In this document: piece by piece, positions 1 to 64,000 of the stretch
Layout of the letters: every line of letters begins with the position of its first letter
Position numbering within the stretch: the first letter of the stretch is position 1
Source of the DNA: Actinomycetes bacterium
Lineage (GTDB): Bacteria > Actinomycetota > Acidimicrobiia > Acidimicrobiales > JAMCPL01
DNA length: 64,000 nt
Direction: 5' to 3'
NCBI GenBank assembly: GCA_021841005.1
Contig: JAKBVZ010000008.1
Location: 1-64,000, forward strand
Translations under genes and position numbers: made by a program
The notes under the pieces: generated by a model
Databases searched by the model: none
Told to the model about the DNA's origin: nothing
What the model saw: only the letters and a program-made list of their open reading frames with translations

Positions 1-2
1 TA

Positions 3-557
3 GCGGTCGAGAACCTTGGATTTCACGAGATGCGCGCGAGCGGTCGTGAGGAACAGCGGTCCTCCCCGTGGTTCCAGAAGGTGGTCTGCGGGATGCCGAC
101 GGCTCAGTTCTGTAACCGTTTGGTTGCTATGGCATCGAGGCGAGGGATACTTGTCGCAGGAGTACCTGCGGCTTACTCGTCCATCTGGGGAGCGCAGTAC
201 TGGCAGGGGACGCTCTCATCTAAGTCTCACAAGATCTCTAAGCACACCGCAGCAGCGGTGGTGCTTGGTAGAAGGGCACTCGGGCGCCGAGCCCGGTGCA
301 AAGCTCAGGCAAGTCCAGGTGTGACCGCACCCGACCAGAGGATCGAAGAGGTAGGGCAACCTGCTGGTACGGAGAGCTACCACGAGCCAAGCACCAATGG
401 CAAACGACCCGAGGGCAAGGGAACCCCAAAGCTACCAAGGCGTGAGGGCATCGGGCATCGAGCCCGTGGAAGACCCAAAACGGCAAACGCAAGATCAGGG
501 GATCCTAGACTGGCGAAGACCGTTCGCGTCAGTCGGGTGTCACTAAAAGGCACTTAG
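3..557 (+). CDS. TnpB-like IS200/IS605-type protein, 3' part only
   Basis: The frame is open from the left edge of the window, so the 5' part is missing. The visible residues resemble the C-terminal part of the long actinobacterial TnpB-like proteins: a stretch reading LDFTR, then a PTAQFCNRLVAMASRRGI strand, the hallmark AYSSIWGAQYWQ, and AAAVVLGRRALGRRAR, followed by a basic, proline-rich tail. TnpB proteins are RuvC-type RNA-guided nucleases encoded in IS200/IS605 and IS607 elements. The segment KHTAAAVV occupies the place of the third RuvC motif, and I do not see the aspartate expected there, so the copy may be inactive. No TnpA is visible. Identification rests on recalled family motifs, and the upstream catalytic motifs lie outside the window. 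Confidence 0.6.
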   Translation, partial: AVENLGFHEMRASGREEQRSSPWFQKVVCGMPTAQFCNRLVAMASRRGILVAGVPAAYSSIWGAQYWQGTLSSKSHKISKHTAAAVVLGRRALGRRARCKAQASPGVTAPDQRIEEVGQPAGTESYHEPSTNGKRPEGKGTPKLPRREGIGHRARGRPKTANARSGDPRLAKTVRVSRVSLKGT

Positions 558-605
558 GAGGAACGGTTGCAGTTACCACACGATCAAGCGTGCAGTAACT
601 GCAAC
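245..605 (+). ncRNA. candidate structured RNA (omegaRNA-like) overlapping the tnpB-like 3' end
   Basis: TnpB guide RNAs usually overlap the 3' end of tnpB and run into the right end of the element. This stretch can form several helices: CACCGC at 245-250 with GCGGTG at 255-260; a hairpin around CGGGC-GCCGA-GCCCG near 281-295; a long-range 9-bp pairing of GGTGCTTGG (260-268) with CCAAGCACC (387-395); and the hairpin at 566-605. All but the last lie inside the reading frame. The folding was found by eye and the GC content makes some pairing expected, so this is a suggestion only. Confidence 0.25.
566..605. terminator. perfect 11-bp hairpin between tnpB-like gene and MFS gene
   Basis: GTTGCAGTTAC (566-576) is exactly complementary to GTAACTGCAAC (595-605), with a further CACG/CGTG pairing inside the loop. 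It lies 9 bases after the tnpB-like stop and 18 bases beyond the stop of the convergent MFS gene. It can act as a bidirectional terminator, or be the subterminal right-end hairpin that IS200/IS605 elements use for cleavage. There is no clear T-run. Confidence 0.5.
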
Positions 606-623
606 GGCTACGTCCAGCCTATA

Positions 624-2753
624 TCAGCTCGCAGTGTGGCTCGTTGCGAGAGCGGCCAATTCCTTGTCGATAGTTTTCTGGTACTCTTCGAAGTCTCTCT
701 TAGCAGCTTTCGGGCTCCACCTGCCCTTGATGGTAAAGAGCAGGATGAGAAAGAGCACTTGTCCTCCCAGGCATACCCACCACCACACTTCCCATTGGTT
801 GGGGGAGTGCTTCTCGGCCGGGATCACCTTTTTCTCGACGCTCAGCAGACCGGCGAGTTGCGGTGAGTACTTCTTGATACTTGCCACCGTTGCCGGGGAT
901 ACCGGCTTTCCAGCCTGGACACTGGCCGCGGCTGGGCTGAAGTAGCTCAGTCCCTGCAACTGGTTGAAAACACCTGGTTGAGTTCCAGCTATTCTCCTCT
1001 CATTGCCGAGCAGGACGGCGAGTTGCGGTGAGTACTTCTTGATACTTGCCACCGTTGCCGGGGATACCGGCTTTCCAGCCTGGACACTGGCCGCGGCGGG
1101 ACTGAAATTGATCAGGCCAAGCAACTGGTTGACCAGAGGATGGGGTACAGCGGCGAAATTGTACCCGCTGGAGATGTAATCAGCCAGTGCCAGGCCGTAG
1201 GGCTCGTGCGTCGCCTTCAGGTCAGTAACCACCGTTGCAGGGGCTGGTTTCCTGGCGGTTGCGTATGGCGCTGCGACCTCGAGTGCTTGCAGGGTACTGA
1301 CGGTATTTACACTTGCCGGAGTTGCAAGGTAGGTTGCAAGTGCCTTACCATAAGGCTCGCCCGTCGCCTTCAGCGCTGCAAGCACGCTAGGAGGAGCTGG
1401 CTTGTGGTTGGCGACATACGGCGAGGCCGACTTCAGGGTTTGAAGCGTTGTGGCAGAAGTCTGGTTGTCGACAAGTGTCGATGCAGTGGAAATGACTCTT
1501 GGCATCACCAGGAAAGAGGCGGCAATGACTATTCGCAACACCCATCCCCATACTGCAAGTCCGGTCGCCGCCAACGCGGGATTCTTCTCCTCCACCGCTT
1601 CGGTATAGGCGGCCATCCAAGGAGCGTAGGCCATTGCGTCGAATATGCCGATGAATACAACGATCCATACCAGCGTGTAGTACCCGGTAGCCGGAGAATG
1701 GACCTTGCTCAAGAAAATATACGTGGCCACGATCATGCCGATTGCTCCCACCAGCATGAACGGCTTGCGTACTCGCAACTTGTCCGAGAGAATTCCCATG
1801 GCAACGAGGGCTATTGCATCGAATGCCCAGTACCAGGTGTCTATGCCATTGGCATTGGCGGTGCTCTGGCCGAACACTACGACAAAATAGAGGGTGAATA
1901 CAGTAACGGCTGCATAATAGATGAGCAAGAACGTAGAGATGCCGAAAGCGGAAACGATCAGGTCCCATTTGAACATGGTGCGCAGCGGACTTTTCAGGGA
2001 TTTCTCTATGTCGATGCCCTTGGCTCGTGCCTGGACGAGCGCTCTTTCCCTTTCCGATACCATCAGCTGGTCACGTAGTCCTGGTGACAGCTCACGAAGG
2101 CCGATGAAAGCTACGACAAAGATAGCCAGCGCCACGATACCAGAGATAATGAACTGATCCTGCCAGGGATGTAGATGGGCAAGCGTATGCTCGGCAACCA
2201 AGGTGGCCGCCAGACTTCCTATTACCGGACCGAGAGTCCAGAATCCCATGGCCGACGCCCGGCCCATCTGCGGAGAGAAATCTCTTATCAGTGCCGGGGT
2301 GGAAACCAGTACGATCCCTTCGGCGAAGCCTATTGCGGTGTAAGCGATACCGAAGCCCAATTCCGAGTGTATGTTCGGTATGGCGAGAAGTTGCAGCAAC
2401 GCCACTACCAGCACTCCATAGAGCGTAAGGTTTACCCTGCCTATCTTGTCAGACAGACCGCCGACAAGAGCAGTTACAGCGGCGGCGGCATTGCCGATCA
2501 CTACCAGTGTCATGAAGTAGAGGAAGGACATGTGATAGTAAGGCAGCATAAGAGGAGTGACGGCCCCCTCCACGAAATACAGGTAGTAGAGCACTATGGT
2601 GATTGCCACGGTGATCCCCAGATAGGTATATCTGGGAGCAGTATCCGGGTATATGTCCATCGACCTGTCAATGATGAATCGGAACCGCCCCTTCGGCGAC
2701 GATGACTGCGCTCCTCCGGTGCCGGAGTCTGTTGTACTGGTAGTACTGCTCAA
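624..2753 (-). CDS. MFS transporter with a large repeat-containing loop
   Basis: A 709-residue membrane protein of the major facilitator superfamily. The start is TTG at 2753, about 10 bases after an AAAGGGG ribosome site. Residues about 40-420 form hydrophobic helices typical of MFS, with the loop motif GGLSDKIGRVN. Residues about 425-650 form a long hydrophilic insertion that is not standard for MFS. It is followed by one more hydrophobic segment (VWWWVCLGGQVLFLILLF) and a charged C-terminal tail. The insertion is built of four related alanine- and proline-rich units; the last two are nearly identical. The insertion probably lies outside the membrane. The substrate cannot be read from the sequence; organic acids or sugars are possible. 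Confidence 0.85.
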   Translation of the reverse strand: MSSTTSTTDSGTGGAQSSSPKGRFRFIIDRSMDIYPDTAPRYTYLGITVAITIVLYYLYFVEGAVTPLMLPYYHMSFLYFMTLVVIGNAAAAVTALVGGLSDKIGRVNLTLYGVLVVALLQLLAIPNIHSELGFGIAYTAIGFAEGIVLVSTPALIRDFSPQMGRASAMGFWTLGPVIGSLAATLVAEHTLAHLHPWQDQFIISGIVALAIFVVAFIGLRELSPGLRDQLMVSERERALVQARAKGIDIEKSLKSPLRTMFKWDLIVSAFGISTFLLIYYAAVTVFTLYFVVVFGQSTANANGIDTWYWAFDAIALVAMGILSDKLRVRKPFMLVGAIGMIVATYIFLSKVHSPATGYYTLVWIVVFIGIFDAMAYAPWMAAYTEAVEEKNPALAATGLAVWGWVLRIVIAASFLVMPRVISTASTLVDNQTSATTLQTLKSASPYVANHKPAPPSVLAALKATGEPYGKALATYLATPASVNTVSTLQALEVAAPYATARKPAPATVVTDLKATHEPYGLALADYISSGYNFAAVPHPLVNQLLGLINFSPAAASVQAGKPVSPATVASIKKYSPQLAVLLGNERRIAGTQPGVFNQLQGLSYFSPAAASVQAGKPVSPATVASIKKYSPQLAGLLSVEKKVIPAEKHSPNQWEVWWWVCLGGQVLFLILLFTIKGRWSPKAAKRDFEEYQKTIDKELAALATSHTAS
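852..1097 (-). repeat. 165-bp spaced exact repeat inside the MFS gene
   Basis: The 81 bases at 852-932 recur exactly at 1017-1097, an offset of 165 bases or 55 codons, so the frame is kept. They encode the SPAAASVQAGKPVSPATV unit. Two upstream units in the same loop (SPYVANHKPAPPSV and APYATARKPAPATV) are older, diverged relatives. The exactness points to a recent duplication. Confidence 0.9.
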
Positions 2754-2965
2754 TTGAGTTTGCCCCTTTCACTATACGTAAACGCTTTAATCCTGCAATG
2801 CTCCACCATATCCTGATCGCAATGCCGTCAGTACATAAGACCAGGTGAAATGCCCTTTAGCGGTCGCATGGCTACTATGACTGGTAGTTTACACTACGAA
2901 ACATGGCAACAGTGGGTTTTTGAGAAAAAATTGCCTGCGTGAGTCAGAAGCAAACGCAAAGCCGC

Positions 2966-4744
2966 TTAACGCTCATCCGTGCCGGCTTCATCTGTGTCAG
3001 CGATATGATTTGGCATGTTGCCAGAATGCTTTGTACTGGCTGAAGCCGAACTTTCTGCTTGACCGACTTCATGATCATGCTCGGCAAATGCGTTGGTAGT
3101 GCTATCAGTGTTCGGCGCTGTCTTGTAACTTCTCTTTGCTGTTTCCAGCCTTTCAGCCTCGCGAGCCTGGTCTTCCGGATGTGGCCTCGAGGGTAGAAAA
3201 ATAAAGGCTATGAGTACCCCCAGAAATGTGCATCCTGCACCGATAAGATTGGCCTGGTTGACCCCTATGGTGAAATAATGCTTTGCTACTGCGGCAAGTT
3301 CCACGCCCAGCTTGGCATTTACATGAGATGACACGTATCCTGCCACTGCAAGAGCACCTGCCAGCGACCCCTCTATATAGTGGAGTGCTTGAGCAGGAAC
3401 TTTCTGCCCGACCAGGAGAGGCGTAATTCCCGCCCTGTAACGAGCATTGAGCATGCTTCCGATCACGGCGACACCGAGTGTGCCGCCGAGTTGCAATGCA
3501 GTGCCATTCATAGCGGAACCCACCCCGGATTCCTCATGAGAGAACGAACCCATGATGGAGTCGGTGGATGGTGGCATCGCAATGCCCACACCTGCGCCTA
3601 TGAGAAACAGCGGAGCCAGTAAGCTGGTGTATTGCTCCTTGACAGTAAGGCTTGACAGCAGCAGCAGGCCAACAATAATCGCTCCAAGACCTACTGATAC
3701 CACTATCTTGGTTCCGATACGCGGCACGAGAAAACTCGACAGGACAGCACCACCGGCAAGCAGTACCGACACTGGTGCTATCGCAAAGCCCATGTGGATG
3801 GGGGAGTATCCCAGCACAGACTGCATGTACTGGGTCATCAGGAACATTACACCTGCCAGTGCGAAGAACGTGAGTGTCAGCGATGCAGCGGCGGCAGTGA
3901 ACCTTCTCTTCTTGAAGAGGGACATGTTGAGCATGGGATGCGCCGAATGCCTTTCCCACAGCACCATGAGCCCCATGATCACGGCACCTGCCGCCATGGC
4001 TGCCGGTACGGTCGGATCGCCCCAGCCATTGATCGGCACGTCTATGATGCCCCAAACCAACATGCCGATGCCCGCTATGGAGAGCATGGAACCTATAGGA
4101 TCGGGTGGGCGTGTCCTCGGATCTCTTGAAGGCGGCACCAGAAAGGCTATAGCCACTAGGCCAAATACGACTATCGGAACATTGATGAGGAAGACGGAGC
4201 CCCACCAGTAATGGGCGAGCAGTATACCTCCGAGTATCGGTCCTATGGCCACGCCCAAACCGGAGGCGCCTGACCATATCCCTATGGCTTTCGCTCTTTC
4301 GTGCGGATCTACGAATACGTCCATGATGACTGCAAGGGTAGCCGGCATCACAAATGCCCCACCTACTCCCATGACGCATCTGAATGCAATGAGTTCCGAT
4401 GAGGAAGTGGAGAATGCTGACATTGCCGAACCCAAGCCGAATACGGCCATTCCACCGAACAGTATACCTTTACGACCGTAGCGGTCTCCAATGTTGCCTG
4501 CCGTGATTTCCAGGCCAGCAAAGACCAGAGTGTAAGCGTCCACGATCCACTGTAGATCGCTAACTGTTGAGTGAAGTTGCCGTGCCAGGGTAGGGAGAGC
4601 GACATTCAGGACGGTATTGTCCAGCGTAGTCATCAATATGGAAATGCAGAGGACAGCCAGGATGGCAGCTTTCCTTTTCGAGGAAAGAGGGCCGTGAGAA
4701 GTGGTCCCGTCTTGTGGCGACCGAAGAATTTGCGTTACCTGCAT
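2966..4744 (-). CDS. DHA2-family (EmrB/QacA) drug efflux transporter
   Basis: A 592-residue MFS protein of the 14-helix DHA2 family, proton-driven exporters of toxic compounds in the inner membrane. After a short N-terminal tail the first helix carries LMTTLDNTVLNVALP, the usual DHA2 signature, followed by motif A as GNIGDRYGRKGILFGG and motif C-like GPILGGILL. The last roughly 75 residues are a hydrophilic, charged cytoplasmic tail rich in Glu, Ser and His. AGAGGG lies about 9 bases before the ATG. The gene starts 12 bases after the glycerate kinase stop, so the two are probably co-transcribed, although no functional link is obvious. Confidence 0.9.
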   Translation of the reverse strand: MQVTQILRSPQDGTTSHGPLSSKRKAAILAVLCISILMTTLDNTVLNVALPTLARQLHSTVSDLQWIVDAYTLVFAGLEITAGNIGDRYGRKGILFGGMAVFGLGSAMSAFSTSSSELIAFRCVMGVGGAFVMPATLAVIMDVFVDPHERAKAIGIWSGASGLGVAIGPILGGILLAHYWWGSVFLINVPIVVFGLVAIAFLVPPSRDPRTRPPDPIGSMLSIAGIGMLVWGIIDVPINGWGDPTVPAAMAAGAVIMGLMVLWERHSAHPMLNMSLFKKRRFTAAAASLTLTFFALAGVMFLMTQYMQSVLGYSPIHMGFAIAPVSVLLAGGAVLSSFLVPRIGTKIVVSVGLGAIIVGLLLLSSLTVKEQYTSLLAPLFLIGAGVGIAMPPSTDSIMGSFSHEESGVGSAMNGTALQLGGTLGVAVIGSMLNARYRAGITPLLVGQKVPAQALHYIEGSLAGALAVAGYVSSHVNAKLGVELAAVAKHYFTIGVNQANLIGAGCTFLGVLIAFIFLPSRPHPEDQAREAERLETAKRSYKTAPNTDSTTNAFAEHDHEVGQAESSASASTKHSGNMPNHIADTDEAGTDER

Positions 4745-4756
4745 ATGATATGCCCT

Positions 4757-5932
4757 CTAGCGGGTATGGCCGGTAAGGATATTCTCGGTCGCGTCCTTCA
4801 CGCATCCAAGTGTATCCCCGAGCGCCCTGGTGCTTCCATATCGCTCAACCAAGCTCACTACCTGGAGGCTTGCCTGACAGATTTGGTTAGCGCTCATCTG
4901 AGCCGGTATCATCGCCGATCGGTCAGCCGGCTGTTTGGCAGGCACTTCCATCGAAAACCATCCTACATCAGAGTGTTTCAACCCAGGCAATCCGTGATCG
5001 ACTGACCCCGCTATCACCGCCACAGGCACGTCCTGATCATGTGCAGCTCGGATAATCCTGCCAACCACTTTTCCCTCGAAGGACGTAGCATCAAGGCGAC
5101 CTTCCCCAGTGATTACCAGGCTCGCTCCAGCCATCCTTTCCTGCAACTGTACTGCGTTCGCGATGACATCGAAGCCAGGTACGAGGCGCGCTCCCAATGC
5201 GGCAAGCCCACCTCCCAGCCCTCCAGCGGCCCCACTGCCGGCCAAGCCGTTTACATCTATCCTGTAATCCGTCTCGTAGTAATGAGCCAGGTCCACTAGT
5301 CTTTGCGATAGAATATTGACCTGCTCGGTATTGGCTCCTTTTTGAGGAGCAAATACCCTGGCCGCATCCAGAAATGCAGTGCTCACATCGTAGCAGGCAA
5401 TCAATTCCACGCCGTTCAATTTCTTGCCGGCGCCAGCGGCTGCGACTACAGTCGTAATTGCTTCCACCGCGCCCAAGCCTCCATCGGTACAGGCAGAACC
5501 TCCCAGTCCGATCAGTATTCGCCTGATACCGGCAGTAATCGCGGCCATGATCAATTCCCCGACTCCCCGTGAGGTGGCAGCCAGGGGATCGTTGTATCTG
5601 GCACCCCCTACCAGGGCTAGACCCGTTGCGGACGCGCAATCCATTATGGCCAAGCGGGGAACGCCTCCAGGATCGACTGTATAGTAAATAGCCTCGACGG
5701 GTTTGCCAGCAGGTCCAGATACTGTCACAGGATGTCGTGAATAGGATATTCCATGCTCTTTCAGTGCACTGACATATGTCTGCGCGAACCCCTCACCTCC
5801 GTCAGACATGGGAGTTGGATCGCACTCTATGCCCAGTCGAGATGACGATTCGCAAATGGCGTGAACAATCTTTATGGCCGGTACTGTTTCCTTGAAGGAA
5901 TCGGGAGCCGCAATGACACGAGTCGAAACCAC
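4757..5932 (-). CDS. glycerate kinase (type I, GlxK/GarK family)
   Basis: It phosphorylates D-glycerate with ATP, feeding glyoxylate or serine breakdown into lower glycolysis. The N-terminus VIAAPDSFKETV and the motif MSDGGEGF are characteristic of this family; ILIGLGGSACTDGGLG and ITGEGRLDATSFEGK follow at about residues 130 and 290. The length of 391 residues matches the family (about 375-400). The start is taken as GTG at 5932, without a strong ribosome site. It is first in a probable two-gene unit with the DHA2 exporter. Upstream lies the divergent recA promoter region. Confidence 0.92.
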   Translation of the reverse strand: MVSTRVIAAPDSFKETVPAIKIVHAICESSSRLGIECDPTPMSDGGEGFAQTYVSALKEHGISYSRHPVTVSGPAGKPVEAIYYTVDPGGVPRLAIMDCASATGLALVGGARYNDPLAATSRGVGELIMAAITAGIRRILIGLGGSACTDGGLGAVEAITTVVAAAGAGKKLNGVELIACYDVSTAFLDAARVFAPQKGANTEQVNILSQRLVDLAHYYETDYRIDVNGLAGSGAAGGLGGGLAALGARLVPGFDVIANAVQLQERMAGASLVITGEGRLDATSFEGKVVGRIIRAAHDQDVPVAVIAGSVDHGLPGLKHSDVGWFSMEVPAKQPADRSAMIPAQMSANQICQASLQVVSLVERYGSTRALGDTLGCVKDATENILTGHTR

Positions 5933-6036
5933 ATCCAGCAGGTTAGCGCAAAGATGCCGCCATATCTTTGAATGGCGTGAACGATATCAAAGTAGTGTGT
6001 TCAGAGAAAGTACTAAGAGGCCCACCATCCACCACA

Positions 6037-6058
6037 GAACAGCTGTTCGATTGTATAC
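6037..6058 (+). promoter_or_regulatory. LexA (SOS) box and -10 element of recA
   Basis: GAAC-AGCT-GTTC at 6037-6048 is a perfect match to the Gram-positive and actinobacterial SOS box GAAC-N4-GTTC. TATACT at 6053-6058 forms the -10 element, so bound LexA would cover the promoter. The leader to the recA ATG is about 120 bases. Confidence 0.88.
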
Positions 6059-6185
6059 TGTCCTGAGGTAATCGTTAGTGATACACCCCTGCCTTATGGT
6101 GTCGGGTACACAACAGATACAGGCACGTGACGATGGGAGTGCCAGCCGGCGCGAGCATGCCGTGAATAGAGATAAGGAGAAAGTA

Positions 6186-7232
6186 ATGGAGAAAGAGAAG
6201 GCATTGGAAGTAGCTATAGGGCAGATCGAGAAGCAGTTTGGGAAAGGATCGATTATGAAAATGGGGGAGCGTACGCATATGCTGGTTGAATCGATACCGA
6301 CAGGAGCCATGTCCCTTGACCTAGCGCTCGGGATAGGTGGTCTCCCGAGAGGGAGGGTGATAGAGATATTCGGACCAGAGTCCAGCGGCAAATCCACCTT
6401 GGCGCTGCACGTGGTGGCGGAGGCTCAGCGTAATGGGGGAACATGTGCATATATCGATGCCGAGCATGCCATGGATCCGACTTATGCAAAGGCTATCGGC
6501 GTAGATATAGACGAATTATTAATATCTCAGCCCGATACAGGTGAGCAGGCACTGGAGATAGTCGACATGCTTATACGCTCAGGCGGATTGGATGTGGTTG
6601 TCATAGACTCCGTGGCCGCACTGACACCTCGTGCCGAAATAGAAGGTGACATGGGTGATGCCCATGTAGGGCTGCAGGCTCGCTTGATGTCGCAAGCGCT
6701 GAGAAAGCTAACTGCATCGTTGTCCAAGTCTGGTACTGTTGCGATCTTTATCAACCAGCTACGAGAAAAGGTAGGCGTCATTTACGGCTCATCGGAAGTG
6801 ACTCCCGGGGGGCGTGCCCTGAAATTCTATTCATCTGTACGTCTCGATATACGCAGGATTGAGTCGATCAAGGATGGCCCCGATGCAATAGGTAACCGTA
6901 CAAGGGTGAAGGTTGTCAAGAACAAGATAGCGCCACCATTCAAGCAAGCAGAGTTTGACATCATGTACGGGACGGGAATAAGCCGCGAAGGATCGTTACT
7001 CGATGTCGCTGTGGAGTTGGGCATCGTGAAAAAGGCCGGAGCATGGTTTACATATGAAGGTGAGCAGCTTGGCCAGGGACGGGAAAACGTCAAGCAGTTC
7101 CTGAGAGATACGCCCGAATTGACAGTTGAGATTGATGAGCGCATCAGAACACGGCTTGCACCAAGCGAGGACAAGGATCAGGGAGAGGTCGGTCCGGAGA
7201 TGGAAATGGCCACCCAGGATGCAAAAAGTTGA
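6186..7232 (+). CDS. recA: recombinase RecA
   Basis: The 348-residue strand-exchange protein that also triggers LexA self-cleavage. The ATG at 6186 is chosen because AAGGAG lies just upstream and the protein then begins at the usual [19 protein letters not shown]; the frame is open further upstream. The Walker A motif GPESSGKST is at about residues 63-71, Walker B is [10 protein letters not shown], and the L2 region shows [11 protein letters not shown]. The tail is acidic, as usual. A LexA box sits in its promoter. No recX follows; the next gene is a coiled-coil protein. No intein is present. Confidence 0.98.
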
Positions 7233-7367
7233 ACGGTAGCTCATGTAGATGGAATATCGGAGCGCGACTCGGAGCCAGGAAATGTACACGGCTATCAAGG
7301 AGATACGTGCATCAAGCAAGTACAGGTCGGCATTGCAAGCGAGTCGCACGGCTGGTAAGGTGATTAT

Positions 7368-7955
7368 ATGAGGTTTTTAGCGACAACGGCAGCGAGTTGG
7401 ACAACGATTGGGATACTTGGTGCGTTTATGGTTGCTTTGTTGACTATGACTTGGCAAAAAATGGATAGGCTTGCAGCGCGAATAGATGCACAGACCGCCA
7501 GGATAGATGCACAGACCGAGCGGATCGACGGCCTGCGTGTGGAGTTGAAGGAAGAAATAGCCGGCCAGACCGCCAGGATAGATGCACAGACCGAGCGGAT
7601 CGACGGCCTGCGTGTGGAGTTGAAGGAAGAAATAGCCGGCCAGACCGCCAGGATAGATGCACAGACCGAGCGGATCGACGGCCTGCGTGTGGAGTTGAAG
7701 GAAGAAATAGCCGGCCAGACCGCCAGGATAGATGCACAGACCGCCAGGATAGATGCACAGACCGAGCGGATCGACGGCCTGCGTGTGGAGTTGAAGGAAG
7801 AAATAGCCGGCCAGACCGCCAGGATAGATGCACAGACCGAGCGGATCGACCGACTTACTGTAGACGTTGGGCAGCTTAGGGCTGATTTCGGTGAGCTAAG
7901 AGGCGAGTTGCGAGGTCATGCGCACGATTCTTATACACATCAAGTGACGGTCTGA
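7368..7955 (+). CDS. membrane-anchored coiled-coil repeat protein
   Basis: A 195-residue protein of unknown function. Residues about 12-29 form one transmembrane helix (IGILGAFMVALLTMTW). From residue 33 on, the chain is almost pure coiled coil built of RIDAQTA or RIDAQTE heptads and a longer ELKEEIAGQTA segment, four times in register as a 25-residue unit, ending in DVGQLRADFGELRGELRG. The 7+7+11 pattern (heptads plus a hendecad) fits a long rod projecting from the membrane. The gene lies 135 bases after recA with its own weak ribosome site (TAAGGTGATT). Copy number probably varies between strains. No catalytic domain is visible. Confidence 0.75.
   Translation: MRFLATTAASWTTIGILGAFMVALLTMTWQKMDRLAARIDAQTARIDAQTERIDGLRVELKEEIAGQTARIDAQTERIDGLRVELKEEIAGQTARIDAQTERIDGLRVELKEEIAGQTARIDAQTARIDAQTERIDGLRVELKEEIAGQTARIDAQTERIDRLTVDVGQLRADFGELRGELRGHAHDSYTHQVTV
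7500..7850 (+). repeat. tandem 75-bp minisatellite inside the coiled-coil gene
   Basis: Identical 75-base units start at 7500, 7575, 7650 and 7746. A single 21-base half-unit (7725-7745, one RIDAQTA heptad) is inserted before the last, and a partial 30-base unit runs 7821-7850. All are multiples of three, so the frame is kept. Near-perfect identity indicates recent expansion or ongoing homogenisation. Confidence 0.95.
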
Positions 7956-8000
7956 GCATCCCAAAGAAAGAAATCGACTAGACAAAGAAGGGGGACATCA

Positions 8001-9980
8001 ATGCCCGACACAGAAGCATTACCAGAACTGCCTCCAATGGTCCGTGACAGTCGGCTCGTGCCGCCACCGAGAAAGCCATCCGGGCGGCTGGGTATGAAAA
8101 CGCTGCAAGACTACCAGAACCTGTACCTAAGGTCGCTTGATGATCCAGGATCCTATTGGGTATCCGTAGCTACCGAGCTCGAATGGCTTTCAGGATGGCC
8201 ACCGGACGTGGCCATGACTGGAGACTTGGAATCGGGTTTCCAGTACTTTCCTGGCGCATACGGAAATACCAGCATCAACTGCGTAGACCGGCATGCGCGC
8301 GAAAATCCACAACGCACCGCCATACACTGGATAGGTGAGGACGGTTCCGAACGACACTGGACATACGGCGACCTACTGGAGCAAACCGCCCGCTTCGCCC
8401 AAGCACTGACCGAGATGGGGGTAAAGAAGGGAGATGTCGTAGCCATTCTCTTGCCCAACCTCCTCGAAACCTTTGCAACCGTCCATGCCTGTTACAGGAT
8501 AGGTGCTATATACAATATAATCTTTTCAGGATTCTCCCCGCAGGCACTGGCAGACAGGATTGAGGATACCGGAGCAAAGGTCGTAGTTACCGCAGATGAG
8601 GCTTTCCGGCGCGGTAATACAATCAGTTTGAAGAAGAACCTCGATAGCGTACTACCCTACTTGCCCACTATAGAGCATGTGGTGGTCGTGCGCAGGAGCG
8701 GCAGCACGGATGTGCCCATGAACGCGCCTCGTGATGTATACTGGGGCGATCTTCTCGAACGCACGACATCTCTGGCGGAACCGGTTGCCATGGAAGCCAA
8801 CGAGCCTGCATTCATCATCTATACGAGCGGAACCAGCGCAAAGCCCAAAGGGCTCGTACACAGCGGATTGGGATTCTTGGTAGGCGCTTACCACAACACA
8901 AAGATGGCGCTCGATCTGTGCCCGGAAGACGTATACTGGTGCACGGCAGATACCGGATGGCTGACCTTTCCCATATTTGAACTGGTAGGAGCCACAGCCA
9001 TGGGGGCAACCATGCTTGCCTACGAAGGGGCGCTCGATTTCCCAGCTCCTGACCGTTTCTACGACATAGTCGAGCGCTACCGGGTGAACAAGGTATTCAC
9101 AGCTCCCACTCTCCTGCGGATGCTGGCTCGTTACGGTGTACAGTGGTTGGAGAAGCACGATATATCCCACTTGGAATTGATTTCGCTGGTCGGCGAACCG
9201 CTGGATGCAAAGACATGGCACTGGACGCATGACAACGTCGGCCAGGGCAACCTCGAGATCAATAATACCTACGGCCAGAGCGAGACAGGTAGTGCTTGGA
9301 CTTCCTCTGTCGTAGGCGTCACTCCCGCAAAGCCCGGATCTTGCGGGCCGGCGTTGCCAGGACATAGCTATACCATCCTGGATAGCGACAACAATCCTGC
9401 TCCGCGAGGCCAGGTCGGTTTCTTGGCGCTTGACAAGCCGTTCCCGACTCTGTTCAGAGATATCTGGCGTGATCATGAGCGTTACAAGACACAGTATTTC
9501 ACCCGCCTAGGTCCAGCGCTATATGATACCGCTGATGCTGCCCTGGAAGATGAAGACGGCCATGTCTGGGTGGTGGGCAGGGTGGACGGGGTTATCAATG
9601 TTGCAGCGCACAGATTGTCAACCATGGAGATGGAAAGTGCCCTTCTATCGATGCCTGGCGTCGCCGAAGCTGCAGTAATCGGTGTTGCCGATGACACCAA
9701 AGGGCAGGTACCAGTGGGTTTTGTAACACTGGCAGCCGGCAAGGACGGCTCCATAAGTGAGGTTGATCTTGCAGATCGCTTGGTGGAATCCATAGGGCCA
9801 ATAGCCAGACCCAAGCAGATTTATCTGCTGTCGACCATGCCGAGAACCCGTAGCGGCAAGATCGTACGGAGGCTCCTGCAGGAGCTGGTCACCACAGGCA
9901 CCGTAGAAGGTGATACAACTGGCTTGGAGGACCCGGAAGTTCTGGGCAAGCTCAAGGAGGAGCTCACCGTCCAGCGGTAA
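8001..9980 (+). CDS. AMP-forming acyl-CoA synthetase (acetyl/propionyl-CoA synthetase type)
   Basis: A 659-residue ANL-superfamily enzyme that activates a short carboxylic acid with ATP and CoA. The P-loop-like motif reads YTSGTSAKPKG at about residues 272-282 (usually YTSGTTGKPKG). WCTADTGWLTFPIF matches the acetate/propionate synthetase W-T-A-D-x-G-W motif, and the C-terminal catalytic lysine lies in PRTRSGKIVRR at about residue 618. The size fits Acs-type enzymes rather than short fatty acid ligases. The ATG follows AAGGGGG. Acetate, propionate or acetoacetate are possible substrates; the sequence alone does not decide. Confidence 0.88.
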   Translation: MPDTEALPELPPMVRDSRLVPPPRKPSGRLGMKTLQDYQNLYLRSLDDPGSYWVSVATELEWLSGWPPDVAMTGDLESGFQYFPGAYGNTSINCVDRHARENPQRTAIHWIGEDGSERHWTYGDLLEQTARFAQALTEMGVKKGDVVAILLPNLLETFATVHACYRIGAIYNIIFSGFSPQALADRIEDTGAKVVVTADEAFRRGNTISLKKNLDSVLPYLPTIEHVVVVRRSGSTDVPMNAPRDVYWGDLLERTTSLAEPVAMEANEPAFIIYTSGTSAKPKGLVHSGLGFLVGAYHNTKMALDLCPEDVYWCTADTGWLTFPIFELVGATAMGATMLAYEGALDFPAPDRFYDIVERYRVNKVFTAPTLLRMLARYGVQWLEKHDISHLELISLVGEPLDAKTWHWTHDNVGQGNLEINNTYGQSETGSAWTSSVVGVTPAKPGSCGPALPGHSYTILDSDNNPAPRGQVGFLALDKPFPTLFRDIWRDHERYKTQYFTRLGPALYDTADAALEDEDGHVWVVGRVDGVINVAAHRLSTMEMESALLSMPGVAEAAVIGVADDTKGQVPVGFVTLAAGKDGSISEVDLADRLVESIGPIARPKQIYLLSTMPRTRSGKIVRRLLQELVTTGTVEGDTTGLEDPEVLGKLKEELTVQR

Positions 9981-10285
9981 GATGCCGCGTGTTCTCCCGC
10001 CCAGGTATATGGCCGACAAGAGCTGAGCGGCAAGTCGAGGGTGAGCAACAGCGTGTCATCCCCGATTTGCCGCTTTTGTATGTCTACCCTACCTTGCGAT
10101 TACGGGCAGAGAGGGCATGGACCGGAGTACATTTACACCACCTCCTTCCTGTTATTCGAGCCAGCAGCGAATCTCTCACTGGTACTGTTCAGGCGGCAGG
10201 ATCGCTCTACCTTCCACTTGGTGACTCACGCAATAGACTTAACGTCTTGCCAGAACTCTCTAGGCGACGGGTATGCTCTACCTTC
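9981..10285. repeat. 305-base gap between convergent genes with a 71-bp spaced degenerate repeat
   Basis: No gene, tRNA or clear terminator was found here. The stretch 10182-10214 recurs at 10253-10285 (24 of 33 positions, most mismatches transitions), with an exact core GCTCTACCTTC at 10204 and 10275. Weaker similarity extends back to 10170. The second copy ends immediately beyond the merA stop codon. The offset is exactly 71 bases. Confidence 0.6.
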
Positions 10286-12064
10286 TCATGCAGCACAGCA
10301 GGAGAGCTTTGATACGTCACGGTCAAAGGTCTGGGCAGCCAGTTTGATGCTCTCCACCATGGTGAGATATGGGTGGAAAGTGCTCGCGAGATCGTCTACC
10401 GTGATGCCGTGGCGTATGGCCAGTACCGCGCTCTGTATGACCTCTCCAGCGGCGTCAGATAGAACCGTCGCACCCAAGAGCCGTCTGGATGGGCCATCTG
10501 CAACAAGCTTTACAAGCCCGGCTGTCTCGTGATTGACCAGAGCCCTCGGTACCGCGGAGAGAGGTAATACCGATACAGCCACTTCAGCCCCGGACTCACG
10601 TGCTTGAGCTTCGGTGACACCGGCCGATGCGATCTGGGGCAGCGTAAAAGTGACTCGTGGAAGCCCGCTGAAATCGACATCCCTGGTGGCACCGAGAATC
10701 GCGTTGTCCACCGCCAGTGCCCCTTCGTAGGCTGATACGTAGACAAACTGAGGAGCCCCGGTTACATCTCCAGCCGCAAAGATGGCTGGATTGGCGGTAC
10801 GCAGGTGACTATCGACAACTACGGCACCGTGACTGTCTATCGCCACTCCCGCGGTTTCAAGACCGAGCCCGGCGGTATTGGGTCGCCGCCCAGTGGCCAC
10901 GAGTACCTGATCGACCGCTACAACCACCTGCTTACCTGAGACGGCGGTCGTGATGTCGATGTGGTCACCGTCCCGCTTCACTCCCAGCACCTGGGCTCCG
11001 GCGTAGATCACGGCTCCCTGGCTGGTAAGTATGCCGGCAAGTATATCGGATACCTCCGGTTCCTCGAAAGGAGCTATCCTCGGGGCAACATCGATGAAGG
11101 TAATCTCTGAACCGGCGTGCTGGAAGAACTGGCCGAGTTCGAGCCCAATAGCATTGGCTCCGATCACTGCCAGGCGTCCAGGTATCTCGGTAAGGTCAAG
11201 GGCAGTAGTGGACGTAAGGTAACCAGTCGTTTCCAGCCCAGGAATAGGCGGTATGGCCGGCGAGGCGCCAGTTGCCACTATGAATGCCTGAGCAGATATG
11301 GCGTTGCCGTCCACCTCTACTTTGCCAGGACCGGTAAATTGTGCATTTCCGTGAATCACCTCGAAACCGTAATCAGCAATCAGGTCAGTGTACTTTGCCT
11401 TGCGAAGATGGGTAACCAGATCGTCTTTTTGGGCAATAACAGCACCCAGGTCCATTGCGCCGGCAGTTGTCGAGACGCCATCCAAGGAGTGATGCCCTGC
11501 CTGCCAGTGGGCCTCGCCAGCTCTTAAAAGGGCTTTCGACGGTACGCAACCGATGTTGACACAAGTTCCTCCAATGATACCTCTTTCGATGAGAGCTACG
11601 CTGTATCCTGCCTCCTTGGCCTTGATCGCTCCGGCAAACGCTGCCGATCCAGCGCCTACGATCACCAGGTCATAGTCAAAACCCGGAACACCAGGGACCT
11701 TGGCCTGTGCTTGTGCTTGTGCCTGTGCCTGTGCCTGTGCTTGTGCTTGTGCTTGTGCTTGTGCTTGTGCTTCGTGAGCCTGAGCGGAACCGGTTGGGTC
11801 TGGCGAAGTCCCCAAAGCTCCTGCTAGGGTAATCTCTTTTGGCTGGTATCCTGCAGCGCGTACAGCGCCTTTGAGATCCTCCTCGCTCACTTCTTTTGCC
11901 CAGGTGAATCGGGCTTCACCCCTTTTCCAGTTGGCTTCCACGGCCATGGCGCCAGCTCCTTCCAGCGCAGTCTTTATGTGGTGCTCGCAATCGGTGCAGC
12001 TCATACCTTCTATCTTGATCAGCGCTTGTTGCTCATTTCCCAGCATTTTCGGTATACTTGCCAT
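10286..12064 (-). CDS. merA: mercuric reductase MerA with N-terminal HMA domain
   Basis: A cytosolic flavoprotein that reduces Hg(II) to volatile Hg(0) with NADPH. In order: a heavy-metal-associated domain with GMSCTDCEHH, an Ala-Gln repeat linker, a pyridine nucleotide-disulfide oxidoreductase core with VIVGAGSAAFAGA and the redox pair in GGTCVNIGCVPSK, and the C-terminal vicinal cysteines in LSCCAA that hand Hg(II) to the active site. I take ATG at 12064, about 10 bases after AAGGGGAG; an in-frame GTG at 12073 is the alternative. It is divergent from merR across a MerR operator. No merT or merP transporter is next to it. Confidence 0.95.
   Translation of the reverse strand: MASIPKMLGNEQQALIKIEGMSCTDCEHHIKTALEGAGAMAVEANWKRGEARFTWAKEVSEEDLKGAVRAAGYQPKEITLAGALGTSPDPTGSAQAHEAQAQAQAQAQAQAQAQAQAQAQAKVPGVPGFDYDLVIVGAGSAAFAGAIKAKEAGYSVALIERGIIGGTCVNIGCVPSKALLRAGEAHWQAGHHSLDGVSTTAGAMDLGAVIAQKDDLVTHLRKAKYTDLIADYGFEVIHGNAQFTGPGKVEVDGNAISAQAFIVATGASPAIPPIPGLETTGYLTSTTALDLTEIPGRLAVIGANAIGLELGQFFQHAGSEITFIDVAPRIAPFEEPEVSDILAGILTSQGAVIYAGAQVLGVKRDGDHIDITTAVSGKQVVVAVDQVLVATGRRPNTAGLGLETAGVAIDSHGAVVVDSHLRTANPAIFAAGDVTGAPQFVYVSAYEGALAVDNAILGATRDVDFSGLPRVTFTLPQIASAGVTEAQARESGAEVAVSVLPLSAVPRALVNHETAGLVKLVADGPSRRLLGATVLSDAAGEVIQSAVLAIRHGITVDDLASTFHPYLTMVESIKLAAQTFDRDVSKLSCCAA
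11705..11770 (-). repeat. 6-bp tandem repeat encoding the MerA Ala-Gln linker
   Basis: Eleven hexamers, TTGTGC or CTGTGC on the plus strand, run without interruption. They encode alternating Ala-Gln between the HMA domain and the reductase core, a place where length change is likely tolerated. All units keep the frame. Confidence 0.95.
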
Positions 12065-12108
12065 GGCGATCACTCTCCCCTTTCCTCTTATAATTGATTA
12101 CAATCGTA

Positions 12109-12140
12109 ACTATATACCTTCCACTTAGATGGAAGGTCAA
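12109..12140 (-). promoter_or_regulatory. MerR operator within the merA promoter
   Basis: ACCTTCCA (12116-12123) and TGGAAGGT (12130-12137) form a perfect 8-bp dyad with a 6-base centre. On the minus strand TTGACC (-35, 12135-12140) and a TATA-rich -10 (about 12109-12116) are 18 to 20 bases apart. That is the lengthened spacer typical of MerR-activated promoters, with the dyad between them. It is oriented to drive merA; merR is divergent. Confidence 0.88.
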
Positions 12141-12265
12141 GAAGTAAAGTGAAGATTGTTATAGCATTGTGATCAGTGAATGTCCGTGCAGCTACGCATG
12201 TTTTACGGAATGTACTCTGGGTAGCTGGATCTGGACGGGATAGATGTTGGAAATCGGCAGGCAAT

Positions 12266-12754
12266 ATGAATGAGACGCGACCGCAATCCCCTTCCGTGAT
12301 GGAGGAGGGGTACAACATTGGTGAACTGGCCGGCTTAGCAGGCGTCAGCGCCAAGACCATTAGATTCTACGAACAGACTGGAGTACTTCCTGCCCCGTTC
12401 CGGCAAGCCAATGGATACAGGATCTATACCAACGATACTCTGGACAGGCTGAAGTTCATTCGCTCAGCGCAGGCGATAGGGCTGACTCTTGGTGAGATAC
12501 GGGAGATCATGACCATGCGAGACCATGGGCAGGTTCCATGTGCTTACGTTCTCGAGCTTATTCGTACTCACAGCAATGACATATCGAAGCGTATTGCCGA
12601 CTTGGAGCTGCTCAAGGGCGAGCTGGAGCAGCTGGCTGAAAGAGGTGCCCAGCTGGATCCGGCGGATTGTCCCCCCTCTACGGTCTGCCATGTCATAGCT
12701 CATCTTTCGGCTGGTGACGATAGTGTGGGTGGTAGTTGCCCTGCAGGGCCTTGA
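12266..12754 (+). CDS. merR: MerR-family mercury-responsive regulator
   Basis: A 162-residue transcription regulator. The N-terminal winged helix reads YNIGELAGLAGVSAKTIRFYEQ, followed by NGYRIY and a dimerisation helix. Three cysteines lie where MerR binds Hg(II): one in GQVPC before the long helix and two in ADCPPSTVC near the C-terminus. This supports mercury rather than Zn, Cu or redox sensing. ATG 12266 gives a normal-length N-terminus; the frame is open further upstream, and ATG 12299 is an alternative. It is divergent from merA and presumably controls it by untwisting the promoter with the long spacer. Confidence 0.9.
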   Translation: MNETRPQSPSVMEEGYNIGELAGLAGVSAKTIRFYEQTGVLPAPFRQANGYRIYTNDTLDRLKFIRSAQAIGLTLGEIREIMTMRDHGQVPCAYVLELIRTHSNDISKRIADLELLKGELEQLAERGAQLDPADCPPSTVCHVIAHLSAGDDSVGGSCPAGP

Positions 12755-12780
12755 TGTGGATACTATATCCTTCCATGAGC

Positions 12781-13725
12781 TTACTTTTCCTTTGTACGGT
12801 CAGGTTTAGCGGCCGAGTGGATGGGCTCAGCACCAGCCCTGCCGGCATTACCGGTTTCACCCTTCCATACTGGCTTGCGAACTACGTCGTATAGCACTTC
12901 TACAGGCTCGCCTCGTATAGCCTTGAACACGTGATCCTTCCATCGCTCGGCGGCAGCCAATGGTGAAGGAAGCTCGTCTTCACCAAACCACCCCACATCC
13001 AAGCATTCCAATGGGTGCGGCTCGAGTGATCCACCTAATGGTTTGCACTGGAATACCAGTGAGTATAAAGGTATTCTTGTGAAACCCAGCCGGAACCCAT
13101 CGAGTACGGCAATAATGCGAAGTGGCTCGACGTCGATGCCCGTTTCTTCCCTGACCTCCTTCACCACAACTTCTGCTGCGGAGTACCCGACATCCGCCCA
13201 TCCGGTAGGATACAGCCATATGCCGGAATCAGCCCTCTGGATAAGCAATAGTTGACCCTCGCTGTTTCCCACAGCTGCACCTACTGCCACTTTCGGCGTT
13301 ACGTAACCTGCGATGCCTTTACCTACCTGGCCCATCCATTCATGGACCCACCCATCCGCCTTGCTTGCCCTGCCCATTCCACCTGCCCTGTCGCTGGATC
13401 CAGGGAGCTGAGCAGCGCTCCCCGTACTTTTCGCGTCGCTTGCCTGCGCTACATTCGCACGCGCATGCGCGTCATCCGCCCGTATTGCATTTGTCCGTTC
13501 CTCATCTGCTGCTGCACGTATATCTGCCGCTATATGCAGTACTTCTTCGAATCTTTCCTGCTCGTACAGGCTTTCCGTAAAACCGAGCCCCGTACGGGCT
13601 ATTGCAGCAAGGCTCTCACTCCACCGTAGCAAGTCGCGCTCAGAGATACTCCGAACATCAGGTTCTACCGCATTGGATTCCACAGTATCCAAGAATAGTG
13701 CTCCGTCCTGAAAGGTGCAGGCCAT
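12781..13725 (-). CDS. NUDIX hydrolase with N-terminal NUDIX_N-type domain
   Basis: A 314-residue protein. Residues about 28-85 (LRWSESLAAIARTGLGF, YEQERFEEVLHIAADI) resemble the helical domain found in ADP-ribose-type NUDIX enzymes. A low-complexity Ala/Ser/Gly linker follows, then the NUDIX fold from KVAVGAAVG. The NUDIX box reads GWADVGYSAAEVVVKEVREETGI with two deviations: Tyr replaces the first glutamate and Lys replaces Arg of REUxEE, while the metal-binding EE is kept. It probably hydrolyses a nucleoside diphosphate-linked substrate. It is divergent from the imu cluster, and its promoter region is shared with that operon. Confidence 0.82.
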   Translation of the reverse strand: MACTFQDGALFLDTVESNAVEPDVRSISERDLLRWSESLAAIARTGLGFTESLYEQERFEEVLHIAADIRAAADEERTNAIRADDAHARANVAQASDAKSTGSAAQLPGSSDRAGGMGRASKADGWVHEWMGQVGKGIAGYVTPKVAVGAAVGNSEGQLLLIQRADSGIWLYPTGWADVGYSAAEVVVKEVREETGIDVEPLRIIAVLDGFRLGFTRIPLYSLVFQCKPLGGSLEPHPLECLDVGWFGEDELPSPLAAAERWKDHVFKAIRGEPVEVLYDVVRKPVWKGETGNAGRAGAEPIHSAAKPDRTKEK

Positions 13726-13830
13726 AGGGCAATCAGTACGTTACGGGTACGGCCAGATCGCCGACCACCGCCCTACCGGCCCCTTCCCGTTCTGTGGCCT
13801 GCCGCTACGCCATGTACAAGATATACCAAA

Positions 13831-13854
13831 GTGGCCAAGATACAAGAAGGCCAC
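13831..13854. promoter_or_regulatory. dyad GTGGCC-N12-GGCCAC between the NUDIX gene and imuA
   Basis: A perfect 6-bp inverted repeat (13831-13836 and 13849-13854), located 27 bases before the LexA box and about 105 bases upstream of the NUDIX start. It could be an operator for the NUDIX gene or a hairpin. No regulator is identifiable. Confidence 0.3.
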
Positions 13855-13880
13855 AATGGGTGCGGCCATGCTATTGTATA

Positions 13881-13892
13881 GAACAAATGTTC
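13881..13892 (+). promoter_or_regulatory. LexA (SOS) box before imuA-like gene
   Basis: GAAC-AAAT-GTTC, a perfect match to the box before recA. TAATGT at 13895-13900 stands where TATACT stands relative to the recA box, and could be the -10. If so, transcription starts after the ATG at 13887, which argues for a later translation start. Confidence 0.82.
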
Positions 13893-14639
13893 GCTAATGT
13901 ACATAGTACAGGAATAGCTGGCGGTTCGGTACCGTGCCCTTTCCTCACTAAAGGTTCTCGTTACGACAATTATTCAGTGCTGCCGGTGATAGATGCGCTG
14001 GCCCCGTTCTTCCCGTACGGAGGCATGCAGAAAGGTGCCTTCATAGAAGTACTGAGCAGTATTGCCGGCAATGGCGCCTGCACTCTGGCTATTTCACTGT
14101 TGGCGGCTGCTTCGAGCCAAGGCGCGTGGTGCGCGATTGCCGGACTCACCGACCTGGGTTTACTGGCTACCTGCGAGCTTGGCGTCGATCTAAATCGTAT
14201 GGTGATGGTATCTCCACCAACTTCTTCGCGGGCACCTGCATCGCCATTTCCTCCGGCAGAGTTCTGGCAGGCTACAGCCACCCTACTGAAGGGAATCGAC
14301 ATAGTACTGTTGAATCTGAGCCTGCAGGATACCTACCTGCAGCGATACATGTATACCATACAGCGCTTGGCTGCAATTGCCAGAAAATATAATTCTATAT
14401 GTATTGTACTGGTTTCAGGCATGGGCACGCTCCTACAGGGTCAAGCTGTTCGGAACATAGGTGCAAGCGTAATCATGGAAGTAGTCTCCTCGAAGTGGCT
14501 GGGGCCATCTGGAGGATTCGGCCGTTTGCATAGTCGCGTAGCCCTGGTCGAGTCGACCGGTAGGGGTGCCGCAGCACGCCCGGTAAGGCGAACACTGTAC
14601 CTTCCAGGGTCAGACGGCAAGGTGGCTACGGCAGGGTGA
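13887..14639 (+). CDS. imuA: ImuA-like RecA-fold protein of the SOS mutasome
   Basis: A protein of about 220-250 residues resembling the actinobacterial ImuA/ImuA' family, RecA-related proteins that work with ImuB and DnaE2 in damage-induced mutagenesis. It shows LAPFFPYGGMQKGAFIEV, then AISLLAAASSQGAWCAIAG and LGVDLNRMVMVSP, the usual order in this family. No good Walker A lysine motif is visible, as in other ImuA' proteins. Start uncertain: ATG 13887 lies within the LexA box, and GTG 13977 would start after the predicted promoter. It is followed after 200 bases by imuB, which has a LexA box of its own. Confidence 0.8.
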   Translation: MFANVHSTGIAGGSVPCPFLTKGSRYDNYSVLPVIDALAPFFPYGGMQKGAFIEVLSSIAGNGACTLAISLLAAASSQGAWCAIAGLTDLGLLATCELGVDLNRMVMVSPPTSSRAPASPFPPAEFWQATATLLKGIDIVLLNLSLQDTYLQRYMYTIQRLAAIARKYNSICIVLVSGMGTLLQGQAVRNIGASVIMEVVSSKWLGPSGGFGRLHSRVALVESTGRGAAARPVRRTLYLPGSDGKVATAG

Positions 14640-14806
14640 TCGGAGCGGCGGAGATGGGTCGGCGATTCCTACTGGAGCAGGATTGGCCGGGTATTCGCAA
14701 GGGACCTCATCATGGGGACTTGAGTAACGGCCATAATGCTACCTACCTACCTACCTACCGGTCGCTGAACGGCGTTGCAAAGGGATCGGACGCGAGCATG
14801 CGTGGC

Positions 14807-14835
14807 GAACATATGTTCGACATATGGACTAGAAT
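14807..14835 (+). promoter_or_regulatory. LexA (SOS) box and -10 of the imuB-dnaE2 operon
   Basis: GAAC-ATAT-GTTC at 14807-14818 is a perfect SOS box. TAGAAT at 14830-14835 is a -10 candidate only 6 bases before the ATG at 14842, so imuB may be made from a leaderless or nearly leaderless transcript. A CTAC tetranucleotide run lies about 60 bases upstream. Confidence 0.83.
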
Positions 14836-14841
14836 AAAGAT

Positions 14842-16380
14842 ATGGAAATTGGCATGGAACGTACCTTGGTGATAGTCACCCCTGCGTTGCTGTACGCCGG
14901 CGATCTCGATTGCCGGCATCTTGCACCCATGCAGGTATGCAATGCTCTGGCTGCAGTTGGCCCCTCTTTCCGAGAAGTCAATATAGGAATATATAGTTCA
15001 ACGATATGGCGAGAGCCGCGCTATTTTGGCGGGGAAGAGTCGTTCGCAGTGGCTGCCAAGCAAACTGTTGAAGATGCAACCAGGGATAATGGGGTGGGAA
15101 CCACCGCAGGCGTGGCAGATGGTATGGTTGCTGCTCTCCTGGCTGCCTGCATGGCAGTAGGCAACGGTACCATTGTGGTACCACAAGGAGAGACCCCTGC
15201 ATTCCTGGCACCCTTGCCAGTGCATATTCTGGCTGGATATGCACTGCATCCAGATATTCTAGGGATAGATACCCTTGGAGATCTGGCCAGGCTTCCCGAA
15301 AAAGACGTGCTGAATCGTTTCGGGAGAGATATACTTTATTGCTGGCAAATAGCCACTGGCAAACAAGGTAAGCTTACGCCTACCATACACGACTCCATCA
15401 TGAAGTGGTTGGTCGTATGCCTGCAGGATGGCAAAGAGCCGTTTAGTGCAAAAGAGTATGATCCTGGAATCGCCAGTCGACCGGATGGAGTTCCTGGCCA
15501 ACGGCATGAAATTCCCAATTGCTGGAGCGGGCCACCCAGCCGGCAGGATGAGCAAGCCTGTATGGCCATACACGATGTATATCGATCGATGGGATATGGA
15601 TCAGTCAGCATGGGGAAGCTGCGCGGAGGTCGTTATCCTGCTGAACGTGCAGAACAGATTGCGTGGACCCCGAAAGAGATGTCCAGTCATGTACTGGGCC
15701 GGCACAAGCCAGGCCAAATCAGTTTAGACAAGACAGAGAACGCCGTAGATGCCGGCAAAGAAAATCTTCAGTTGGATACCTCGCATGTAGCGCCACCGGC
15801 TGGGTGTGTCAATGGGCAAGGCAGGTCTGGCGTAGGCTTCATTGGCAAACCCGAAGTCTGGCTGGATTGCGCAGCAAATGCCGGCCTGGCATCTTCCATG
15901 GATATGCCTGAGGCATGGTCAGGGTATCTTCCTGGGCCATCTCCCGTTGTCTTGTACAGGAATCCCACACCAGTTGCAGTACGTGACCGGAAAGGGGAAA
16001 TGGTGCGAGTGTATGCAAATGGCGAGGTAAGCGGAGAGCCATATCTACTCGTAATCGGACGCAACGCACAGGTCGGGATATCGTCATGGGCAGGACCATG
16101 GGTTTTCGAGGGCCGGTGGTGGGAGCAGAATATATACGCATCTCACCAACGCCATTGCTCAGGCGCTTGCTCGACCCATAGCACAGGTAATCATACAGCC
16201 AACAGCGCAGGGCATCGCTCGCAGGGTAAATATGGCATGCAGGACATACAGAGTACGCGCACCCAGAACGCTTATAGTGTGTTGCGTCAAGCGCGCATAC
16301 AGGTCGTGACGGTATCCGGAATCGGTTACTTGCTCCTGGAGGAAGGGGGCTATTGGTATATGGAGGCCACCTATGACTGA
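14842..16380 (+). CDS. imuB: ImuB, Y-family polymerase-like mutasome subunit
   Basis: A 512-residue protein of the DinB-like ImuB family, which lacks polymerase activity and bridges DnaE2 to the beta clamp. It shows VADGMVAALLAAC, FLAPLPVHILAG, LGIDTLGDLARLP and NRFGRDIL, typical of ImuB. The acidic Y-family catalytic triad is not evident near the N-terminus (LVIVTPALLYAGDLDC). A long, less conserved stretch at about residues 200-340 is rich in Gly, Gln and Lys. The C-terminus ends LLEEGGYWYMEATYD, as in homologues. It overlaps dnaE2 by 8 bases (ATGACTGA), implying coupled translation. Confidence 0.9.
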   Translation: MEIGMERTLVIVTPALLYAGDLDCRHLAPMQVCNALAAVGPSFREVNIGIYSSTIWREPRYFGGEESFAVAAKQTVEDATRDNGVGTTAGVADGMVAALLAACMAVGNGTIVVPQGETPAFLAPLPVHILAGYALHPDILGIDTLGDLARLPEKDVLNRFGRDILYCWQIATGKQGKLTPTIHDSIMKWLVVCLQDGKEPFSAKEYDPGIASRPDGVPGQRHEIPNCWSGPPSRQDEQACMAIHDVYRSMGYGSVSMGKLRGGRYPAERAEQIAWTPKEMSSHVLGRHKPGQISLDKTENAVDAGKENLQLDTSHVAPPAGCVNGQGRSGVGFIGKPEVWLDCAANAGLASSMDMPEAWSGYLPGPSPVVLYRNPTPVAVRDRKGEMVRVYANGEVSGEPYLLVIGRNAQVGISSWAGPWVFEGRWWEQNIYASHQRHCSGACSTHSTGNHTANSAGHRSQGKYGMQDIQSTRTQNAYSVLRQARIQVVTVSGIGYLLLEEGGYWYMEATYD

Positions 16381-19300
16381 TGTACGGCGCTATGCCGAAT
16401 TGCACTGCCATTCGTATTTCAGCTTCCTAGATGGCGCATCCAGCCCAGAGGAGCTAGTGGAAGAGGCCGATCGGCTTGGACTCGCCGGGCTGGCTCTCAC
16501 TGACCATAATGGCCTTTATGGAGTAGTCAGTTTCAGCGAAGCAGCTCGATCTTATGGGTTGCCATCCATCTTCGGATCAGAGATTGAGGTTACGTGGACC
16601 GCACCGCACAGTATCCAGGAGAAGTACGAGAATAATAGGGGGTACTCTGCAAGCAGGCATCTGGTCGTACTGGCAAAAGATATGGAGGGTTACTCATTGC
16701 TGTCGAGAACGCTATCGCATGCCAATCTGGCAGGAGGTGCCAAAGGCAGCTTCCTACTGCATGACTATGATATCGCTGGTATGGACACCAGTCATTGGAT
16801 GGTTCTTACCGGTTGCAGTAAGGGACCCCTGTGCAGTGCGCTGTTGGATGAAGGGCCTTCAGCGGCAGCCCGGGAACTCGACAAGCTGATTGGTATGTGC
16901 GGGCGGGACAACGTTGCAGTCGAGATATGGAACCATGGCACCCCGCTGGACACTGCCCGCAATGATGCGCTTGCTGCAATTGCCATCAAGAAGAATGTAC
17001 AGCTGGTAGCTACAAACATCGTTCACTATGCCCGTGCTTACTCATACCGCTTGGCTTCGGTACTTGCGGCGGTCAGGGGAGGCCATACCATCGAAGAGGC
17101 TCAACGGTACATCAGCCCGAATGCCACTGCATCCTTGCGTAGTGCGGCGGAACAGTATAGGCGTTTCGCACGTTGGCCAGGATCAGTGGAACGGGCAGCT
17201 TGTATAGCAGGCGAGTGTACACTGGAGCTGCATCCGTCGGCACCGCAGATTCCAAGTTTCGCAGTACCTCGCGGACATTCCCAGCACTCATGGCTTGCGC
17301 ATCTGGTGGAAGCCGGGGCAGCCTACCGTTATGGAGCACGAAATGTACCATCCGCTGGAAGGGCCTGGAAACAGATAGACCATGAGATGGAAGTTATACT
17401 CAGCCTTGGGTATGCAGGTTACTTCCTGGTGGTATGGGATATTGTGAGGTTTTGCAGAGAAAATGGCATATATTGCCAGGGTCGCGGTTCTGCGGCCAAT
17501 TCCGCAGTGTGTTACTCGCTTGGTATCACTCAAGCCGATCCGGTTTCTCTGGGTCTCTTGTTCGAAAGGTTCCTTTCACCGGCTCGCGAAGAGCCACCCG
17601 ACATAGATGTGGACATAGAGCCCCAACGCCGTGACGAAGTGATCGAGTATGCCTACAATCGCTATGGCATCGAACACGTTGCTCAAGTTTCCAGTGTCAT
17701 CACCTACCGGTACAGATCTGCTTTACGGGATCTGGGCAAAGCGTTAGGTGGTTCCCTAGTGGCGAATAGTCGCACTTCATCCAGCCGCGGTATGCCTGTA
17801 TCGAGTGACGAATGCCGTCTGCCCGTATCCGGTCGCAACCTGCCCTCACTCGGCAATGTAGACTGCCATGCCGACCTCATATCTGAGATGATCGGCGTAC
17901 CCAGGCATCTTGGCCTTCATCCAGGAGGCATCGTGGTATGCAACAGGCCTATATCCGAGATATGCCCCGTAGAGCACGCCCGGCGACCGGGCAGGACCGT
18001 GCTGCAATGGGACAAAGACGGATGCGCAGCTATGGGACTTATCAAGATTGACCTGCTCGGACTAGGCATACTCCAAGCCATCCACATGGCAGTCGATCTC
18101 ATACACGATACATACGGCGTAGACCTGGATATAGGCGCACTCCCCCAAGATGAGAAAGTGTACGACATGCTCTGCAAAGCAGACACAGTCGGTGTATTCC
18201 AGGTGGAAAGCCGTGCTCAGATGGCCACGTTACCTCGTATGCAACCGCGATCCTTTTACGATCTTGTCGTAGAGATAGCCCTAATCAGACCCGGTCCCAT
18301 ACAAGGAGGTACCGTACATCCCTATCTCAGGCGTCGCCAGGGCAAGGAAAGCACGCAGGCGCCTCACCCGCTGGCTGAACGATCCCTTGCCAGAACTTTG
18401 GGTGTTCCCTTGTTCCAGGAACAGCTCATGACCATGGTGATGGATGTAGCCGGGTTCACCGCGACGGAGGCCGACGCACTCCGCCAGGCAATGAGTTCCA
18501 AGCGTTCTTCTGAAAGGATGGTGAAGCTACGTGAACGCATATTCGCCGGAATGGCTGCAAACGGTATTGACCGAGAACAGGCCGAGGAAATGTACGACAA
18601 ACTTGCCGCATTTGCCAACTTCGGCTTTCCGGAAAGCCATGCTGTTTCTTTTGCCTATATGGTGTACGTGAGTGCATGGATCAAGCTTCACTACCCGGCT
18701 GCTTTCTATGCAGCGTTGCTAGGAGCCCAGCCCATGGGGTTCTGGTCTCCACAAAGTATCGTGCTCGACGCGCAACGCCATGGTGTGGAGGTGCTTGGTC
18801 CACATGTGTGCCATTCGTCTGGATTGGCCTCTCTGGAGCTTTGCCGCAAAAGTAAAGAGAAGGACAGCTGGCAAGCAAGGCCAGACCTAGGAAGTAAACA
18901 GGCGGATGTCCAGTTAAGTATTCGGGCGGGTACCCAGCCTGGTGGCAGGCAGTCATGCTTGCAGGCAGGCAGCCGGGTAGATTGTCAGGTTGGCCCAGAA
19001 GCGGGCAAGAGGACATTGGACCTGGCGGTACGGCTGGGTCTTGCCAATATACGGCATCTCGGAGCGGAAACAGCCAGACGCATCGCGGCGATGAGACCCT
19101 ATAGGTCTATGGAAGACCTCGTAGAGAGGGCGGAACTGAGTGCAATGCAGATGGAGCTACTTGCCGGTGCCGGAGCTCTTGATGGCTTGGCGGTCAGCAA
19201 CCAGAGCTACAGGCAGGACGAGGACATGTTATGCATATCAGGCGAATCAGGTAGCTTTGATATGTCAGGTATGTCAGGTATGTCAGGTATGTCAGGTATG

Positions 19301-19903
19301 TCAGGTATGTCAGGTATGTCAGGTATGTCAGGTATGTCAGGTATGTCAGGTATGTCCGGCGTGCCAGAGAAGGCAACTAGGCGTAGGGCAACTGCGTGGT
19401 CTGCCGGCCTGGTTGCGCGCGCTAGCGCCAGGAACGCTGTTGCCAGTTCTCTGGGCAGGCAGGCACGTATTTCTAACGTGGAGATGGATTGCGACGCTCC
19501 CAACCTTCCTCCCATGACCCTTCTTGAAGTGACAAACGCGGAGGTGTATGCGTCCGGCCTTACTACAGGTCCTACGGCAATCAGCCTCGCAAGATCCACG
19601 CTCGATTCCGTAGGGATTGTACCGGCTTCAACTCTTGCCAAGGCCGGATACATGGGTGGCAGGATAAAAGTGGCTGGCACGGTGACCCACAGGCAGCGGC
19701 CACCAACCGCCGGAGGCACTGTATTCATGAACTTGGAGGACGAAACAGGAATGGTGAATGTCGTCTTTTCACCTGGAGCTTGGGTTCGATGGCAGCATGT
19801 GGCTCTATCCACAGACGCTCTTATAGTACAAGGCCACATCGAACATGCTGAAGGTGTTACAAGCCTCATAGCGGAAAAAGTAATGCCTCTTGACCCGCAA
19901 TAA
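16373..19903 (+). CDS. dnaE2: error-prone DNA polymerase DnaE2
   Basis: A 1176-residue C-family polymerase for SOS translesion synthesis. The N-terminal PHP domain starts with ELHCHSYFSFLDGASSPEELVEEA. The catalytic aspartates lie in PPDIDVDIE (about residues 410-418) and IKIDLLGLGIL (about 556). Helix-hairpin-helix motifs are at about 890-945 and the OB fold (IKVAGTVTHRQRP) near 1095. Two insertions distinguish it from relatives: a Gln/Gly-rich stretch near residue 850 and eleven Met-Ser-Gly triplets at about 963-995, between the HhH region and the OB fold. It is co-transcribed with imuB under LexA control. Confidence 0.96.
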   Translation: MTDVRRYAELHCHSYFSFLDGASSPEELVEEADRLGLAGLALTDHNGLYGVVSFSEAARSYGLPSIFGSEIEVTWTAPHSIQEKYENNRGYSASRHLVVLAKDMEGYSLLSRTLSHANLAGGAKGSFLLHDYDIAGMDTSHWMVLTGCSKGPLCSALLDEGPSAAARELDKLIGMCGRDNVAVEIWNHGTPLDTARNDALAAIAIKKNVQLVATNIVHYARAYSYRLASVLAAVRGGHTIEEAQRYISPNATASLRSAAEQYRRFARWPGSVERAACIAGECTLELHPSAPQIPSFAVPRGHSQHSWLAHLVEAGAAYRYGARNVPSAGRAWKQIDHEMEVILSLGYAGYFLVVWDIVRFCRENGIYCQGRGSAANSAVCYSLGITQADPVSLGLLFERFLSPAREEPPDIDVDIEPQRRDEVIEYAYNRYGIEHVAQVSSVITYRYRSALRDLGKALGGSLVANSRTSSSRGMPVSSDECRLPVSGRNLPSLGNVDCHADLISEMIGVPRHLGLHPGGIVVCNRPISEICPVEHARRPGRTVLQWDKDGCAAMGLIKIDLLGLGILQAIHMAVDLIHDTYGVDLDIGALPQDEKVYDMLCKADTVGVFQVESRAQMATLPRMQPRSFYDLVVEIALIRPGPIQGGTVHPYLRRRQGKESTQAPHPLAERSLARTLGVPLFQEQLMTMVMDVAGFTATEADALRQAMSSKRSSERMVKLRERIFAGMAANGIDREQAEEMYDKLAAFANFGFPESHAVSFAYMVYVSAWIKLHYPAAFYAALLGAQPMGFWSPQSIVLDAQRHGVEVLGPHVCHSSGLASLELCRKSKEKDSWQARPDLGSKQADVQLSIRAGTQPGGRQSCLQAGSRVDCQVGPEAGKRTLDLAVRLGLANIRHLGAETARRIAAMRPYRSMEDLVERAELSAMQMELLAGAGALDGLAVSNQSYRQDEDMLCISGESGSFDMSGMSGMSGMSGMSGMSGMSGMSGMSGMSGMSGVPEKATRRRATAWSAGLVARASARNAVASSLGRQARISNVEMDCDAPNLPPMTLLEVTNAEVYASGLTTGPTAISLARSTLDSVGIVPASTLAKAGYMGGRIKVAGTVTHRQRPPTAGGTVFMNLEDETGMVNVVFSPGAWVRWQHVALSTDALIVQGHIEHAEGVTSLIAEKVMPLDPQ
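19261..19359 (+). repeat. 9-bp tandem repeat (MSG x11) inside dnaE2
   Basis: Ten exact copies of TATGTCAGG followed by an eleventh with one change (TATGTCCGG). It encodes eleven Met-Ser-Gly triplets and always keeps the frame. Perfect identity, including synonymous positions, indicates recent slippage expansion. Confidence 0.97.
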
Positions 19904-19930
19904 GCAAGTAAACCTGCAAGACTGGAAAAC

Positions 19931-21637
19931 ATGCTTGCACGAAACCGAACCAGCAGAACCAGCAGCACACGCCCCAATGCAACAACAGGTACTGGTGCGA
20001 CGAGTACAGGCGCACCAGATACCGGATCGGGAACCGGCACTAGAACCGCAACGGACAGGAAAGCCGTGCCTTCCCGGGAGACTGCAACCATACAAGACGC
20101 AGCAGGGCCGATGGAGGACGAATACCTCATACCCATGTATGCAGCCCGGGGACTGAGTACTCCCGTACCCCGGTACCGTATCCCGGAAGATTCCATGCCC
20201 GCCGGGGTAGCGGCCAAAATAATCGCGGACGAGCTTAACCTGGACGGCAATCCCGCCCTCAATCTGGCATCCTTCGTGACCACCTGGATGGAACCGGAGG
20301 CTGACCAGCTCATAGTGTCCACCCTGGACAAGAACTTCGTCGATGCAGACGAATACCCACAGACTGTAGAGATTCACGATCGTTGCGTAAATATAATAGC
20401 CAGCCTATTCCATGCACCTGAAGAGGCGAACTACACTGGCTGCGCGACAGTTGGTTCGTCAGAAGCGATACACCTTGCAGGCCTGGCCATGAAGTGGCGC
20501 TGGAGAGCGAAACGGCGGGCTACCGGCTTACCGGACGACCGGCCCAATATCGTAATGGGTCATAATGTGCAGGTGTGCTGGGAGAAGTTCGCCAGGTACT
20601 TCGATGTGGAACCACGCTACGTTCCCCTGACGGAGAACAGGTATGTGATCGGCGTGGACGAAGCCATGTCAAGGGTGGACGAGCGAACGATCGGCGTGGT
20701 CGGTATTCTCGGATCGACTTATACCGGCGAGTACGAACCGGTGGCCGGACTGGCGGCGGCTCTTGACGACTTGCAGTCGAGAACGGGGTTGGATGTGCCG
20801 TTGCACGTGGACGCCGCCAGTGGAGGTTTCGTGGCACCATTCCTGCAGCCGGAACTTGAGTGGGACTTCCGGATCCCCCGGGTGTGCTCAATCAATACTT
20901 CAGGCCACAAGTACGGGCTCGTATACCCCGGAGTGGGCTGGGTCATCTGGCGTGATGAGTCCTACCTCTCAGAGGACCTGATATTTCACGTGAACTACCT
21001 GGGCGGAGACCATCCCACATTCCAGCTCAACTTCTCACGGGGAGCCAGCCAGATCATCGCACAATACTACAACTTGCTACGCTTGGGTCGCCAAGGATAT
21101 GCATCCATCATGCACGCGCTGCAGGCAAGTGCCAAGTGGCTTGCAGCACAGATAGGCTCACTGGGGATATTCGAGATAGTGAACGACGGCAACGACCTGC
21201 CCGTAGTCTGTTTCAAGCTCACCGGGCGACACCCGTACACGGAATTCGACATATCGGATATTCTGAGAGAACGAGGATGGATCGTTCCAGCATATACTAT
21301 GGCACCGGATGCCGAGCACATAGCCGTACTGAGGGTGGTGGTGCGCGAGGGGCTCAGCCGGGACCTGGCTGGTTCCTTGGTGGAGGACCTGTCCCATGCC
21401 ATTGCACATCTGGAAGCAGGCGGGAAACCCGGCCTTGTAGCAAAAAAGCGTGAAGCTCGTGCAGGTGGCGTGGACCACGCAGGTCACATAGGCCACACGG
21501 ACCACGCAGGTCGCGCAAACCATACAGCCCATACAGCCCATACTGGTAACCACGCGGCCGCCGCTGGCCAGGCAGATAGCAGCCAAACTACCGGAGATGG
21601 CATCCGGTCTCGCTCAAAGACTCATGGAGTGTGTTGA
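19931..21637 (+). CDS. gad: glutamate decarboxylase with Thr-rich head and His-rich tail
   Basis: A PLP enzyme that turns glutamate into GABA, consuming a proton; often an acid-tolerance function. The core begins near MYAARGLSTPVPRYRIPEDSM, with FVTTWMEPEA, GCATVGSSEAIHLAGLAMKWRW, and the PLP lysine in NTSGHKYGLVYPGVGW (Lys about 327). The first 60 or so residues are Thr/Gly/Ser-rich low complexity; ATG 20110 (MEDEYLIPM) could be the real start. The last 60 residues hold repeated His-containing motifs (GHIGHTDHAG, HTAHTAHTGNH) that look metal-binding. No GABA antiporter is adjacent. Confidence 0.92.
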   Translation: MLARNRTSRTSSTRPNATTGTGATSTGAPDTGSGTGTRTATDRKAVPSRETATIQDAAGPMEDEYLIPMYAARGLSTPVPRYRIPEDSMPAGVAAKIIADELNLDGNPALNLASFVTTWMEPEADQLIVSTLDKNFVDADEYPQTVEIHDRCVNIIASLFHAPEEANYTGCATVGSSEAIHLAGLAMKWRWRAKRRATGLPDDRPNIVMGHNVQVCWEKFARYFDVEPRYVPLTENRYVIGVDEAMSRVDERTIGVVGILGSTYTGEYEPVAGLAAALDDLQSRTGLDVPLHVDAASGGFVAPFLQPELEWDFRIPRVCSINTSGHKYGLVYPGVGWVIWRDESYLSEDLIFHVNYLGGDHPTFQLNFSRGASQIIAQYYNLLRLGRQGYASIMHALQASAKWLAAQIGSLGIFEIVNDGNDLPVVCFKLTGRHPYTEFDISDILRERGWIVPAYTMAPDAEHIAVLRVVVREGLSRDLAGSLVEDLSHAIAHLEAGGKPGLVAKKREARAGGVDHAGHIGHTDHAGRANHTAHTAHTGNHAAAAGQADSSQTTGDGIRSRSKTHGVC

Positions 21638-21743
21638 CTTTGGCACACGGCTGACCAATTCCAGTCCCGCTCAGGATCCTGAGTATGCAGCCCGATGCGC
21701 CTGCCCACGCTATGGCATCCGCATCCCATCCGTGAGGGAACCG

Positions 21744-21769
21744 GGCTGCCGGCAGCTACTCCGGCAGCC
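21744..21769. terminator. GC-rich hairpin between convergent gad and ctaG-like genes
   Basis: GGCTGCCGG (21744-21752) pairs with CCGGCAGCC (21761-21769) across an 8-base loop. It lies 5 bases beyond the ctaG-like stop and about 110 beyond the gad stop, so it probably ends transcription from both sides, although without a clear U-tract. Confidence 0.55.
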
Positions 21770-21773
21770 GCAC

Positions 21774-22748
21774 CTACTCCTCCGAAGGTTCCAGGTCCGC
21801 TACGATCCCGGCATCCGCCCACGGTACGACCATCGTGCCATCGGCATCCAACTTTACCTCGCCTGCCCACCCGGCAATAGGCGAACCACCAGTATAGATA
21901 CCCTTGTCACTCATGCGATCAGCCCGTGCATTGACGTGCCTCTCTTTTGTGGCCCACTGAGCAGCTATGGCTATGGTCATGAGCGAAGTGATCAGTCCAG
22001 TGACAATCCAGAATACGGAAGCACCGGCATGAGTGTTGGCAAGTGAGTACATCTGGGGATCGACGGAATTATGAGCGGCTCCCCCCAACAACGCTATAGC
22101 GAGAAACGAGTCAAACGGCATGGCAAGTGCGCTTAGGCCTAGGCGTGCCGGATAAGTGAAACGCCGCCGCCCTATCCAGTCGATGCTGAGGAGAGGCCAC
22201 CATACGAGACACCCGAAGAAAAGAAAAAGCGTGTTCACAAAGTCCATCAACGCTGGATGGTTCATTGCCGGAATAATCCCTCCTGCCAGAAAGAACCAGT
22301 ACATTATCCCGTAGTTGCCCAGGTTGGCCGGTAGTGGATGGGCAAGATACATCCATGGACGGCTGGCAAAGAAGCGCAGCATCCTAACTTTCGTGACCCG
22401 CCTCACGGTCTGCATTGCCAGAGTCACCGGGGCACCAAGGGAAAGTAGGATGGGCGCTGCTAGCATGAGCAGCACATGCTGCATGACATGATCTATGAAA
22501 GTCCTGGAAGCGTAAGGCGAGATGCTCGACTGCCACGCTGCTGCCACGGAAAGCACGCCACCGACAAAACATACAGTACGTACAACGGGCCATCGCTTCG
22601 ACTTGTGGGTGCGAAGCACCCTCACTGCCTGTAAATACCAGAGTACAGCGATAATTTCCACAGCCAAGGTCACTATCGCCCACGGCCCTGTTGCAAAGGT
22701 GATCAGTGCCCTCACCGGTGTCCACGGAGGAAGCTGCTGCATGGACAC
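21774..22748 (-). CDS. ctaG: CtaG-like (Caa3_CtaG) cytochrome oxidase assembly protein
   Basis: A 324-residue integral membrane protein with about seven helices. It matches the caa3-type CtaG family, involved in assembly of cytochrome c oxidase: WQSSISPYASRTFIDHVMQHVLLMLAAPILL is the hallmark His-containing helix, followed by WWPLLS and LLGGAAH. The start is GTG 22748, or ATG 22742. The C-terminal tail is hydrophilic. It stands apart from any oxidase genes in this window, and lies downstream of the Gfo/Idh/MocA gene with a 104-base gap that carries a 71-bp spaced repeat. Confidence 0.85.
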   Translation of the reverse strand: MSMQQLPPWTPVRALITFATGPWAIVTLAVEIIAVLWYLQAVRVLRTHKSKRWPVVRTVCFVGGVLSVAAAWQSSISPYASRTFIDHVMQHVLLMLAAPILLSLGAPVTLAMQTVRRVTKVRMLRFFASRPWMYLAHPLPANLGNYGIMYWFFLAGGIIPAMNHPALMDFVNTLFLFFGCLVWWPLLSIDWIGRRRFTYPARLGLSALAMPFDSFLAIALLGGAAHNSVDPQMYSLANTHAGASVFWIVTGLITSLMTIAIAAQWATKERHVNARADRMSDKGIYTGGSPIAGWAGEVKLDADGTMVVPWADAGIVADLEPSEE

Positions 22749-22757
22749 AGTCTACCG

Positions 22758-22865
22758 TGGACTGGGAGACCTGAGCAGTCTCCACGGGACTACTCAACGT
22801 GGTGGATGTACTATCCATACATCGGTCCTGGATAGGAAAACGTGAGCAGCCTCTACGGAATTACT
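22758..22865. repeat. 71-bp spaced direct repeat at the 3' end of the dehydrogenase gene
   Basis: Positions 22758-22794 align with 22829-22865 without gaps at 28 of 37 positions; seven of nine mismatches are transitions. The core TGAGCAG is exact. The right copy includes the stop codon of the Gfo/Idh/MocA gene; the left copy ends at the start of the ctaG-like gene's leader. The 34 bases between the copies are not repeated. Confidence 0.65.
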
Positions 22866-23995
22866 ACAACCCCTCCATTGCTGAACGAGCGGTACGCCGC
22901 TTCGACAATCTCCATGGCGTAGTATCCGTCCCAGGGGTCCACCGTGGCGGGCCGGCGGTCATGGACGGCATGCACGAAATCGGCCACTCCCGCTACAATT
23001 GATGCTCCTTTCCACCACGCTGGATCATGGATTACGCTCGTCTGATGGGTACCGAAAAAATCCAGCTCACCCTTGAATATGGTGAGGGGTGGGTTAGCCA
23101 GCTGATCTACTACAATGGTCCCATCTGTGCCATGGATCTCCAGTCTCTCGTTCCAGGGCATCTCCGACGTGAAGGTAAACTCAGACGTGAATAGCGCGCC
23201 GTTCGCCAAGGAACCAGACACTACTGCATGATCTTCCACCTCGCTCTCATCCACTAGCTTCGACCCGAATGCCCGGAGAGACGCCACTGGCCCGCACAGC
23301 CATTTCAATAAGTAGAAAGAATGAGGCCCGGCATCCATGATCGTGCCGCCAGCAGTGCCGTCTACACGACCTTTCCAGAGCGACCTATCACGAAGTCGCT
23401 CCACTTCCGTCCCGCATACCAACGTGCGTATCAATCTCGGCTGGCCTATCTTGCCGGCATCCAACAGCTTCTTTGCTTCCTGGTAAGCATGAACGAACCG
23501 CGTATTCTCGGCCACCGTGAATACAAGTCCCTCCTGCCGCGCCAGCTCTATGAGTTCCCTGCACTGTGCCGACGAGGGTGCCATGGGCTTTTCAACCAGT
23601 ACGTGCTTCCTGCTTTGCAACGCATCGCTAGCAACCTGGTAGTGAAGGGAATGTGGCAAGGTTATGTCTACCGCATCGACATCCGCATTGTTGAGCAGTG
23701 CACTGTAATCAGTGTACGCAGCGCATCCCAGGTCAGTGGAGACCTGGCGTGCCCTACCGGCATCCGTATCGCACACTGCCACGATCTCTCCGGGTAATCC
23801 TGTTCCGGGCATCCTCATTGCATCAGCATCTCCGTCGCCATGTACTCGGGTATTCGGCCCATGTCCGGCGGCAGTCCGTTTGAACGCCTCTGCATGCACC
23901 GCGTGGATCGTACCAAGCCCGATCATGCCGACCCTCACTGGCCGTGGGTCGGGCGCGCCAATCTGGTCTTGTGCTATTGGAAGGTCCAGTGTCAT
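22853..23995 (-). CDS. Gfo/Idh/MocA-family NAD(P)-dependent oxidoreductase
   Basis: A 380-residue sugar- or polyol-type dehydrogenase. The Rossmann motif VRVGMIGLGTIHAVHAEAF begins at about residue 20. The catalytic EKP motif is in VLVEKPMAPSSAQC (about 125), and the C-terminal half carries GGTIMDAGPHSFYLLKWL, typical of the GFO_IDH_MocA C domain. It lies 68 bases after the M24 peptidase on the same strand, opposite the BKACE-SDR operon, so it may belong to the same catabolic locus. The substrate is unknown. Confidence 0.9.
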   Translation of the reverse strand: MTLDLPIAQDQIGAPDPRPVRVGMIGLGTIHAVHAEAFKRTAAGHGPNTRVHGDGDADAMRMPGTGLPGEIVAVCDTDAGRARQVSTDLGCAAYTDYSALLNNADVDAVDITLPHSLHYQVASDALQSRKHVLVEKPMAPSSAQCRELIELARQEGLVFTVAENTRFVHAYQEAKKLLDAGKIGQPRLIRTLVCGTEVERLRDRSLWKGRVDGTAGGTIMDAGPHSFYLLKWLCGPVASLRAFGSKLVDESEVEDHAVVSGSLANGALFTSEFTFTSEMPWNERLEIHGTDGTIVVDQLANPPLTIFKGELDFFGTHQTSVIHDPAWWKGASIVAGVADFVHAVHDRRPATVDPWDGYYAMEIVEAAYRSFSNGGVVVIP

Positions 23996-24063
23996 CCCAG
24001 CTGCATAACCATCCTGTACACGCTATTTCCGGGCCCTGCATTGGGGCAGGCTCTATCATTCAT

Positions 24064-25344
24064 CTACCAGACCTCCGAGGACAGCGAGATGATCTCCCTA
24101 GAAAGCTGCGATATCCGCCGGGAACCGGAGACATCGATTACGAATGTCTCCTCGTTGCCCACAAAGTCGATGCCCTCGACGGGAGTGTACAGCTCAATGT
24201 TGATGACCATACCTGCTTGAAGCGGGCGCTTCGATGCGGAAGTGATCCAGCGCTCTTCTGTCTGGAGGCCGATATGATGGCCTGCATGGTCAAAGAAGGG
24301 ATCGAGGCCGTGTCGATTGAAGAGTTCCACGGCCAGCTGGAAAATATCGCCCTCTGGAGTTCCCGGACACAGAGCCGCACCCACTTGATCGACAATGTCC
24401 ACCATCATATCATGAGCCTTTACCAGCGCAGCAGGAGGCGTGCCCGTATAGACATAGCGGCGATTATCAGATGCATACCCCTGGTAGAAAGCACCGAGAT
24501 CCAGTGTCACCAGCCGATCACCGACGAGTGTCTCATCTATCGCCAGCTCAGGATTCTCCTTACCGAACGATACCGTGACATGGCTGACTCCCGAAGCCCC
24601 GTTGGCCGCCATGATCTCTTTTGCCTTACTGATCAGATCGAGGCGCGACATGCCTGGACGGAGAAGGTCGAACAGTTCAGAAACGGACCGCTCTACTATC
24701 CTTATGGATTTTTCCAGAAACGCTATTTCCGCAGCACTTTTTACCACTCTCATGTCCAGCATGAGTGCGTCCACCAGCACTACCCTACTATCCCCGCTTA
24801 CCCCGCCACCTTGATCTCCCCTACCACTGGCTGCACCAGCCATACCAGCATCACTTCCAGTGGTACCAGCAGCAACGGTACGAGCCCCTCCGGCACTGGC
24901 ATCGACGCGGGCGCTGTTCACGCCAGTAGCGCCCATACCACAGGATTCCTCCAGCATTTTCACTACATGATAAGGACAGGTCGACTCTATGCCTACCCGT
25001 CCTGGCTGCGTAGCTGCATGGTCCACAAGTTTACGAATTTCTCCAGTGGCACCCTCCCTGTCGAGATAGAGCAACAGTTCGTCAGCACCAAAGTCCGCTC
25101 CCAGGGTGGAAACCAGCCAGCAGGCCAACATGACCTTGCCCTCACAGTCAATGCATGCCACAACCGGAAACTGATTGGAAAGAGTATGCAGGATGGGGTT
25201 GCCTGCGCTTGCGAGTACCGGATAGCCGGTCGCATAGAACACGTTCTCCGGGGAGGTAAGGATCATGGCTCCTATCCCTACCTCTTGCATTGTGGAGAGC
25301 AGCTTGTGCTTGTCGAATGATAACGGAACAAATCTATTGCCCAC
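24064..25344 (-). CDS. M24-family metallopeptidase (Xaa-Pro aminopeptidase/creatinase type)
   Basis: A protein of about 426 residues with a creatinase-like N-terminal domain and an M24 pita-bread domain. The metal ligands are visible as LDLGAFYQGYASDNRR, FFDHAGHHIGLQ and INIELYTPVEGIDFVGNEETF. I choose GTG 25344 because AAGGAGG lies 7 bases before it; an upstream ATG at 25371 has no such site. Between the two domains a Gly/Ala/Ser/Thr-rich low-complexity linker of about 50 residues is inserted. Members act on Xaa-Pro peptides, creatine or dimethylsulfoniopropionate; the local catabolic genes suggest a small-molecule substrate. Confidence 0.88.
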   Translation of the reverse strand: MGNRFVPLSFDKHKLLSTMQEVGIGAMILTSPENVFYATGYPVLASAGNPILHTLSNQFPVVACIDCEGKVMLACWLVSTLGADFGADELLLYLDREGATGEIRKLVDHAATQPGRVGIESTCPYHVVKMLEESCGMGATGVNSARVDASAGGARTVAAGTTGSDAGMAGAASGRGDQGGGVSGDSRVVLVDALMLDMRVVKSAAEIAFLEKSIRIVERSVSELFDLLRPGMSRLDLISKAKEIMAANGASGVSHVTVSFGKENPELAIDETLVGDRLVTLDLGAFYQGYASDNRRYVYTGTPPAALVKAHDMMVDIVDQVGAALCPGTPEGDIFQLAVELFNRHGLDPFFDHAGHHIGLQTEERWITSASKRPLQAGMVINIELYTPVEGIDFVGNEETFVIDVSGSRRISQLSREIISLSSEVW

Positions 25345-25357
25345 GCGATAGCCTCCT

Positions 25358-25367
25358 TGTATGTACA
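25358..25367. promoter_or_regulatory. palindrome in the short divergent M24/BKACE promoter
   Basis: TGTA-TG-TACA lies in the 53 bases separating the two divergent genes. Such TGTA..TACA dyads are used by GntR-type regulators, and the position would allow control of both directions. No regulator gene lies nearby. Confidence 0.35.
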
Positions 25368-25397
25368 TCATTACATATTAACGGTAGAGTAGGCCAC

Positions 25398-26201
25398 ATG
25401 GACAAGACACCAGTCATTATTACCGCTACTCCCAATGTGTGCTGGCTCCATCCCGAAGTACCCTACCCGTGCACGCCTGAGGAGCGCGCCGAGGAAGCGG
25501 GGCTCTGCGCGGAGAACGGCGCAGCTGTCCTCCATATGCACGGCGAAGACAGCTGGGCAGAATCGATCAGGGCGGTACGGTCTTGTAGTGACATCATCAT
25601 CCAGTGCGGCATGTCCAGCCTTTCGCTCGACTCCCGCATGGAGGCGCTGGAAAGTGGAACGGATATGCTCTCGGTGATAGCGAGTCACCACGATGAGGCA
25701 TTCGCCGGAGGCATCAATACCAACGTACTGCATACCCGTGATGAGCTCGAGGCCTACGCAAGCGCTTCCGCTCGCTATGGAATAAAGCTGGAGTTCGAAA
25801 TATGGCATACAGGCTCCATATGGAACCTTGCATACCTGATCAAGCGCGACCTTGTATCACCGCCGTTTGTGACCACGCTCTTCTTCAACTGGCCGGGCGG
25901 AACGTGGTCGCCAGCCGATCCCGAAGAATACCTTCATCGGCGTCGTTATCTCCCCGAGGACTCTGTGGCCACCGTCAGCATCATGGGAGATGGTCAGATG
26001 GAGCTTATGGCCTGTGCCCTGGCGGCGGGCGACCATATACGGGTAGGAACGGAGGACAACCCCTACGGTCGTAATGGCACTTTGCTTGCCACCCATGAGC
26101 TTGTACGCGAAGCCGCAGAACTCGCTCATTCCATGGGAAGACCAGTCGCCACCCCCGCTCGAGCCAGGGAAATACTGGGTATAGGAGACATCCGTGAATG
26201 A
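25398..26201 (+). CDS. BKACE-family beta-keto acid cleavage enzyme (DUF849)
   Basis: A 267-residue TIM-barrel enzyme of the 3-keto-5-aminohexanoate cleavage enzyme family, which condenses a beta-keto acid with acetyl-CoA to give an acyl-CoA and acetoacetate. Seen: [12 protein letters not shown] at the N-terminus, [10 protein letters not shown] (the metal-binding His pair), LEFEIWHTG and [15 protein letters not shown] near the C-terminus. The family is broad, and the carbonyl side-chain specificity cannot be read by eye. ATG 25398 is used; the frame is open upstream but has no better start. The stop overlaps the GTG of the SDR by 8 bases. Confidence 0.88.
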
Positions 26202-27114
26202 CCGGACCGGAAAGGTCGCAGTAGTAACCGGAGCGGCTCATGGAATCGGCCGCGCAACCGCAATACGCTTGGACATGCTCGGATATTCAGTCGTAGCGAT
26301 AGACATTGTCCCGGAAGAAGATGCGGCACTTGCTGGATGGCATGAGTATGATGCCGCCGCACCCACACCCACTCCCACACCCACACCTACACCCACTCCT
26401 ACACCCACTCCTACACCCACTCCTACACCCACTCCTACACCCACTCCTACACCCACTCCTACACCCACACCCACACCCACACCCACAGACATACCTATCG
26501 TGTCGCGGTACTACCAGTGCGATGTATCTGACGAAGATGCAGTCTCACAAGTAATCGCCAGTATAGTATCCGATTACGGTCGTATAGATGTACTGGCCAA
26601 TGTGGCGGGAGTTGTACTTGTCAAGCCATTCCAGGAAACTTCCTGGGAGGAATACCGCAAGGTCGTGGATACCAACTTGGGAGGTACTTTCTTGATGTGC
26701 AAGTACACGATCCCGATCATGATCCAGACCAAGGGTGGATCGATAGTATGCATGGCATCCGTCTCCGGCCATGTCGGGCAGCGTGACCATGCACTCTACG
26801 GCTCGACCAAGGGGGCAATAATCTCCATGGTAAGGGCGCTCGCCTGGGAGTTGGCACCATACAGGATCAGGGTCAATTCAGTAAGCCCCGGCTCGGTCGA
26901 TACAGCCATGCTGCGCGGAGACATTTCCCTGGAGGCACAGCGGATGGGTCTTTCTTTTGATGAAGTGAAGGCTGAAAGGGAAGGCGAGCAGGCTCTGGGT
27001 CGCTGGGCTGAACCGGATGAGATAGCAGAGGCTGTCTGCTTTCTTGCCGGGGAATCAGCATCGTTTATCACTGGCACGGACCTGCTAGTGGATGGTGGGT
27101 GGGTAGCAAGGTAG
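26194..27114 (+). CDS. SDR-family oxidoreductase with a Thr-Pro repeat loop
   Basis: A short-chain dehydrogenase of 306 residues, longer than the usual 250 because of a repeat insertion. The cofactor motif is [10 protein letters not shown], followed by NVAGVVL, catalytic Ser in [15 protein letters not shown] (Tyr and Lys) and the C-terminal [10 protein letters not shown]. Residues about 55-98 are (Thr-Pro)n, inserted after the second strand (VVAIDI) and before YYQCDVSD, a surface loop next to the NAD(P) adenine site. The start is GTG 26194, after GGAGA, coupled to the BKACE gene. It probably oxidises the hydroxy precursor of the keto acid cleaved by BKACE. Confidence 0.92.
26361..26488 (+). 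repeat. Thr-Pro-coding minisatellite inside the SDR gene
   Basis: 128 bases of ACCCAC and ACTCCT/ACACCC hexamers, arranged mainly as a 12-base unit (CCCACTCCTACA) in the centre and ACACCC repeats at both edges. It encodes about 21 Thr-Pro dipeptides. The composition is strongly purine/pyrimidine-biased, and the frame is maintained. Confidence 0.95.
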
Positions 27115-27218
27115 CAAGGTGGAAGTGTATCCAGTGAGTGGACGTCTACGGAGTCGAATTGGGAGCAGCGCAGGATCTACCAGTAGCAAGGTGGAAGTGT
27201 ATCCAGTGAGTAGATGCC
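27111..27218 (+). repeat. 72-bp spaced direct repeat at the SDR stop codon
   Basis: The 29 bases at 27111-27139, which include the SDR stop codon, recur exactly at 27183-27211. Extended to 36 bases (27111-27146 and 27183-27218) they agree at 33 positions, and all three mismatches are transitions. The 36 bases between the copies are unrelated. The rest of the 206-base gap to the FAH-family gene holds nothing recognisable. Confidence 0.85.
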
Positions 27219-27320
27219 GGGGAGATGGGTGGTAGGTTGGCCGAGGCGGTGGTGTTGCCGGCAGGTTATAAAGCGCACGAGGACGAACTGCAAGCAACCG
27301 GACAGGAAGGAAATCCATAG

Positions 27321-28196
27321 ATGAGGCTGGTAGGTTACGAAGCACGCGATGGACGGCGCATAGGCGTACTGCATGGCAACATAGTGGTGCCGCTGGGGCA
27401 GATTGATGACTTCTTCACCGCACTGCCGGAGTCGCTGGAAGAAGCCCGCAGCGTCCGAGCCCGCAACGCTGCGATCGATGACGACGAGACCGGTAACGTT
27501 GCTCCTACCCGGCACACCTTGGAGCTGGAATCGCTCACCTTGGCGCCGCCGGTACCCACCACCTCGCGAGTACTGTGCATAGGACTCAATTATGCCCGCC
27601 ATGCCGCAGAGTCAGGGAAGGAGCTCCCATCCAAACCAACGATCTTTGCAAGATTCCCATCGACCCTGACGGGTGCGGGCAGCGAAGTTCCCATACCTCC
27701 TGGCGATGAGCGTCTTGACTGGGAAGGAGAACTGGCCGTGGTAATCGGGGCAACGTTGAAAAATGTTGGTCCGCAAGAAGCCAATGCAGCAATACTGGGT
27801 TATACCTGCCTTAACGACCTCAGCGCAAGAGGATACCAACATGCTACCACACAATGGACACTGGGAAAGAATGCCGATCGCACTGCGCCAGCCGGTCCTG
27901 TGCTTGTCACACCTGATGAGTTGGGCGATCCTTACAATCTTAATCTGGAGACCCGGGTCAATGGCATAACCATGCAGTCCGGCAACACTTCGGATATGAT
28001 ATTTCGCGCTCCAGACATTCTCGCATATATCTCAGGCTCGATGACGCTCTTGCCTGGCGACGTGCTCTCGACGGGAACGCCTGAAGGTGTGGGAGCCGAC
28101 CGTACTCCCCCAATCTACTTGTCGGACGGCGATCTAGTGGAAGTGGAGATAGAGGGAATAGGAGCGTTGCCTACCCGGATCGTGCGGCAACGGTAG
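27321..28196 (+). CDS. fumarylacetoacetate hydrolase-family protein
   Basis: A 291-residue FAH-fold enzyme, a C-C bond hydrolase, isomerase or decarboxylase acting on beta-diketone-like acids. Seen: RVLCIGLNYARHAAESG, KPTIFARFPSTL, the metal-binding WEGELAVVIG (E-x-E ligands), TCLNDLSARGYQ, and the C-terminal STGTPEGVGADRTPPIYLSDGDLVEVEIEGIG. The ATG at 27321 follows AGGAAGGAAATC. It is third in the plus-strand catabolic run after BKACE and SDR, consistent with breakdown of an aromatic or keto acid. Confidence 0.9.
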   Translation: MRLVGYEARDGRRIGVLHGNIVVPLGQIDDFFTALPESLEEARSVRARNAAIDDDETGNVAPTRHTLELESLTLAPPVPTTSRVLCIGLNYARHAAESGKELPSKPTIFARFPSTLTGAGSEVPIPPGDERLDWEGELAVVIGATLKNVGPQEANAAILGYTCLNDLSARGYQHATTQWTLGKNADRTAPAGPVLVTPDELGDPYNLNLETRVNGITMQSGNTSDMIFRAPDILAYISGSMTLLPGDVLSTGTPEGVGADRTPPIYLSDGDLVEVEIEGIGALPTRIVRQR

Positions 28197-28246
28197 CAAG
28201 GCGGCAAGGTTACCGAAGCATCCCGACACTGTCACATGTGAAAGCA

Positions 28247-28281
28247 TTTACAGCGTACTGTCGCGCAGTTGATAATATAAT
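28247..28281 (+). promoter_or_regulatory. possible promoter before the Liv fusion gene
   Basis: TTTACA (28247-28252) is followed 17 bases later by TGATAA (28270-28275), which overlaps the start of TATAAT (28276-28281). It is the most AT-rich part of the 270-base gap and the only promoter-like sequence seen there. The leader to the GTG at 28467 would be about 180 bases. Confidence 0.3.
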
Positions 28282-28466
28282 CTGCAACAATAGCCACTCA
28301 GCACAGTAGATATGTGTATGCTGGGATACCAGGTGGCAGGTTTCGGAGGTGTGGGTATAGGGATGCGTGAGCGTAGGTATGTAGGTGGAGCGCGGTCGTG
28401 AGGGCAGGCAAGGGTGTTGCCAAAATTGAGGGCATTAGCCGGAAAAAGCAGCAAGGCTGACAAATA

Positions 28467-31400
28467 GTGAAGCCGTCAGAGGGAAGGTCGGGTACAGCCG
28501 GATCCCAGGGTGCAGCCACACCTCCAAGCGCAGCCATATCCCGGCATGCAACCAGGTCTTCAGGCACCACGAGGTTCCGGGGCGCAACCGGACCCCTCGA
28601 AGCCAGACTGCTTCTACCGGCAGCTATCGTAATCGCATGGCTGGTTGTCAGCATCCTCCTGCCAAACCACCTGCCCCTCGGTGTCACCGTGGAAGGCCTG
28701 TCGCTGGGTGCTCTCAGTGCTATGACAGCCATGGGACTCATACTCATCTACCGTTCCGCCCGCATAATCAACTTCTCCCAGGGCGTAATCGGCGGCCTTG
28801 CCGCATCAGCCGCCGTTGTGCTGGTAATCGGCCGGACCGCGCTGCCATACTATGCAGCTGTCCCCATAGGCCTGCTCGTTGCCGCCGCCAGCGGGATAGT
28901 CGTAGCCACCATCGTGGTCAGAAGATTCGAGAAAGCGCCACGGCTGATACTCACGGTGGCAACCATCGGGGTAGCGCAGATTCTTGGGGCCGCCGAAATG
29001 GAACTGCCCAGACTGTTTGTACCCTTGAAGTCGGTGGCTTCCTTCTCGGTTCCGTTCAGCTTCAAGGCGTCGGTAGGTTCCTTCATCTTCAACGGTAATT
29101 ACCTGACTACCTGGATCGTAGTGCCAATTGCCCTGGTTGCAATGTGGATATTCCTCAAATATACGGATACCGGAATCGGCATCAGGGCGGTGGCCGACTC
29201 GCCAAGTCGTGCGACACTGCTGGGTATACCGGTGCGCAGGCTCAGCATCACCGCTTGGGTGGTCGCATCGCTGCTGTCAGGAGTGGGTGCCACCCTTTCC
29301 GGGCCCATCCTGGGGGTAAACGTCGGCGTTGCGTCGGGACCCACGGATCTGCTGATTCCACTGGTGGCAGCCATGTTGGCAAGCATGGAGAGCCTACCGG
29401 TCGCGGTAGGATGGTCTCTCGTCATAGGCATTATGCAGCAGGCTGTCTACTGGTCCTTCCATACCACAGTCTACTCCGATGTAGCTCTCTTCGTGCTGCT
29501 GGTGGTGGGCATGCTGCTCAAGTACTCTGCACGCAGTGGTGCCGGGGTCGCCGATCAGGGCATGGGCGACTACGTAGCGGTGCAGGAAGTGCATCCCCTC
29601 CCAGAGGCGTTGCGTCGCCGACCAGAGGTAAAAGTGGGACGCGCCATTGCCATCGCAGCTGTAGCTGCAGTGGCCATAATGGTACCGTCGCTACTGACCG
29701 CATCAAGGGTCACCCTACTCTCGTACATCGCAATCTTTGGTATTATTGCAGTCTCACTGGTGGTACTGTCCGGATGGGCAGGCCAGATCAGCCTCGGTCA
29801 GTTCGCCTTCGCCGGTGTCGGCGCCGCCACTACCGCATCGCTGATGGTACATGCTCATGTCGAAATACTAGTCGCTCTGGCTGTGGCCGGGATCACCGGA
29901 GCTGCCGTGGCATGTGTGATAGGGATTCCTGCACTGCGCTTCCAGGGGTTGTACCTGGCGGTGGTCACCATGGCGTTTGCCGTGCCGCTGTCGACCTGGC
30001 TGTTGAGCCCGAGCTACTTCCCATATATCACACCCAGCAGCATCAACCGCCCGGAACTCTTTGGAAAAATCAACCTTGCCTCCCCGCTTGCCTTCTACGA
30101 GCTGTGCCTGGCGGTACTGTCTGTTGTCCTGCTCGCCGCCTGGAGCCTGAGGAACTCGCGACTCGGGAGGGCAATGCTCGCCGTGCGTGATAACGGGAAG
30201 AACGCAGCCGCTTACGGTATTAGCCCGATGAGGGTGAAGCTACTGGCTTTCGGTGTCTCAGGCGCGATGGCGAGCATAGCGGGGGGGTTGTATGTTGTAG
30301 CCTTGGGTGGTATTTCGTTTGGAGGATTCCCCCCCCAGTACAGCATCCAAATATTCGCCATGGTCGTAATAGGAGGAATGGGATCACTGCTCGGTGCTAT
30401 ACTGGGAGCCGCTTATGTGGAAGGAGTACTATACTTCCTGAAAGGCGGTATGCAACTTTTCGCCACTGGAGCAGGCCTGCTGGTTCTCCTCATGATCCTA
30501 CCCGGCGGGCTGGGAGGCGTGGCCATCAGGATCAGGAACCGTCTGGCAGGCATGCTCTCACCCCGCCCGGAATCGGTATACGGGGTGCCCGGAGAACCAG
30601 AAATGCGTGGGACGCAAGATGGCGGGGTGGCAGCCACTGGAGCAGGTCAGGGCAGCGCGCAAGGAACAATGGTCCAGGCAGCTCACTCAACTCGAGCGCT
30701 TCCAGAAACTCGAGCGAACCGGTCGGAGGAGTCACGGACCGCAAGAGCGGCCCTGCAAATGGCGGCGCTGGAAAGCCTGGAATTGTCCACCAACGGTATG
30801 ACCGGCACGCCGGTAGACGGCAGGCAGGGTGACACCGGAGAAAAGGGTGACACACCGGGATACATCCCACCAAGTGGAGGGCGTCCGGCAATATTGGATG
30901 CAAAGGGTATAGACGCTCACTATGGTCGTATGCAGGCGCTTTTCAATACCGGAATGGGCATCGCCCAAGGCGAGATAGTGGCCATACTGGGGAGCAACGG
31001 TTCCGGCAAATCTACATTTCTTGGAGTGGTATCCGGGCTCATCCCTACCACCCGCGGGCAGGTGAAGCTGCTTGGCCAGGATATAACTCGGCTGAACGCC
31101 TTCCAGCGGGCGCATTCTGGGATGATAATGGTCCCCGCCCGGCAGAGAGTTTTCAGCTCTCTTACCGTTGCAGAGAACCTGCGGCTTGCAAGCTGGACCG
31201 TGAAACGCTATCACCATGACCGGCACTTTGCGAAGGTTGACGCTCAAAGAGTGTTGACGGTCTTCCGGTCCCTGCACGAACGGGCAAATGTGAAGGCGGG
31301 AAGGCTCTCCGGAGGGGAGCAGCAGATGCTCGCCTTAAGCCAGGCGTTGCTGTGCAGGCCTATACTGATGCTGATAGACGAGATGTCGCTTGGTCTGTCG

Positions 31401-32558
31401 CCAAAGGTAATTGACCAGTTGCTCCAGACAGTGGAATCACTTGCTGCATCAGGGGTGACCTTTGTGATCGTGGAGCAGTCGATCAATGTAGCCAGCGCCG
31501 TTGCTCAAAGGGCGGTATTTTTCGAGCGCGGCCGCATCCGGTTCAGCGGACCGACTCCAAGTGTGGAGAAGCAGCCGGAACTGCTCAGATCAGTGTTTGT
31601 TCACGCCATGGAGAAGGCTGACCAGAGACGGGCTACGGAAGGTGCCGGATCTTCTGGGGCCGGTGGGGTTGCCGTGCCACCTACTACCGTGCCACCACCC
31701 GGAACTGCTCAGAACGCCCAGGTGTCGCAACCAGGCGCATCATCTACAGAAGCGCTCACTGTGCGGAACGTCTCCAAGTCATACGGAGGGCTGGTGGCCA
31801 TCGAGAATATAAGCCTGAGCGTCCAGCAAGGTGAGATACTTGGTATCATCGGGGCGAATGGAGCAGGTAAGAGCACCCTCATTGACATTCTCGGGGGCTA
31901 TACCAAACCGGATACCGGTCGGCTGGCGTTGAACGGCAAGGATATCACCAGGCTGTCTCCTACAGTCCGGGCCGAGCTAGGTCTCGGCAGGGTGTTTCAG
32001 GACTCCAGGCTGTTCCCCTCGATGGCAGTGTCAGAAGCACTGGCAGCCGCCATAGAGCGCACTGTACCGGTACGTGATCCTCTTGCCAACATCTTACGCC
32101 TGAAAGATGCCCGCAGGTCCGAACGAGTGGTCCATAGCAGAGTCAACGAGCTTATGGCACAGATGGGTCTCACTCGTTACCGTGATTCCATAGTCTCCGA
32201 ACTGTCCACCGGTACTCGCCGCATGCTTGAACTGGCCTGTGCCTTGGGACATGACCCGTCGGTACTGCTCCTCGACGAACCTTCCTCAGGCATTGCCCAG
32301 AGAGAGAGTGAAGCACTTGCCGAACTCCTCCTAGGGGTGGCAGAGGACACCGGGGCAACGCTTATCGTCATCGAGCATGACGTACCTCTGGTGTCGTCCA
32401 TAGCAGACAGGCTTGTCTGCCTGCATCTGGGACGCGTCATCGCCGAAGGAAGCGTGCGGTCGGTACTGCACTCATCCGCAGTACTTGCGGCATATTTGGG
32501 AAGCGACGAAGAGGTCCTTTCGGCATCCCCCACGGTCGGCTTCAGGAGTGGCGTATGA
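28467..32558 (+). CDS. four-module fused branched-chain amino acid-type ABC transporter (LivH-LivM-LivF-LivG)
   Basis: A single 1363-residue chain. After a low-complexity head of about 45 residues, residues about 60-355 match the LivH permease (GLILIYRSARIINFSQG) and about 390-690 match LivM (LVVLSGWAGQISLGQFAF, LYLAVVTMAFAVPL). A hydrophilic linker leads to a LivF-type ATPase (Walker A GSNGSGKST at about 842, signature LSGGEQQ at about 947, Walker B LMLIDEMSLGLSP). A second linker leads to a LivG-type ATPase (GANGAGKST at about 1128, LSTGTRR in place of LSGG, LLLDEPSSGIAQRE). These modules are normally separate proteins; some fusions are known. The start is GTG. The binding protein gene follows after 115 bases. 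The ligand may be a carboxylate rather than an amino acid. Confidence 0.92.
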   Translation: MKPSEGRSGTAGSQGAATPPSAAISRHATRSSGTTRFRGATGPLEARLLLPAAIVIAWLVVSILLPNHLPLGVTVEGLSLGALSAMTAMGLILIYRSARIINFSQGVIGGLAASAAVVLVIGRTALPYYAAVPIGLLVAAASGIVVATIVVRRFEKAPRLILTVATIGVAQILGAAEMELPRLFVPLKSVASFSVPFSFKASVGSFIFNGNYLTTWIVVPIALVAMWIFLKYTDTGIGIRAVADSPSRATLLGIPVRRLSITAWVVASLLSGVGATLSGPILGVNVGVASGPTDLLIPLVAAMLASMESLPVAVGWSLVIGIMQQAVYWSFHTTVYSDVALFVLLVVGMLLKYSARSGAGVADQGMGDYVAVQEVHPLPEALRRRPEVKVGRAIAIAAVAAVAIMVPSLLTASRVTLLSYIAIFGIIAVSLVVLSGWAGQISLGQFAFAGVGAATTASLMVHAHVEILVALAVAGITGAAVACVIGIPALRFQGLYLAVVTMAFAVPLSTWLLSPSYFPYITPSSINRPELFGKINLASPLAFYELCLAVLSVVLLAAWSLRNSRLGRAMLAVRDNGKNAAAYGISPMRVKLLAFGVSGAMASIAGGLYVVALGGISFGGFPPQYSIQIFAMVVIGGMGSLLGAILGAAYVEGVLYFLKGGMQLFATGAGLLVLLMILPGGLGGVAIRIRNRLAGMLSPRPESVYGVPGEPEMRGTQDGGVAATGAGQGSAQGTMVQAAHSTRALPETRANRSEESRTARAALQMAALESLELSTNGMTGTPVDGRQGDTGEKGDTPGYIPPSGGRPAILDAKGIDAHYGRMQALFNTGMGIAQGEIVAILGSNGSGKSTFLGVVSGLIPTTRGQVKLLGQDITRLNAFQRAHSGMIMVPARQRVFSSLTVAENLRLASWTVKRYHHDRHFAKVDAQRVLTVFRSLHERANVKAGRLSGGEQQMLALSQALLCRPILMLIDEMSLGLSPKVIDQLLQTVESLAASGVTFVIVEQSINVASAVAQRAVFFERGRIRFSGPTPSVEKQPELLRSVFVHAMEKADQRRATEGAGSSGAGGVAVPPTTVPPPGTAQNAQVSQPGASSTEALTVRNVSKSYGGLVAIENISLSVQQGEILGIIGANGAGKSTLIDILGGYTKPDTGRLALNGKDITRLSPTVRAELGLGRVFQDSRLFPSMAVSEALAAAIERTVPVRDPLANILRLKDARRSERVVHSRVNELMAQMGLTRYRDSIVSELSTGTRRMLELACALGHDPSVLLLDEPSSGIAQRESEALAELLLGVAEDTGATLIVIEHDVPLVSSIADRLVCLHLGRVIAEGSVRSVLHSSAVLAAYLGSDEEVLSASPTVGFRSGV

Positions 32559-32673
32559 GCAACGGTAATAATCGCTGGATGGTCGAAGCCGGCAATGGCG
32601 CAAGTAACATGAAGAGATATCGTAACACGGGCGGGATGGCAGTAGGTCCTATGGCACCAGGCAGGAAGCGAAT

Positions 32674-34266
32674 ATGAGAACTGCACCGGAAAGCCCTACT
32701 TTCCCGATGCTGGCAAGACGGTATGCAATACCGATCGTGCTTGCAGCGGCGGCAGTCGCCATCCTGCAGTTACTGCCCCCCGGACCGCCACAGGGCAACC
32801 TTGCCCCCATCCAACTGCCGTCAGGCATCACCCCTGTTCCGGTGGCCGGTGCACCGGGTAGGGCAATAAGTGGCGTACAATGCGGCCCTGGTGTGCGCCA
32901 GGTGTCCTGGTCAGCATACGCGCCTTCATGCGTACCAGCCTGGCATGGGAACAATGGAGGCGCCACCTCTCCCGGAGTGACGAGCAAGACGATCACGGTC
33001 ACTTACCGGAAGGAGAACTCCAGTGACCAGGCATCCATAGCTTCCCTGGTGAGTAGTGCCATGCCCAATGACAAGGCGTTCCTCGCGGACCTGCGTACCT
33101 ACATAAACTTTTTCAATCGTACCTATGAGTTGTGGGGACGCAAGGTGGTGTTGAAGTCCTTCACCGCCACCGGAAACTTTCTCTCAGAAGATCAGGGGCT
33201 CGATCAGCCCCAGGCACAAGCGGATGCAGTCACCGCAAAACAGCTCGGCGCTTTCGCGGATCTGACCTTTCCGATGTTCTCCTCCCAACCGTACGAGCAG
33301 TACCTGGCTGTACAGCACATCATCTCGCTCAGTTCCATCTACATGCCCGACTCATGGCTGAGACAGTACTATCCTTATGAATACACAATCTTCCCCACTG
33401 GTACCCAGAACAATCAGGCCACGGTCAACTTCATCTGCGAAAGGATGGCCGGCATGAAGGCAATCTTTGCCGGAACCCCCCAGATGCGCAGCCGCAAGCG
33501 GGTGTTCGGCTTGCTCATACCTGAGAACCCGCTGTATGCCGCCAACGGCAACTACATAGCCAGCCACCTTGCTTCCCAGTGTGGCGTCGACTTCGCCGCA
33601 AGGGACAACTACGCCCTCTCTGTGTCGCAGGCATCGGAGCAGGCTTCCACCGCTATCGCGCAGATGAAGGCCCATGGGGTTACTACGATAATATGTGGTT
33701 GCGATCCACTGGAGCCTATACTATTTACCTCCACTGCAACGTCAGAGGAATACTATCCCGAATGGATGTTCAACTGGTGGCTAGACCCGTTGATGCGCCG
33801 TATCTCGCCCCCCCAGGCGAAGCATTCCCTTGTCATCGATGCGGGACAGTGGCCAAGCGCATCACAGAGTGAAGCGCTCAAAGTGTTCCGTCTGGCAGAT
33901 CATGGCGGCCAGCCGCAGGAACCCTATTTTGCCCTTGCCTACAAGATGGCCTTGGAGCTGTTCTCCAGGCTGCAAGCCGCTGGACCGGACCTGACTCCCC
34001 AGACTTTCGCCAGAGGAATCTACAAGATTCCTCCCTCCATCACCACAAAGACATCGATGGGGGAATTCGGTCCCTGGCACAGTGGACCTTACAGTTTCTA
34101 TCCAGCCACCAGCTACCAGGTCGGATGGTGGAATCCTACGGCTACGAGCAACCTGGACGGGAGAAAGGGCGCGTGGCAGGACTGCGACGGGGGAAAGTGG
34201 TATCCCTACACCAAGCCATCAGCGTTGACGCCCCTGCACACCCAACCAGCCTGCTTCGGCAGGTAA
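32674..34266 (+). CDS. type I periplasmic-binding-protein-like substrate receptor (LivK-like)
   Basis: A 530-residue protein with one N-terminal hydrophobic segment (about residues 20-36) that serves as an export signal or membrane anchor. The rest has a periplasmic binding fold of the Liv/urea type: TITVTYRKENSSDQASIAS, AFADLTFPMFSS, FGLLIPENPLYAANGNYIASHL and PYFALAYKMALELF. There is no lipobox cysteine at the usual place. It follows the fused transporter and is presumably its receptor. Cys residues in CGPG, SCVP, CGC, DCDG and ACFGR suggest extracellular disulfides. Confidence 0.85.
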   Translation: MRTAPESPTFPMLARRYAIPIVLAAAAVAILQLLPPGPPQGNLAPIQLPSGITPVPVAGAPGRAISGVQCGPGVRQVSWSAYAPSCVPAWHGNNGGATSPGVTSKTITVTYRKENSSDQASIASLVSSAMPNDKAFLADLRTYINFFNRTYELWGRKVVLKSFTATGNFLSEDQGLDQPQAQADAVTAKQLGAFADLTFPMFSSQPYEQYLAVQHIISLSSIYMPDSWLRQYYPYEYTIFPTGTQNNQATVNFICERMAGMKAIFAGTPQMRSRKRVFGLLIPENPLYAANGNYIASHLASQCGVDFAARDNYALSVSQASEQASTAIAQMKAHGVTTIICGCDPLEPILFTSTATSEEYYPEWMFNWWLDPLMRRISPPQAKHSLVIDAGQWPSASQSEALKVFRLADHGGQPQEPYFALAYKMALELFSRLQAAGPDLTPQTFARGIYKIPPSITTKTSMGEFGPWHSGPYSFYPATSYQVGWWNPTATSNLDGRKGAWQDCDGGKWYPYTKPSALTPLHTQPACFGR

Positions 34267-34286
34267 CTGCTTTGCACCACGAGCTA

Positions 34287-34343
34287 GCGGCGCACCTACT
34301 CGCCGCAGGCCGCATCACAACCTTACAGCGCCTCGCAGAGGCG
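34287..34343. terminator. two GC hairpins between convergent SBP and groEL
   Basis: GCGGCG (34287-34292) pairs with CGCCGC (34301-34306), and CGCCTC (34329-34334) pairs with GAGGCG (34338-34343) around a GCA loop. They occupy the 99-base gap between two converging genes, so bidirectional termination is likely; T-runs are absent. Confidence 0.5.
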
Positions 34344-34365
34344 TTACACGGCCCTGCAGCACTCC

Positions 34366-35973
34366 TCAGGCTGCTCCAGGCGTAGCGGTGTCTTTCTGCT
34401 CAGGCTTGTCGGCCACAAGCACTTCGGTGGTGAGCAGTAACCCTGCTACGGATGCGGCATTCTGCAATGCGGAACGAGTCACTTTCGCCGGGTCGATGAT
34501 ACCGACCTTCATCAGGTCCTCGATCACGCCGCTAGCGGCATTGAGGCCGGTCGATCCGGATTCCGACTCCACGTGCTGAGCCATCACTGCGCCCTCTAGC
34601 CCTGCATTGGCAGCGATCCACTTGAGCGGCTCAGCCAGGCAACGGGCAACGATGGAAGCTCCTGTCGCCTCATCGTCCTGCAGCGACGACGCCAGCTTCC
34701 GAACATTGCCTATGGCACGTACAAGGGCCGTGCCGCCGCCTGCAACTACACCTTCCTCGATTGCGGCCCTGGTGGCGGAGAGCGCATCTTCTATGCGGTG
34801 TTTCTTCTCCTTGAGTTCCACTTCGGTGGCAGCACCCACCCGTACCACGGCAACACCGCCGGAAAGCTTGGCCAAGCGCTCTTGGAGCTTCTCGCGATCC
34901 CAATCGGAATCGGTCTCCTCTATCTCCCGCTTGATCTGGGCGATCCTGCCTTTGATGTCCTCCTCGGAACCAGCGCCGTCCACCACGGTCGTGTCGTCCT
35001 TGGTAACCACCACTCTCCTTGCCCTACCAAGAAGGTCAAGGGTGACACCTTCCAGCTTCAGTCCAATCTCCTCTGATACCACCTGCCCGCCGGTCAGCAC
35101 GGCTATGTCCTGCAGCATTGCCTTACGACGCTCGCCGAAGCCGGGAGCCTTGACGGAGACCGAAGTGAATATACCCCTAACCCTATTGACCACCAGGGTG
35201 GCCAGCGCCTCTCCTTCGACATCCTCCGCTATGACTAGCAATTGCTTGCCGGATTGCATGACCTTTTCCAGTATCGGGAGCAGATCGTGTATGGAGCTGA
35301 TTTTCGAGTTGACTATAAGGATATAGGCGTCCTCGAGCACGGCTTCCTGGCGTTCGGGATCAGTAACGAAGTAGGGCGACAGGTACCCCTTGTCGAACTG
35401 CATTCCTTCAGTGAAGTCGAGTTCAAGGCCAAACGTGTTGGACTCCTCGACCGTGACAGTACCGTCCTTGCCCACCCGGTCTATAGCATCTGCCAGTATC
35501 TCTCCAATGGAGTTGTCAGCGGCGGAGATAGATGCAACTTGGGCGATCTCCTCCTTGGACGATATTTCGTGGGATTGCTCACGGATGGACTCCACCACTG
35601 ACGCTACGGCCTTGTCGATGCCCCGCTTCAGCGCCATCGGATTGGCACCGGCGGTCACATTGCGCAGACCCTCATGGATGAGCGCCTGAGCCAGTACTGT
35701 GGCGGTCGTGGTACCATCACCTGCAACATCGTTGGTCTTGGTCGCCACCTCCTTGACCAGTTGGGCTCCCATATTCTCGAAGGGATCCTCCAGCTCCACC
35801 TCACGGGCGATGGTTACACCGTCGTTGGTGATGGTAGGTGCACCCCACTTCTTGTCTATCACCACATTGCGGCCCTTGGGACCCAGAGTCACTCGCACTA
35901 CATTGGCGAGTTTGTCAACCCCGGCTTCTAGGCCTCTGCGCGCCTGGGCATCATAATGAAGTATCTTCGGCAT
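34366..35973 (-). CDS. groL: chaperonin GroEL (60 kDa)
   Basis: A 535-residue chaperonin subunit; the ATP-driven folding chamber works with GroES. Typical motifs: [30 protein letters not shown], the ATPase loop [17 protein letters not shown] and the apical [12 protein letters not shown]. The C-terminus ends in ATPGAA without the usual Gly-Gly-Met repeats. It starts 190 bases after groES, an unusually long gap for a groESL operon, with no obvious promoter in it. Slightly shorter than the common 540-550 residues. Confidence 0.98.
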
Positions 35974-36163
35974 TGTATGTCCTTCTATCCTTGTGTCTAT
36001 ATTTGTGTCTTTAACGTCTGTGTACTGTTGCTTATATGTGCTCTGTTACACCAGATCCTGCCTGATATCCTGCCTGAACGTGAAGCGTGCGGCCACTAGA
36101 CCGCTTTGCCGGCACGTCCTTGCCAGCCAGATGCAGGTGGGAAACTTATTCCCTACGGTGCAT

Positions 36164-36457
36164 CTACTTGACCACTACGGCCAGCACATCCCTGCTGGAG
36201 AGGATAAGGAGATCTTCGCCATCCACAGTGATTTCGGTACCACCGTACTTGGAATACACAACCGTATCGCCTACCGATACGCCTACTGGTACAAGCTCTC
36301 CGGTGTGCTCTGCCCGCCGCCCCGGCCCTACGGCTATCACCTCTCCCTGCTGCGGCTTTTCTTTGGCCGTGTCGGGGATTACAAGGCCGGATGCCGTGGT
36401 TTCCTCCGACTCTCCCGGGCGGACCACTATCCTGTCCTCGAGTGGCTGAAGTTTCAT
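36164..36457 (-). CDS. groS: co-chaperonin GroES
   Basis: A 97-residue lid protein for GroEL. Seen: [20 protein letters not shown] (mobile loop follows), [21 protein letters not shown] and [13 protein letters not shown], all standard. The ATG at 36457 lies about 227 bases after the CIRCE element, so the mRNA has a long leader. It precedes groEL on the same strand. Confidence 0.98.
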
Positions 36458-36683
36458 GTCTGTTGAGCCTCCTGTCTGTTAGCTATCAATTACCTACTAC
36501 CTGCACTGCCCGTCACGGGCCTTACCGCACGGCTTAGCCAGGACATTCCTACGCTATTGCAATGCTGCTTTACCCAGCACGGGCTTTCTATGGCAAGAAC
36601 AAGAGTACCGCATGTCGCATATCCAACATACCTGCAAGACTGCTCGGTATGCTCATCATTCGATATTCACTGATACCTGACGC
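36458..36683 (-). other. long groES leader with hairpin and 64-bp spaced repeat
   Basis: No gene was found. GCCCGT-C-ACGGGC near 36508-36520 forms a small hairpin. Positions 36501-36523 resemble 36565-36587 at 17 of 23 positions with four of six mismatches transitions, an offset of 64 bases. A regulatory role is unproven. Confidence 0.35.
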
Positions 36684-36738
36684 CTAGCACTCTTGCTCTT
36701 CGAGTGCTAATTATAGCGTGCTCTCGACGACTTGGCAA
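36684..36738 (-). promoter_or_regulatory. CIRCE operator and sigma-A promoter of groES-groEL
   Basis: CTAGCACTC (36684-36692), nine bases, then GAGTGCTAA (36702-36710) is a near-perfect CIRCE element, the HrcA binding site. Directly upstream on the minus strand are TATAAT (36710-36715) and TTGCCA (36733-36738), 17 bases apart. HrcA would thus repress from just beyond the -10. The operon is expected to be heat-inducible. Confidence 0.95.
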
Positions 36739-36821
36739 CTGGTAGGCTAAAATAAACCTGGATTCACAGTTTAGAGGCTCAGCGGATATCGGGAAAGCGA
36801 GTAGAGTAAAGTGGTAGGATC

Positions 36822-37316
36822 ATGAGCAGAGTACTGTTGTTGAACGCCAGCTACGAGCCACTGAGCGTCGTGTCACCGCAAAGGGCCCTGTCGCTGCTGT
36901 TTGGTGGTAAGGCTGAAACAGTTTGTGAATCGGCTGCAGTCTTCAATAGTCCAAGCGTCAGCGTAGTCGTGCCGTCCGTCATACGCCTGATGCGTTACGT
37001 AGCAGTGCCGTACGGCCGTTCGGTGGCATTGACCACTCGTAACGTTCTGGCTCGGGATCATCATGTCTGTGCCTACTGCGGAAAGTTGGCCACCACCACC
37101 GACCATGTCATACCGCGGTGCAATGGCGGTAGCCATTCCTGGGAGAATGTCGTGGCGGCCTGCACCAGATGCAATGGCAAGAAAGGCGCCAAGACCGTAA
37201 AGGAGATGGGCTGGGTCTTACACAGGGTACCGTACCGTCCCCTTGGCCGGGAGGCATGGCTGATGCGCTTTACTCCTGAGCCTGAATGGATGGTGTACCT
37301 GGATAAGGCGGGGTGA
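36822..37316 (+). CDS. HNH endonuclease-family protein
   Basis: A 164-residue protein of the small HNH type common in actinobacteria and cyanobacteria. It starts MSRVLLLNASYEPLSVVS. The zinc-bound HNH motif occupies residues about 84-130: CAYCGK, the catalytic DHVIPRCNGG, WENVVAACTRCN and a second Cys pair. The biological role of this family is not established. It is divergent from groES across the CIRCE region and 8 bases from the convergent DUF929 gene. Confidence 0.9.
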   Translation: MSRVLLLNASYEPLSVVSPQRALSLLFGGKAETVCESAAVFNSPSVSVVVPSVIRLMRYVAVPYGRSVALTTRNVLARDHHVCAYCGKLATTTDHVIPRCNGGSHSWENVVAACTRCNGKKGAKTVKEMGWVLHRVPYRPLGREAWLMRFTPEPEWMVYLDKAG

Positions 37317-37324
37317 GCGCAGGA

Positions 37325-38320
37325 TTAGGAGTCTGCGGCGAGCAGAGCGGTAGCCTGATGAATTGCAGGAGATGAGCACACAACGGCGGGCTTTGTTCCA
37401 GTGACGGCGCATATGCTGGCTGTGATGAGGTTGGCCGAGGTGATAATTGCTTGCCCGGCAATGGACTTGGATGGGCCAGCTATATCATTGGTGATGGTGC
37501 TGTAGCTCTTGGCCTGGAGTAGCCCTGCGGGGAACATTGGTCCGGCCACTATTACCTGGTTCGATATGTCCAGGAAAGGCAGTGCTCCTGCGTCGGTCTG
37601 TGCAACATAAGGAGGCTTGTCATAGCGCTGGAGAAGCGACGATAGGGATTCGCTCGGAGAGTTCATGGTGGTAAATCCGTTGTAGGGATTGCTCGAGGGC
37701 GTGGAAGATGCCTCTTCCACGCCAGTGAAGTCTACGTACTTACTCGTGTATGCCAGCCGGTAAAATGAGAAGCCGCTTATGCTCGGGAATACTTCCGCGC
37801 TGGAAGAGCCGGCTATTCCCAACTTTCTGAAAGTGCCGAACCTGCTCAACGCAAGTACCAGTGGCCAGCTGGCGGCTTCACAGTAAGGGCAGTACTCGCT
37901 TCCTACAAACGTCACAACAGGCAACTGCGATACCGGGTTGCCTCTAGGTGTGGAGTTGCCCCTAGAAGAGCTCCCTGGAACCCTGCTGCTGCCGTTGTTG
38001 GCGGACCGTATCAATACCGGCATGGCAAGTCCTGTAGTGTCGTAAGCACCAGTATTACTCAATGTGGAGAACGCCTCGGTACTTAGTTCATGAAGAGTCG
38101 ATGACGAAGCGGCCGGGAAAGGATTAGGGTTGATAACAATTGGCGAACTCAGTAGCTTCAGGCCGATCAGGGCCAATGCCACGATGGCAACGACGATTAT
38201 GGCACTCCAGGCAATCAAGGCTGTGGGCACGCGGTGGTGCCCGGCATGACGCAGCATGGTCCGATCATGCCCGGACTCGTTGCCGTTCTCGGTTTCATCC
38301 TGGCCGGTAGGTTCTTCCAT
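37325..38320 (-). CDS. DUF929-type thioredoxin-like membrane-anchored protein
   Basis: A 331-residue protein with one N-terminal helix (IAWSAIIVVAIVALALIGLKL, about residues 38-58) and an extracytoplasmic domain. The core VVTFVGSEYCPYCEAASWPLVLAL carries a CxxC redox pair, followed by FSFYRLAYTSKYVDF, matching DUF929 proteins known from acidophilic archaea and actinobacteria. A Ser/Gly/Asn-rich stretch precedes the core. It may help make or repair disulfides outside the cell, but function is unproven. One more Cys pair occurs near the C-terminus. Confidence 0.78.
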   Translation of the reverse strand: MEEPTGQDETENGNESGHDRTMLRHAGHHRVPTALIAWSAIIVVAIVALALIGLKLLSSPIVINPNPFPAASSSTLHELSTEAFSTLSNTGAYDTTGLAMPVLIRSANNGSSRVPGSSSRGNSTPRGNPVSQLPVVTFVGSEYCPYCEAASWPLVLALSRFGTFRKLGIAGSSSAEVFPSISGFSFYRLAYTSKYVDFTGVEEASSTPSSNPYNGFTTMNSPSESLSSLLQRYDKPPYVAQTDAGALPFLDISNQVIVAGPMFPAGLLQAKSYSTITNDIAGPSKSIAGQAIITSANLITASICAVTGTKPAVVCSSPAIHQATALLAADS

Positions 38321-38427
38321 CGCTGGGCATCCAACTTACCACGATTTCAATCAAAATCCTGGCCTGGTGCATCGCTGTTTTATCAGGTGCGGCAGGATAC
38401 TGGAAACCGCCAACTGCAGGGTGTACT

Positions 38428-39441
38428 ATGCTCACCATGGCAAGCGCACCCAAGGTAAGCCTTAAGTTACCAGCTAATATACCTTTTCCACGCTTGTCCC
38501 TGCCTTGGGGCGGTTCAGCCAGTTTAGATGGTAATACAGAGGATAGGACAGGCGATGCAGCCAGTTCCAGGTCGACCAGCCGTGCCATTTCATGGCGGGA
38601 GGCCGAGATGGAGGAAGGTGTTTTCAGCTACGCTGATGCCGGAAAGGGACTGCCGGTGCTTTTCCTGCATGGCTGGGGAGTAAGTCACAGAACCTATAAG
38701 TCTGCAATTGCGTCACTAGCAAGCATTGGGTGCCGCGTGCTTGCTCCGGCGCAACCTGGCTTCGGAGGGTCGCCCAGGCTTGCTGCTGGGGAGAGGTCAT
38801 TCCCGGTCTATGCAGAGTGGGCAGCACGGTTTCTGGATGCCGCGGGCCAGAAGGACCCGGTTACGGTTATAGGCCATTCGTTTGGCGGAGGTGTGGCCAT
38901 CCAGGTGGCGCACGACTTTCCCGAAATGGTCCGATTGGCCATTTTGTGTAATCCCGTTGGTGGTCCTATACGGTGTGGCGCGGATGGCGAGATCGAGCTG
39001 ATGTCTCGCAGGCCTCTGTGGGAATGGGGCCAAGAACTAGGTACGGACCTGATTGCCGGATCGTCAGTAGCCAAGGTACTCCCAGCTGTGGCAGAGGGAG
39101 CTATGCCCAATCTTTTGAGGAATCTCCCGGAAGTGGTGAAGATGGTCAATGTGGTACGTAGAGCTAATCTTCTGGCTGAACTGGAACGGGTTTCCTTAGC
39201 GGGTACCCCCGTGTCCATCGTGTGGTCTGACCGTGACAGGCTCGTGCCTCATGGGGCCGTTACTGGCTTGTGTCGTGCGGCTGGCGTGCAGAGCACGGTG
39301 GTGGAGGGTAGCCATACGTGGCTGATAGCAGAGCCGGAGATGTTTGCAGAAGTTGTGCTGAGGGTTCTTGTCGATCACGGAGTCGATCTGGAACTTTTCT
39401 CTGGCGACCTGGGTGACATTATCGGAGACACCTTGCACTGA
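38428..39441 (+). CDS. alpha/beta hydrolase
   Basis: A 337-residue alpha/beta-fold hydrolase. LFLHGWGVSHRTYKS gives the oxyanion region, VIGHSFGGGVAIQ the nucleophile elbow (Ser about 150), WSDRDRLVP the acid, and EGSHTWLI the catalytic histidine. The first roughly 60 residues are a non-conserved, Ser/Arg/Asp-rich head, so ATG 38437 or a later start is possible. The substrate is unknown. It is followed by a metallo-beta-lactamase-fold hydrolase on the same strand, 85 bases away. Confidence 0.85.
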   Translation: MLTMASAPKVSLKLPANIPFPRLSLPWGGSASLDGNTEDRTGDAASSRSTSRAISWREAEMEEGVFSYADAGKGLPVLFLHGWGVSHRTYKSAIASLASIGCRVLAPAQPGFGGSPRLAAGERSFPVYAEWAARFLDAAGQKDPVTVIGHSFGGGVAIQVAHDFPEMVRLAILCNPVGGPIRCGADGEIELMSRRPLWEWGQELGTDLIAGSSVAKVLPAVAEGAMPNLLRNLPEVVKMVNVVRRANLLAELERVSLAGTPVSIVWSDRDRLVPHGAVTGLCRAAGVQSTVVEGSHTWLIAEPEMFAEVVLRVLVDHGVDLELFSGDLGDIIGDTLH

Positions 39442-39500
39442 AGGCGCCTGCCTGTCCGCTCGGCTCTAAGTGGATGTCCGATGGATGCTGCAGAATTGCA

Positions 39501-39522
39501 GCGATAGACTGGCGATAGACTG
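39501..39522 (+). repeat. 11-bp tandem duplication before the MBL gene
   Basis: GCGATAGACTG occurs twice in direct succession (39501-39511 and 39512-39522), 4 bases before the MBL start codon, placing the ribosome-binding region inside a duplication. No purine-rich Shine-Dalgarno is evident. Confidence 0.7.
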
Positions 39523-39526
39523 ATGA

Positions 39527-40600
39527 ATGATGCTTTCCGCAGTGTACTCCGAGCATTTTGATCCTTACCAAGCTTGCATACCTGGAGAACCCGCGAAACT
39601 TTTTCCCGGAGTGACTAGGGTGGTTGCTCCCAACCCGGGAGTCATGACCGGGCCAGGGACCAACAGCTATATCATAGGCAGCGATGAGCTGGTGGTTGTG
39701 GATCCTGGTCCGGAGTTGGCCGAGCATGTGCATTTGCTGGCTGATATAGGAGAAGGTCGGATAAGCAAGATTGCCGTCACTCACAAGCACCTTGACCATG
39801 CACCAGCTGCAGCTTTATTGGCGCGGCTGACCGGCGCAGAGACAGCCGGGTTTACCCGGAGTCCCGGGTTCGAGCCTGACAGGCTGCTGGCGAACGGGGA
39901 CATACTCAGCGTGCAGGGAGCCGAGCTACAGGCTATTTACACGCCAGGTCACTCGTCGGACCATCTATGTTACATGCTGGTGGGAGAGAATCTGCTTTTT
40001 ACCGGAGATCATCTGATGCAGGGTTCCACGGTGGTTGTAGCCCCTCTGGATGGCGACATGGCCAAGTACATGGACAGTCTACGGCTGTTGCTGGAAATTA
40101 CCCCTCCGGCCAGGGCGCTGCTGCCAGGTCACGGCATGTGGATGGACGATCCGGCCAGGATAGTTTCTTCCGTCATCGAGCATCGCCAGATGCGTGAAGA
40201 GGTCGTGTGGGAAGCGCTCTGCCGTCTGAGCAAGACACCTCAGGCGACTCGCCTGAGTCTGGACAAAGATGGAGACCAAGGTGGGAGGCTAAGTCGCCGT
40301 CCTGACGAGAGCGGTGACCAGGACAAGAGCACCGACGGCGACCGGCAGCATCATCCACACCGAGGGTTACAGGTTGTGCCCGGCAGCGAGAGGGAGAGTA
40401 TCGACGATGACCGCCGGCAGGGTATATCTATAGATGATATGATTACGACAGTATATAGAGATGTTCCGGAGTCCCTGCACTCCATAGCGCGCTATTCGTT
40501 ATGGGCGCATCTTCGCAAGATGACTCAGGAGGGTAGGGTATGTGCAGCGGATATGAATGGAATGTCCACACTCTGGTGGCCAGCCGGCTTGTCCTGCTAA
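39527..40600 (+). CDS. metallo-beta-lactamase-fold hydrolase (LACTB2-like)
   Basis: A 357-residue MBL-fold enzyme. The metal site is THKHLDHA (HxHxDH, about residue 86), with TPGHSSDHLCYML, FTGDHLMQG and LLPGHG supplying the other ligands; this matches the LACTB2-like group of nucleases or thioesterases. A hydrophilic stretch of about 65 residues (about 240-305; Asp, Gly, Arg-rich) interrupts the chain before the C-terminal winged-helix module (SLHSIARYSLWAHLRKMTQEGRV). Convergent with hemL. Confidence 0.85.
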   Translation: MMLSAVYSEHFDPYQACIPGEPAKLFPGVTRVVAPNPGVMTGPGTNSYIIGSDELVVVDPGPELAEHVHLLADIGEGRISKIAVTHKHLDHAPAAALLARLTGAETAGFTRSPGFEPDRLLANGDILSVQGAELQAIYTPGHSSDHLCYMLVGENLLFTGDHLMQGSTVVVAPLDGDMAKYMDSLRLLLEITPPARALLPGHGMWMDDPARIVSSVIEHRQMREEVVWEALCRLSKTPQATRLSLDKDGDQGGRLSRRPDESGDQDKSTDGDRQHHPHRGLQVVPGSERESIDDDRRQGISIDDMITTVYRDVPESLHSIARYSLWAHLRKMTQEGRVCAADMNGMSTLWWPAGLSC

Positions 40601-40638
40601 GCCTCTGAGCGAAGTGCTCCTTCTTCGCCAGATATGCA

Positions 40639-40732
40639 TTAGATACGCATTGCGGTCTTTGACCTCCTCCCGGCCCTGAACGACCGGGCTTGCGCCACGT
40701 AAAATGCTCAAAGATGCATTGCGGTCTTTGAC
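40639..40732. repeat. 69-bp spaced direct repeat at the hemL 3' end
   Basis: Positions 40639-40663 match 40708-40732 at 21 of 25 positions, with 17 exact bases (40647-40663 and 40716-40732). The right copy encodes the last codons of hemL; the left copy lies beyond its stop. A shorter 11-base tandem (AGATATGCATT/AGATACGCATT, 40630-40651) is embedded. CCCGG at 40669-40673 can pair with CCGGG at 40684-40688 as a weak terminator. Confidence 0.65.
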
Positions 40733-42051
40733 GCAGCAGTCCTTGCCTGCTCCAGTACGTAGTCTAGGTCTGCGTCGCTGTGCGCCAATCCGACGAACAG
40801 CGCCTCGTACGGACCAGGCGGGAGCATTACGCCGCCGTCCAGCATATGGTGGAAGAACTTGCTGTATATGCCGGTGGCGGCTGAAGCCGATGCGGCATCG
40901 TAGTCCGATACTGCGTTGCTTGTTCCGAAGAACATACTGCATAGCGTACCGTAGTGCTGGACGGTAGCTTCCAGCCCTGCATCACTCAGTGCAGCTTGAA
41001 GTCCTGCAACGAATGAATCCACCTTGCCTGCTAGCGCAGCAAACGCATCCTCATCCAAGCGGTTCAATACACTCAGACCTGCGGCTGTGGCGAGTGGGTT
41101 ACCCGAGAGTGTACCTGCCTGGTAAACAGGCCCAACGGGTGCAAGTTGCTTCAGTAATTCGGTCCTTCCGCCGAACGCCGCAAGAGGCAGTCCGCCACCG
41201 ATGACCTTGCCGAAGCAGTAGATATCCGGTATCACGCCACATATGGTTGACGCGTTGCTGTAAGCTACCCTGAAGCCGGTGATTACTTCGTCGAAGATGA
41301 GCAGGGCACCGACAGCATTACATGCTGTACGCAATCCTTGTAGGAAGCCTGGCACGGGAGGCACTACGCCCATATTGGCTGCAACTGGTTCCACTATCAC
41401 GCATGCCACTTTTTCATCCAGCACGTCACGGGAAGGCACCTGGTTGTATGGGCATATTATGGTGTCGCTTACACTCGCAACAGGCACACCTGCAGACCCA
41501 GGCAGCGAGTCAGGCAGGTATCTTGCCTCCGTCACCGACCCGGACCCGGACCCCGACCCGGATAGCCCCATGGTGGCGACGCCACTGCCGCTTTTGGCCA
41601 GCAATCCGTCCGAGTGACCATGGTAGCAGCCTGCGAACTTGATCATCCGGTCCCTTCCGGTGACTCCCCTTGCCAGACGTATGGCGCTCATTGCGGCCTC
41701 AGTGCCTGACGATACAAACCGCACCTGGTCGCAACCGGGCACTCTTGCGCATATCTCCTCTGCAAGCAGCACCTCGCCTCTGGTAGGGGTACCGAACGTC
41801 GTGCCCTTGCTGACTGCATCGTAGAGAGCACTAGTGATACCTGGATCGGCATGGCCGAGGATGACTGCACCGTACGACTGGATCATGTCCACGTACCGGT
41901 GACCATCCACATCGTAGAGGTATGCCCCCTTGCCGTGGTCCACCGTTACGGGGGTACCGCCTACAGAGCTGAAGGATCGCACTGGTGAGTCCACCCCCCC
42001 CGGGATCACTCGTTGGGCTCTTGCGAACCACTCATCATTGAGATCGTTCAT
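40708..42051 (-). CDS. hemL: glutamate-1-semialdehyde 2,1-aminomutase
   Basis: A 447-residue PLP enzyme that makes 5-aminolevulinate from glutamate-1-semialdehyde. Seen: ARAQRVIPGGVDSPVRSF, VRFVSSGTEAAMSAIRLAR, GCYHGHSDGLL, LIFDEVITGFR and the PLP lysine in CFGKVIGGGLP. ATG 42051 begins MNDLNDEWFARAQ, as in homologues. A short SGSGSGSG insertion sits near residue 165. The start region is duplicated upstream (see 42048-42131). It is last in the GGR-hemA-hemC-cobA/hemD-hemB-hemL run. Confidence 0.97.
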   Translation of the reverse strand: MNDLNDEWFARAQRVIPGGVDSPVRSFSSVGGTPVTVDHGKGAYLYDVDGHRYVDMIQSYGAVILGHADPGITSALYDAVSKGTTFGTPTRGEVLLAEEICARVPGCDQVRFVSSGTEAAMSAIRLARGVTGRDRMIKFAGCYHGHSDGLLAKSGSGVATMGLSGSGSGSGSVTEARYLPDSLPGSAGVPVASVSDTIICPYNQVPSRDVLDEKVACVIVEPVAANMGVVPPVPGFLQGLRTACNAVGALLIFDEVITGFRVAYSNASTICGVIPDIYCFGKVIGGGLPLAAFGGRTELLKQLAPVGPVYQAGTLSGNPLATAAGLSVLNRLDEDAFAALAGKVDSFVAGLQAALSDAGLEATVQHYGTLCSMFFGTSNAVSDYDAASASAATGIYSKFFHHMLDGGVMLPPGPYEALFVGLAHSDADLDYVLEQARTAASKTAMHL

Positions 42052-42131
42052 TTCAAGTCCGCTGCGGCCACTATGCCGCAGCCCGTGCACTGTGCGAACC
42101 ACTCATCATCGAGATCGTTCATTTCAAGTCC
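42022..42131 (-). repeat. 71-bp spaced duplication of the hemL start region
   Basis: Bases 42022-42060, covering the hemL start codon, ribosome site and first codons, recur at 42093-42131 with a single transition (38 of 39 identical). The 32 bases between them are unrelated. Both copies carry an ATG in the same local context. Confidence 0.92.
42048..42122 (-). CDS. possible 24-codon upstream ORF coupled to hemL
   Basis: The duplicated start region gives a second ATG at 42122. Its frame runs 24 codons, starting MNDLDDEWFAQC and containing a CTGCG motif, and stops in an ATGA overlap with the true hemL start. Whether it is translated is unknown. If it is, ribosomes could reach hemL by termination-reinitiation. 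It arose from the duplication, so it may simply be a decoy. Confidence 0.3.
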   Translation of the reverse strand: MNDLDDEWFAQCTGCGIVAAADLK

Positions 42132-42167
42132 TCGCAGCTGCCGGCAGCCTGGTGCTTGGCGGCATTG

Positions 42168-43166
42168 TCACTGTCCGATTATCTCTGCAATCTCGGCGGC
42201 TGCATAGCTGATGATGAAGCGAGCACCGGCTCGCTTGATGGACACGAGATGCTCCATCATCACAGCTCCAGCATCCAGCCATCCTCGTTCACCGGCAGCT
42301 TTCACCATCGAGTATTCGCCGCTTACATGGTAGGCGGCAACCGGGATGTTCACGGTGGAAGATATTCGTAAGATTATATCAAGATACGACAGGGCAGGCT
42401 TGACCATGACGATGTCGGCTCCCTCCGCAATGTCGAGCGCAGCTTCCTCCATGGCTTCTCGCGAGTTTCGCAGGTCCTGCTGGTAACCGCGGCGATCGCC
42501 TCCTCCTGCGATCTGTACATCGACGGCATCCCGGAAGGGTCCGTACAGTGCGGAGGCATATTTCGCGCTGTAGGCGAGTATTGCTGTATCGGTGAGGCTG
42601 GACGCATCCAAGGATTCCCGGATGGCAGCCACCTGCCCGTCCATCATACCGCTAGGTGCCACGATGTGAGCACCGGCCCTAGCTTGTGCAACCGCTACTT
42701 GCCGGTAGAGTTCGAGGGTGGTGTCATTGTCCACCCTCGCCTGGCTGTCCAGTACTCCGCAGTGCCCATGGCTGGTGTATTCGTCAAGGCACAAATCGGA
42801 TATGAGCGTCAGGTCATCACCAAGTACGTCATGTATCGCAGACAGAGCTAGCTGCACTATCCCTGATGGATCCCAAGCGCCGGAACCCTGTGGATCTCTA
42901 TCCAGTGGGATGCCAAACAAGATGACACCCGGTATGCCCAAGCCAAGGTATTTCTTGCACTCTTCCAGCGCTGAGTGGACCGTGTGCTGGAAGTGCCCTG
43001 GAATGCTCCGTATCTCTGCGGGGCGGTCGATGCCTTCGCGTACAAACAGAGGAGCGATCAGATCCGTTGCCGACAAAGACGTCTCCGATACCAGGTCTCT
43101 AATCCTTGAGGTGCGCCTTAGGCGCCGCATCCTCCTTGCTGGAAAGGTCGCGTAAGACTCAGTCAC
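42168..43166 (-). CDS. hemB: porphobilinogen synthase (ALA dehydratase)
   Basis: A 332-residue enzyme joining two 5-aminolevulinates. The metal motif reads DLCLDEYTSHGHCGVL, with two of the three Zn cysteines and Asp in place of the middle one, as usual in actinobacteria. The Schiff-base lysines are in VMVKPAL and YSMVKAAGERG. GTG 43166 overlaps the cobA-hemD stop (GTGA) and gives a normal N-terminus (VTESYATFPARRMRRLRRT); the frame is open further upstream within the previous gene. Confidence 0.96.
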   Translation of the reverse strand: MTESYATFPARRMRRLRRTSRIRDLVSETSLSATDLIAPLFVREGIDRPAEIRSIPGHFQHTVHSALEECKKYLGLGIPGVILFGIPLDRDPQGSGAWDPSGIVQLALSAIHDVLGDDLTLISDLCLDEYTSHGHCGVLDSQARVDNDTTLELYRQVAVAQARAGAHIVAPSGMMDGQVAAIRESLDASSLTDTAILAYSAKYASALYGPFRDAVDVQIAGGGDRRGYQQDLRNSREAMEEAALDIAEGADIVMVKPALSYLDIILRISSTVNIPVAAYHVSGEYSMVKAAGERGWLDAGAVMMEHLVSIKRAGARFIISYAAAEIAEIIGQ

Positions 43167-44773
43167 GACTTCATCCGTTCTCTCAAGGAAATGAGACCAT
43201 CCACCAGCCCTCTGGCGCTGTGATCTTGTGCGATTATGTCCACGGCCAAGCCGGATTGCCTGGCGGCCTTGGCTGTCGTATCTCCTATGCATCCAACCAC
43301 TGGAGGAACCTTACCGTCTTTCACGATCTCGAAGTACGCTGATACAGCGGAAGGAGACGCGAAGGTGATGGCATCAGCATGCTTTACCATGTCGATTAGC
43401 TCGGGGGTGAGAGCGGGATCCCCCGTGGCTGTGATGGTTTTGTATGCTTCTACCTCGTCTACCAGCCATCCTTTCTGGCGAAGTCCTTTGGCCAGTGTGG
43501 GAGGGGCGCCGGCCGCCCTGGGATAAAGCACCCTCCCTGTCTCGTTGCGTCCTGATACAGGGCCCGGCGCCGGCATCGCCTCGATCAGCCCAACCGCGCT
43601 CTGGTTACCCAGTGGTACCACGTCAGCTCGTATGTTACGTGCCAGAAGCGCCTTGGCAGTAACGTCACCGACTGCAGCTATTCGCACACCGCCGAGGTCT
43701 CGTGCATCTCTTAGCTGCGCGAAGAAACGTTCCACTGCGTTCACGGAAGTGAATACGACCCAATCGTAACGGTTTACCCAGTCTGCATGGCGTTTCAAGT
43801 CTGCACCGTCATCATCTGGTGCACTGGTGGCGATTACGGGAAAATCGATGGTATCGGCGCCTGCATCCATCAGCATTGTACTGAGCGATTCGTTCTGGGT
43901 ACGGGATCTGGTGGTAACGACCACCAGGCCGGCCAGTGGGTATCTCTTGGGTGCAGATAGGCTGGATGCAGCTGTTTCGCCGATTGCTATGACGGCGGGA
44001 GCTTTTAGATCCTCTTTACCCAGATGGTCCAGGGTGGTATGCACCGTACGGCATCTGGGTGTCGTCCCATTTTCCACGGCCACTACAGGCGTGGATCCAG
44101 AACGGCCACCCTCGATGAGGCGGGCTGCGATCTCGGCCCTGTTTTCCACGCCCATGAGCACTACCAGGGTTCCCTTCAACCGCGCAAGATGCGCCCAGTC
44201 GGGGTCGTCGCTCCCATTGCTGGATGTATAGCCTGGTGATGATGCATCCTCGGGAGTCCTTTGTCTTGACTGTGCATGAGGCCCTTTTCCTGGTTCCGGC
44301 TCCGAGCTTGATCCTGACCGCTGTTGGGTGCTTTGCCTGCCGGTATGTCCGGTAACCACCGTAACGCTTCTTGCTACTCCCCGGTAGGTGGCTGGTATGC
44401 CAGCGGCGGTGAGCACGCCTATAGCGGAGGTGACACCTGGCACTATTTCTACGTCCACGCCAGCATCGATCAGCGCCTCTGCTTCCTCACCTCCCCTGCC
44501 AAACACCAAGGGATCACCACCTTTCAGTCTCACGACAGTCTCGTGAGCGCGCCCGTACTCCACGAGTACTTTGTTGAGGTCCACCTGGCGGTCCGAGTGC
44601 CCTGGCTGCTTGCCCGCATCATAGATGATGGCGTCTGGGCGCACGCCAGCCAGATGCCTTTTGTCCACCAGCCGGTCATAGAGCACCACGTCTGCCCGTG
44701 CCAGCAGGTCGCGCCCTCGGCAGGTTATCAGTCCGGGATCACCGGGGCCGGCGCCAACAAGGTAGACTGTCAT
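43163..44773 (-). CDS. cobA-hemD: uroporphyrinogen-III C-methyltransferase/synthase fusion (CobA-HemD)
   Basis: A 536-residue bifunctional protein. The N-terminal half is SUMT: VYLVGAGPGDPGLITCRG, VRLKGGDPLVFGRGGEE, GVTSAIGVLTAAGIPATYRG. It converts uroporphyrinogen III to precorrin-2 for siroheme, cobalamin or heme d1. From about residue 280 it is HemD: PLAGLVVVTTRSRTQ, WVVFTSVNAVERFF, GCIGDTTAKAARQSGL. A low-complexity Ser/Glu/Gly stretch interrupts the SUMT domain near residues 150-180. Such fusions are common in actinobacteria and clostridia. It lies between hemC and hemB. Confidence 0.96.
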   Translation of the reverse strand: MTVYLVGAGPGDPGLITCRGRDLLARADVVLYDRLVDKRHLAGVRPDAIIYDAGKQPGHSDRQVDLNKVLVEYGRAHETVVRLKGGDPLVFGRGGEEAEALIDAGVDVEIVPGVTSAIGVLTAAGIPATYRGVARSVTVVTGHTGRQSTQQRSGSSSEPEPGKGPHAQSRQRTPEDASSPGYTSSNGSDDPDWAHLARLKGTLVVLMGVENRAEIAARLIEGGRSGSTPVVAVENGTTPRCRTVHTTLDHLGKEDLKAPAVIAIGETAASSLSAPKRYPLAGLVVVTTRSRTQNESLSTMLMDAGADTIDFPVIATSAPDDDGADLKRHADWVNRYDWVVFTSVNAVERFFAQLRDARDLGGVRIAAVGDVTAKALLARNIRADVVPLGNQSAVGLIEAMPAPGPVSGRNETGRVLYPRAAGAPPTLAKGLRQKGWLVDEVEAYKTITATGDPALTPELIDMVKHADAITFASPSAVSAYFEIVKDGKVPPVVGCIGDTTAKAARQSGLAVDIIAQDHSARGLVDGLISLRERMKS

Positions 44774-44808
44774 CGTACGTCCACTTTACTGACCAATCAG
44801 GGTTCTGA

Positions 44809-45789
44809 TCAATCGCGGTCCACTCCTATCAATATCTCGCCTCCTTGGCGGTAAAGCAGGTCATGCGCGAGCGTGTTGCCAAGCGCTTCAGGCTCCATGC
44901 CCATCAAGCTCTGGCGTACCAGAGCCCTACCATCCCTGCTGGCTATCATGCCTTTGATCTCGAGTATCGCACTTCCGTGAGGGGCGTTGGGCAACACGGC
45001 AGTGGCAAATGCTGCTGCCGGGATACTACAGCCACCTTGGAAGTTCCTCAGAAAAGCTCTCTCTGCGCGTAACTCGAGATGAGCCTTCTCGTCGTCTATC
45101 CTGGTGAGCCATTCGAGCATTTCTGTATCCTCCTCCCTGCACTCCACGGCCAGGGTGCCTTGCCCGACCTGGGGAAGCATCCATTCTGTCCGTATGGGAT
45201 ATATATCCTGATCGTAGATGTCCAAGCGCTCTATGGCGGCCATGGCTACTATACCTGCTGTAGCGGAGGATCGTATTTTCTCGATCCTGGTGTGCAGGTT
45301 GCCTCTCAGCTCGCGGAAAGTGAGATCGGGACGTAGCCACGCAAGCTGGGCACGTCTCCTGGTCGATCCTGTGGCAACCATTGCACCAGCAGGCAGATCA
45401 AACACCGACGTAAAGGGCGTCGGGCATACCAGGGCGTCGCGAGGATCCGCTCTTTCGAGGACAGCGCCTATTACCAGCCCTGGCGTATCCATCGAAGGAA
45501 GGTCTTTGGCTGAGTGCACTGCAATATCTGCATCTCCGGCGATGACGGCAGCTTGTACCTCCTTTACCCACACTCCCGTACCTGCCATTGCGCTGACAGG
45601 AGTATCGGCCAGGATGTCTCCTCTTGTAGAAACGGTCAACAGCTGAGTAGGAGGCAATCCTTCCAGAGCTGACAGGCAGGCGACAACTTCCCTGGATTGG
45701 GCCATTGCCAGTGGAGAGCGCCGGGTTGCCACTTTGATTACTGATCTGCCGACAGGTGCTGGATTACGAGATGTTGCAGGTGCGTCCAT
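44809..45789 (-). CDS. hemC: hydroxymethylbilane synthase (porphobilinogen deaminase)
   Basis: A 326-residue enzyme that polymerises four porphobilinogens. Seen: VIKVATRRSPLAMAQS, ADIAVHSAKDLPS, VATGSTRRRAQL, and the dipyrromethane-binding cysteine in FQGGCSIPAAAFA. The normal N-terminus lies at about residue 17, preceded by a short Pro/Ala head. 16 bases separate it from hemA and 35 from cobA-hemD. Confidence 0.97.
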   Translation of the reverse strand: MDAPATSRNPAPVGRSVIKVATRRSPLAMAQSREVVACLSALEGLPPTQLLTVSTRGDILADTPVSAMAGTGVWVKEVQAAVIAGDADIAVHSAKDLPSMDTPGLVIGAVLERADPRDALVCPTPFTSVFDLPAGAMVATGSTRRRAQLAWLRPDLTFRELRGNLHTRIEKIRSSATAGIVAMAAIERLDIYDQDIYPIRTEWMLPQVGQGTLAVECREEDTEMLEWLTRIDDEKAHLELRAERAFLRNFQGGCSIPAAAFATAVLPNAPHGSAILEIKGMIASRDGRALVRQSLMGMEPEALGNTLAHDLLYRQGGEILIGVDRD

Positions 45790-45805
45790 TGCCGTTGACG
45801 TGTTC

Positions 45806-47176
45806 TCAGAGGTCGAAGAGGTCTCTGACTGCTTCGATTATTTTCTCTCCTTTGGGGGTACCGGCAGTTCCTTTGAGTACGATGGTTGGCTGATGTAATA
45901 TCTTGGCCATGATGCGACGTGTTATGCGGTCCATCTCGTCCCAGGCTTGGTCGCTGATGCCTCCATCTTGGATGATCTTCGAGCGTGCATTGTTCAATTC
46001 CTCCACGCGAAGTCCTTCGACCTTGTTTCGCAGTGCAGCCAGGACTGGCACGGCGCCGCGTTCTCGCTGGTACCTGCGATACGACTCTATCCCACTCGAT
46101 ATTATCGTACCGGCTCGATCGAATTCCTCCCGGCGTCCTGCTAGTGTGCTTTCCGCTCGAGCCACCATGTAGTCCATATCGAACAGCGAAACGCCGTCAA
46201 TGGATGCAACGAGCGGGTCTACGTTCTTCGGCATGCCCAGGTCGGCTATGATCATGTCCACCGTCCCGTCGGATGCTGCGTGGTTGTCACCACCATTGCT
46301 CGACGTGCTCGTGCCTGATGCACCCTTATCCGATGCACCCTTGCTCAGTATGCGTGTCTTTTCGACGGCTGCCTCCACCATGGCATGGTCAAGCACTACG
46401 GAGCGCGCGGTAACCGATACCATCACCGCGTCTGCGCCCACCAGGTGGCGCTGTAAGGATTCCATGCCATGCCCATGGGCATTGATGCCTACCAGTGCAC
46501 CAGCCAGCGCTTTTGCCTTCCGGGATGTCCGGCTGAAAATGGCGAGTTCCTGAGGTGATCCGTGGCTGCATATGGCGCCGGCGAGCCCCTCCCCCATTTC
46601 TCCGGCGCCGATGACCACGATCTTGCGATTATCCAGGTTCCCGTGCATCCCATCCACCACCACCTCGGCTGCTATGTGAGCGAAAGAGGTAGGACCGCGT
46701 GCAATGCCGGTGTCGGTACGTACCTGCTTGCCCGCTTTGATCGCATGCTGGAACAGGCTGCTCAGTACAGGACCCGCCGATCCGGCTTTACCGGCATATT
46801 CCAGAGCTCTTTTCACCTGGCCCAGAACCTCGGTTTCACCGGGTATGGACGACCGAAGACCGGCAGCAACCTCGAAGATATACGTGACCGCGTCGTCATC
46901 GAAACGTACTTCCAGGTACTGTTCGAGGAGTTCACTGCTCGTACTTGTATGGCTTGACAGCGACCGGGCCAAGTCGTCAACAGCGTCGTGAAACTGTCCG
47001 GTGACTGCATATATCTCTGTGCGCAAACATGTCGAGAGCACGATTGCCTCGTACAGATCGTCATTTTGCGCAACGGACACCAGCAGCTTACCGATGTCCT
47101 CATCCGAGAGCGTGACCTTCTCCACCAAGTCGAGTGGCGCGTTCTCGTGATTGATCCCTACGACTACGATAGGCAA
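45806..47176 (-). CDS. hemA: glutamyl-tRNA reductase
   Basis: A 456-residue NADPH-dependent enzyme that starts the C5 heme route by reducing glutamyl-tRNA. VVVGINHENAPLDLVEKV opens it; the catalytic cysteine is in IVLSTCLRTEIYA (about residue 50). FEVAAGLRSSIPGETEVLGQVKRAL and VIGAGEMGEGLAGAI (Rossmann) follow, and the C-terminal dimerisation helix is present. A short Ser/Gly/Asp/Asn-rich insertion is at about residues 285-305. It precedes hemC. Confidence 0.97.
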   Translation of the reverse strand: MPIVVVGINHENAPLDLVEKVTLSDEDIGKLLVSVAQNDDLYEAIVLSTCLRTEIYAVTGQFHDAVDDLARSLSSHTSTSSELLEQYLEVRFDDDAVTYIFEVAAGLRSSIPGETEVLGQVKRALEYAGKAGSAGPVLSSLFQHAIKAGKQVRTDTGIARGPTSFAHIAAEVVVDGMHGNLDNRKIVVIGAGEMGEGLAGAICSHGSPQELAIFSRTSRKAKALAGALVGINAHGHGMESLQRHLVGADAVMVSVTARSVVLDHAMVEAAVEKTRILSKGASDKGASGTSTSSNGGDNHAASDGTVDMIIADLGMPKNVDPLVASIDGVSLFDMDYMVARAESTLAGRREEFDRAGTIISSGIESYRRYQRERGAVPVLAALRNKVEGLRVEELNNARSKIIQDGGISDQAWDEMDRITRRIMAKILHQPTIVLKGTAGTPKGEKIIEAVRDLFDL

Positions 47177-47200
47177 TGTGCTCCCATACTTCCGTATATT

Positions 47201-48589
47201 CTACCGCGTTGCCGTTCCAATGCCGGTCAAGAAATCTTCAGGGTCGGGAGCGACGCGTGCCACGGATAGCAGCGCTCGGTATATCATCTCTGCGGGAGCG
47301 GTTTCGTCAGGACGTAGCAGGTTGGCCATGATACGCAGCAGCCATTCCATCAGGGCGTTGGAGTGCATGCCTGCCTGTACACATCGGTGCATCACTTCTG
47401 GATTGCTGATCATCCTGACAAAGGTACGTCCTATTTTGTAGTAGAGACCGTATGCAGCCTGGAGGCGATCTTCGTAACTGTAGATGGCATCTTCTCCTGC
47501 TCCGCAGAGTGCTGCAGCGACGCATGCAGCAGCCAGCCTGCCTGTTTCGTAACCGTAAGAGATGCCTTCGCCATTGAATGGGTTGATCGATCCGGCTGCG
47601 TCACCAGTCAACAGGACATTCGTTCCGGTCTTTGGCGAGGTGGAGAGTCCCATCGGAAGCCTACCTCCTGTCGCTGGTCCGCAGGCGGATTTGGGGGAAA
47701 GACCCCATTTGCCGGCTGAATTGCGTATGAACGTATCCAGCATTTCGCTGGTATTGATTCCTTTCCATCGCCCTGCCGTTGTAATCAGCCCTACGCCGGC
47801 ATTCACCCGCCCGTCACCCAAGGGGAAGATCCATCCGTATCCAGGTAGAACATCGCCATGTGAATTCCTGACATCCAAGTGCGACTCGATAAATGGATCG
47901 TCGTGCAGCGGGGACGTATAGTATCCGCGTAGGGCCATTCCCAAGGGAAGCCCCTTGTCTCTTACGGCGCCGAGATGCCTGGAAATTCGTGAGGTGGTTC
48001 CCTCGGAAAGTATGATGTAACGTGCTTTGAGCTCTTCCATGCGACCGCTCTTTACGTCCCTTGTATTGATCCCGAGGAGTTTCGGAAGTCTCTTGTCTCT
48101 GGACGCGTCGGACCGCACCGCCGTGTCGATTACCGGCTCGATCGCCTCGGTTTCGTAGAAAATGCGAGCTCCAGCCTTGGCTGCCCTTTCTGCCACGAGC
48201 ATGTCCAGATCGTGGCGGGTGATCACATATCCGTACGATGGGAATGACGGGTGATCCGGCCAGCGCAATTCCAGCTGGTGACCGTAGGCGCAGGTTCGCA
48301 AGCCAACGTATCTGTGTGCTCTCGCGATGATATCGCCGAGGCCCATATCCTCCAGTTGCCTTACCGCCCTGGGGGTCAGGCCATCCCCGCAGGTCTTCTC
48401 TCGGGGAAAGCGCTTGCGTTCGATAACCGCTACATCGTATCCTGCGTCCGCTAGCCAGTAGGCGGCGGCTGATCCTGACGGGCCAGCGCCCACGACCAGG
48501 GCGTCATACACGTGCCGTCCTGCTCTGACGCTTGCCTTGGCGCGTGTCTCTACTGGTTTGGCGTTGGCGTTCATAGCCATGCTCCACAT
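47201..48589 (-). CDS. geranylgeranyl reductase-family FAD oxidoreductase
   Basis: A 462-residue flavoprotein of the GGR family. The FAD motif YDALVVGAGPSGSAAAYWLADAG is followed by ERKRFPREKTCGDGLTPRAV, TGDAAGSINPFNGEGISYGYETGRLAA and a C-terminal helix pair. Such enzymes saturate isoprenoid chains and are often found beside menaquinone, heme or nuo genes. The product may act on menaquinone or lipid side chains. It starts at ATG 48589 or 48580. It is the first gene of the minus-strand hem run, back to back with the nuo operon across a repeat-bearing 288-base gap. Confidence 0.88.
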   Translation of the reverse strand: MWSMAMNANAKPVETRAKASVRAGRHVYDALVVGAGPSGSAAAYWLADAGYDVAVIERKRFPREKTCGDGLTPRAVRQLEDMGLGDIIARAHRYVGLRTCAYGHQLELRWPDHPSFPSYGYVITRHDLDMLVAERAAKAGARIFYETEAIEPVIDTAVRSDASRDKRLPKLLGINTRDVKSGRMEELKARYIILSEGTTSRISRHLGAVRDKGLPLGMALRGYYTSPLHDDPFIESHLDVRNSHGDVLPGYGWIFPLGDGRVNAGVGLITTAGRWKGINTSEMLDTFIRNSAGKWGLSPKSACGPATGGRLPMGLSTSPKTGTNVLLTGDAAGSINPFNGEGISYGYETGRLAAACVAAALCGAGEDAIYSYEDRLQAAYGLYYKIGRTFVRMISNPEVMHRCVQAGMHSNALMEWLLRIMANLLRPDETAPAEMIYRALLSVARVAPDPEDFLTGIGTATR

Positions 48590-48597
48590 CTTAAGCG

Positions 48598-48785
48598 GTA
48601 ACTCTTGTTGCCGCCAGCAGGAATGCGTGTGATTACGAATAAATGGCTTGGCGAACTGCTGCGAATCCCATCAGTAACTCTTGTTGCCGCCAGCAGGAAT
48701 GCGTGTGATTGCAATCGGATGGGAGGAGGAGATTGGACGGAGCGTCCTGCCTGTTGTCACCGCCAGGAATGCGTGTGATTGCAAT
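48598..48785. repeat. three-copy CRISPR-like repeat set between GGR gene and nuoA
   Basis: A 37-base sequence at 48598-48634 recurs exactly at 48674-48710 (offset 76). A degenerate third copy lies at 48744-48780 (offset 70, 28 of 37 positions; the last 16 bases exact). Copies 2 and 3 also share the next five bases, GCAAT. The intervening stretches of 39 and 33 bases are unrelated. Repeat length, spacer length and a degenerate end copy look like a miniature CRISPR array. However, there are no cas genes, and the position in a divergent promoter region fits regulatory sites equally well. Confidence 0.75.
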
Positions 48786-48877
48786 TGCCGGCTCAAAATG
48801 CACTGACCTGGTGATTTGCATGGATTCATTGCTCGATGTGCCTAGCGAGGTTCGAGCGTGATAAAACAGTAAGGATT

Positions 48878-49375
48878 ATGGAGCAGTATTTACCGATCTT
48901 GGTACTGATGGTGCTTGGAGCGCTGTTTGCAGGGCTCTCGTTTGTCGCGTCCGGCATACTCGCTCCTCGCAAGAAGCCATCTGAAGCCAAGCTGGCTCCT
49001 TACGAGTGCGGCATAGTGCCGACCAGGGATTTACCACAGCGTTTCCCGGTGAGATTCTACCTGGTTGCCATGATATTTGTTATCTTTGACATAGAGATAG
49101 TCTTTCTCTATCCTTGGGCGGTAGTCTTCAAGCAACTTGGCACTTTCGGGCTGCTGGAGGTGGTGGTGTTTGCCGGGATTGTCTTTGTTACATTCCTTTA
49201 CCTGGTCAGCAATGGGGCGTTCGATTGGGGCCCGGTGCGGAAGTGGAGACCTGCTGCGAGCCAACGTACGGTGGAGAATACAGTAACGCGCATCACCGCC
49301 CGCCAATCGGCACGCGTTCCGGGCGAAACCGCAGTTGTGGCTGCGAAGTCCAGTAACCCGGGGAGAGTGGCCTGA
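48878..49375 (+). CDS. nuoA: NADH-quinone oxidoreductase subunit A
   Basis: A small membrane subunit of complex I with three helices, 165 residues. Seen: [39 protein letters not shown], the conserved cytoplasmic loop and second helix. ATG 48878 is used, with AAGGA just upstream. The last 45 residues are a hydrophilic tail longer than usual (typical length 120-150). First gene of the nuo operon; one base separates it from nuoB. Confidence 0.95.
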
Positions 49376-49376
49376 T

Positions 49377-49937
49377 ATGGGGCTCGAGGATCTCGGATAC
49401 AATTTTCTCACGGGGAAGTTGGAAGATCTGGTCAAATGGGCAAGGAGGAGCAGCGTATGGCCTGCAACGTTTGGGTTGGCATGTTGCGCCATAGAGATGA
49501 TGTCACTGGGTGCCGCGGATTTCGATATCAGTCGTTTCGGGATGGAGGTGTTCAGGGCATCTCCACGGCAGGCTGATCTCATGATCGTGGCTGGCAGGGT
49601 CTCCCAGAAGATGGCTCCAGTTCTCAGACAGGTATATGACCAGATGATGGAGCCCAAGTGGGTCATTTCGATGGGGGTGTGCGCCTCCACTGGCGGCATG
49701 TTCAACAACTACGCGATCGTACAGGGAGTCGATCAGGTAGTTCCGGTGGATGTGTACGCACCAGGTTGCCCACCTACTCCCGAGACTCTCATGCATGCGA
49801 TACTCACATTGCACGAGAAGATCCGCACAGGAGAGATTACCCGGCGGCGTGGAACGGACGAAAGGCAAGAAGGTACTGGACTCGCAGGCTGGGTGCAAGA
49901 GGCTCCCATGCCGGTCCGGGTGGCGACCCCGCGCTGA
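49377..49937 (+). CDS. nuoB: NADH-quinone oxidoreductase subunit B
   Basis: A 186-residue subunit carrying cluster N2, which hands electrons to quinone. The cysteine ligands are visible in [19 protein letters not shown] and [13 protein letters not shown] 49377 gives [18 protein letters not shown], a normal N-terminus. The stop overlaps the nuoC ATG by one base (TGATG). Confidence 0.97.
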
Positions 49938-50515
49938 TGGCCATGGACATGACTGGAGGCGCCGAGACTTCCGCGGATACGGAATCGAATGCCAGTGCCG
50001 AAACTACCGAACGGGGATCCCTGGATGCAGTGTTGCATGGTTTACGGGACATCCCTCAACTGCCTGCGCACAGGCGGCAGCCGGTCGTATTGTTCCCGCA
50101 ACGTGAGAGGTATTTCGACGTAGTATCGGCGCTGGATGATGCCGGTTGTGAGATGCTTGCTGATCTCTGTGTGGTCGATTACCTGCTGCATCCTCACGGG
50201 AACCTACCGGAGCGGATTGTACCGGAACGATTCGAGGTGGTGGCCAACCTTCTTTTCCTGGGCCTGGGGGCGAGGTTCAGGGTAAGGGTGCAGGTACCGG
50301 AAAGTGACCCCACGATAGATAGCATATACGATATATATCCTGGTTCAGAGGCCATGGAGCGTGAGGCATTTGATATGTTCGGTATTGTCTTCAATGGCCA
50401 TCCGGACATGACCCGCATTCTCATGCCGGACGACTGGGAGGGTCATCCCCTTCGCAAGGACTACGGCGTAGGCCGTGTGCCAGTGCAGTTCAGGGAGGCG
50501 CCGGGGCCGAGATGA
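49937..50515 (+). CDS. nuoC: NADH-quinone oxidoreductase subunit C
   Basis: A 192-residue peripheral-arm subunit. The signature ERETFDLFGI-like stretch reads EREAFDMFGIVFNGHPDMTRILMPDDWEGHPLRKDY. The ATG at 49937 lies in the nuoB stop; the open frame extends upstream in nuoB but that part is not NuoC-like. The first 35 residues are Thr/Ser/Glu-rich. It overlaps nuoD by four bases (ATGA). Confidence 0.96.
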   Translation: MAMDMTGGAETSADTESNASAETTERGSLDAVLHGLRDIPQLPAHRRQPVVLFPQRERYFDVVSALDDAGCEMLADLCVVDYLLHPHGNLPERIVPERFEVVANLLFLGLGARFRVRVQVPESDPTIDSIYDIYPGSEAMEREAFDMFGIVFNGHPDMTRILMPDDWEGHPLRKDYGVGRVPVQFREAPGPR

Positions 50516-51921
50516 CTGGAACCAGCGAGTACACATCGAGCACCTCCGAAGGCGCGCAAGAATTGGGGCCGAGATCGTCAGGGTCCGTGAAAGAACTGCG
50601 TCGCGAAAGGGGAGCGGTACTTCGCGGCTATAGCTCATCGGCTGAAGAGATACCGGCTGCGCTGGAGACAGTGACGCATTATAAGGCTGCGCTCCCGGGT
50701 GAGGCATCATCGAGCGGCTCCACGACACCGCCGGAGAGCTTCGACGAAGGCCTCGAAGGCGAGACCATGATAATAAACATGGGCCCCCAGCACCCCTCCA
50801 CTCATGGAGTGCTGAGGCTCATGATGGAGTTGGATGGCGAGACAATCCTGCGTACCAAGCCGGTCATAGGCTATCTTCACACCGGCATGGAGAAGACGGG
50901 TGAAGAACTCATGTACGTGCAGGGAAGTACCAATGTGACGAGGATGGACTACCTATCCCCCCTCAACAACGAGCTGGTCTTCTCACTCTGTACCGAGGAG
51001 TTGCTGGGAGTGGAGCTACCCGCCAGGGCAGTGTGGATACGGATGCTCATGTCAGAGCTGAACAGGGTTTCATCGCACCTCATGTGGATGGCGACCAACG
51101 GCATGGATCTGGGTTCGACGTCGATGATGATATACGGGTTCAGGGAACGTGAGATGGTGCTTGGATTCTTCGAGAAAACTACGGGACTCAGGATGAATCA
51201 CAACTATATCCGCCCAGGAGGTGTCGCTGCCGACCTGCCTGACGGCTGGGAGGAGGATGTGGAGCTGATCTGTGACAATGTATTGAGGCGTACGGAGGAG
51301 TACGACGACCTTCTCACTGGCCAGCCGATTTTCAGGGAGCGTACGGAAGGAGTTGGAGTAATCACCGCCGAGGAGGCACTCGGATTGTCGGTGACCGGAC
51401 CGATACTGCGATCCACGGGAATACCGTGGGACCTGCGTAAGACTATGCCGTACCTGGCCTACGATCAGGTGGAGTTTGATGTGCTGGTGGGCACCTACGG
51501 GGACAATTTTGATCGGTACGCGATCCGGCTGAACGAGATACGTGAATCCATACGTATAATACGTCAGGTGATCGAGAAAATGCCTCCCGGCGACTACCGT
51601 GTGCAGGACAGGAAGGTTACCCCGCCGCCCAGGGCGCGTATAGACGAGTCGATGGAAGCCCTGATCCATCATTTCAAGATGTTTACTGAGGGCTTCAGGG
51701 TGCCTGAGGGTGAGGCATACGTGGCCATAGAGTCTCCGAGGGGCGAACTGGGCTGCTATATAGTGTCTGATGGATCCGCTAAGCCCTACCGGATGCACAT
51801 TCGAGGTCCGTCGTTTGTCAACCTGCAGGCTGTTCCAGTGATGCTGGCCGGTGGGCTGGTGGCTGATGCTGTTGCCACGACTTCATCGGTCGATCCTGTC
51901 ATGGGTGAAGTGGACCGGTAG
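50512..51921 (+). CDS. nuoD: NADH-quinone oxidoreductase subunit D
   Basis: The 49-kDa subunit that forms the quinone pocket with NuoB; 469 residues. The core starts at about residue 84 with MIINMGPQHPSTHGVLRLMMELDGE; also seen are GYLHTGMEKTGEELMYVQ and a C-terminal GPSFVNLQAVPVML. The first 80 residues are an extra Ser/Gly/Arg/Glu-rich head not found in most NuoD proteins. GTG/ATG choices within it (for example at MIINM) cannot be excluded. Confidence 0.96.
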   Translation: MTGTSEYTSSTSEGAQELGPRSSGSVKELRRERGAVLRGYSSSAEEIPAALETVTHYKAALPGEASSSGSTTPPESFDEGLEGETMIINMGPQHPSTHGVLRLMMELDGETILRTKPVIGYLHTGMEKTGEELMYVQGSTNVTRMDYLSPLNNELVFSLCTEELLGVELPARAVWIRMLMSELNRVSSHLMWMATNGMDLGSTSMMIYGFREREMVLGFFEKTTGLRMNHNYIRPGGVAADLPDGWEEDVELICDNVLRRTEEYDDLLTGQPIFRERTEGVGVITAEEALGLSVTGPILRSTGIPWDLRKTMPYLAYDQVEFDVLVGTYGDNFDRYAIRLNEIRESIRIIRQVIEKMPPGDYRVQDRKVTPPPRARIDESMEALIHHFKMFTEGFRVPEGEAYVAIESPRGELGCYIVSDGSAKPYRMHIRGPSFVNLQAVPVMLAGGLVADAVATTSSVDPVMGEVDR

Positions 51922-51936
51922 AGGAAGGTACTGGGT

Positions 51937-52656
51937 ATGACACATCTATCAGAGGAAATGATCGCCTATGCTCGCCAGCTCGTGTCCCTTTACCCTGAGC
52001 CGCGCTCGGCGCTGATACCCATTTGCCATCTCGCCCAAGAGCAGGACGGATGGTTACGTCCTGAAGCCATCGAGGAGATTGCAGCCGTTGTGGGCGTATC
52101 GCCAGCCGAGGTATTCGGTACTGCATCGTTTTATGACTTGCTGCATACAGAGCCTGCAGGTCGTTACGTGGTATCCATCTGTACCAACATCGCCTGCATG
52201 CTTGCAGGAGCTTACGATCTGCTGGATCATGCAGAGAAGAATCTCGGTATAAAGGCCGGTGGAACGACACCTGACGGCTTGTTTACCTTGGAAGATGCTG
52301 AATGCATAGCTGGTTGTGACAATGCTCCGTGTTTGCAGGTGAATGGGAGATATTTCGGCAAGCTTACCCGAGCGGAATTCGACAAACTCGTAGAAGACTT
52401 GCGCGCTGGCGAACTGGCTGAACAGGTGCCTCCGCACGGTACGTTGTGCAGGGTAAGGAGATCGGTCGGGTTGACCGCCCGCGATGGTGGTGGAGATGCA
52501 CGTCTTGGCACGAGCGATGAGCCGGAACGGCCCAGTTCCACAAGCGGCGGCGGTACAGCTGGCGGTGTGGCAGGAAGCGAGAGGGGTGGCGCAACGGGCG
52601 GTGGAACTGCCGGGACATCCCAACCGGCACGTAGAAGGCGCAGGGGGAAGAAGTAG
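51937..52656 (+). CDS. nuoE: NADH-quinone oxidoreductase subunit E
   Basis: A 239-residue thioredoxin-fold 2Fe-2S subunit of the NADH module. Ligands: SICTNIACML and CIAGCDNAPCLQ, plus FYDLLHTEPAGRY before them. The last 70 residues are Gly/Arg/Thr-rich low complexity, beyond the normal 160-residue family size. The ATG follows GAGGAAGG. NuoF starts 2 bases after the stop. Confidence 0.95.
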   Translation: MTHLSEEMIAYARQLVSLYPEPRSALIPICHLAQEQDGWLRPEAIEEIAAVVGVSPAEVFGTASFYDLLHTEPAGRYVVSICTNIACMLAGAYDLLDHAEKNLGIKAGGTTPDGLFTLEDAECIAGCDNAPCLQVNGRYFGKLTRAEFDKLVEDLRAGELAEQVPPHGTLCRVRRSVGLTARDGGGDARLGTSDEPERPSSTSGGGTAGGVAGSERGGATGGGTAGTSQPARRRRRGKK

Positions 52657-52658
52657 CG

Positions 52659-53963
52659 ATGGCACTTACCGGCGCCCCTCGTATCGTCACGTCACGTATT
52701 GGATACGAGGATTCCTATACCCTCGAGCGATTCCTGGCAACTGGCGGGTACGATGGTTTACGCAAAGCGTTGTCCATGAGCCCGGAGGAAGTTTCAGCTG
52801 AGGTGAATACCGCCAGCCTGCTCGGGAGGGGAGGTGCAGGTTTCCCGGCAGGCCGGAAGTGGTCCATGCTGCGTGCGGCGCCTACGACCTATCTCGTCGT
52901 CAACGGAGACGAGAGCGAACCGGCCACCTTCAAGGACCATCTCCTTCTGGAACGGGATCCACACCAGCTCATCGAAGGTGTCATGATTGCTGCATATGCC
53001 ATCGGAGCTGCTCAGGTATTTATATTTATAAGGGGTGAGATGGCGCTTGGTATAGAGCGGGTCACGCAGGCTCTGAACGAAGCTTACGAGTACGGCGCCG
53101 TGGGCCGTAACGTCCTTGGCTCGTCGTTCAGCGTGGACGTGGTTGTCCACCCCGGCGCAGGTGCTTATATCTGTGGCGAGGAAACCGCGCTGCTGGAGTC
53201 GCTTGAAGGCAAGAGGGGATTTCCCAGGATCAAGCCTCCCTATTTTCCGGCTGCCATAGGGCTTTATGGCGAACCTACCGTGGTCAACAATGTGGAGACC
53301 ATGTCTAACCTTCCATGGATCGTACTGAATGGTGGTGCGGCGTTTGCCGCCCTTGGTTCAGGCAGTTCTACCGGGACGCGCCTCTTTGCACTGTCAGGAC
53401 GGGTCAACAATCCCGGAGTTTTCGAACTGGAGATGGCGAAGACGACCTTCAAGGATCTCATCTTCGACAAATCTCTGGGTAACGGGATCATCGACGGTAA
53501 GGCGCTGAAGGCTTTCATACCTGGAGGCGTCTCAGCGCCGTGGTTCAGCCCAGATCAGGTTGACATGCATCTTGACCAGGATGAAGTCGGTAAGGCAGGA
53601 TCTATGCTCGGATCGGGATCTGTTGTCGTAATGGACGAGACCACCTGCGCGCTACGTGCGGCGTGGAGGATCACCAAGTTCTTCTGGAGGGAATCGTGTG
53701 GGCAGTGTACACCATGCCGTGAGGGGAGTGGATGGCTGGAGAAGACATTATGGAGGATCGAGAATGGTGAAGGGCGCGAGGAAGAGCTTGACATGCTAAT
53801 GGATGTCTGCGATAACCTTGCGCCAGGATTGACCTGGCCGCCGCAGCAGACCACCATATGCGTCCTCGGACCTTCGATCCCTTCCTCTATAGCTTCCGCA
53901 ATCAGGATGTTCCGGGACGAGTTGCTTGTCCATGTGAAGGAAGGCAGGTGCCCATTTGCCTGA
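52659..53963 (+). CDS. nuoF: NADH-quinone oxidoreductase subunit F
   Basis: A 434-residue NADH- and FMN-binding subunit, where electrons enter complex I. The glycine-rich NADH site is LLGRGGAGFPAGRKWSML, FMN contacts lie in VNGDESEPATFKD, and cluster N3 in ESCGQCTPCREGSGW (about residue 350). Its stop overlaps the nuoG start by 8 bases. Confidence 0.97.
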   Translation: MALTGAPRIVTSRIGYEDSYTLERFLATGGYDGLRKALSMSPEEVSAEVNTASLLGRGGAGFPAGRKWSMLRAAPTTYLVVNGDESEPATFKDHLLLERDPHQLIEGVMIAAYAIGAAQVFIFIRGEMALGIERVTQALNEAYEYGAVGRNVLGSSFSVDVVVHPGAGAYICGEETALLESLEGKRGFPRIKPPYFPAAIGLYGEPTVVNNVETMSNLPWIVLNGGAAFAALGSGSSTGTRLFALSGRVNNPGVFELEMAKTTFKDLIFDKSLGNGIIDGKALKAFIPGGVSAPWFSPDQVDMHLDQDEVGKAGSMLGSGSVVVMDETTCALRAAWRITKFFWRESCGQCTPCREGSGWLEKTLWRIENGEGREEELDMLMDVCDNLAPGLTWPPQQTTICVLGPSIPSSIASAIRMFRDELLVHVKEGRCPFA

Positions 53964-56925
53964 GGCAAGAGACGTAGCAAAGAGCGAAGTGCAGGATGGA
54001 GTGCAGTTGCAGGAGGGCGAGGTAAGGATCGTTCTCAACGGTCGCAACGTGGTTGCCCGGAAAGGCGAGAAGATCATCACGGCCGCTGAACGGGCAGGCG
54101 TCTTCATCCCCCGTTTCTGCTACCATCCGAGGATGAAGCCGGTCGGAGTATGCCGTATGTGCCTTGTTGAAGTTACCGGTCCGCGAGGAGCCACCCTGCA
54201 GCCGGCATGCTACGCGGATGTAGCTGAAGGAATGGAAATTGCTACGGCTTCGGATAAGGCCAAGAAGGCACAGGAAGGGGTCTTGGAGTTCCTGCTGATC
54301 AACCATCCGCTGGACTGCCCTGTCTGTGACAAGGGTGGTGAGTGTCCTCTGCAGGATCAGGCATATTCTTACGGGCCAGGTGAGTCCAGATTCATCGACG
54401 AGAAACGCCACTGGGCCAAGCCTACGGCAATCAATTCCCTTGTCCTGCTCGACCGGGAGCGATGCATACAGTGCAGCAGGTGCACCAGGTTTGCGGCAGA
54501 CGTGGCAGGAGAGCCTGCAATAGACTTCGTTTCCAGGGGCGATTCGATCGAGGTGGGTGCGTTCCCTGGGCATGCAATGTCACCGTATTTTTCAGGCAAC
54601 ATTGTTCAGATATGTCCGGTAGGGGCGCTTACCGCCGTGCCGTTCCGCTTCTCCTCCAGGCCCTGGGACACCGAGCAGGTGGAGTCATCATGTATGCATT
54701 GCGCGTTGCAGTGCAGGATGGCCGTGCAGTCACAGGCAGGCAAGCTGTCACGGGTACTGGGCATCGATTCCGAGCCGGTAAATCATGGATGGCTCTGTGA
54801 CAAGGGACGGTTTTCGTTCGAGGCCATATATTCGGAGGAACGGGTATGCGAGCCGATGATCATCAAGAGTGGTTCTGCCGGTGTAGCTGAAGATGCCGGC
54901 ATCGGAGCTGGCGAAGGCGGTGGCATGAAAAGCAGGCATGCCGGTGGTGAAGATCCCGCAGTTGGTGAGGGTGGTAACGCTGGTACTTCAGGGGACCTGG
55001 TTCCTGCAACCTGGAACGAGGCATTGACTGAAGTCGGCAACAAGCTGGCAGATGCACTGGCAGCCAGGGGACCATCATCTATTGCGATCATAGGGGGAGC
55101 GAATCTCGTAAACGAGGATGCCTACGCCTGGGTGAAGCTGGCCAAGTCGGTTGTACGTACCGATTCTGTGGACGCACTGCTCGGAGATGGGATGGACGCA
55201 GGGTTACTGGCGACGCTGGATCGGGCTACGATTGATGAAGCCTGTTCCGCAAAGTGCCTTCTCTTGCTGTGTGGAGATCTACGGGAGGAATTGCCGGTTC
55301 TGTATCTAAGAGTCAGGGAAGCTACTATCTCCGGCTCGACCAGGCTGGTGGAGCTTTCTCAGAGGCCGTCTTCGCTGAGCAGGTATGCGGAGGTATCTAC
55401 GACGTACATGCCGGGTGACGCACCAGCAGGTGTGGACAGGCTGGGGGATGTCATAGCAGCCATGACCGGCGCCAGCGGGGAGGGCTTGGTGGTTGTTGCC
55501 GGTAAGGCATCCATGGCTCAGGGAGATGAGGAGTTGGGCGCGGCCATCATGAGCGTAATGGCAAGATGGCCGGCAGCGAAGTTCTTGCCGGTTGCCAGGC
55601 GAGCCAACGTGATGGGTGCGCTGGAGGTCGGCATGGCACCTGGCATACTGCCTGGTGGGATTGGTCTGGAAGAGGGCAGGGACCGTTATGAGAGTGCATG
55701 GGGATCCCTGCCGGCATTGAAGGGGCTGGATACGCAGGGGATACTCGAAGCCGCATCGCATGGCGAGATAGAGGTGCTGTTCCTGCTGGGTGCGGATCCG
55801 ATCGATGATTTTCGTGATTCGCAGCTTGCCCGGCGGGCCCTGGAGCATACGCCGTACATTGTAGCCGTGGATGCATTCGAGACGGCATCTTCCAGGATGG
55901 CTCATGTTTTCCTGCCGGCAGCCCTGCCCTACGAGAAAGCCGGCACGGTTACAAATGTCGAGGGACGGGTTACAAGCGTTGCACCGAAAGTAATCCCGCC
56001 TGCGCTTGCATGGCCTGAATGGGTAGTGGCTTCCAGGGTTGCGGAGGTGCTCGGTGCCGATCTGGGGTTCGGCAGCCAAGACGACATAGCCATGGAGATG
56101 GCTCAGCTGGTTCCCGGATGGGATATGTTTTCTCGTGAGCCGGCCAAGTCGGCGGTGCTGAGAGATGGTGCTGTCATCCATCGTCAAGACGATGATGCCG
56201 TGAGTGTGCCTTCTTCTTATCCTGGCAAGGTACCGGCAAGTCTCATCGGCAATGCCTGCGAGGCTGGCAGCTGCATGGATCCGATTGCCTTTCCCGGCAT
56301 TGCGTCAGTGGATCAGCAGGGGGCTCCAATGGCGGTGGGACTGGTCGGAGAGGATATACCAGTGTCCGCGGCAGTTAGAGTGCAGGTACCGAACCTGGAA
56401 GCACTGCAGGAAAGCCAGGCATCCGAAAATGGATCAGCCCAAGATACTCTAGCCGGCAATGCCAGTGGTGGGATGGGCGCTGGCGAGACAAGGCGTATAG
56501 CCGGAGCTACGGGCAGCGATTACGTATTGCCGTCGATCGATCAGGATTCGCGCTTCCCGCTGAGGCTCGTTGTTGCGAGGACGTTGTACGGAAGCGGCAC
56601 GTTGGTGGGCGCCACTCGTTCGCTGGCACCACTGCGCGTCCAGAGTCGTGTGCTGGTCAATCCGGAAGACGTACCAGCCGGTGCCACACGGCTAAGTCCA
56701 GAGGGTGGTGCTGAGGTCGGGTCAGGTGCAGGTGGAGAGCCAGGTAGCGAGCTCCGCCGGCTTGCTGGTACCATGAGGGTCAGGGTGATATCTGGAGTCG
56801 GTGAAGCAACTTTGCCCATGGAACTCGATGAGTCGGTCCCCAAGGGCAGCGTGATCGTGTATTCCACCCCATCTGAGCTTGTCGCTGCTGCGGACGGGGT
56901 GACTTTTGTAAGGATGGAATCATGA
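53956..56925 (+). CDS. nuoG: NADH-quinone oxidoreductase subunit G
   Basis: A 989-residue iron-sulfur subunit. N-terminal 2Fe-2S ligands: FIPRFCYHPRMKPVGVCRMCLVE; then HPLDCPVCDKGGECPLQD, CIQCSRCTRF, and a formate-dehydrogenase-like 4Fe-4S site (SCMHCALQCRM with a distal Cys in GWLCDKGRF). The molybdopterin-like domain follows, without a visible cofactor role. Low-complexity Gly/Glu/Ala stretches are inserted near residues 310-345 and 815-850. The start appears to be TTG at 53956, inside the nuoF stop. Confidence 0.95.
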   Translation: MPEARDVAKSEVQDGVQLQEGEVRIVLNGRNVVARKGEKIITAAERAGVFIPRFCYHPRMKPVGVCRMCLVEVTGPRGATLQPACYADVAEGMEIATASDKAKKAQEGVLEFLLINHPLDCPVCDKGGECPLQDQAYSYGPGESRFIDEKRHWAKPTAINSLVLLDRERCIQCSRCTRFAADVAGEPAIDFVSRGDSIEVGAFPGHAMSPYFSGNIVQICPVGALTAVPFRFSSRPWDTEQVESSCMHCALQCRMAVQSQAGKLSRVLGIDSEPVNHGWLCDKGRFSFEAIYSEERVCEPMIIKSGSAGVAEDAGIGAGEGGGMKSRHAGGEDPAVGEGGNAGTSGDLVPATWNEALTEVGNKLADALAARGPSSIAIIGGANLVNEDAYAWVKLAKSVVRTDSVDALLGDGMDAGLLATLDRATIDEACSAKCLLLLCGDLREELPVLYLRVREATISGSTRLVELSQRPSSLSRYAEVSTTYMPGDAPAGVDRLGDVIAAMTGASGEGLVVVAGKASMAQGDEELGAAIMSVMARWPAAKFLPVARRANVMGALEVGMAPGILPGGIGLEEGRDRYESAWGSLPALKGLDTQGILEAASHGEIEVLFLLGADPIDDFRDSQLARRALEHTPYIVAVDAFETASSRMAHVFLPAALPYEKAGTVTNVEGRVTSVAPKVIPPALAWPEWVVASRVAEVLGADLGFGSQDDIAMEMAQLVPGWDMFSREPAKSAVLRDGAVIHRQDDDAVSVPSSYPGKVPASLIGNACEAGSCMDPIAFPGIASVDQQGAPMAVGLVGEDIPVSAAVRVQVPNLEALQESQASENGSAQDTLAGNASGGMGAGETRRIAGATGSDYVLPSIDQDSRFPLRLVVARTLYGSGTLVGATRSLAPLRVQSRVLVNPEDVPAGATRLSPEGGAEVGSGAGGEPGSELRRLAGTMRVRVISGVGEATLPMELDESVPKGSVIVYSTPSELVAAADGVTFVRMES

Positions 56926-58163
56926 TAGGCGATCCGCTTTTCATCCACGGTGTGACGCTGGCGGTATTCATTATCGTCGTCATCAAGGTGCTGGTGGCCT
57001 TTGCCGCTCTTATGGTGGCAGTGATGCTGATGATATGGTTCGAGCGCAAGGTCATATCTGATATGCAGTCACGCATAGGGCCCAATAGGGCAGGACCGTG
57101 GGGTATCATGCAGACCCTTGCCGATGGTATAAAACTATTTTTCAAGGAAGACTTGATACCTGAACGTTCCTACAGGCTGGTATTTCGCTTGGCTCCACTA
57201 CTTGTGATAGTGCCGGCCTTCGTGGCATTCTCCATAGTGCCGATCGGGGGTATGGTGACGGTGGCCGGGCACACATTCGAGCTGCAAGTTGCCGATCCTC
57301 CGATGGGGATACTGGTGCTGCTGGCGATGTCCTCGATCTCCGTCTACGGTGTCATGCTTGCGGGCTGGTCGTCGGGGTCGAAGTATCCCCTGCTGGGATC
57401 GGTGCGTGCATCTGCACAGATGATCTCCTACGAGGCGGCTGTAGGCATGAGCATCACAGCGGTGGTGCTGATCACCGGCTCGCTGTCCACGAGGGCGATG
57501 GTCCAATCGCAAGCTCCGGCCTTCTGGGACTGGAATGTCATCCGGCTGGGCATCGTTCCCTTTGTGATATTCTTTCTGGCAATAACAGCTGAACTCAACA
57601 GGCCTCCATTCGATCTGGTCGAGGCGGAGCAGGAACTCGTGGCCGGCTACGTGACCGAGTACTCCTCTATCAGGTTTGCCCTATTTTTCCTCGCCGAGTT
57701 CATGAACGCCATTACCATGTCGGCCGTCATGGTGACACTGTTCTTCGGAGGTCCTGATGGTCCAGGGTTCCACTTCCTGCCATGGCTGTGGCCCATACTC
57801 TGGTTTCTCGGCAAGACACTGGTGTTCCTGTTTGTCTATGTATGGATCAGGGCAGCCTTGCCGAGGCTCCGATATGACCAGCTCATGGAGCTTGGCTGGA
57901 AACGTCTTATACCCATTTCGTTGGGATGGCTGCTCGTAGTGGCAGCTGTTGTGGTCGATAGGTGGTGGGGGTTGCTGGTGGCAGCGGGATTGGTTGCCGG
58001 AGGCCTGCTGCTGGGCAGGGCCCTGCATGTGAGCCATGTACGAGGAGAGCAGATTGGCGAGCTGCCTGCGGGCGGTACGCCGACCGATGGGTCACCTGTC
58101 ACGCCTGGTAAGGACGGAGGCGTTCCCGTTCCAGGGGAGCGTCCGATCGGGGCGGTGAGCTGA
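56922..58163 (+). CDS. nuoH: NADH-quinone oxidoreductase subunit H
   Basis: A 413-residue membrane subunit with eight helices that links the quinone pocket to the proton path. Seen: MIWFERKVISDMQSRIGPNRAGPWGIMQTLADGIKL, the strongest NuoH signature, and ELNRPPFDLVEAEQELVAGY. A hydrophilic tail of about 40 residues ends the protein. It overlaps nuoG (ATGA) and nuoI. Confidence 0.97.
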   Translation: MIGDPLFIHGVTLAVFIIVVIKVLVAFAALMVAVMLMIWFERKVISDMQSRIGPNRAGPWGIMQTLADGIKLFFKEDLIPERSYRLVFRLAPLLVIVPAFVAFSIVPIGGMVTVAGHTFELQVADPPMGILVLLAMSSISVYGVMLAGWSSGSKYPLLGSVRASAQMISYEAAVGMSITAVVLITGSLSTRAMVQSQAPAFWDWNVIRLGIVPFVIFFLAITAELNRPPFDLVEAEQELVAGYVTEYSSIRFALFFLAEFMNAITMSAVMVTLFFGGPDGPGFHFLPWLWPILWFLGKTLVFLFVYVWIRAALPRLRYDQLMELGWKRLIPISLGWLLVVAAVVVDRWWGLLVAAGLVAGGLLLGRALHVSHVRGEQIGELPAGGTPTDGSPVTPGKDGGVPVPGERPIGAVS

Positions 58164-58882
58164 TGGGGCTCCTGGATGGTATTTTTAGTGGAGAGCTCAA
58201 CCCTATTGGCGGGTTCAAGGTAACTCTGGATCACATACGCCAGAAAAGGGTCACCAACCAGTACCCGAAGGCGAAACGCCCCAAGCCGCCTCGTGCCCAC
58301 GGGCGCCACATCCTCAACAGGTACGAGGATGGCATGGAGAAATGTATCGGCTGTGAACTCTGCGCGGCGGTGTGTCCGGCAGATTGTATCTATGTACGAG
58401 GGAAGGACAACGACCCGCAGGCGCCTACATCTCCCGGCGAGCGCTACGGGTTCGTCTACGAGATCAATTACCTGCGCTGCATCCATTGCGATATGTGCGT
58501 AGAGGCATGCCCTACTGAGGCGATCACGGAGTCCAAGCTCTTGGAGTTTTCCTTTACCAGTAGAGCGGATGCCATATATACAAAGAGGGAGCTGGTGGTG
58601 GACAGTGAGGGTAGACCGCGTAGGCAACCTTGGGAAGACTGGCGTGAAGGCAATGATCTTCACAGTTCAGCCTGGATGAGAGCGACGTCTCCTTCTGGAA
58701 GTGCAGCTTTCGAGGGTAAGGTGCAGTGGTCAGCAGAGTTGGGTTACGGGACGAGAGCGCCTGAGGGTGGACAGTCCCAGATGCGTGATGATGCCGCTAC
58801 CGGGAACCTGGCTCTGTCGGAATTGCTCAGTAAACACCTCCTAGCCGGTGAGAAGCCAAGTACGAAGGAAGGGCAAGCATGA
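58163..58882 (+). CDS. nuoI: NADH-quinone oxidoreductase subunit I
   Basis: A 239-residue subunit with two 4Fe-4S clusters (N6a and N6b): CIGCELCAAVCPADCI and CIHCDMCVEACPTEAI. The C-terminal 70 residues beyond the ferredoxin core carry RRQPWEDWREGND and a Ser/Gly-rich tail. Translation is coupled to nuoH (one-base TGATG overlap) and nuoJ (ATGA). Confidence 0.97.
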   Translation: MGLLDGIFSGELNPIGGFKVTLDHIRQKRVTNQYPKAKRPKPPRAHGRHILNRYEDGMEKCIGCELCAAVCPADCIYVRGKDNDPQAPTSPGERYGFVYEINYLRCIHCDMCVEACPTEAITESKLLEFSFTSRADAIYTKRELVVDSEGRPRRQPWEDWREGNDLHSSAWMRATSPSGSAAFEGKVQWSAELGYGTRAPEGGQSQMRDDAATGNLALSELLSKHLLAGEKPSTKEGQA

Positions 58883-59649
58883 CCGGTTTTCTGGCGATAC
58901 ATTCTTCTGCCATAGTTGCTACCACTCTGCCTGATGCAGTCGTGTTTGCAGTAGCCGCACTCATCATCCTGGCGGGAGCCGTAGGGGTGATCGTGGAGAG
59001 AAACCCCGTTCACTCGGCTCTCGGCTTGGTCATAGCGCTCTTCGGCGTTGCGCTCATCTTCTTGCTTTTGAAGGATGATTTTCTTGCGGCGGTCCAGATT
59101 ATTGTCTATGCAGGAGCGATAGTGGTGCTGTTCCTGTTTGTTATCATGTTCCTAGGAGTGGACAAGCGCGAAGTCATTGTCAGGGAGTCTCTCAGGGGCC
59201 AGCGACCGCTTGCACTGGCGCTTGTATTGCTGGCGGCTGTTGGAATATTACTGTTGGGTGCAGGCGCTCATTACGCCTTGGGGGCTTCATCAGCCACTGG
59301 GGCTGCCACGAGCCAGCCAGGGGGAGAGGTGGCTGCTCTGGGGAGGTCGGTCTTCACCACGTACCTGCTTCCCTTCGAGGCAACTGCCGCGCTTTTCATC
59401 ATCGCCATCTTGGGGGCGGTGGTGCTGACCAAGGGGCGCGGTGCTCCGAGTGAGAAACGTGGAGAGGATGGTTCAGCTGGTGACGAGCCCGATGACGTAT
59501 CCATGAGTGATGGGCCTGGATCGTCGGAGGACCTTGAGATAGGTGCGGGTGAGCAAGAGGGAGAGAATGGCTCAGGTGGCGAGGTGGGTGGTGTAAGTAC
59601 CTCAGTGGTGAGAGCCCCTAGCGCTACATCGCAGGAGGTGGAGGAGTGA
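58879..59649 (+). CDS. nuoJ: NADH-quinone oxidoreductase subunit J
   Basis: A membrane subunit with five helices; FLAAVQIIVYAGAIVVLFLFVIMFL marks the third-helix pi-bulge region central to the proton mechanism. Total 256 residues, with about 75 residues of acidic, Gly/Ser/Glu-rich tail after the last helix, predicted hydrophilic and disordered; the usual length is near 170-200. Overlaps nuoK by four bases. Confidence 0.95.
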   Translation: MTGFLAIHSSAIVATTLPDAVVFAVAALIILAGAVGVIVERNPVHSALGLVIALFGVALIFLLLKDDFLAAVQIIVYAGAIVVLFLFVIMFLGVDKREVIVRESLRGQRPLALALVLLAAVGILLLGAGAHYALGASSATGAATSQPGGEVAALGRSVFTTYLLPFEATAALFIIAILGAVVLTKGRGAPSEKRGEDGSAGDEPDDVSMSDGPGSSEDLEIGAGEQEGENGSGGEVGGVSTSVVRAPSATSQEVEE

Positions 59650-59951
59650 CTGTTTCGTTGCAGTGGTATATAGGACTGTCGGTGGTGCTCTTTGGGATGG
59701 GTGCTCTTGGACTGCTGATCAGGCGGAATGTACTGGTGATGTACATGTGCATAGAGCTCATGCTCAATGCCGCGAATATTGCCTTTGTGGCTTTTGCCGA
59801 GAAACTGAATGATATCGGAGGGCAGGCCGCCGTCTTCTTCGTCCTGGTAGTGGCCGCTGCCGAGGTGGTGGTAGGGCTTGGGATAGTGGTGGCCATCTTC
59901 AGGAGGCGACCTGATGCGACCGTAGACGACCTTCACATGATGAAGGGCTGA
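59646..59951 (+). CDS. nuoK: NADH-quinone oxidoreductase subunit K
   Basis: A 101-residue, three-helix Mrp-like subunit. The conserved glutamates appear in MYMCIELMLNAANIAF (helix 2) and in AAAEVVVGLGIVVAIFRRR (helix 3). The start is GTG, in the nuoJ stop (GTGA). A 19-base gap leads to nuoL. Confidence 0.97.
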   Translation: MTVSLQWYIGLSVVLFGMGALGLLIRRNVLVMYMCIELMLNAANIAFVAFAEKLNDIGGQAAVFFVLVVAAAEVVVGLGIVVAIFRRRPDATVDDLHMMKG

Positions 59952-59970
59952 GAAAGGAGACTTGTAAGAA

Positions 59971-61902
59971 GTGGTATACGCTGCCTGGGCCATGCTGGCT
60001 CTGCCCCTCCTCGGCTTTCTCGTGCTCTTGGCGTTCGGGCGAAGGCTTGGGGATCCGGTCGCGGGCTGGGTAGGCACTGGGTCCGTTGCGGGATCGTTTG
60101 TGGCGACGCTTGTCACGTTCGGAGGCGTGCTCTCCCGCCATGCCGGCGGCGCGCGTGAAATATCCCATTCCATATTCACCTGGATAGCGGTGGGAGGTCT
60201 GGACATCAAGGCCGCGATACTCACGGACCCCCTGTCGATGACAATGGCGCTTTTCGTCACAGGGGTCAGCGCGCTGATCCATCTTTACTCGATAGGCTAC
60301 ATGAAAGGTGATAGGGATTACTCGAAGTTCTTTGTATACCTGAATCTTTTCGTCTTCTCGATGCTGCTCCTTGTCTTGGGCGGGAACCTTGCTATTACTT
60401 TCGTTGGATGGGAGGGAGTCGGGCTTTGCTCGTACTGGCTCATTGCCTTCTGGTTCGAGCGCCCCACAGCTGCGAGCGCTGGCAAGAAGGCTTTCGTGTA
60501 CAACAGGATCGGCGACTTCGGCTTCCTGATTGCGATGTTTCTGATATTCGAGAAGACCGGCACCCTTTCCTACTCGGGCATATTCGCCCATCTCCATGCG
60601 CTTAGTGGTGCTGCCGGCACTGCAGCAGTTCTACTGCTCTTCCTCGCCGCTACGGGAAAGTCCGCCCAGATCCCACTGTTTCCGTGGCTGGCCGATGCCA
60701 TGGAGGGCCCTACTCCCGTGTCGGCGCTCATACATGCGGCTACAATGGTCACCGCTGGGGTATACCTGATGTGCCGCATGCATCCCCTTCTCGGCATGTC
60801 GCATTCCGCCCAGCTTGTGGTGGCGACCATCGGAGTGGTCACTGCATTCGTCGGTGGTACGATAGCATGTACACAACGCGACATAAAGAAAGTACTGGCC
60901 TATTCCACGATCTCGCAGCTCGGCTACATGTTCCTGGCGGTCGGAGTGGGGGCATACGTTGCGGCAATATTTTTGATGGTGGCTCACGCGTTCTACAAGG
61001 GACTCCTGTTCCTGGGCGCCGGTTCGGTCATACATGGTATGCATGATGAGCAGGACTTGAAGAAGATGGGTGGCTTGGCTAGATTCATGCCCATCACCGC
61101 TGGTACGTTTGCGGTGGCCTGGTTTGCCATAGCAGGAGTTCCCCCGCTGGCAGGCTTCTTTGCGAAGGGTGCGGTTCTCGATAATACTTTTGCAGCATAC
61201 CCGGTGCTCTGGGTAATCGGGATCGTTACTGCGCTACTGACGGCTTACTATCTGAGCAGGCTGTTTGTTCTGGCATTCACCGGTGATCCGCGATTCATCG
61301 AAGCGGTGAATACCAGGTGGTCATCCAGTGGTTCGACGCATAGCGCTGGCGCTGACGGGTATCCAAGTCCGCATGAATCCCCAAGGGTGATGGTGATACC
61401 TCTTCTGGTGCTGGCCGTACTTGCGTTTGCAGGAGGCGTGCTGGAATTACCGTGGCATGGTCCTGACACGATACGGCTACTCTCCTGGCTCCATCCCGTC
61501 TTCGGGCACTACCTTTATACTGCACATTTGAGCGTTGCCTCCCAGTGGATCCTGGCCGTGGTCGACTCGCTGGTGGCCTTGAGCGGCATATATATAGCCT
61601 GGCGCCTGTGGACGAAGACTTGGGACAGGCCCAAGCTTGAGCCATCTTTCCTGTTCAGGTCCTGGTTCGTCAATGAAGCTTACGACTTGCTAATTGGCAG
61701 GCCCGGTGATCGCCTGGCAAGTTTCACTACGGCTGTAGTAGAGGCTCGCGTTGTGGACGGAGCTGTCAATGGCGTTGCAGTGTTGACCAGAAACGCCGGT
61801 GGGGCGCTGAGGAAGCTGCAGACAGGGTTCGTGCGCCAGTATGCGCTGGGCATCACCCTGGGGCTGGTGGCGCTCCTGGCATGGATGCTGGTGAGGGCGT
61901 GA
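59971..61902 (+). CDS. nuoL: NADH-quinone oxidoreductase subunit L
   Basis: A 643-residue antiporter-like proton pump subunit. Key features: MALFVTGVSALIHLYSIGYM, FVGWEGVGLCSYWLIAFWFERP (helix 5 glutamate), FPWLADAMEGPTPVSALIHAATMVTAGVYL and the discontinuous helix FYKGLLFLGAGSVIHGMHDEQD. The C-terminal part holds the lateral helix and final anchor. GTG 59971 follows AAAGGAG. Confidence 0.97.
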   Translation: MVYAAWAMLALPLLGFLVLLAFGRRLGDPVAGWVGTGSVAGSFVATLVTFGGVLSRHAGGAREISHSIFTWIAVGGLDIKAAILTDPLSMTMALFVTGVSALIHLYSIGYMKGDRDYSKFFVYLNLFVFSMLLLVLGGNLAITFVGWEGVGLCSYWLIAFWFERPTAASAGKKAFVYNRIGDFGFLIAMFLIFEKTGTLSYSGIFAHLHALSGAAGTAAVLLLFLAATGKSAQIPLFPWLADAMEGPTPVSALIHAATMVTAGVYLMCRMHPLLGMSHSAQLVVATIGVVTAFVGGTIACTQRDIKKVLAYSTISQLGYMFLAVGVGAYVAAIFLMVAHAFYKGLLFLGAGSVIHGMHDEQDLKKMGGLARFMPITAGTFAVAWFAIAGVPPLAGFFAKGAVLDNTFAAYPVLWVIGIVTALLTAYYLSRLFVLAFTGDPRFIEAVNTRWSSSGSTHSAGADGYPSPHESPRVMVIPLLVLAVLAFAGGVLELPWHGPDTIRLLSWLHPVFGHYLYTAHLSVASQWILAVVDSLVALSGIYIAWRLWTKTWDRPKLEPSFLFRSWFVNEAYDLLIGRPGDRLASFTTAVVEARVVDGAVNGVAVLTRNAGGALRKLQTGFVRQYALGITLGLVALLAWMLVRA

Positions 61903-61909
61903 GATTGCC

Positions 61910-63760
61910 ATGAGTCCTTTCCCCTTCCTTACCACTCTTGTACTACTGCCTGCCGGTACCGCCCTCGTGGTGGCGATACTTCCCAGCAACCTGGGTGAGC
62001 GGCGCCGGCGGATTGCTGCGCAGGTGATCGGTCTTGCCGGTGCGCTTAGCACGTTGGCTCTTGCTGTGACCATCGCTGTCAGGTTCAACATAAAGGATGC
62101 CGGCTACCAGATGGTGAGTGATCATGCATGGGCACGCTCTCTCGGGGTGTCCTGGTATCTAGGAGTGGATGGGATCTCCCTCTTCCTTGTACTGCTTGCT
62201 GCGCTTCTTTTCCCAGTGGCGCTGGCGGGAGCCCGCACACGTACCAACCTGCATTCCTATATGGCCTGGATGTTGCTGCTTGAGGCGGTCTGTATAGGGT
62301 CGTTCATCTCACTGGACCTTATCCTGTTCTTCGTGTTCTTCGAGGCGAGCCTGGTACCTATCTATTTCATCATCACGGGATGGGGCTTCGAGAAGCGGTC
62401 CGCTGCAGCAATGAAATTCTTTGTATATACCTTTCTAGGATCGGCATTTCTTTTCGTAGGCATAGTCGTCCTCGCTCTGATCCACCAGCACGAGACCGGC
62501 ATACTCACCTTTTCCCTGCCGGTACTTGCCCATACACATATGCCCTATTACGTTCAGGTACTCCTGTTCCTTTCCTTTACAGCGGCATTTGCTGTGAAGT
62601 CTCCTGTATTTCCCTTCCATACCTGGTCGCCGGATGCATACGCTGAAGCTCCCACGGGCGGCTCCGTGGTACTGGCTGCCGTGATGGCCAAGATGGGTAC
62701 GTACGGTATCATTCGCTTCGATCTAAACCTCTTTCCGAAGGCATCGATCGATCTGGCTCCGCTGTTGCTGACCCTGGGTGTTGCAGGCATCATATATGGT
62801 GCCATAGTGGCGTGTACCCAGAAAGATCTGAAGAGAATGGTAGCCTACTCGTCCTTATCGCACATCGGGTTTATCGTACTAGGAGTATTTGCATTGACAA
62901 GCGAAGGAATGGCTGGTGGTGTAATCCAGATGGTCAACCACGGGCTGATAATTGCTGTATTGTTTCTTGCCATTGGCTGGATTTACGAGCGTACCGCTAC
63001 CAGGGATGTATCACGCCTCAAGGGACTCCAGAAGCCGGCACCGTTGCTGGCTGCGCTATTTACCGTGGGCATGCTGGCAGCAATAGGCTTGCCTGGCCTC
63101 AATGGCTTTGTCGGTGAGTTCCTCATACTCCTGGGTACATTCATCACGCACAGGTGGTGGGCCGTGGTTGCAGCGACAGGAGTCATCCTGGCTGCCCTGT
63201 ACATGCTATGGGCTTACCAGCAGGCATTCCACGGCAAGCCGGAGGAGGAGGCCGTGAAGCGTACGAAGGATATATCCTGGCCAGAGCTGCTTGTGATGGC
63301 GCCTCTCGTAGGGCTCGTAATCTTCCTTGGCGTATACCCGAAACCGGTCCTCGATCGTATCACTCCTTCCGTGGAACGTCTGGTGCAGCACGCTGACCGT
63401 GCCGCAGGAGTTCACCAGCCGTTGCTTTCCCGCAAGGTCGCCCTGCCCGCCGACCGGCTGCGTGTCCAGCATACAGCGCATACGCCCAGAGCTGCGGTAT
63501 CGGGATATACCGGCTATACGGGTATATCCAGGCTGCAGTCATTCGGGACGTCATCTCCTGCGGGCATTGCAGGCATCTCGAGCACTGGGGTGGGTACTGG
63601 TGCCACGAGATCCAATTACGTCCTGACGGGCACGGCAACGCGTAACGCGCAATACGATTGGACGCTATACAGCTCATTTCACATCCGGCATGCGCTACCC
63701 TATACATCCCTGCTGGGTATCGCGTCGCCACTTTATCCAGGAAGTGATACCGTACGATGA
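61910..63760 (+). CDS. nuoM: NADH-quinone oxidoreductase subunit M
   Basis: A 616-residue antiporter-like proton pump subunit. Seen: LLEAVCIGSFISLDLILFFVFFEASLVP (helix 5), KSPVFPFHTWSPDAYAEAPTGGSVVLAAVMAKMGTYG, and QKDLKRMVAYSSLSHIGFI. The normal protein would end near residue 500. The remaining roughly 115 residues are a non-membrane tail rich in Gly, Thr, Ser, Tyr and His (GYTGYTGISR), not part of any family I recognise. Overlaps nuoN by four bases (ATGA). Confidence 0.96.
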   Translation: MSPFPFLTTLVLLPAGTALVVAILPSNLGERRRRIAAQVIGLAGALSTLALAVTIAVRFNIKDAGYQMVSDHAWARSLGVSWYLGVDGISLFLVLLAALLFPVALAGARTRTNLHSYMAWMLLLEAVCIGSFISLDLILFFVFFEASLVPIYFIITGWGFEKRSAAAMKFFVYTFLGSAFLFVGIVVLALIHQHETGILTFSLPVLAHTHMPYYVQVLLFLSFTAAFAVKSPVFPFHTWSPDAYAEAPTGGSVVLAAVMAKMGTYGIIRFDLNLFPKASIDLAPLLLTLGVAGIIYGAIVACTQKDLKRMVAYSSLSHIGFIVLGVFALTSEGMAGGVIQMVNHGLIIAVLFLAIGWIYERTATRDVSRLKGLQKPAPLLAALFTVGMLAAIGLPGLNGFVGEFLILLGTFITHRWWAVVAATGVILAALYMLWAYQQAFHGKPEEEAVKRTKDISWPELLVMAPLVGLVIFLGVYPKPVLDRITPSVERLVQHADRAAGVHQPLLSRKVALPADRLRVQHTAHTPRAAVSGYTGYTGISRLQSFGTSSPAGIAGISSTGVGTGATRSNYVLTGTATRNAQYDWTLYSSFHIRHALPYTSLLGIASPLYPGSDTVR

Positions 63761-64000
63761 TGGCTGGAACCTTACTTGCAACGCTAACTATCCCTCATCT
63801 GGATTATACGGCGGTGCTGCCTGAGATCATCCTTGTGGGCGGAGCTCTCTTCATCATGCTGGTGACTTCACTGTCGAGAAAATCCATGGGCACCGCTTCA
63901 TCTATGGGTTGGACAGTTTTGGCAGCATGCGTAGCGCTCGGTTTCAGCATTTACCAGTGGGTGGGTGTCACTGCACACGGAGGTCATGGTGCCTATGCTG
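63757..64000 (+). CDS. nuoN: NADH-quinone oxidoreductase subunit N, 5' part
   Basis: The first 81 codons, running off the right edge. It starts MMAGTLLATLTIPHLDYTAVL, then LPEIILVGGALFIMLVTSL, the first helix of an antiporter-like subunit. Identity rests on position after nuoM, the ATGA overlap, and the P-E-I/x helix typical of NuoN. Confidence 0.85.
   Translation, partial: MMAGTLLATLTIPHLDYTAVLPEIILVGGALFIMLVTSLSRKSMGTASSMGWTVLAACVALGFSIYQWVGVTAHGGHGAYA

Follow-up and report, generated by a model that had tools for sequence, protein, structure and literature searches.

Most of what is known about off-target spacer integration comes from overexpression and in vitro experiments. The experiments in Escherichia coli reportedly used overexpressed type I-E Cas1-Cas2 and found insertions at sites resembling the native locus, and the same study is said to have proposed a small number of natural examples, from Yersinia pestis and Sulfolobus islandicus. 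This non-canonical (off-target) integration by Cas1-Cas2 has been described under the name 'neo-CRISPR' (Nivala, Shipman and Church 2018, Nat Microbiol 3:310, as cited in PMC11788318 and PMC9456107). Canonical adaptation of type I-G systems takes place at the leader-repeat junction and is PAM-directed, and its integrase is represented by the structures of GsCas4/1 (7mi4-7mid) and by MbCas4/1, for which spacer-side integration was imprecise in vitro (PMC10504553). Two further types of sequence are relevant for comparison, namely the dispersed hairpins of the REP or MITE-like kind and the orphan (isolated) CRISPR mini-arrays, which usually carry a known CRISPR repeat (viral mini-arrays are reviewed in PMC8616872).

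The window analysed here is the whole 64,000-nucleotide stretch of an Actinomycetes genome, and the sites found in it and elsewhere in the same genome resemble each of these systems in part. As the citing papers present neo-CRISPR, it shares with these sites a spacer-sized insert and a repeat-sized target duplication in the chromosome, outside any CRISPR array. In contrast to the E. coli cases, the sites lie in a naturally occurring genome that encodes a type I-G system, occur at about 5 events per 100 kb, draw some of their inserts from the host genome and include a dominant hairpin insert. The likeness to type I-G adaptation consists of a homologous Cas4/1 with cas2 adjoining, an array with 36-bp repeats and insert lengths that fit, but the targets are dispersed and a PAM was not apparent. 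A short perfect hairpin, dispersed in around 80 copies, is reminiscent of REP or MITE-like sequences, although here there are no fixed ends, the target duplications are on the 36-bp scale and no hairpin lies near the one IS200-like transposase gene. Finally, two to three repeats around spacer-sized sequence, away from cas genes, are what orphan mini-arrays look like, except that the repeat is different at every site here and is a copy of the target. No report of a natural genome with dozens of off-target integrations was found in the literature searched, coverage of which was incomplete.

The repeat site upstream of nuoA

The site at 48598-48785 is flanked on one side by a minus-strand gene for a geranylgeranyl-reductase-like FAD enzyme (GGR) and on the other by nuoA; no cas gene was found in the neighbourhood of the window, and no known RNA family was detected across the window. 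Two exact 37-bp target copies (37/37) occupy 48598-48634 and 48674-48710, with starts 76 bp apart, and a degenerate copy with 76% identity follows 70 bp beyond the second, at 48744-48780. The exact pair, the degenerate third copy and the two spacings, which had been given in a preliminary description of the window, were verified, as was its remark that no cas gene is visible in the window; the two cas1 loci of the genome are on other contigs. For copies 2 and 3 a register shifted by +5 gives the better fit, in which 48749-48785 agrees with 48679-48715 at 31 of 37 positions, and the 22 bases CAGGAATGCGTGTGATTGCAAT at 48694-48715 are found again, exactly, at 48764-48785. The spacer-like insert 1 (39 bp) occupies 48635-48673, and insert 2 (33 bp) occupies 48716-48748 in the register based on the shared GCAAT, or 48711-48743 in the register first proposed. 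Neither insert has a second copy in scans of its own genome, and searches of the intergenic site and its inserts against phage and plasmid records returned no match, an absence that carries little weight when the host is uncultured.

The core of the repeat, CAGGAATGCGTGTGATT, is found at three places in the window, where chance would predict 0.21. In a search of the whole genome with up to two mismatches, the only occurrence outside the window was a single two-mismatch site on contig C8. The palindrome previously noted at the repeat edge, ATTGCAAT, is present in copies 2 and 3 and missing from copy 1. The repeat also differs in sequence from the repeats of both CRISPR arrays of this genome.

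The closest relative is G004, an actinobacterial sediment metagenome assembly (contig in public record JAMCPL010000008.1), which is 93% identical around the site. At the same place this sister genome has exactly one target copy, and 146 bp, equivalent to two repeat-plus-insert units, are missing; both inserts are absent. More distant members of the genus gave no alignment in this intergenic stretch. When the window site is considered alone, a gain in this genome and a repeat collapse in G004 would both fit the sequences. Target copy 3 probably marks the older event.

Solitary repeat pairs and the sources of their inserts

A scan for pairs of 26-48 bp repeats, from which the two canonical CRISPR arrays, low-complexity tandems and protein repeats were taken out, found 63 solitary pairs with a spacing of 66-78 bp in 1.19 Mb of this genome, compared to 1.3 expected from the rate at other spacings. 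The dimensions are narrow, with a start-to-start spacing of 72.4 ± 1.6 bp, a modal repeat of 36-37 bp and a modal insert of 35-37 bp, and for pairs of 28-48 bp the 70-74 bin holds 55 as against 0-6 in each of the remaining 5-bp bins between 45 and 400. Target sequences differ from pair to pair and are mutually unrelated, with no detectable secondary structure and, in the 34 targets compared, no strong motif at one end or the other; they also lack the likeness to the native leader or repeat that the E. coli sites reportedly show. By a rough ORF rule, long reading frames contain about half of the pairs and about a quarter lie in clearly non-coding DNA, and the spacing is divisible by 3 at 17 of 34 genic sites and at 4 of 17 clearly intergenic ones. 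The sites include L038:4192, L033:11077 and L086:15406; many genic insertions are of 72 bp and add 24 codons in frame, and others break the frame.

The window contains a second such site at 42022-42131, between hemB and hemL, where 39-bp target copies (38/39) with starts at 42022 and 42093, 71 bp apart, enclose a 32-bp insert with the hairpin GCTGCGGC-CACTAT-GCCGCAGC. This duplication takes in the start region of hemL, so that the gene start is partly duplicated, and the corresponding sister sequence is rearranged, with no clear second copy. A probable third and older site lies at 27111-27214, with copies of 29 bp (exact; 32 bp at 97%) whose starts at 27111 and 27183 are 72 bp apart and which have about 40 bp between them; the sister genome has sequence of similar length there. 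The window also contains tandem repeats of an in-gene-like kind at 7482-7864 and 833-1132 (75-bp and 165-bp periods), which are ordinary and outside the pattern.

In the part of G004 examined, 24 sites have alignable flanks: 12 are cleanly single-copy, with exactly one target copy each, 2 are occupied in both genomes and 10 are further rearranged, the window site being counted among these last solely for its two missing units. The reverse comparison of four G004 sites gave two that are single-copy here, one that is occupied in both and one that is unclear. G004 itself has 16 pairs in 795 kb (about 2 per 100 kb), and the same scan yielded 0-1 pairs in stretches of 60-80 kb each from G002, G005, G007 and G027, and none in 63-100 kb each from the I-G carriers G016, G018 and G040. 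Another I-G carrier of the order, G039, has two pairs within one 20-kb stretch beside its CRISPR locus (L139:3027 and L139:6417 on G039:C52; solitary pairs of 37-39 bp / 33-37 bp), possibly the result of the same process.

Empty sites in one relative alone leave room for precise deletion in that relative, but insertion is favoured by the donors found for some inserts. For five of the 53 non-hairpin inserts from both genomes (three from this genome, two from the sister), a near-exact match over the full insert length exists at another locus, and the donor similarity stops at, or a few bases from, the insert ends. The insert at L032:12614 is identical to L059:10729-10765 (37/37), and those at L026:2387 and L098:13501 match other loci at 39/40; the repeat at L026:2387 exceeds 36 by 5 bp, with target and donor agreeing there. 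Spacer 45 of the III-B array in this genome shares 24 of 25 overlapping bases with the insert at L032:15933 (E=8e-7), and therefore the ectopic insert and the canonical spacer sampled the same element; no exact viral copy of this insert was found. No PAM is apparent at the few donors. The remaining inserts have no source in the half-genome examined, and the inserts tested against phage records, which cover most of the non-hairpin ones, had no match; a foreign origin is plausible for those that are source-less. At L093:3203 the insert has TAGTTACCTGAGT in common with the flank directly to its right, which suggests a donor adjoining the target.

CRISPR-Cas loci and the proposed integration

Two CRISPR-Cas loci are present in the genome: a type I-G locus on contig C19, with cas2, a Cas4/1 fusion (534 aa), cas3, csb2, csb1 and an array of 36-bp repeats, and a type III-B locus on contig C33, with another Cas1 and an array of 59 repeats, likewise of 36 bp. 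Part of the I-G array lies at the end of contig C24 (G000:C24:242230-242757) and part at the start of C19 (C19:155-1473), and the two contigs therefore probably join. Thus cas1 and cas2 occur in the same cell, with cas2 adjoining Cas4/1, and both Cas1 proteins, when aligned to GsCas4/1 (7mi4), keep the catalytic E and H/D motifs. The Cas1 domain of Cas4/1 (L025:1972-3576, on C19) has HSSSRNKPALALD where GsCas4/1 has HQPRFGRPALALD; the usual HxPRxGRP-like motif is kept in GsCas4/1, in the III-B Cas1 of this genome and in several relatives, and several other Cas1 proteins of the order have an H-P-R-G-P-like form. It is a guess that the change may loosen target choice. The mean insert length of the pairs, 35.4-36.4 bp, can be compared with mean spacer lengths of 35.4 bp (I-G) and 38.8 bp (III-B). 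If a 37-bp duplication is assumed, the inserts agree with the I-G spacers (p=0.95) and disagree with those of III-B (p=4e-16); with a 36-bp duplication the I-G fit is weaker (p=0.008), and III-B lengths are rejected either way. The acting integrase is probably the type I-G one with the Cas4/1 fusion.

We consider it likely, with a probability of roughly 80%, that both the window repeats and the genome-wide pairs stem from off-target spacer integration by Cas1-Cas2. The reasons are the two-ruler geometry and its match to the array dimensions, its recurrence at unrelated targets, the sites that have a single copy in the sister, the derivation of some inserts from captured DNA, and the intact-looking cas1 genes together with the I-G cas2; from these observations we infer Cas1-Cas2 as the enzyme, which Cas1 was involved and the order of steps. 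Specifically, a Cas1-Cas2 integrase would capture DNA fragments of about 35 bp and join each of them to an ordinary chromosomal target by staggered strand transfer at positions about 36-37 bp apart, and gap repair would then duplicate the target, leaving a target-insert-target arrangement. At the window site, a second event at nearly the same target would have led to three target copies and two inserts, a miniature 'neo-CRISPR'. Judging by sequence, no crRNA is probably made from any such site, because the repeats are unlike the repeat of either system.

Several observations count against Cas1-Cas2. Events are found in G004 (two of them single-copy here), yet its assembly, which is 91% complete, yielded neither a cas1 gene nor the I-G repeat. 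Related I-G carriers have few or no pairs, and there is neither an apparent PAM nor a strong target motif. The abundant hairpin class described below would not be predicted by simple off-target integration and, for the window site in particular, neither insert has a known source.

Hairpin inserts and alternative mechanisms

The hairpin GCTGCGGC-ATAGTG-GCCGCAGC, with a short conserved border, is part of 19 of the 63 inserts. This genome has 81 copies of it (47 exact) and G004 has 20 (1 exact); none was found in the 39 other relatives searched, and there are no exact viral copies. Relative to the hairpin core, the insert boundaries shift by up to 9 bp, and the insert at L095:14434 is identical to a 35-bp window over the insert/target junction of the copy at L097:11785; therefore, this is not an element with fixed ends, and an inserted copy has been recopied at least once. 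Head-to-tail hairpin units in 2-4 copies, with a period of 72-73 bp, occur at G000 C15:25861-26028, C32:27712-27954, C27:15338-15433, C36:5650-5745 and C24:83445-83540, and look as if an insert-plus-target had later been expanded by ordinary recombination. Two ideas on the origin of the class were rejected. Copying mainly from existing copies would need donors, and among the copies examined a full-length donor was found for only 1 of the 22 hairpin inserts (19 from this genome and 3 from the sister); derivation from the III-B repeat is not claimed, given a similarity that is weak (one of four shuffle tests gave p=0.02). A tentative suggestion, based on the copy number, on the share of ectopic inserts and on the one copy traceable to an inserted copy, is that the hairpin may be a selfish sequence of about 30 bp that is preferentially captured as a prespacer and pasted by the host CRISPR integrase, that is, a parasite of adaptation with neither an enzyme of its own nor fixed ends. 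In Sulfolobus, Cas1 is reported to bind single-stranded DNA that contains a stem-loop, and an accessory factor to restrain extra-array integration (PMC9456107); this may serve as a lead, and as a lead only, for the hairpin preference.

The hairpin family, present in this genome and the sister and in none of the other relatives searched, could also be taken as the mark of a mobile mini-element system, in which a non-Cas1, transposase-like enzyme would move DNA of about 35 bp, notably the hairpin, with target duplications of 36-37 bp; the genome does contain one intact IS200-like Y1 transposase gene. However, IS200-type elements are not known to make target duplications and no hairpin lies near the Y1 gene, 44 of the 63 inserts are without the hairpin and several come from arbitrary loci, and both the sliding ends and the junction-spanning insert speak against fixed ends, so that we regard such a system as unlikely. 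Template switching during replication, or the repair of breaks with filler DNA, produces tandem duplications and short templated inserts, and would account for inserts templated elsewhere, for the partial match of L093:3203 to its adjacent flank and for the long repeat at L026:2387. What it would not lead one to expect is the combination of narrow spacing (sd 1.6 bp) and narrow repeat length, with other spacings almost empty, and it appears highly improbable.

The remaining alternatives concern the window site and were raised in the preliminary description. Its impression of a tiny CRISPR geometry held in so far as repeats of 36-37 bp and inserts of 33-39 bp match the arrays of the genome and recur at dozens of unrelated sites, but the site does not qualify as an orphan array built on a known repeat. 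A true orphan array with its own repeat type, making crRNAs, would be in keeping with three repeats around two different spacers of CRISPR-like lengths and with CRISPR effectors encoded on other contigs, yet the repeat, far from being shared or recurring as in a functional array, is unrelated to both array repeats, unique to the site and, in the sister, ordinary intergenic sequence present once; the lack of phage or plasmid matches adds weakly to this, and we give this reading even less credence than template switching. The least probable reading of all is that the copies are regulator binding sites between the divergent GGR and nuoA promoters. The position between divergent genes would suit such sites, but the core recurs nowhere else in the genome, the two-mismatch site aside, and the intergenic region of the sister has it once and works without extra units. 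The option that proved right was membership in a wider pattern of about 70 bp, and it is off-target spacer integration that best fits the genome-wide data.

For annotation, array-calling programs that accept two or three repeats would misread such sites as CRISPRs. On-target control of Cas1-Cas2 becomes testable by comparing this Cas4/1 with its well-behaved relatives. At 5.3 per 100 kb over 2.45 Mb, the genome would carry an estimated 130 scars and, if off-target spacer integration is indeed their cause, a CRISPR integrase can be a genome-wide mutator that reshapes a natural genome, in which integration would lengthen genes (often by exactly 24 codons), disrupt others, seed new arrays and leave dated records of captured DNA.
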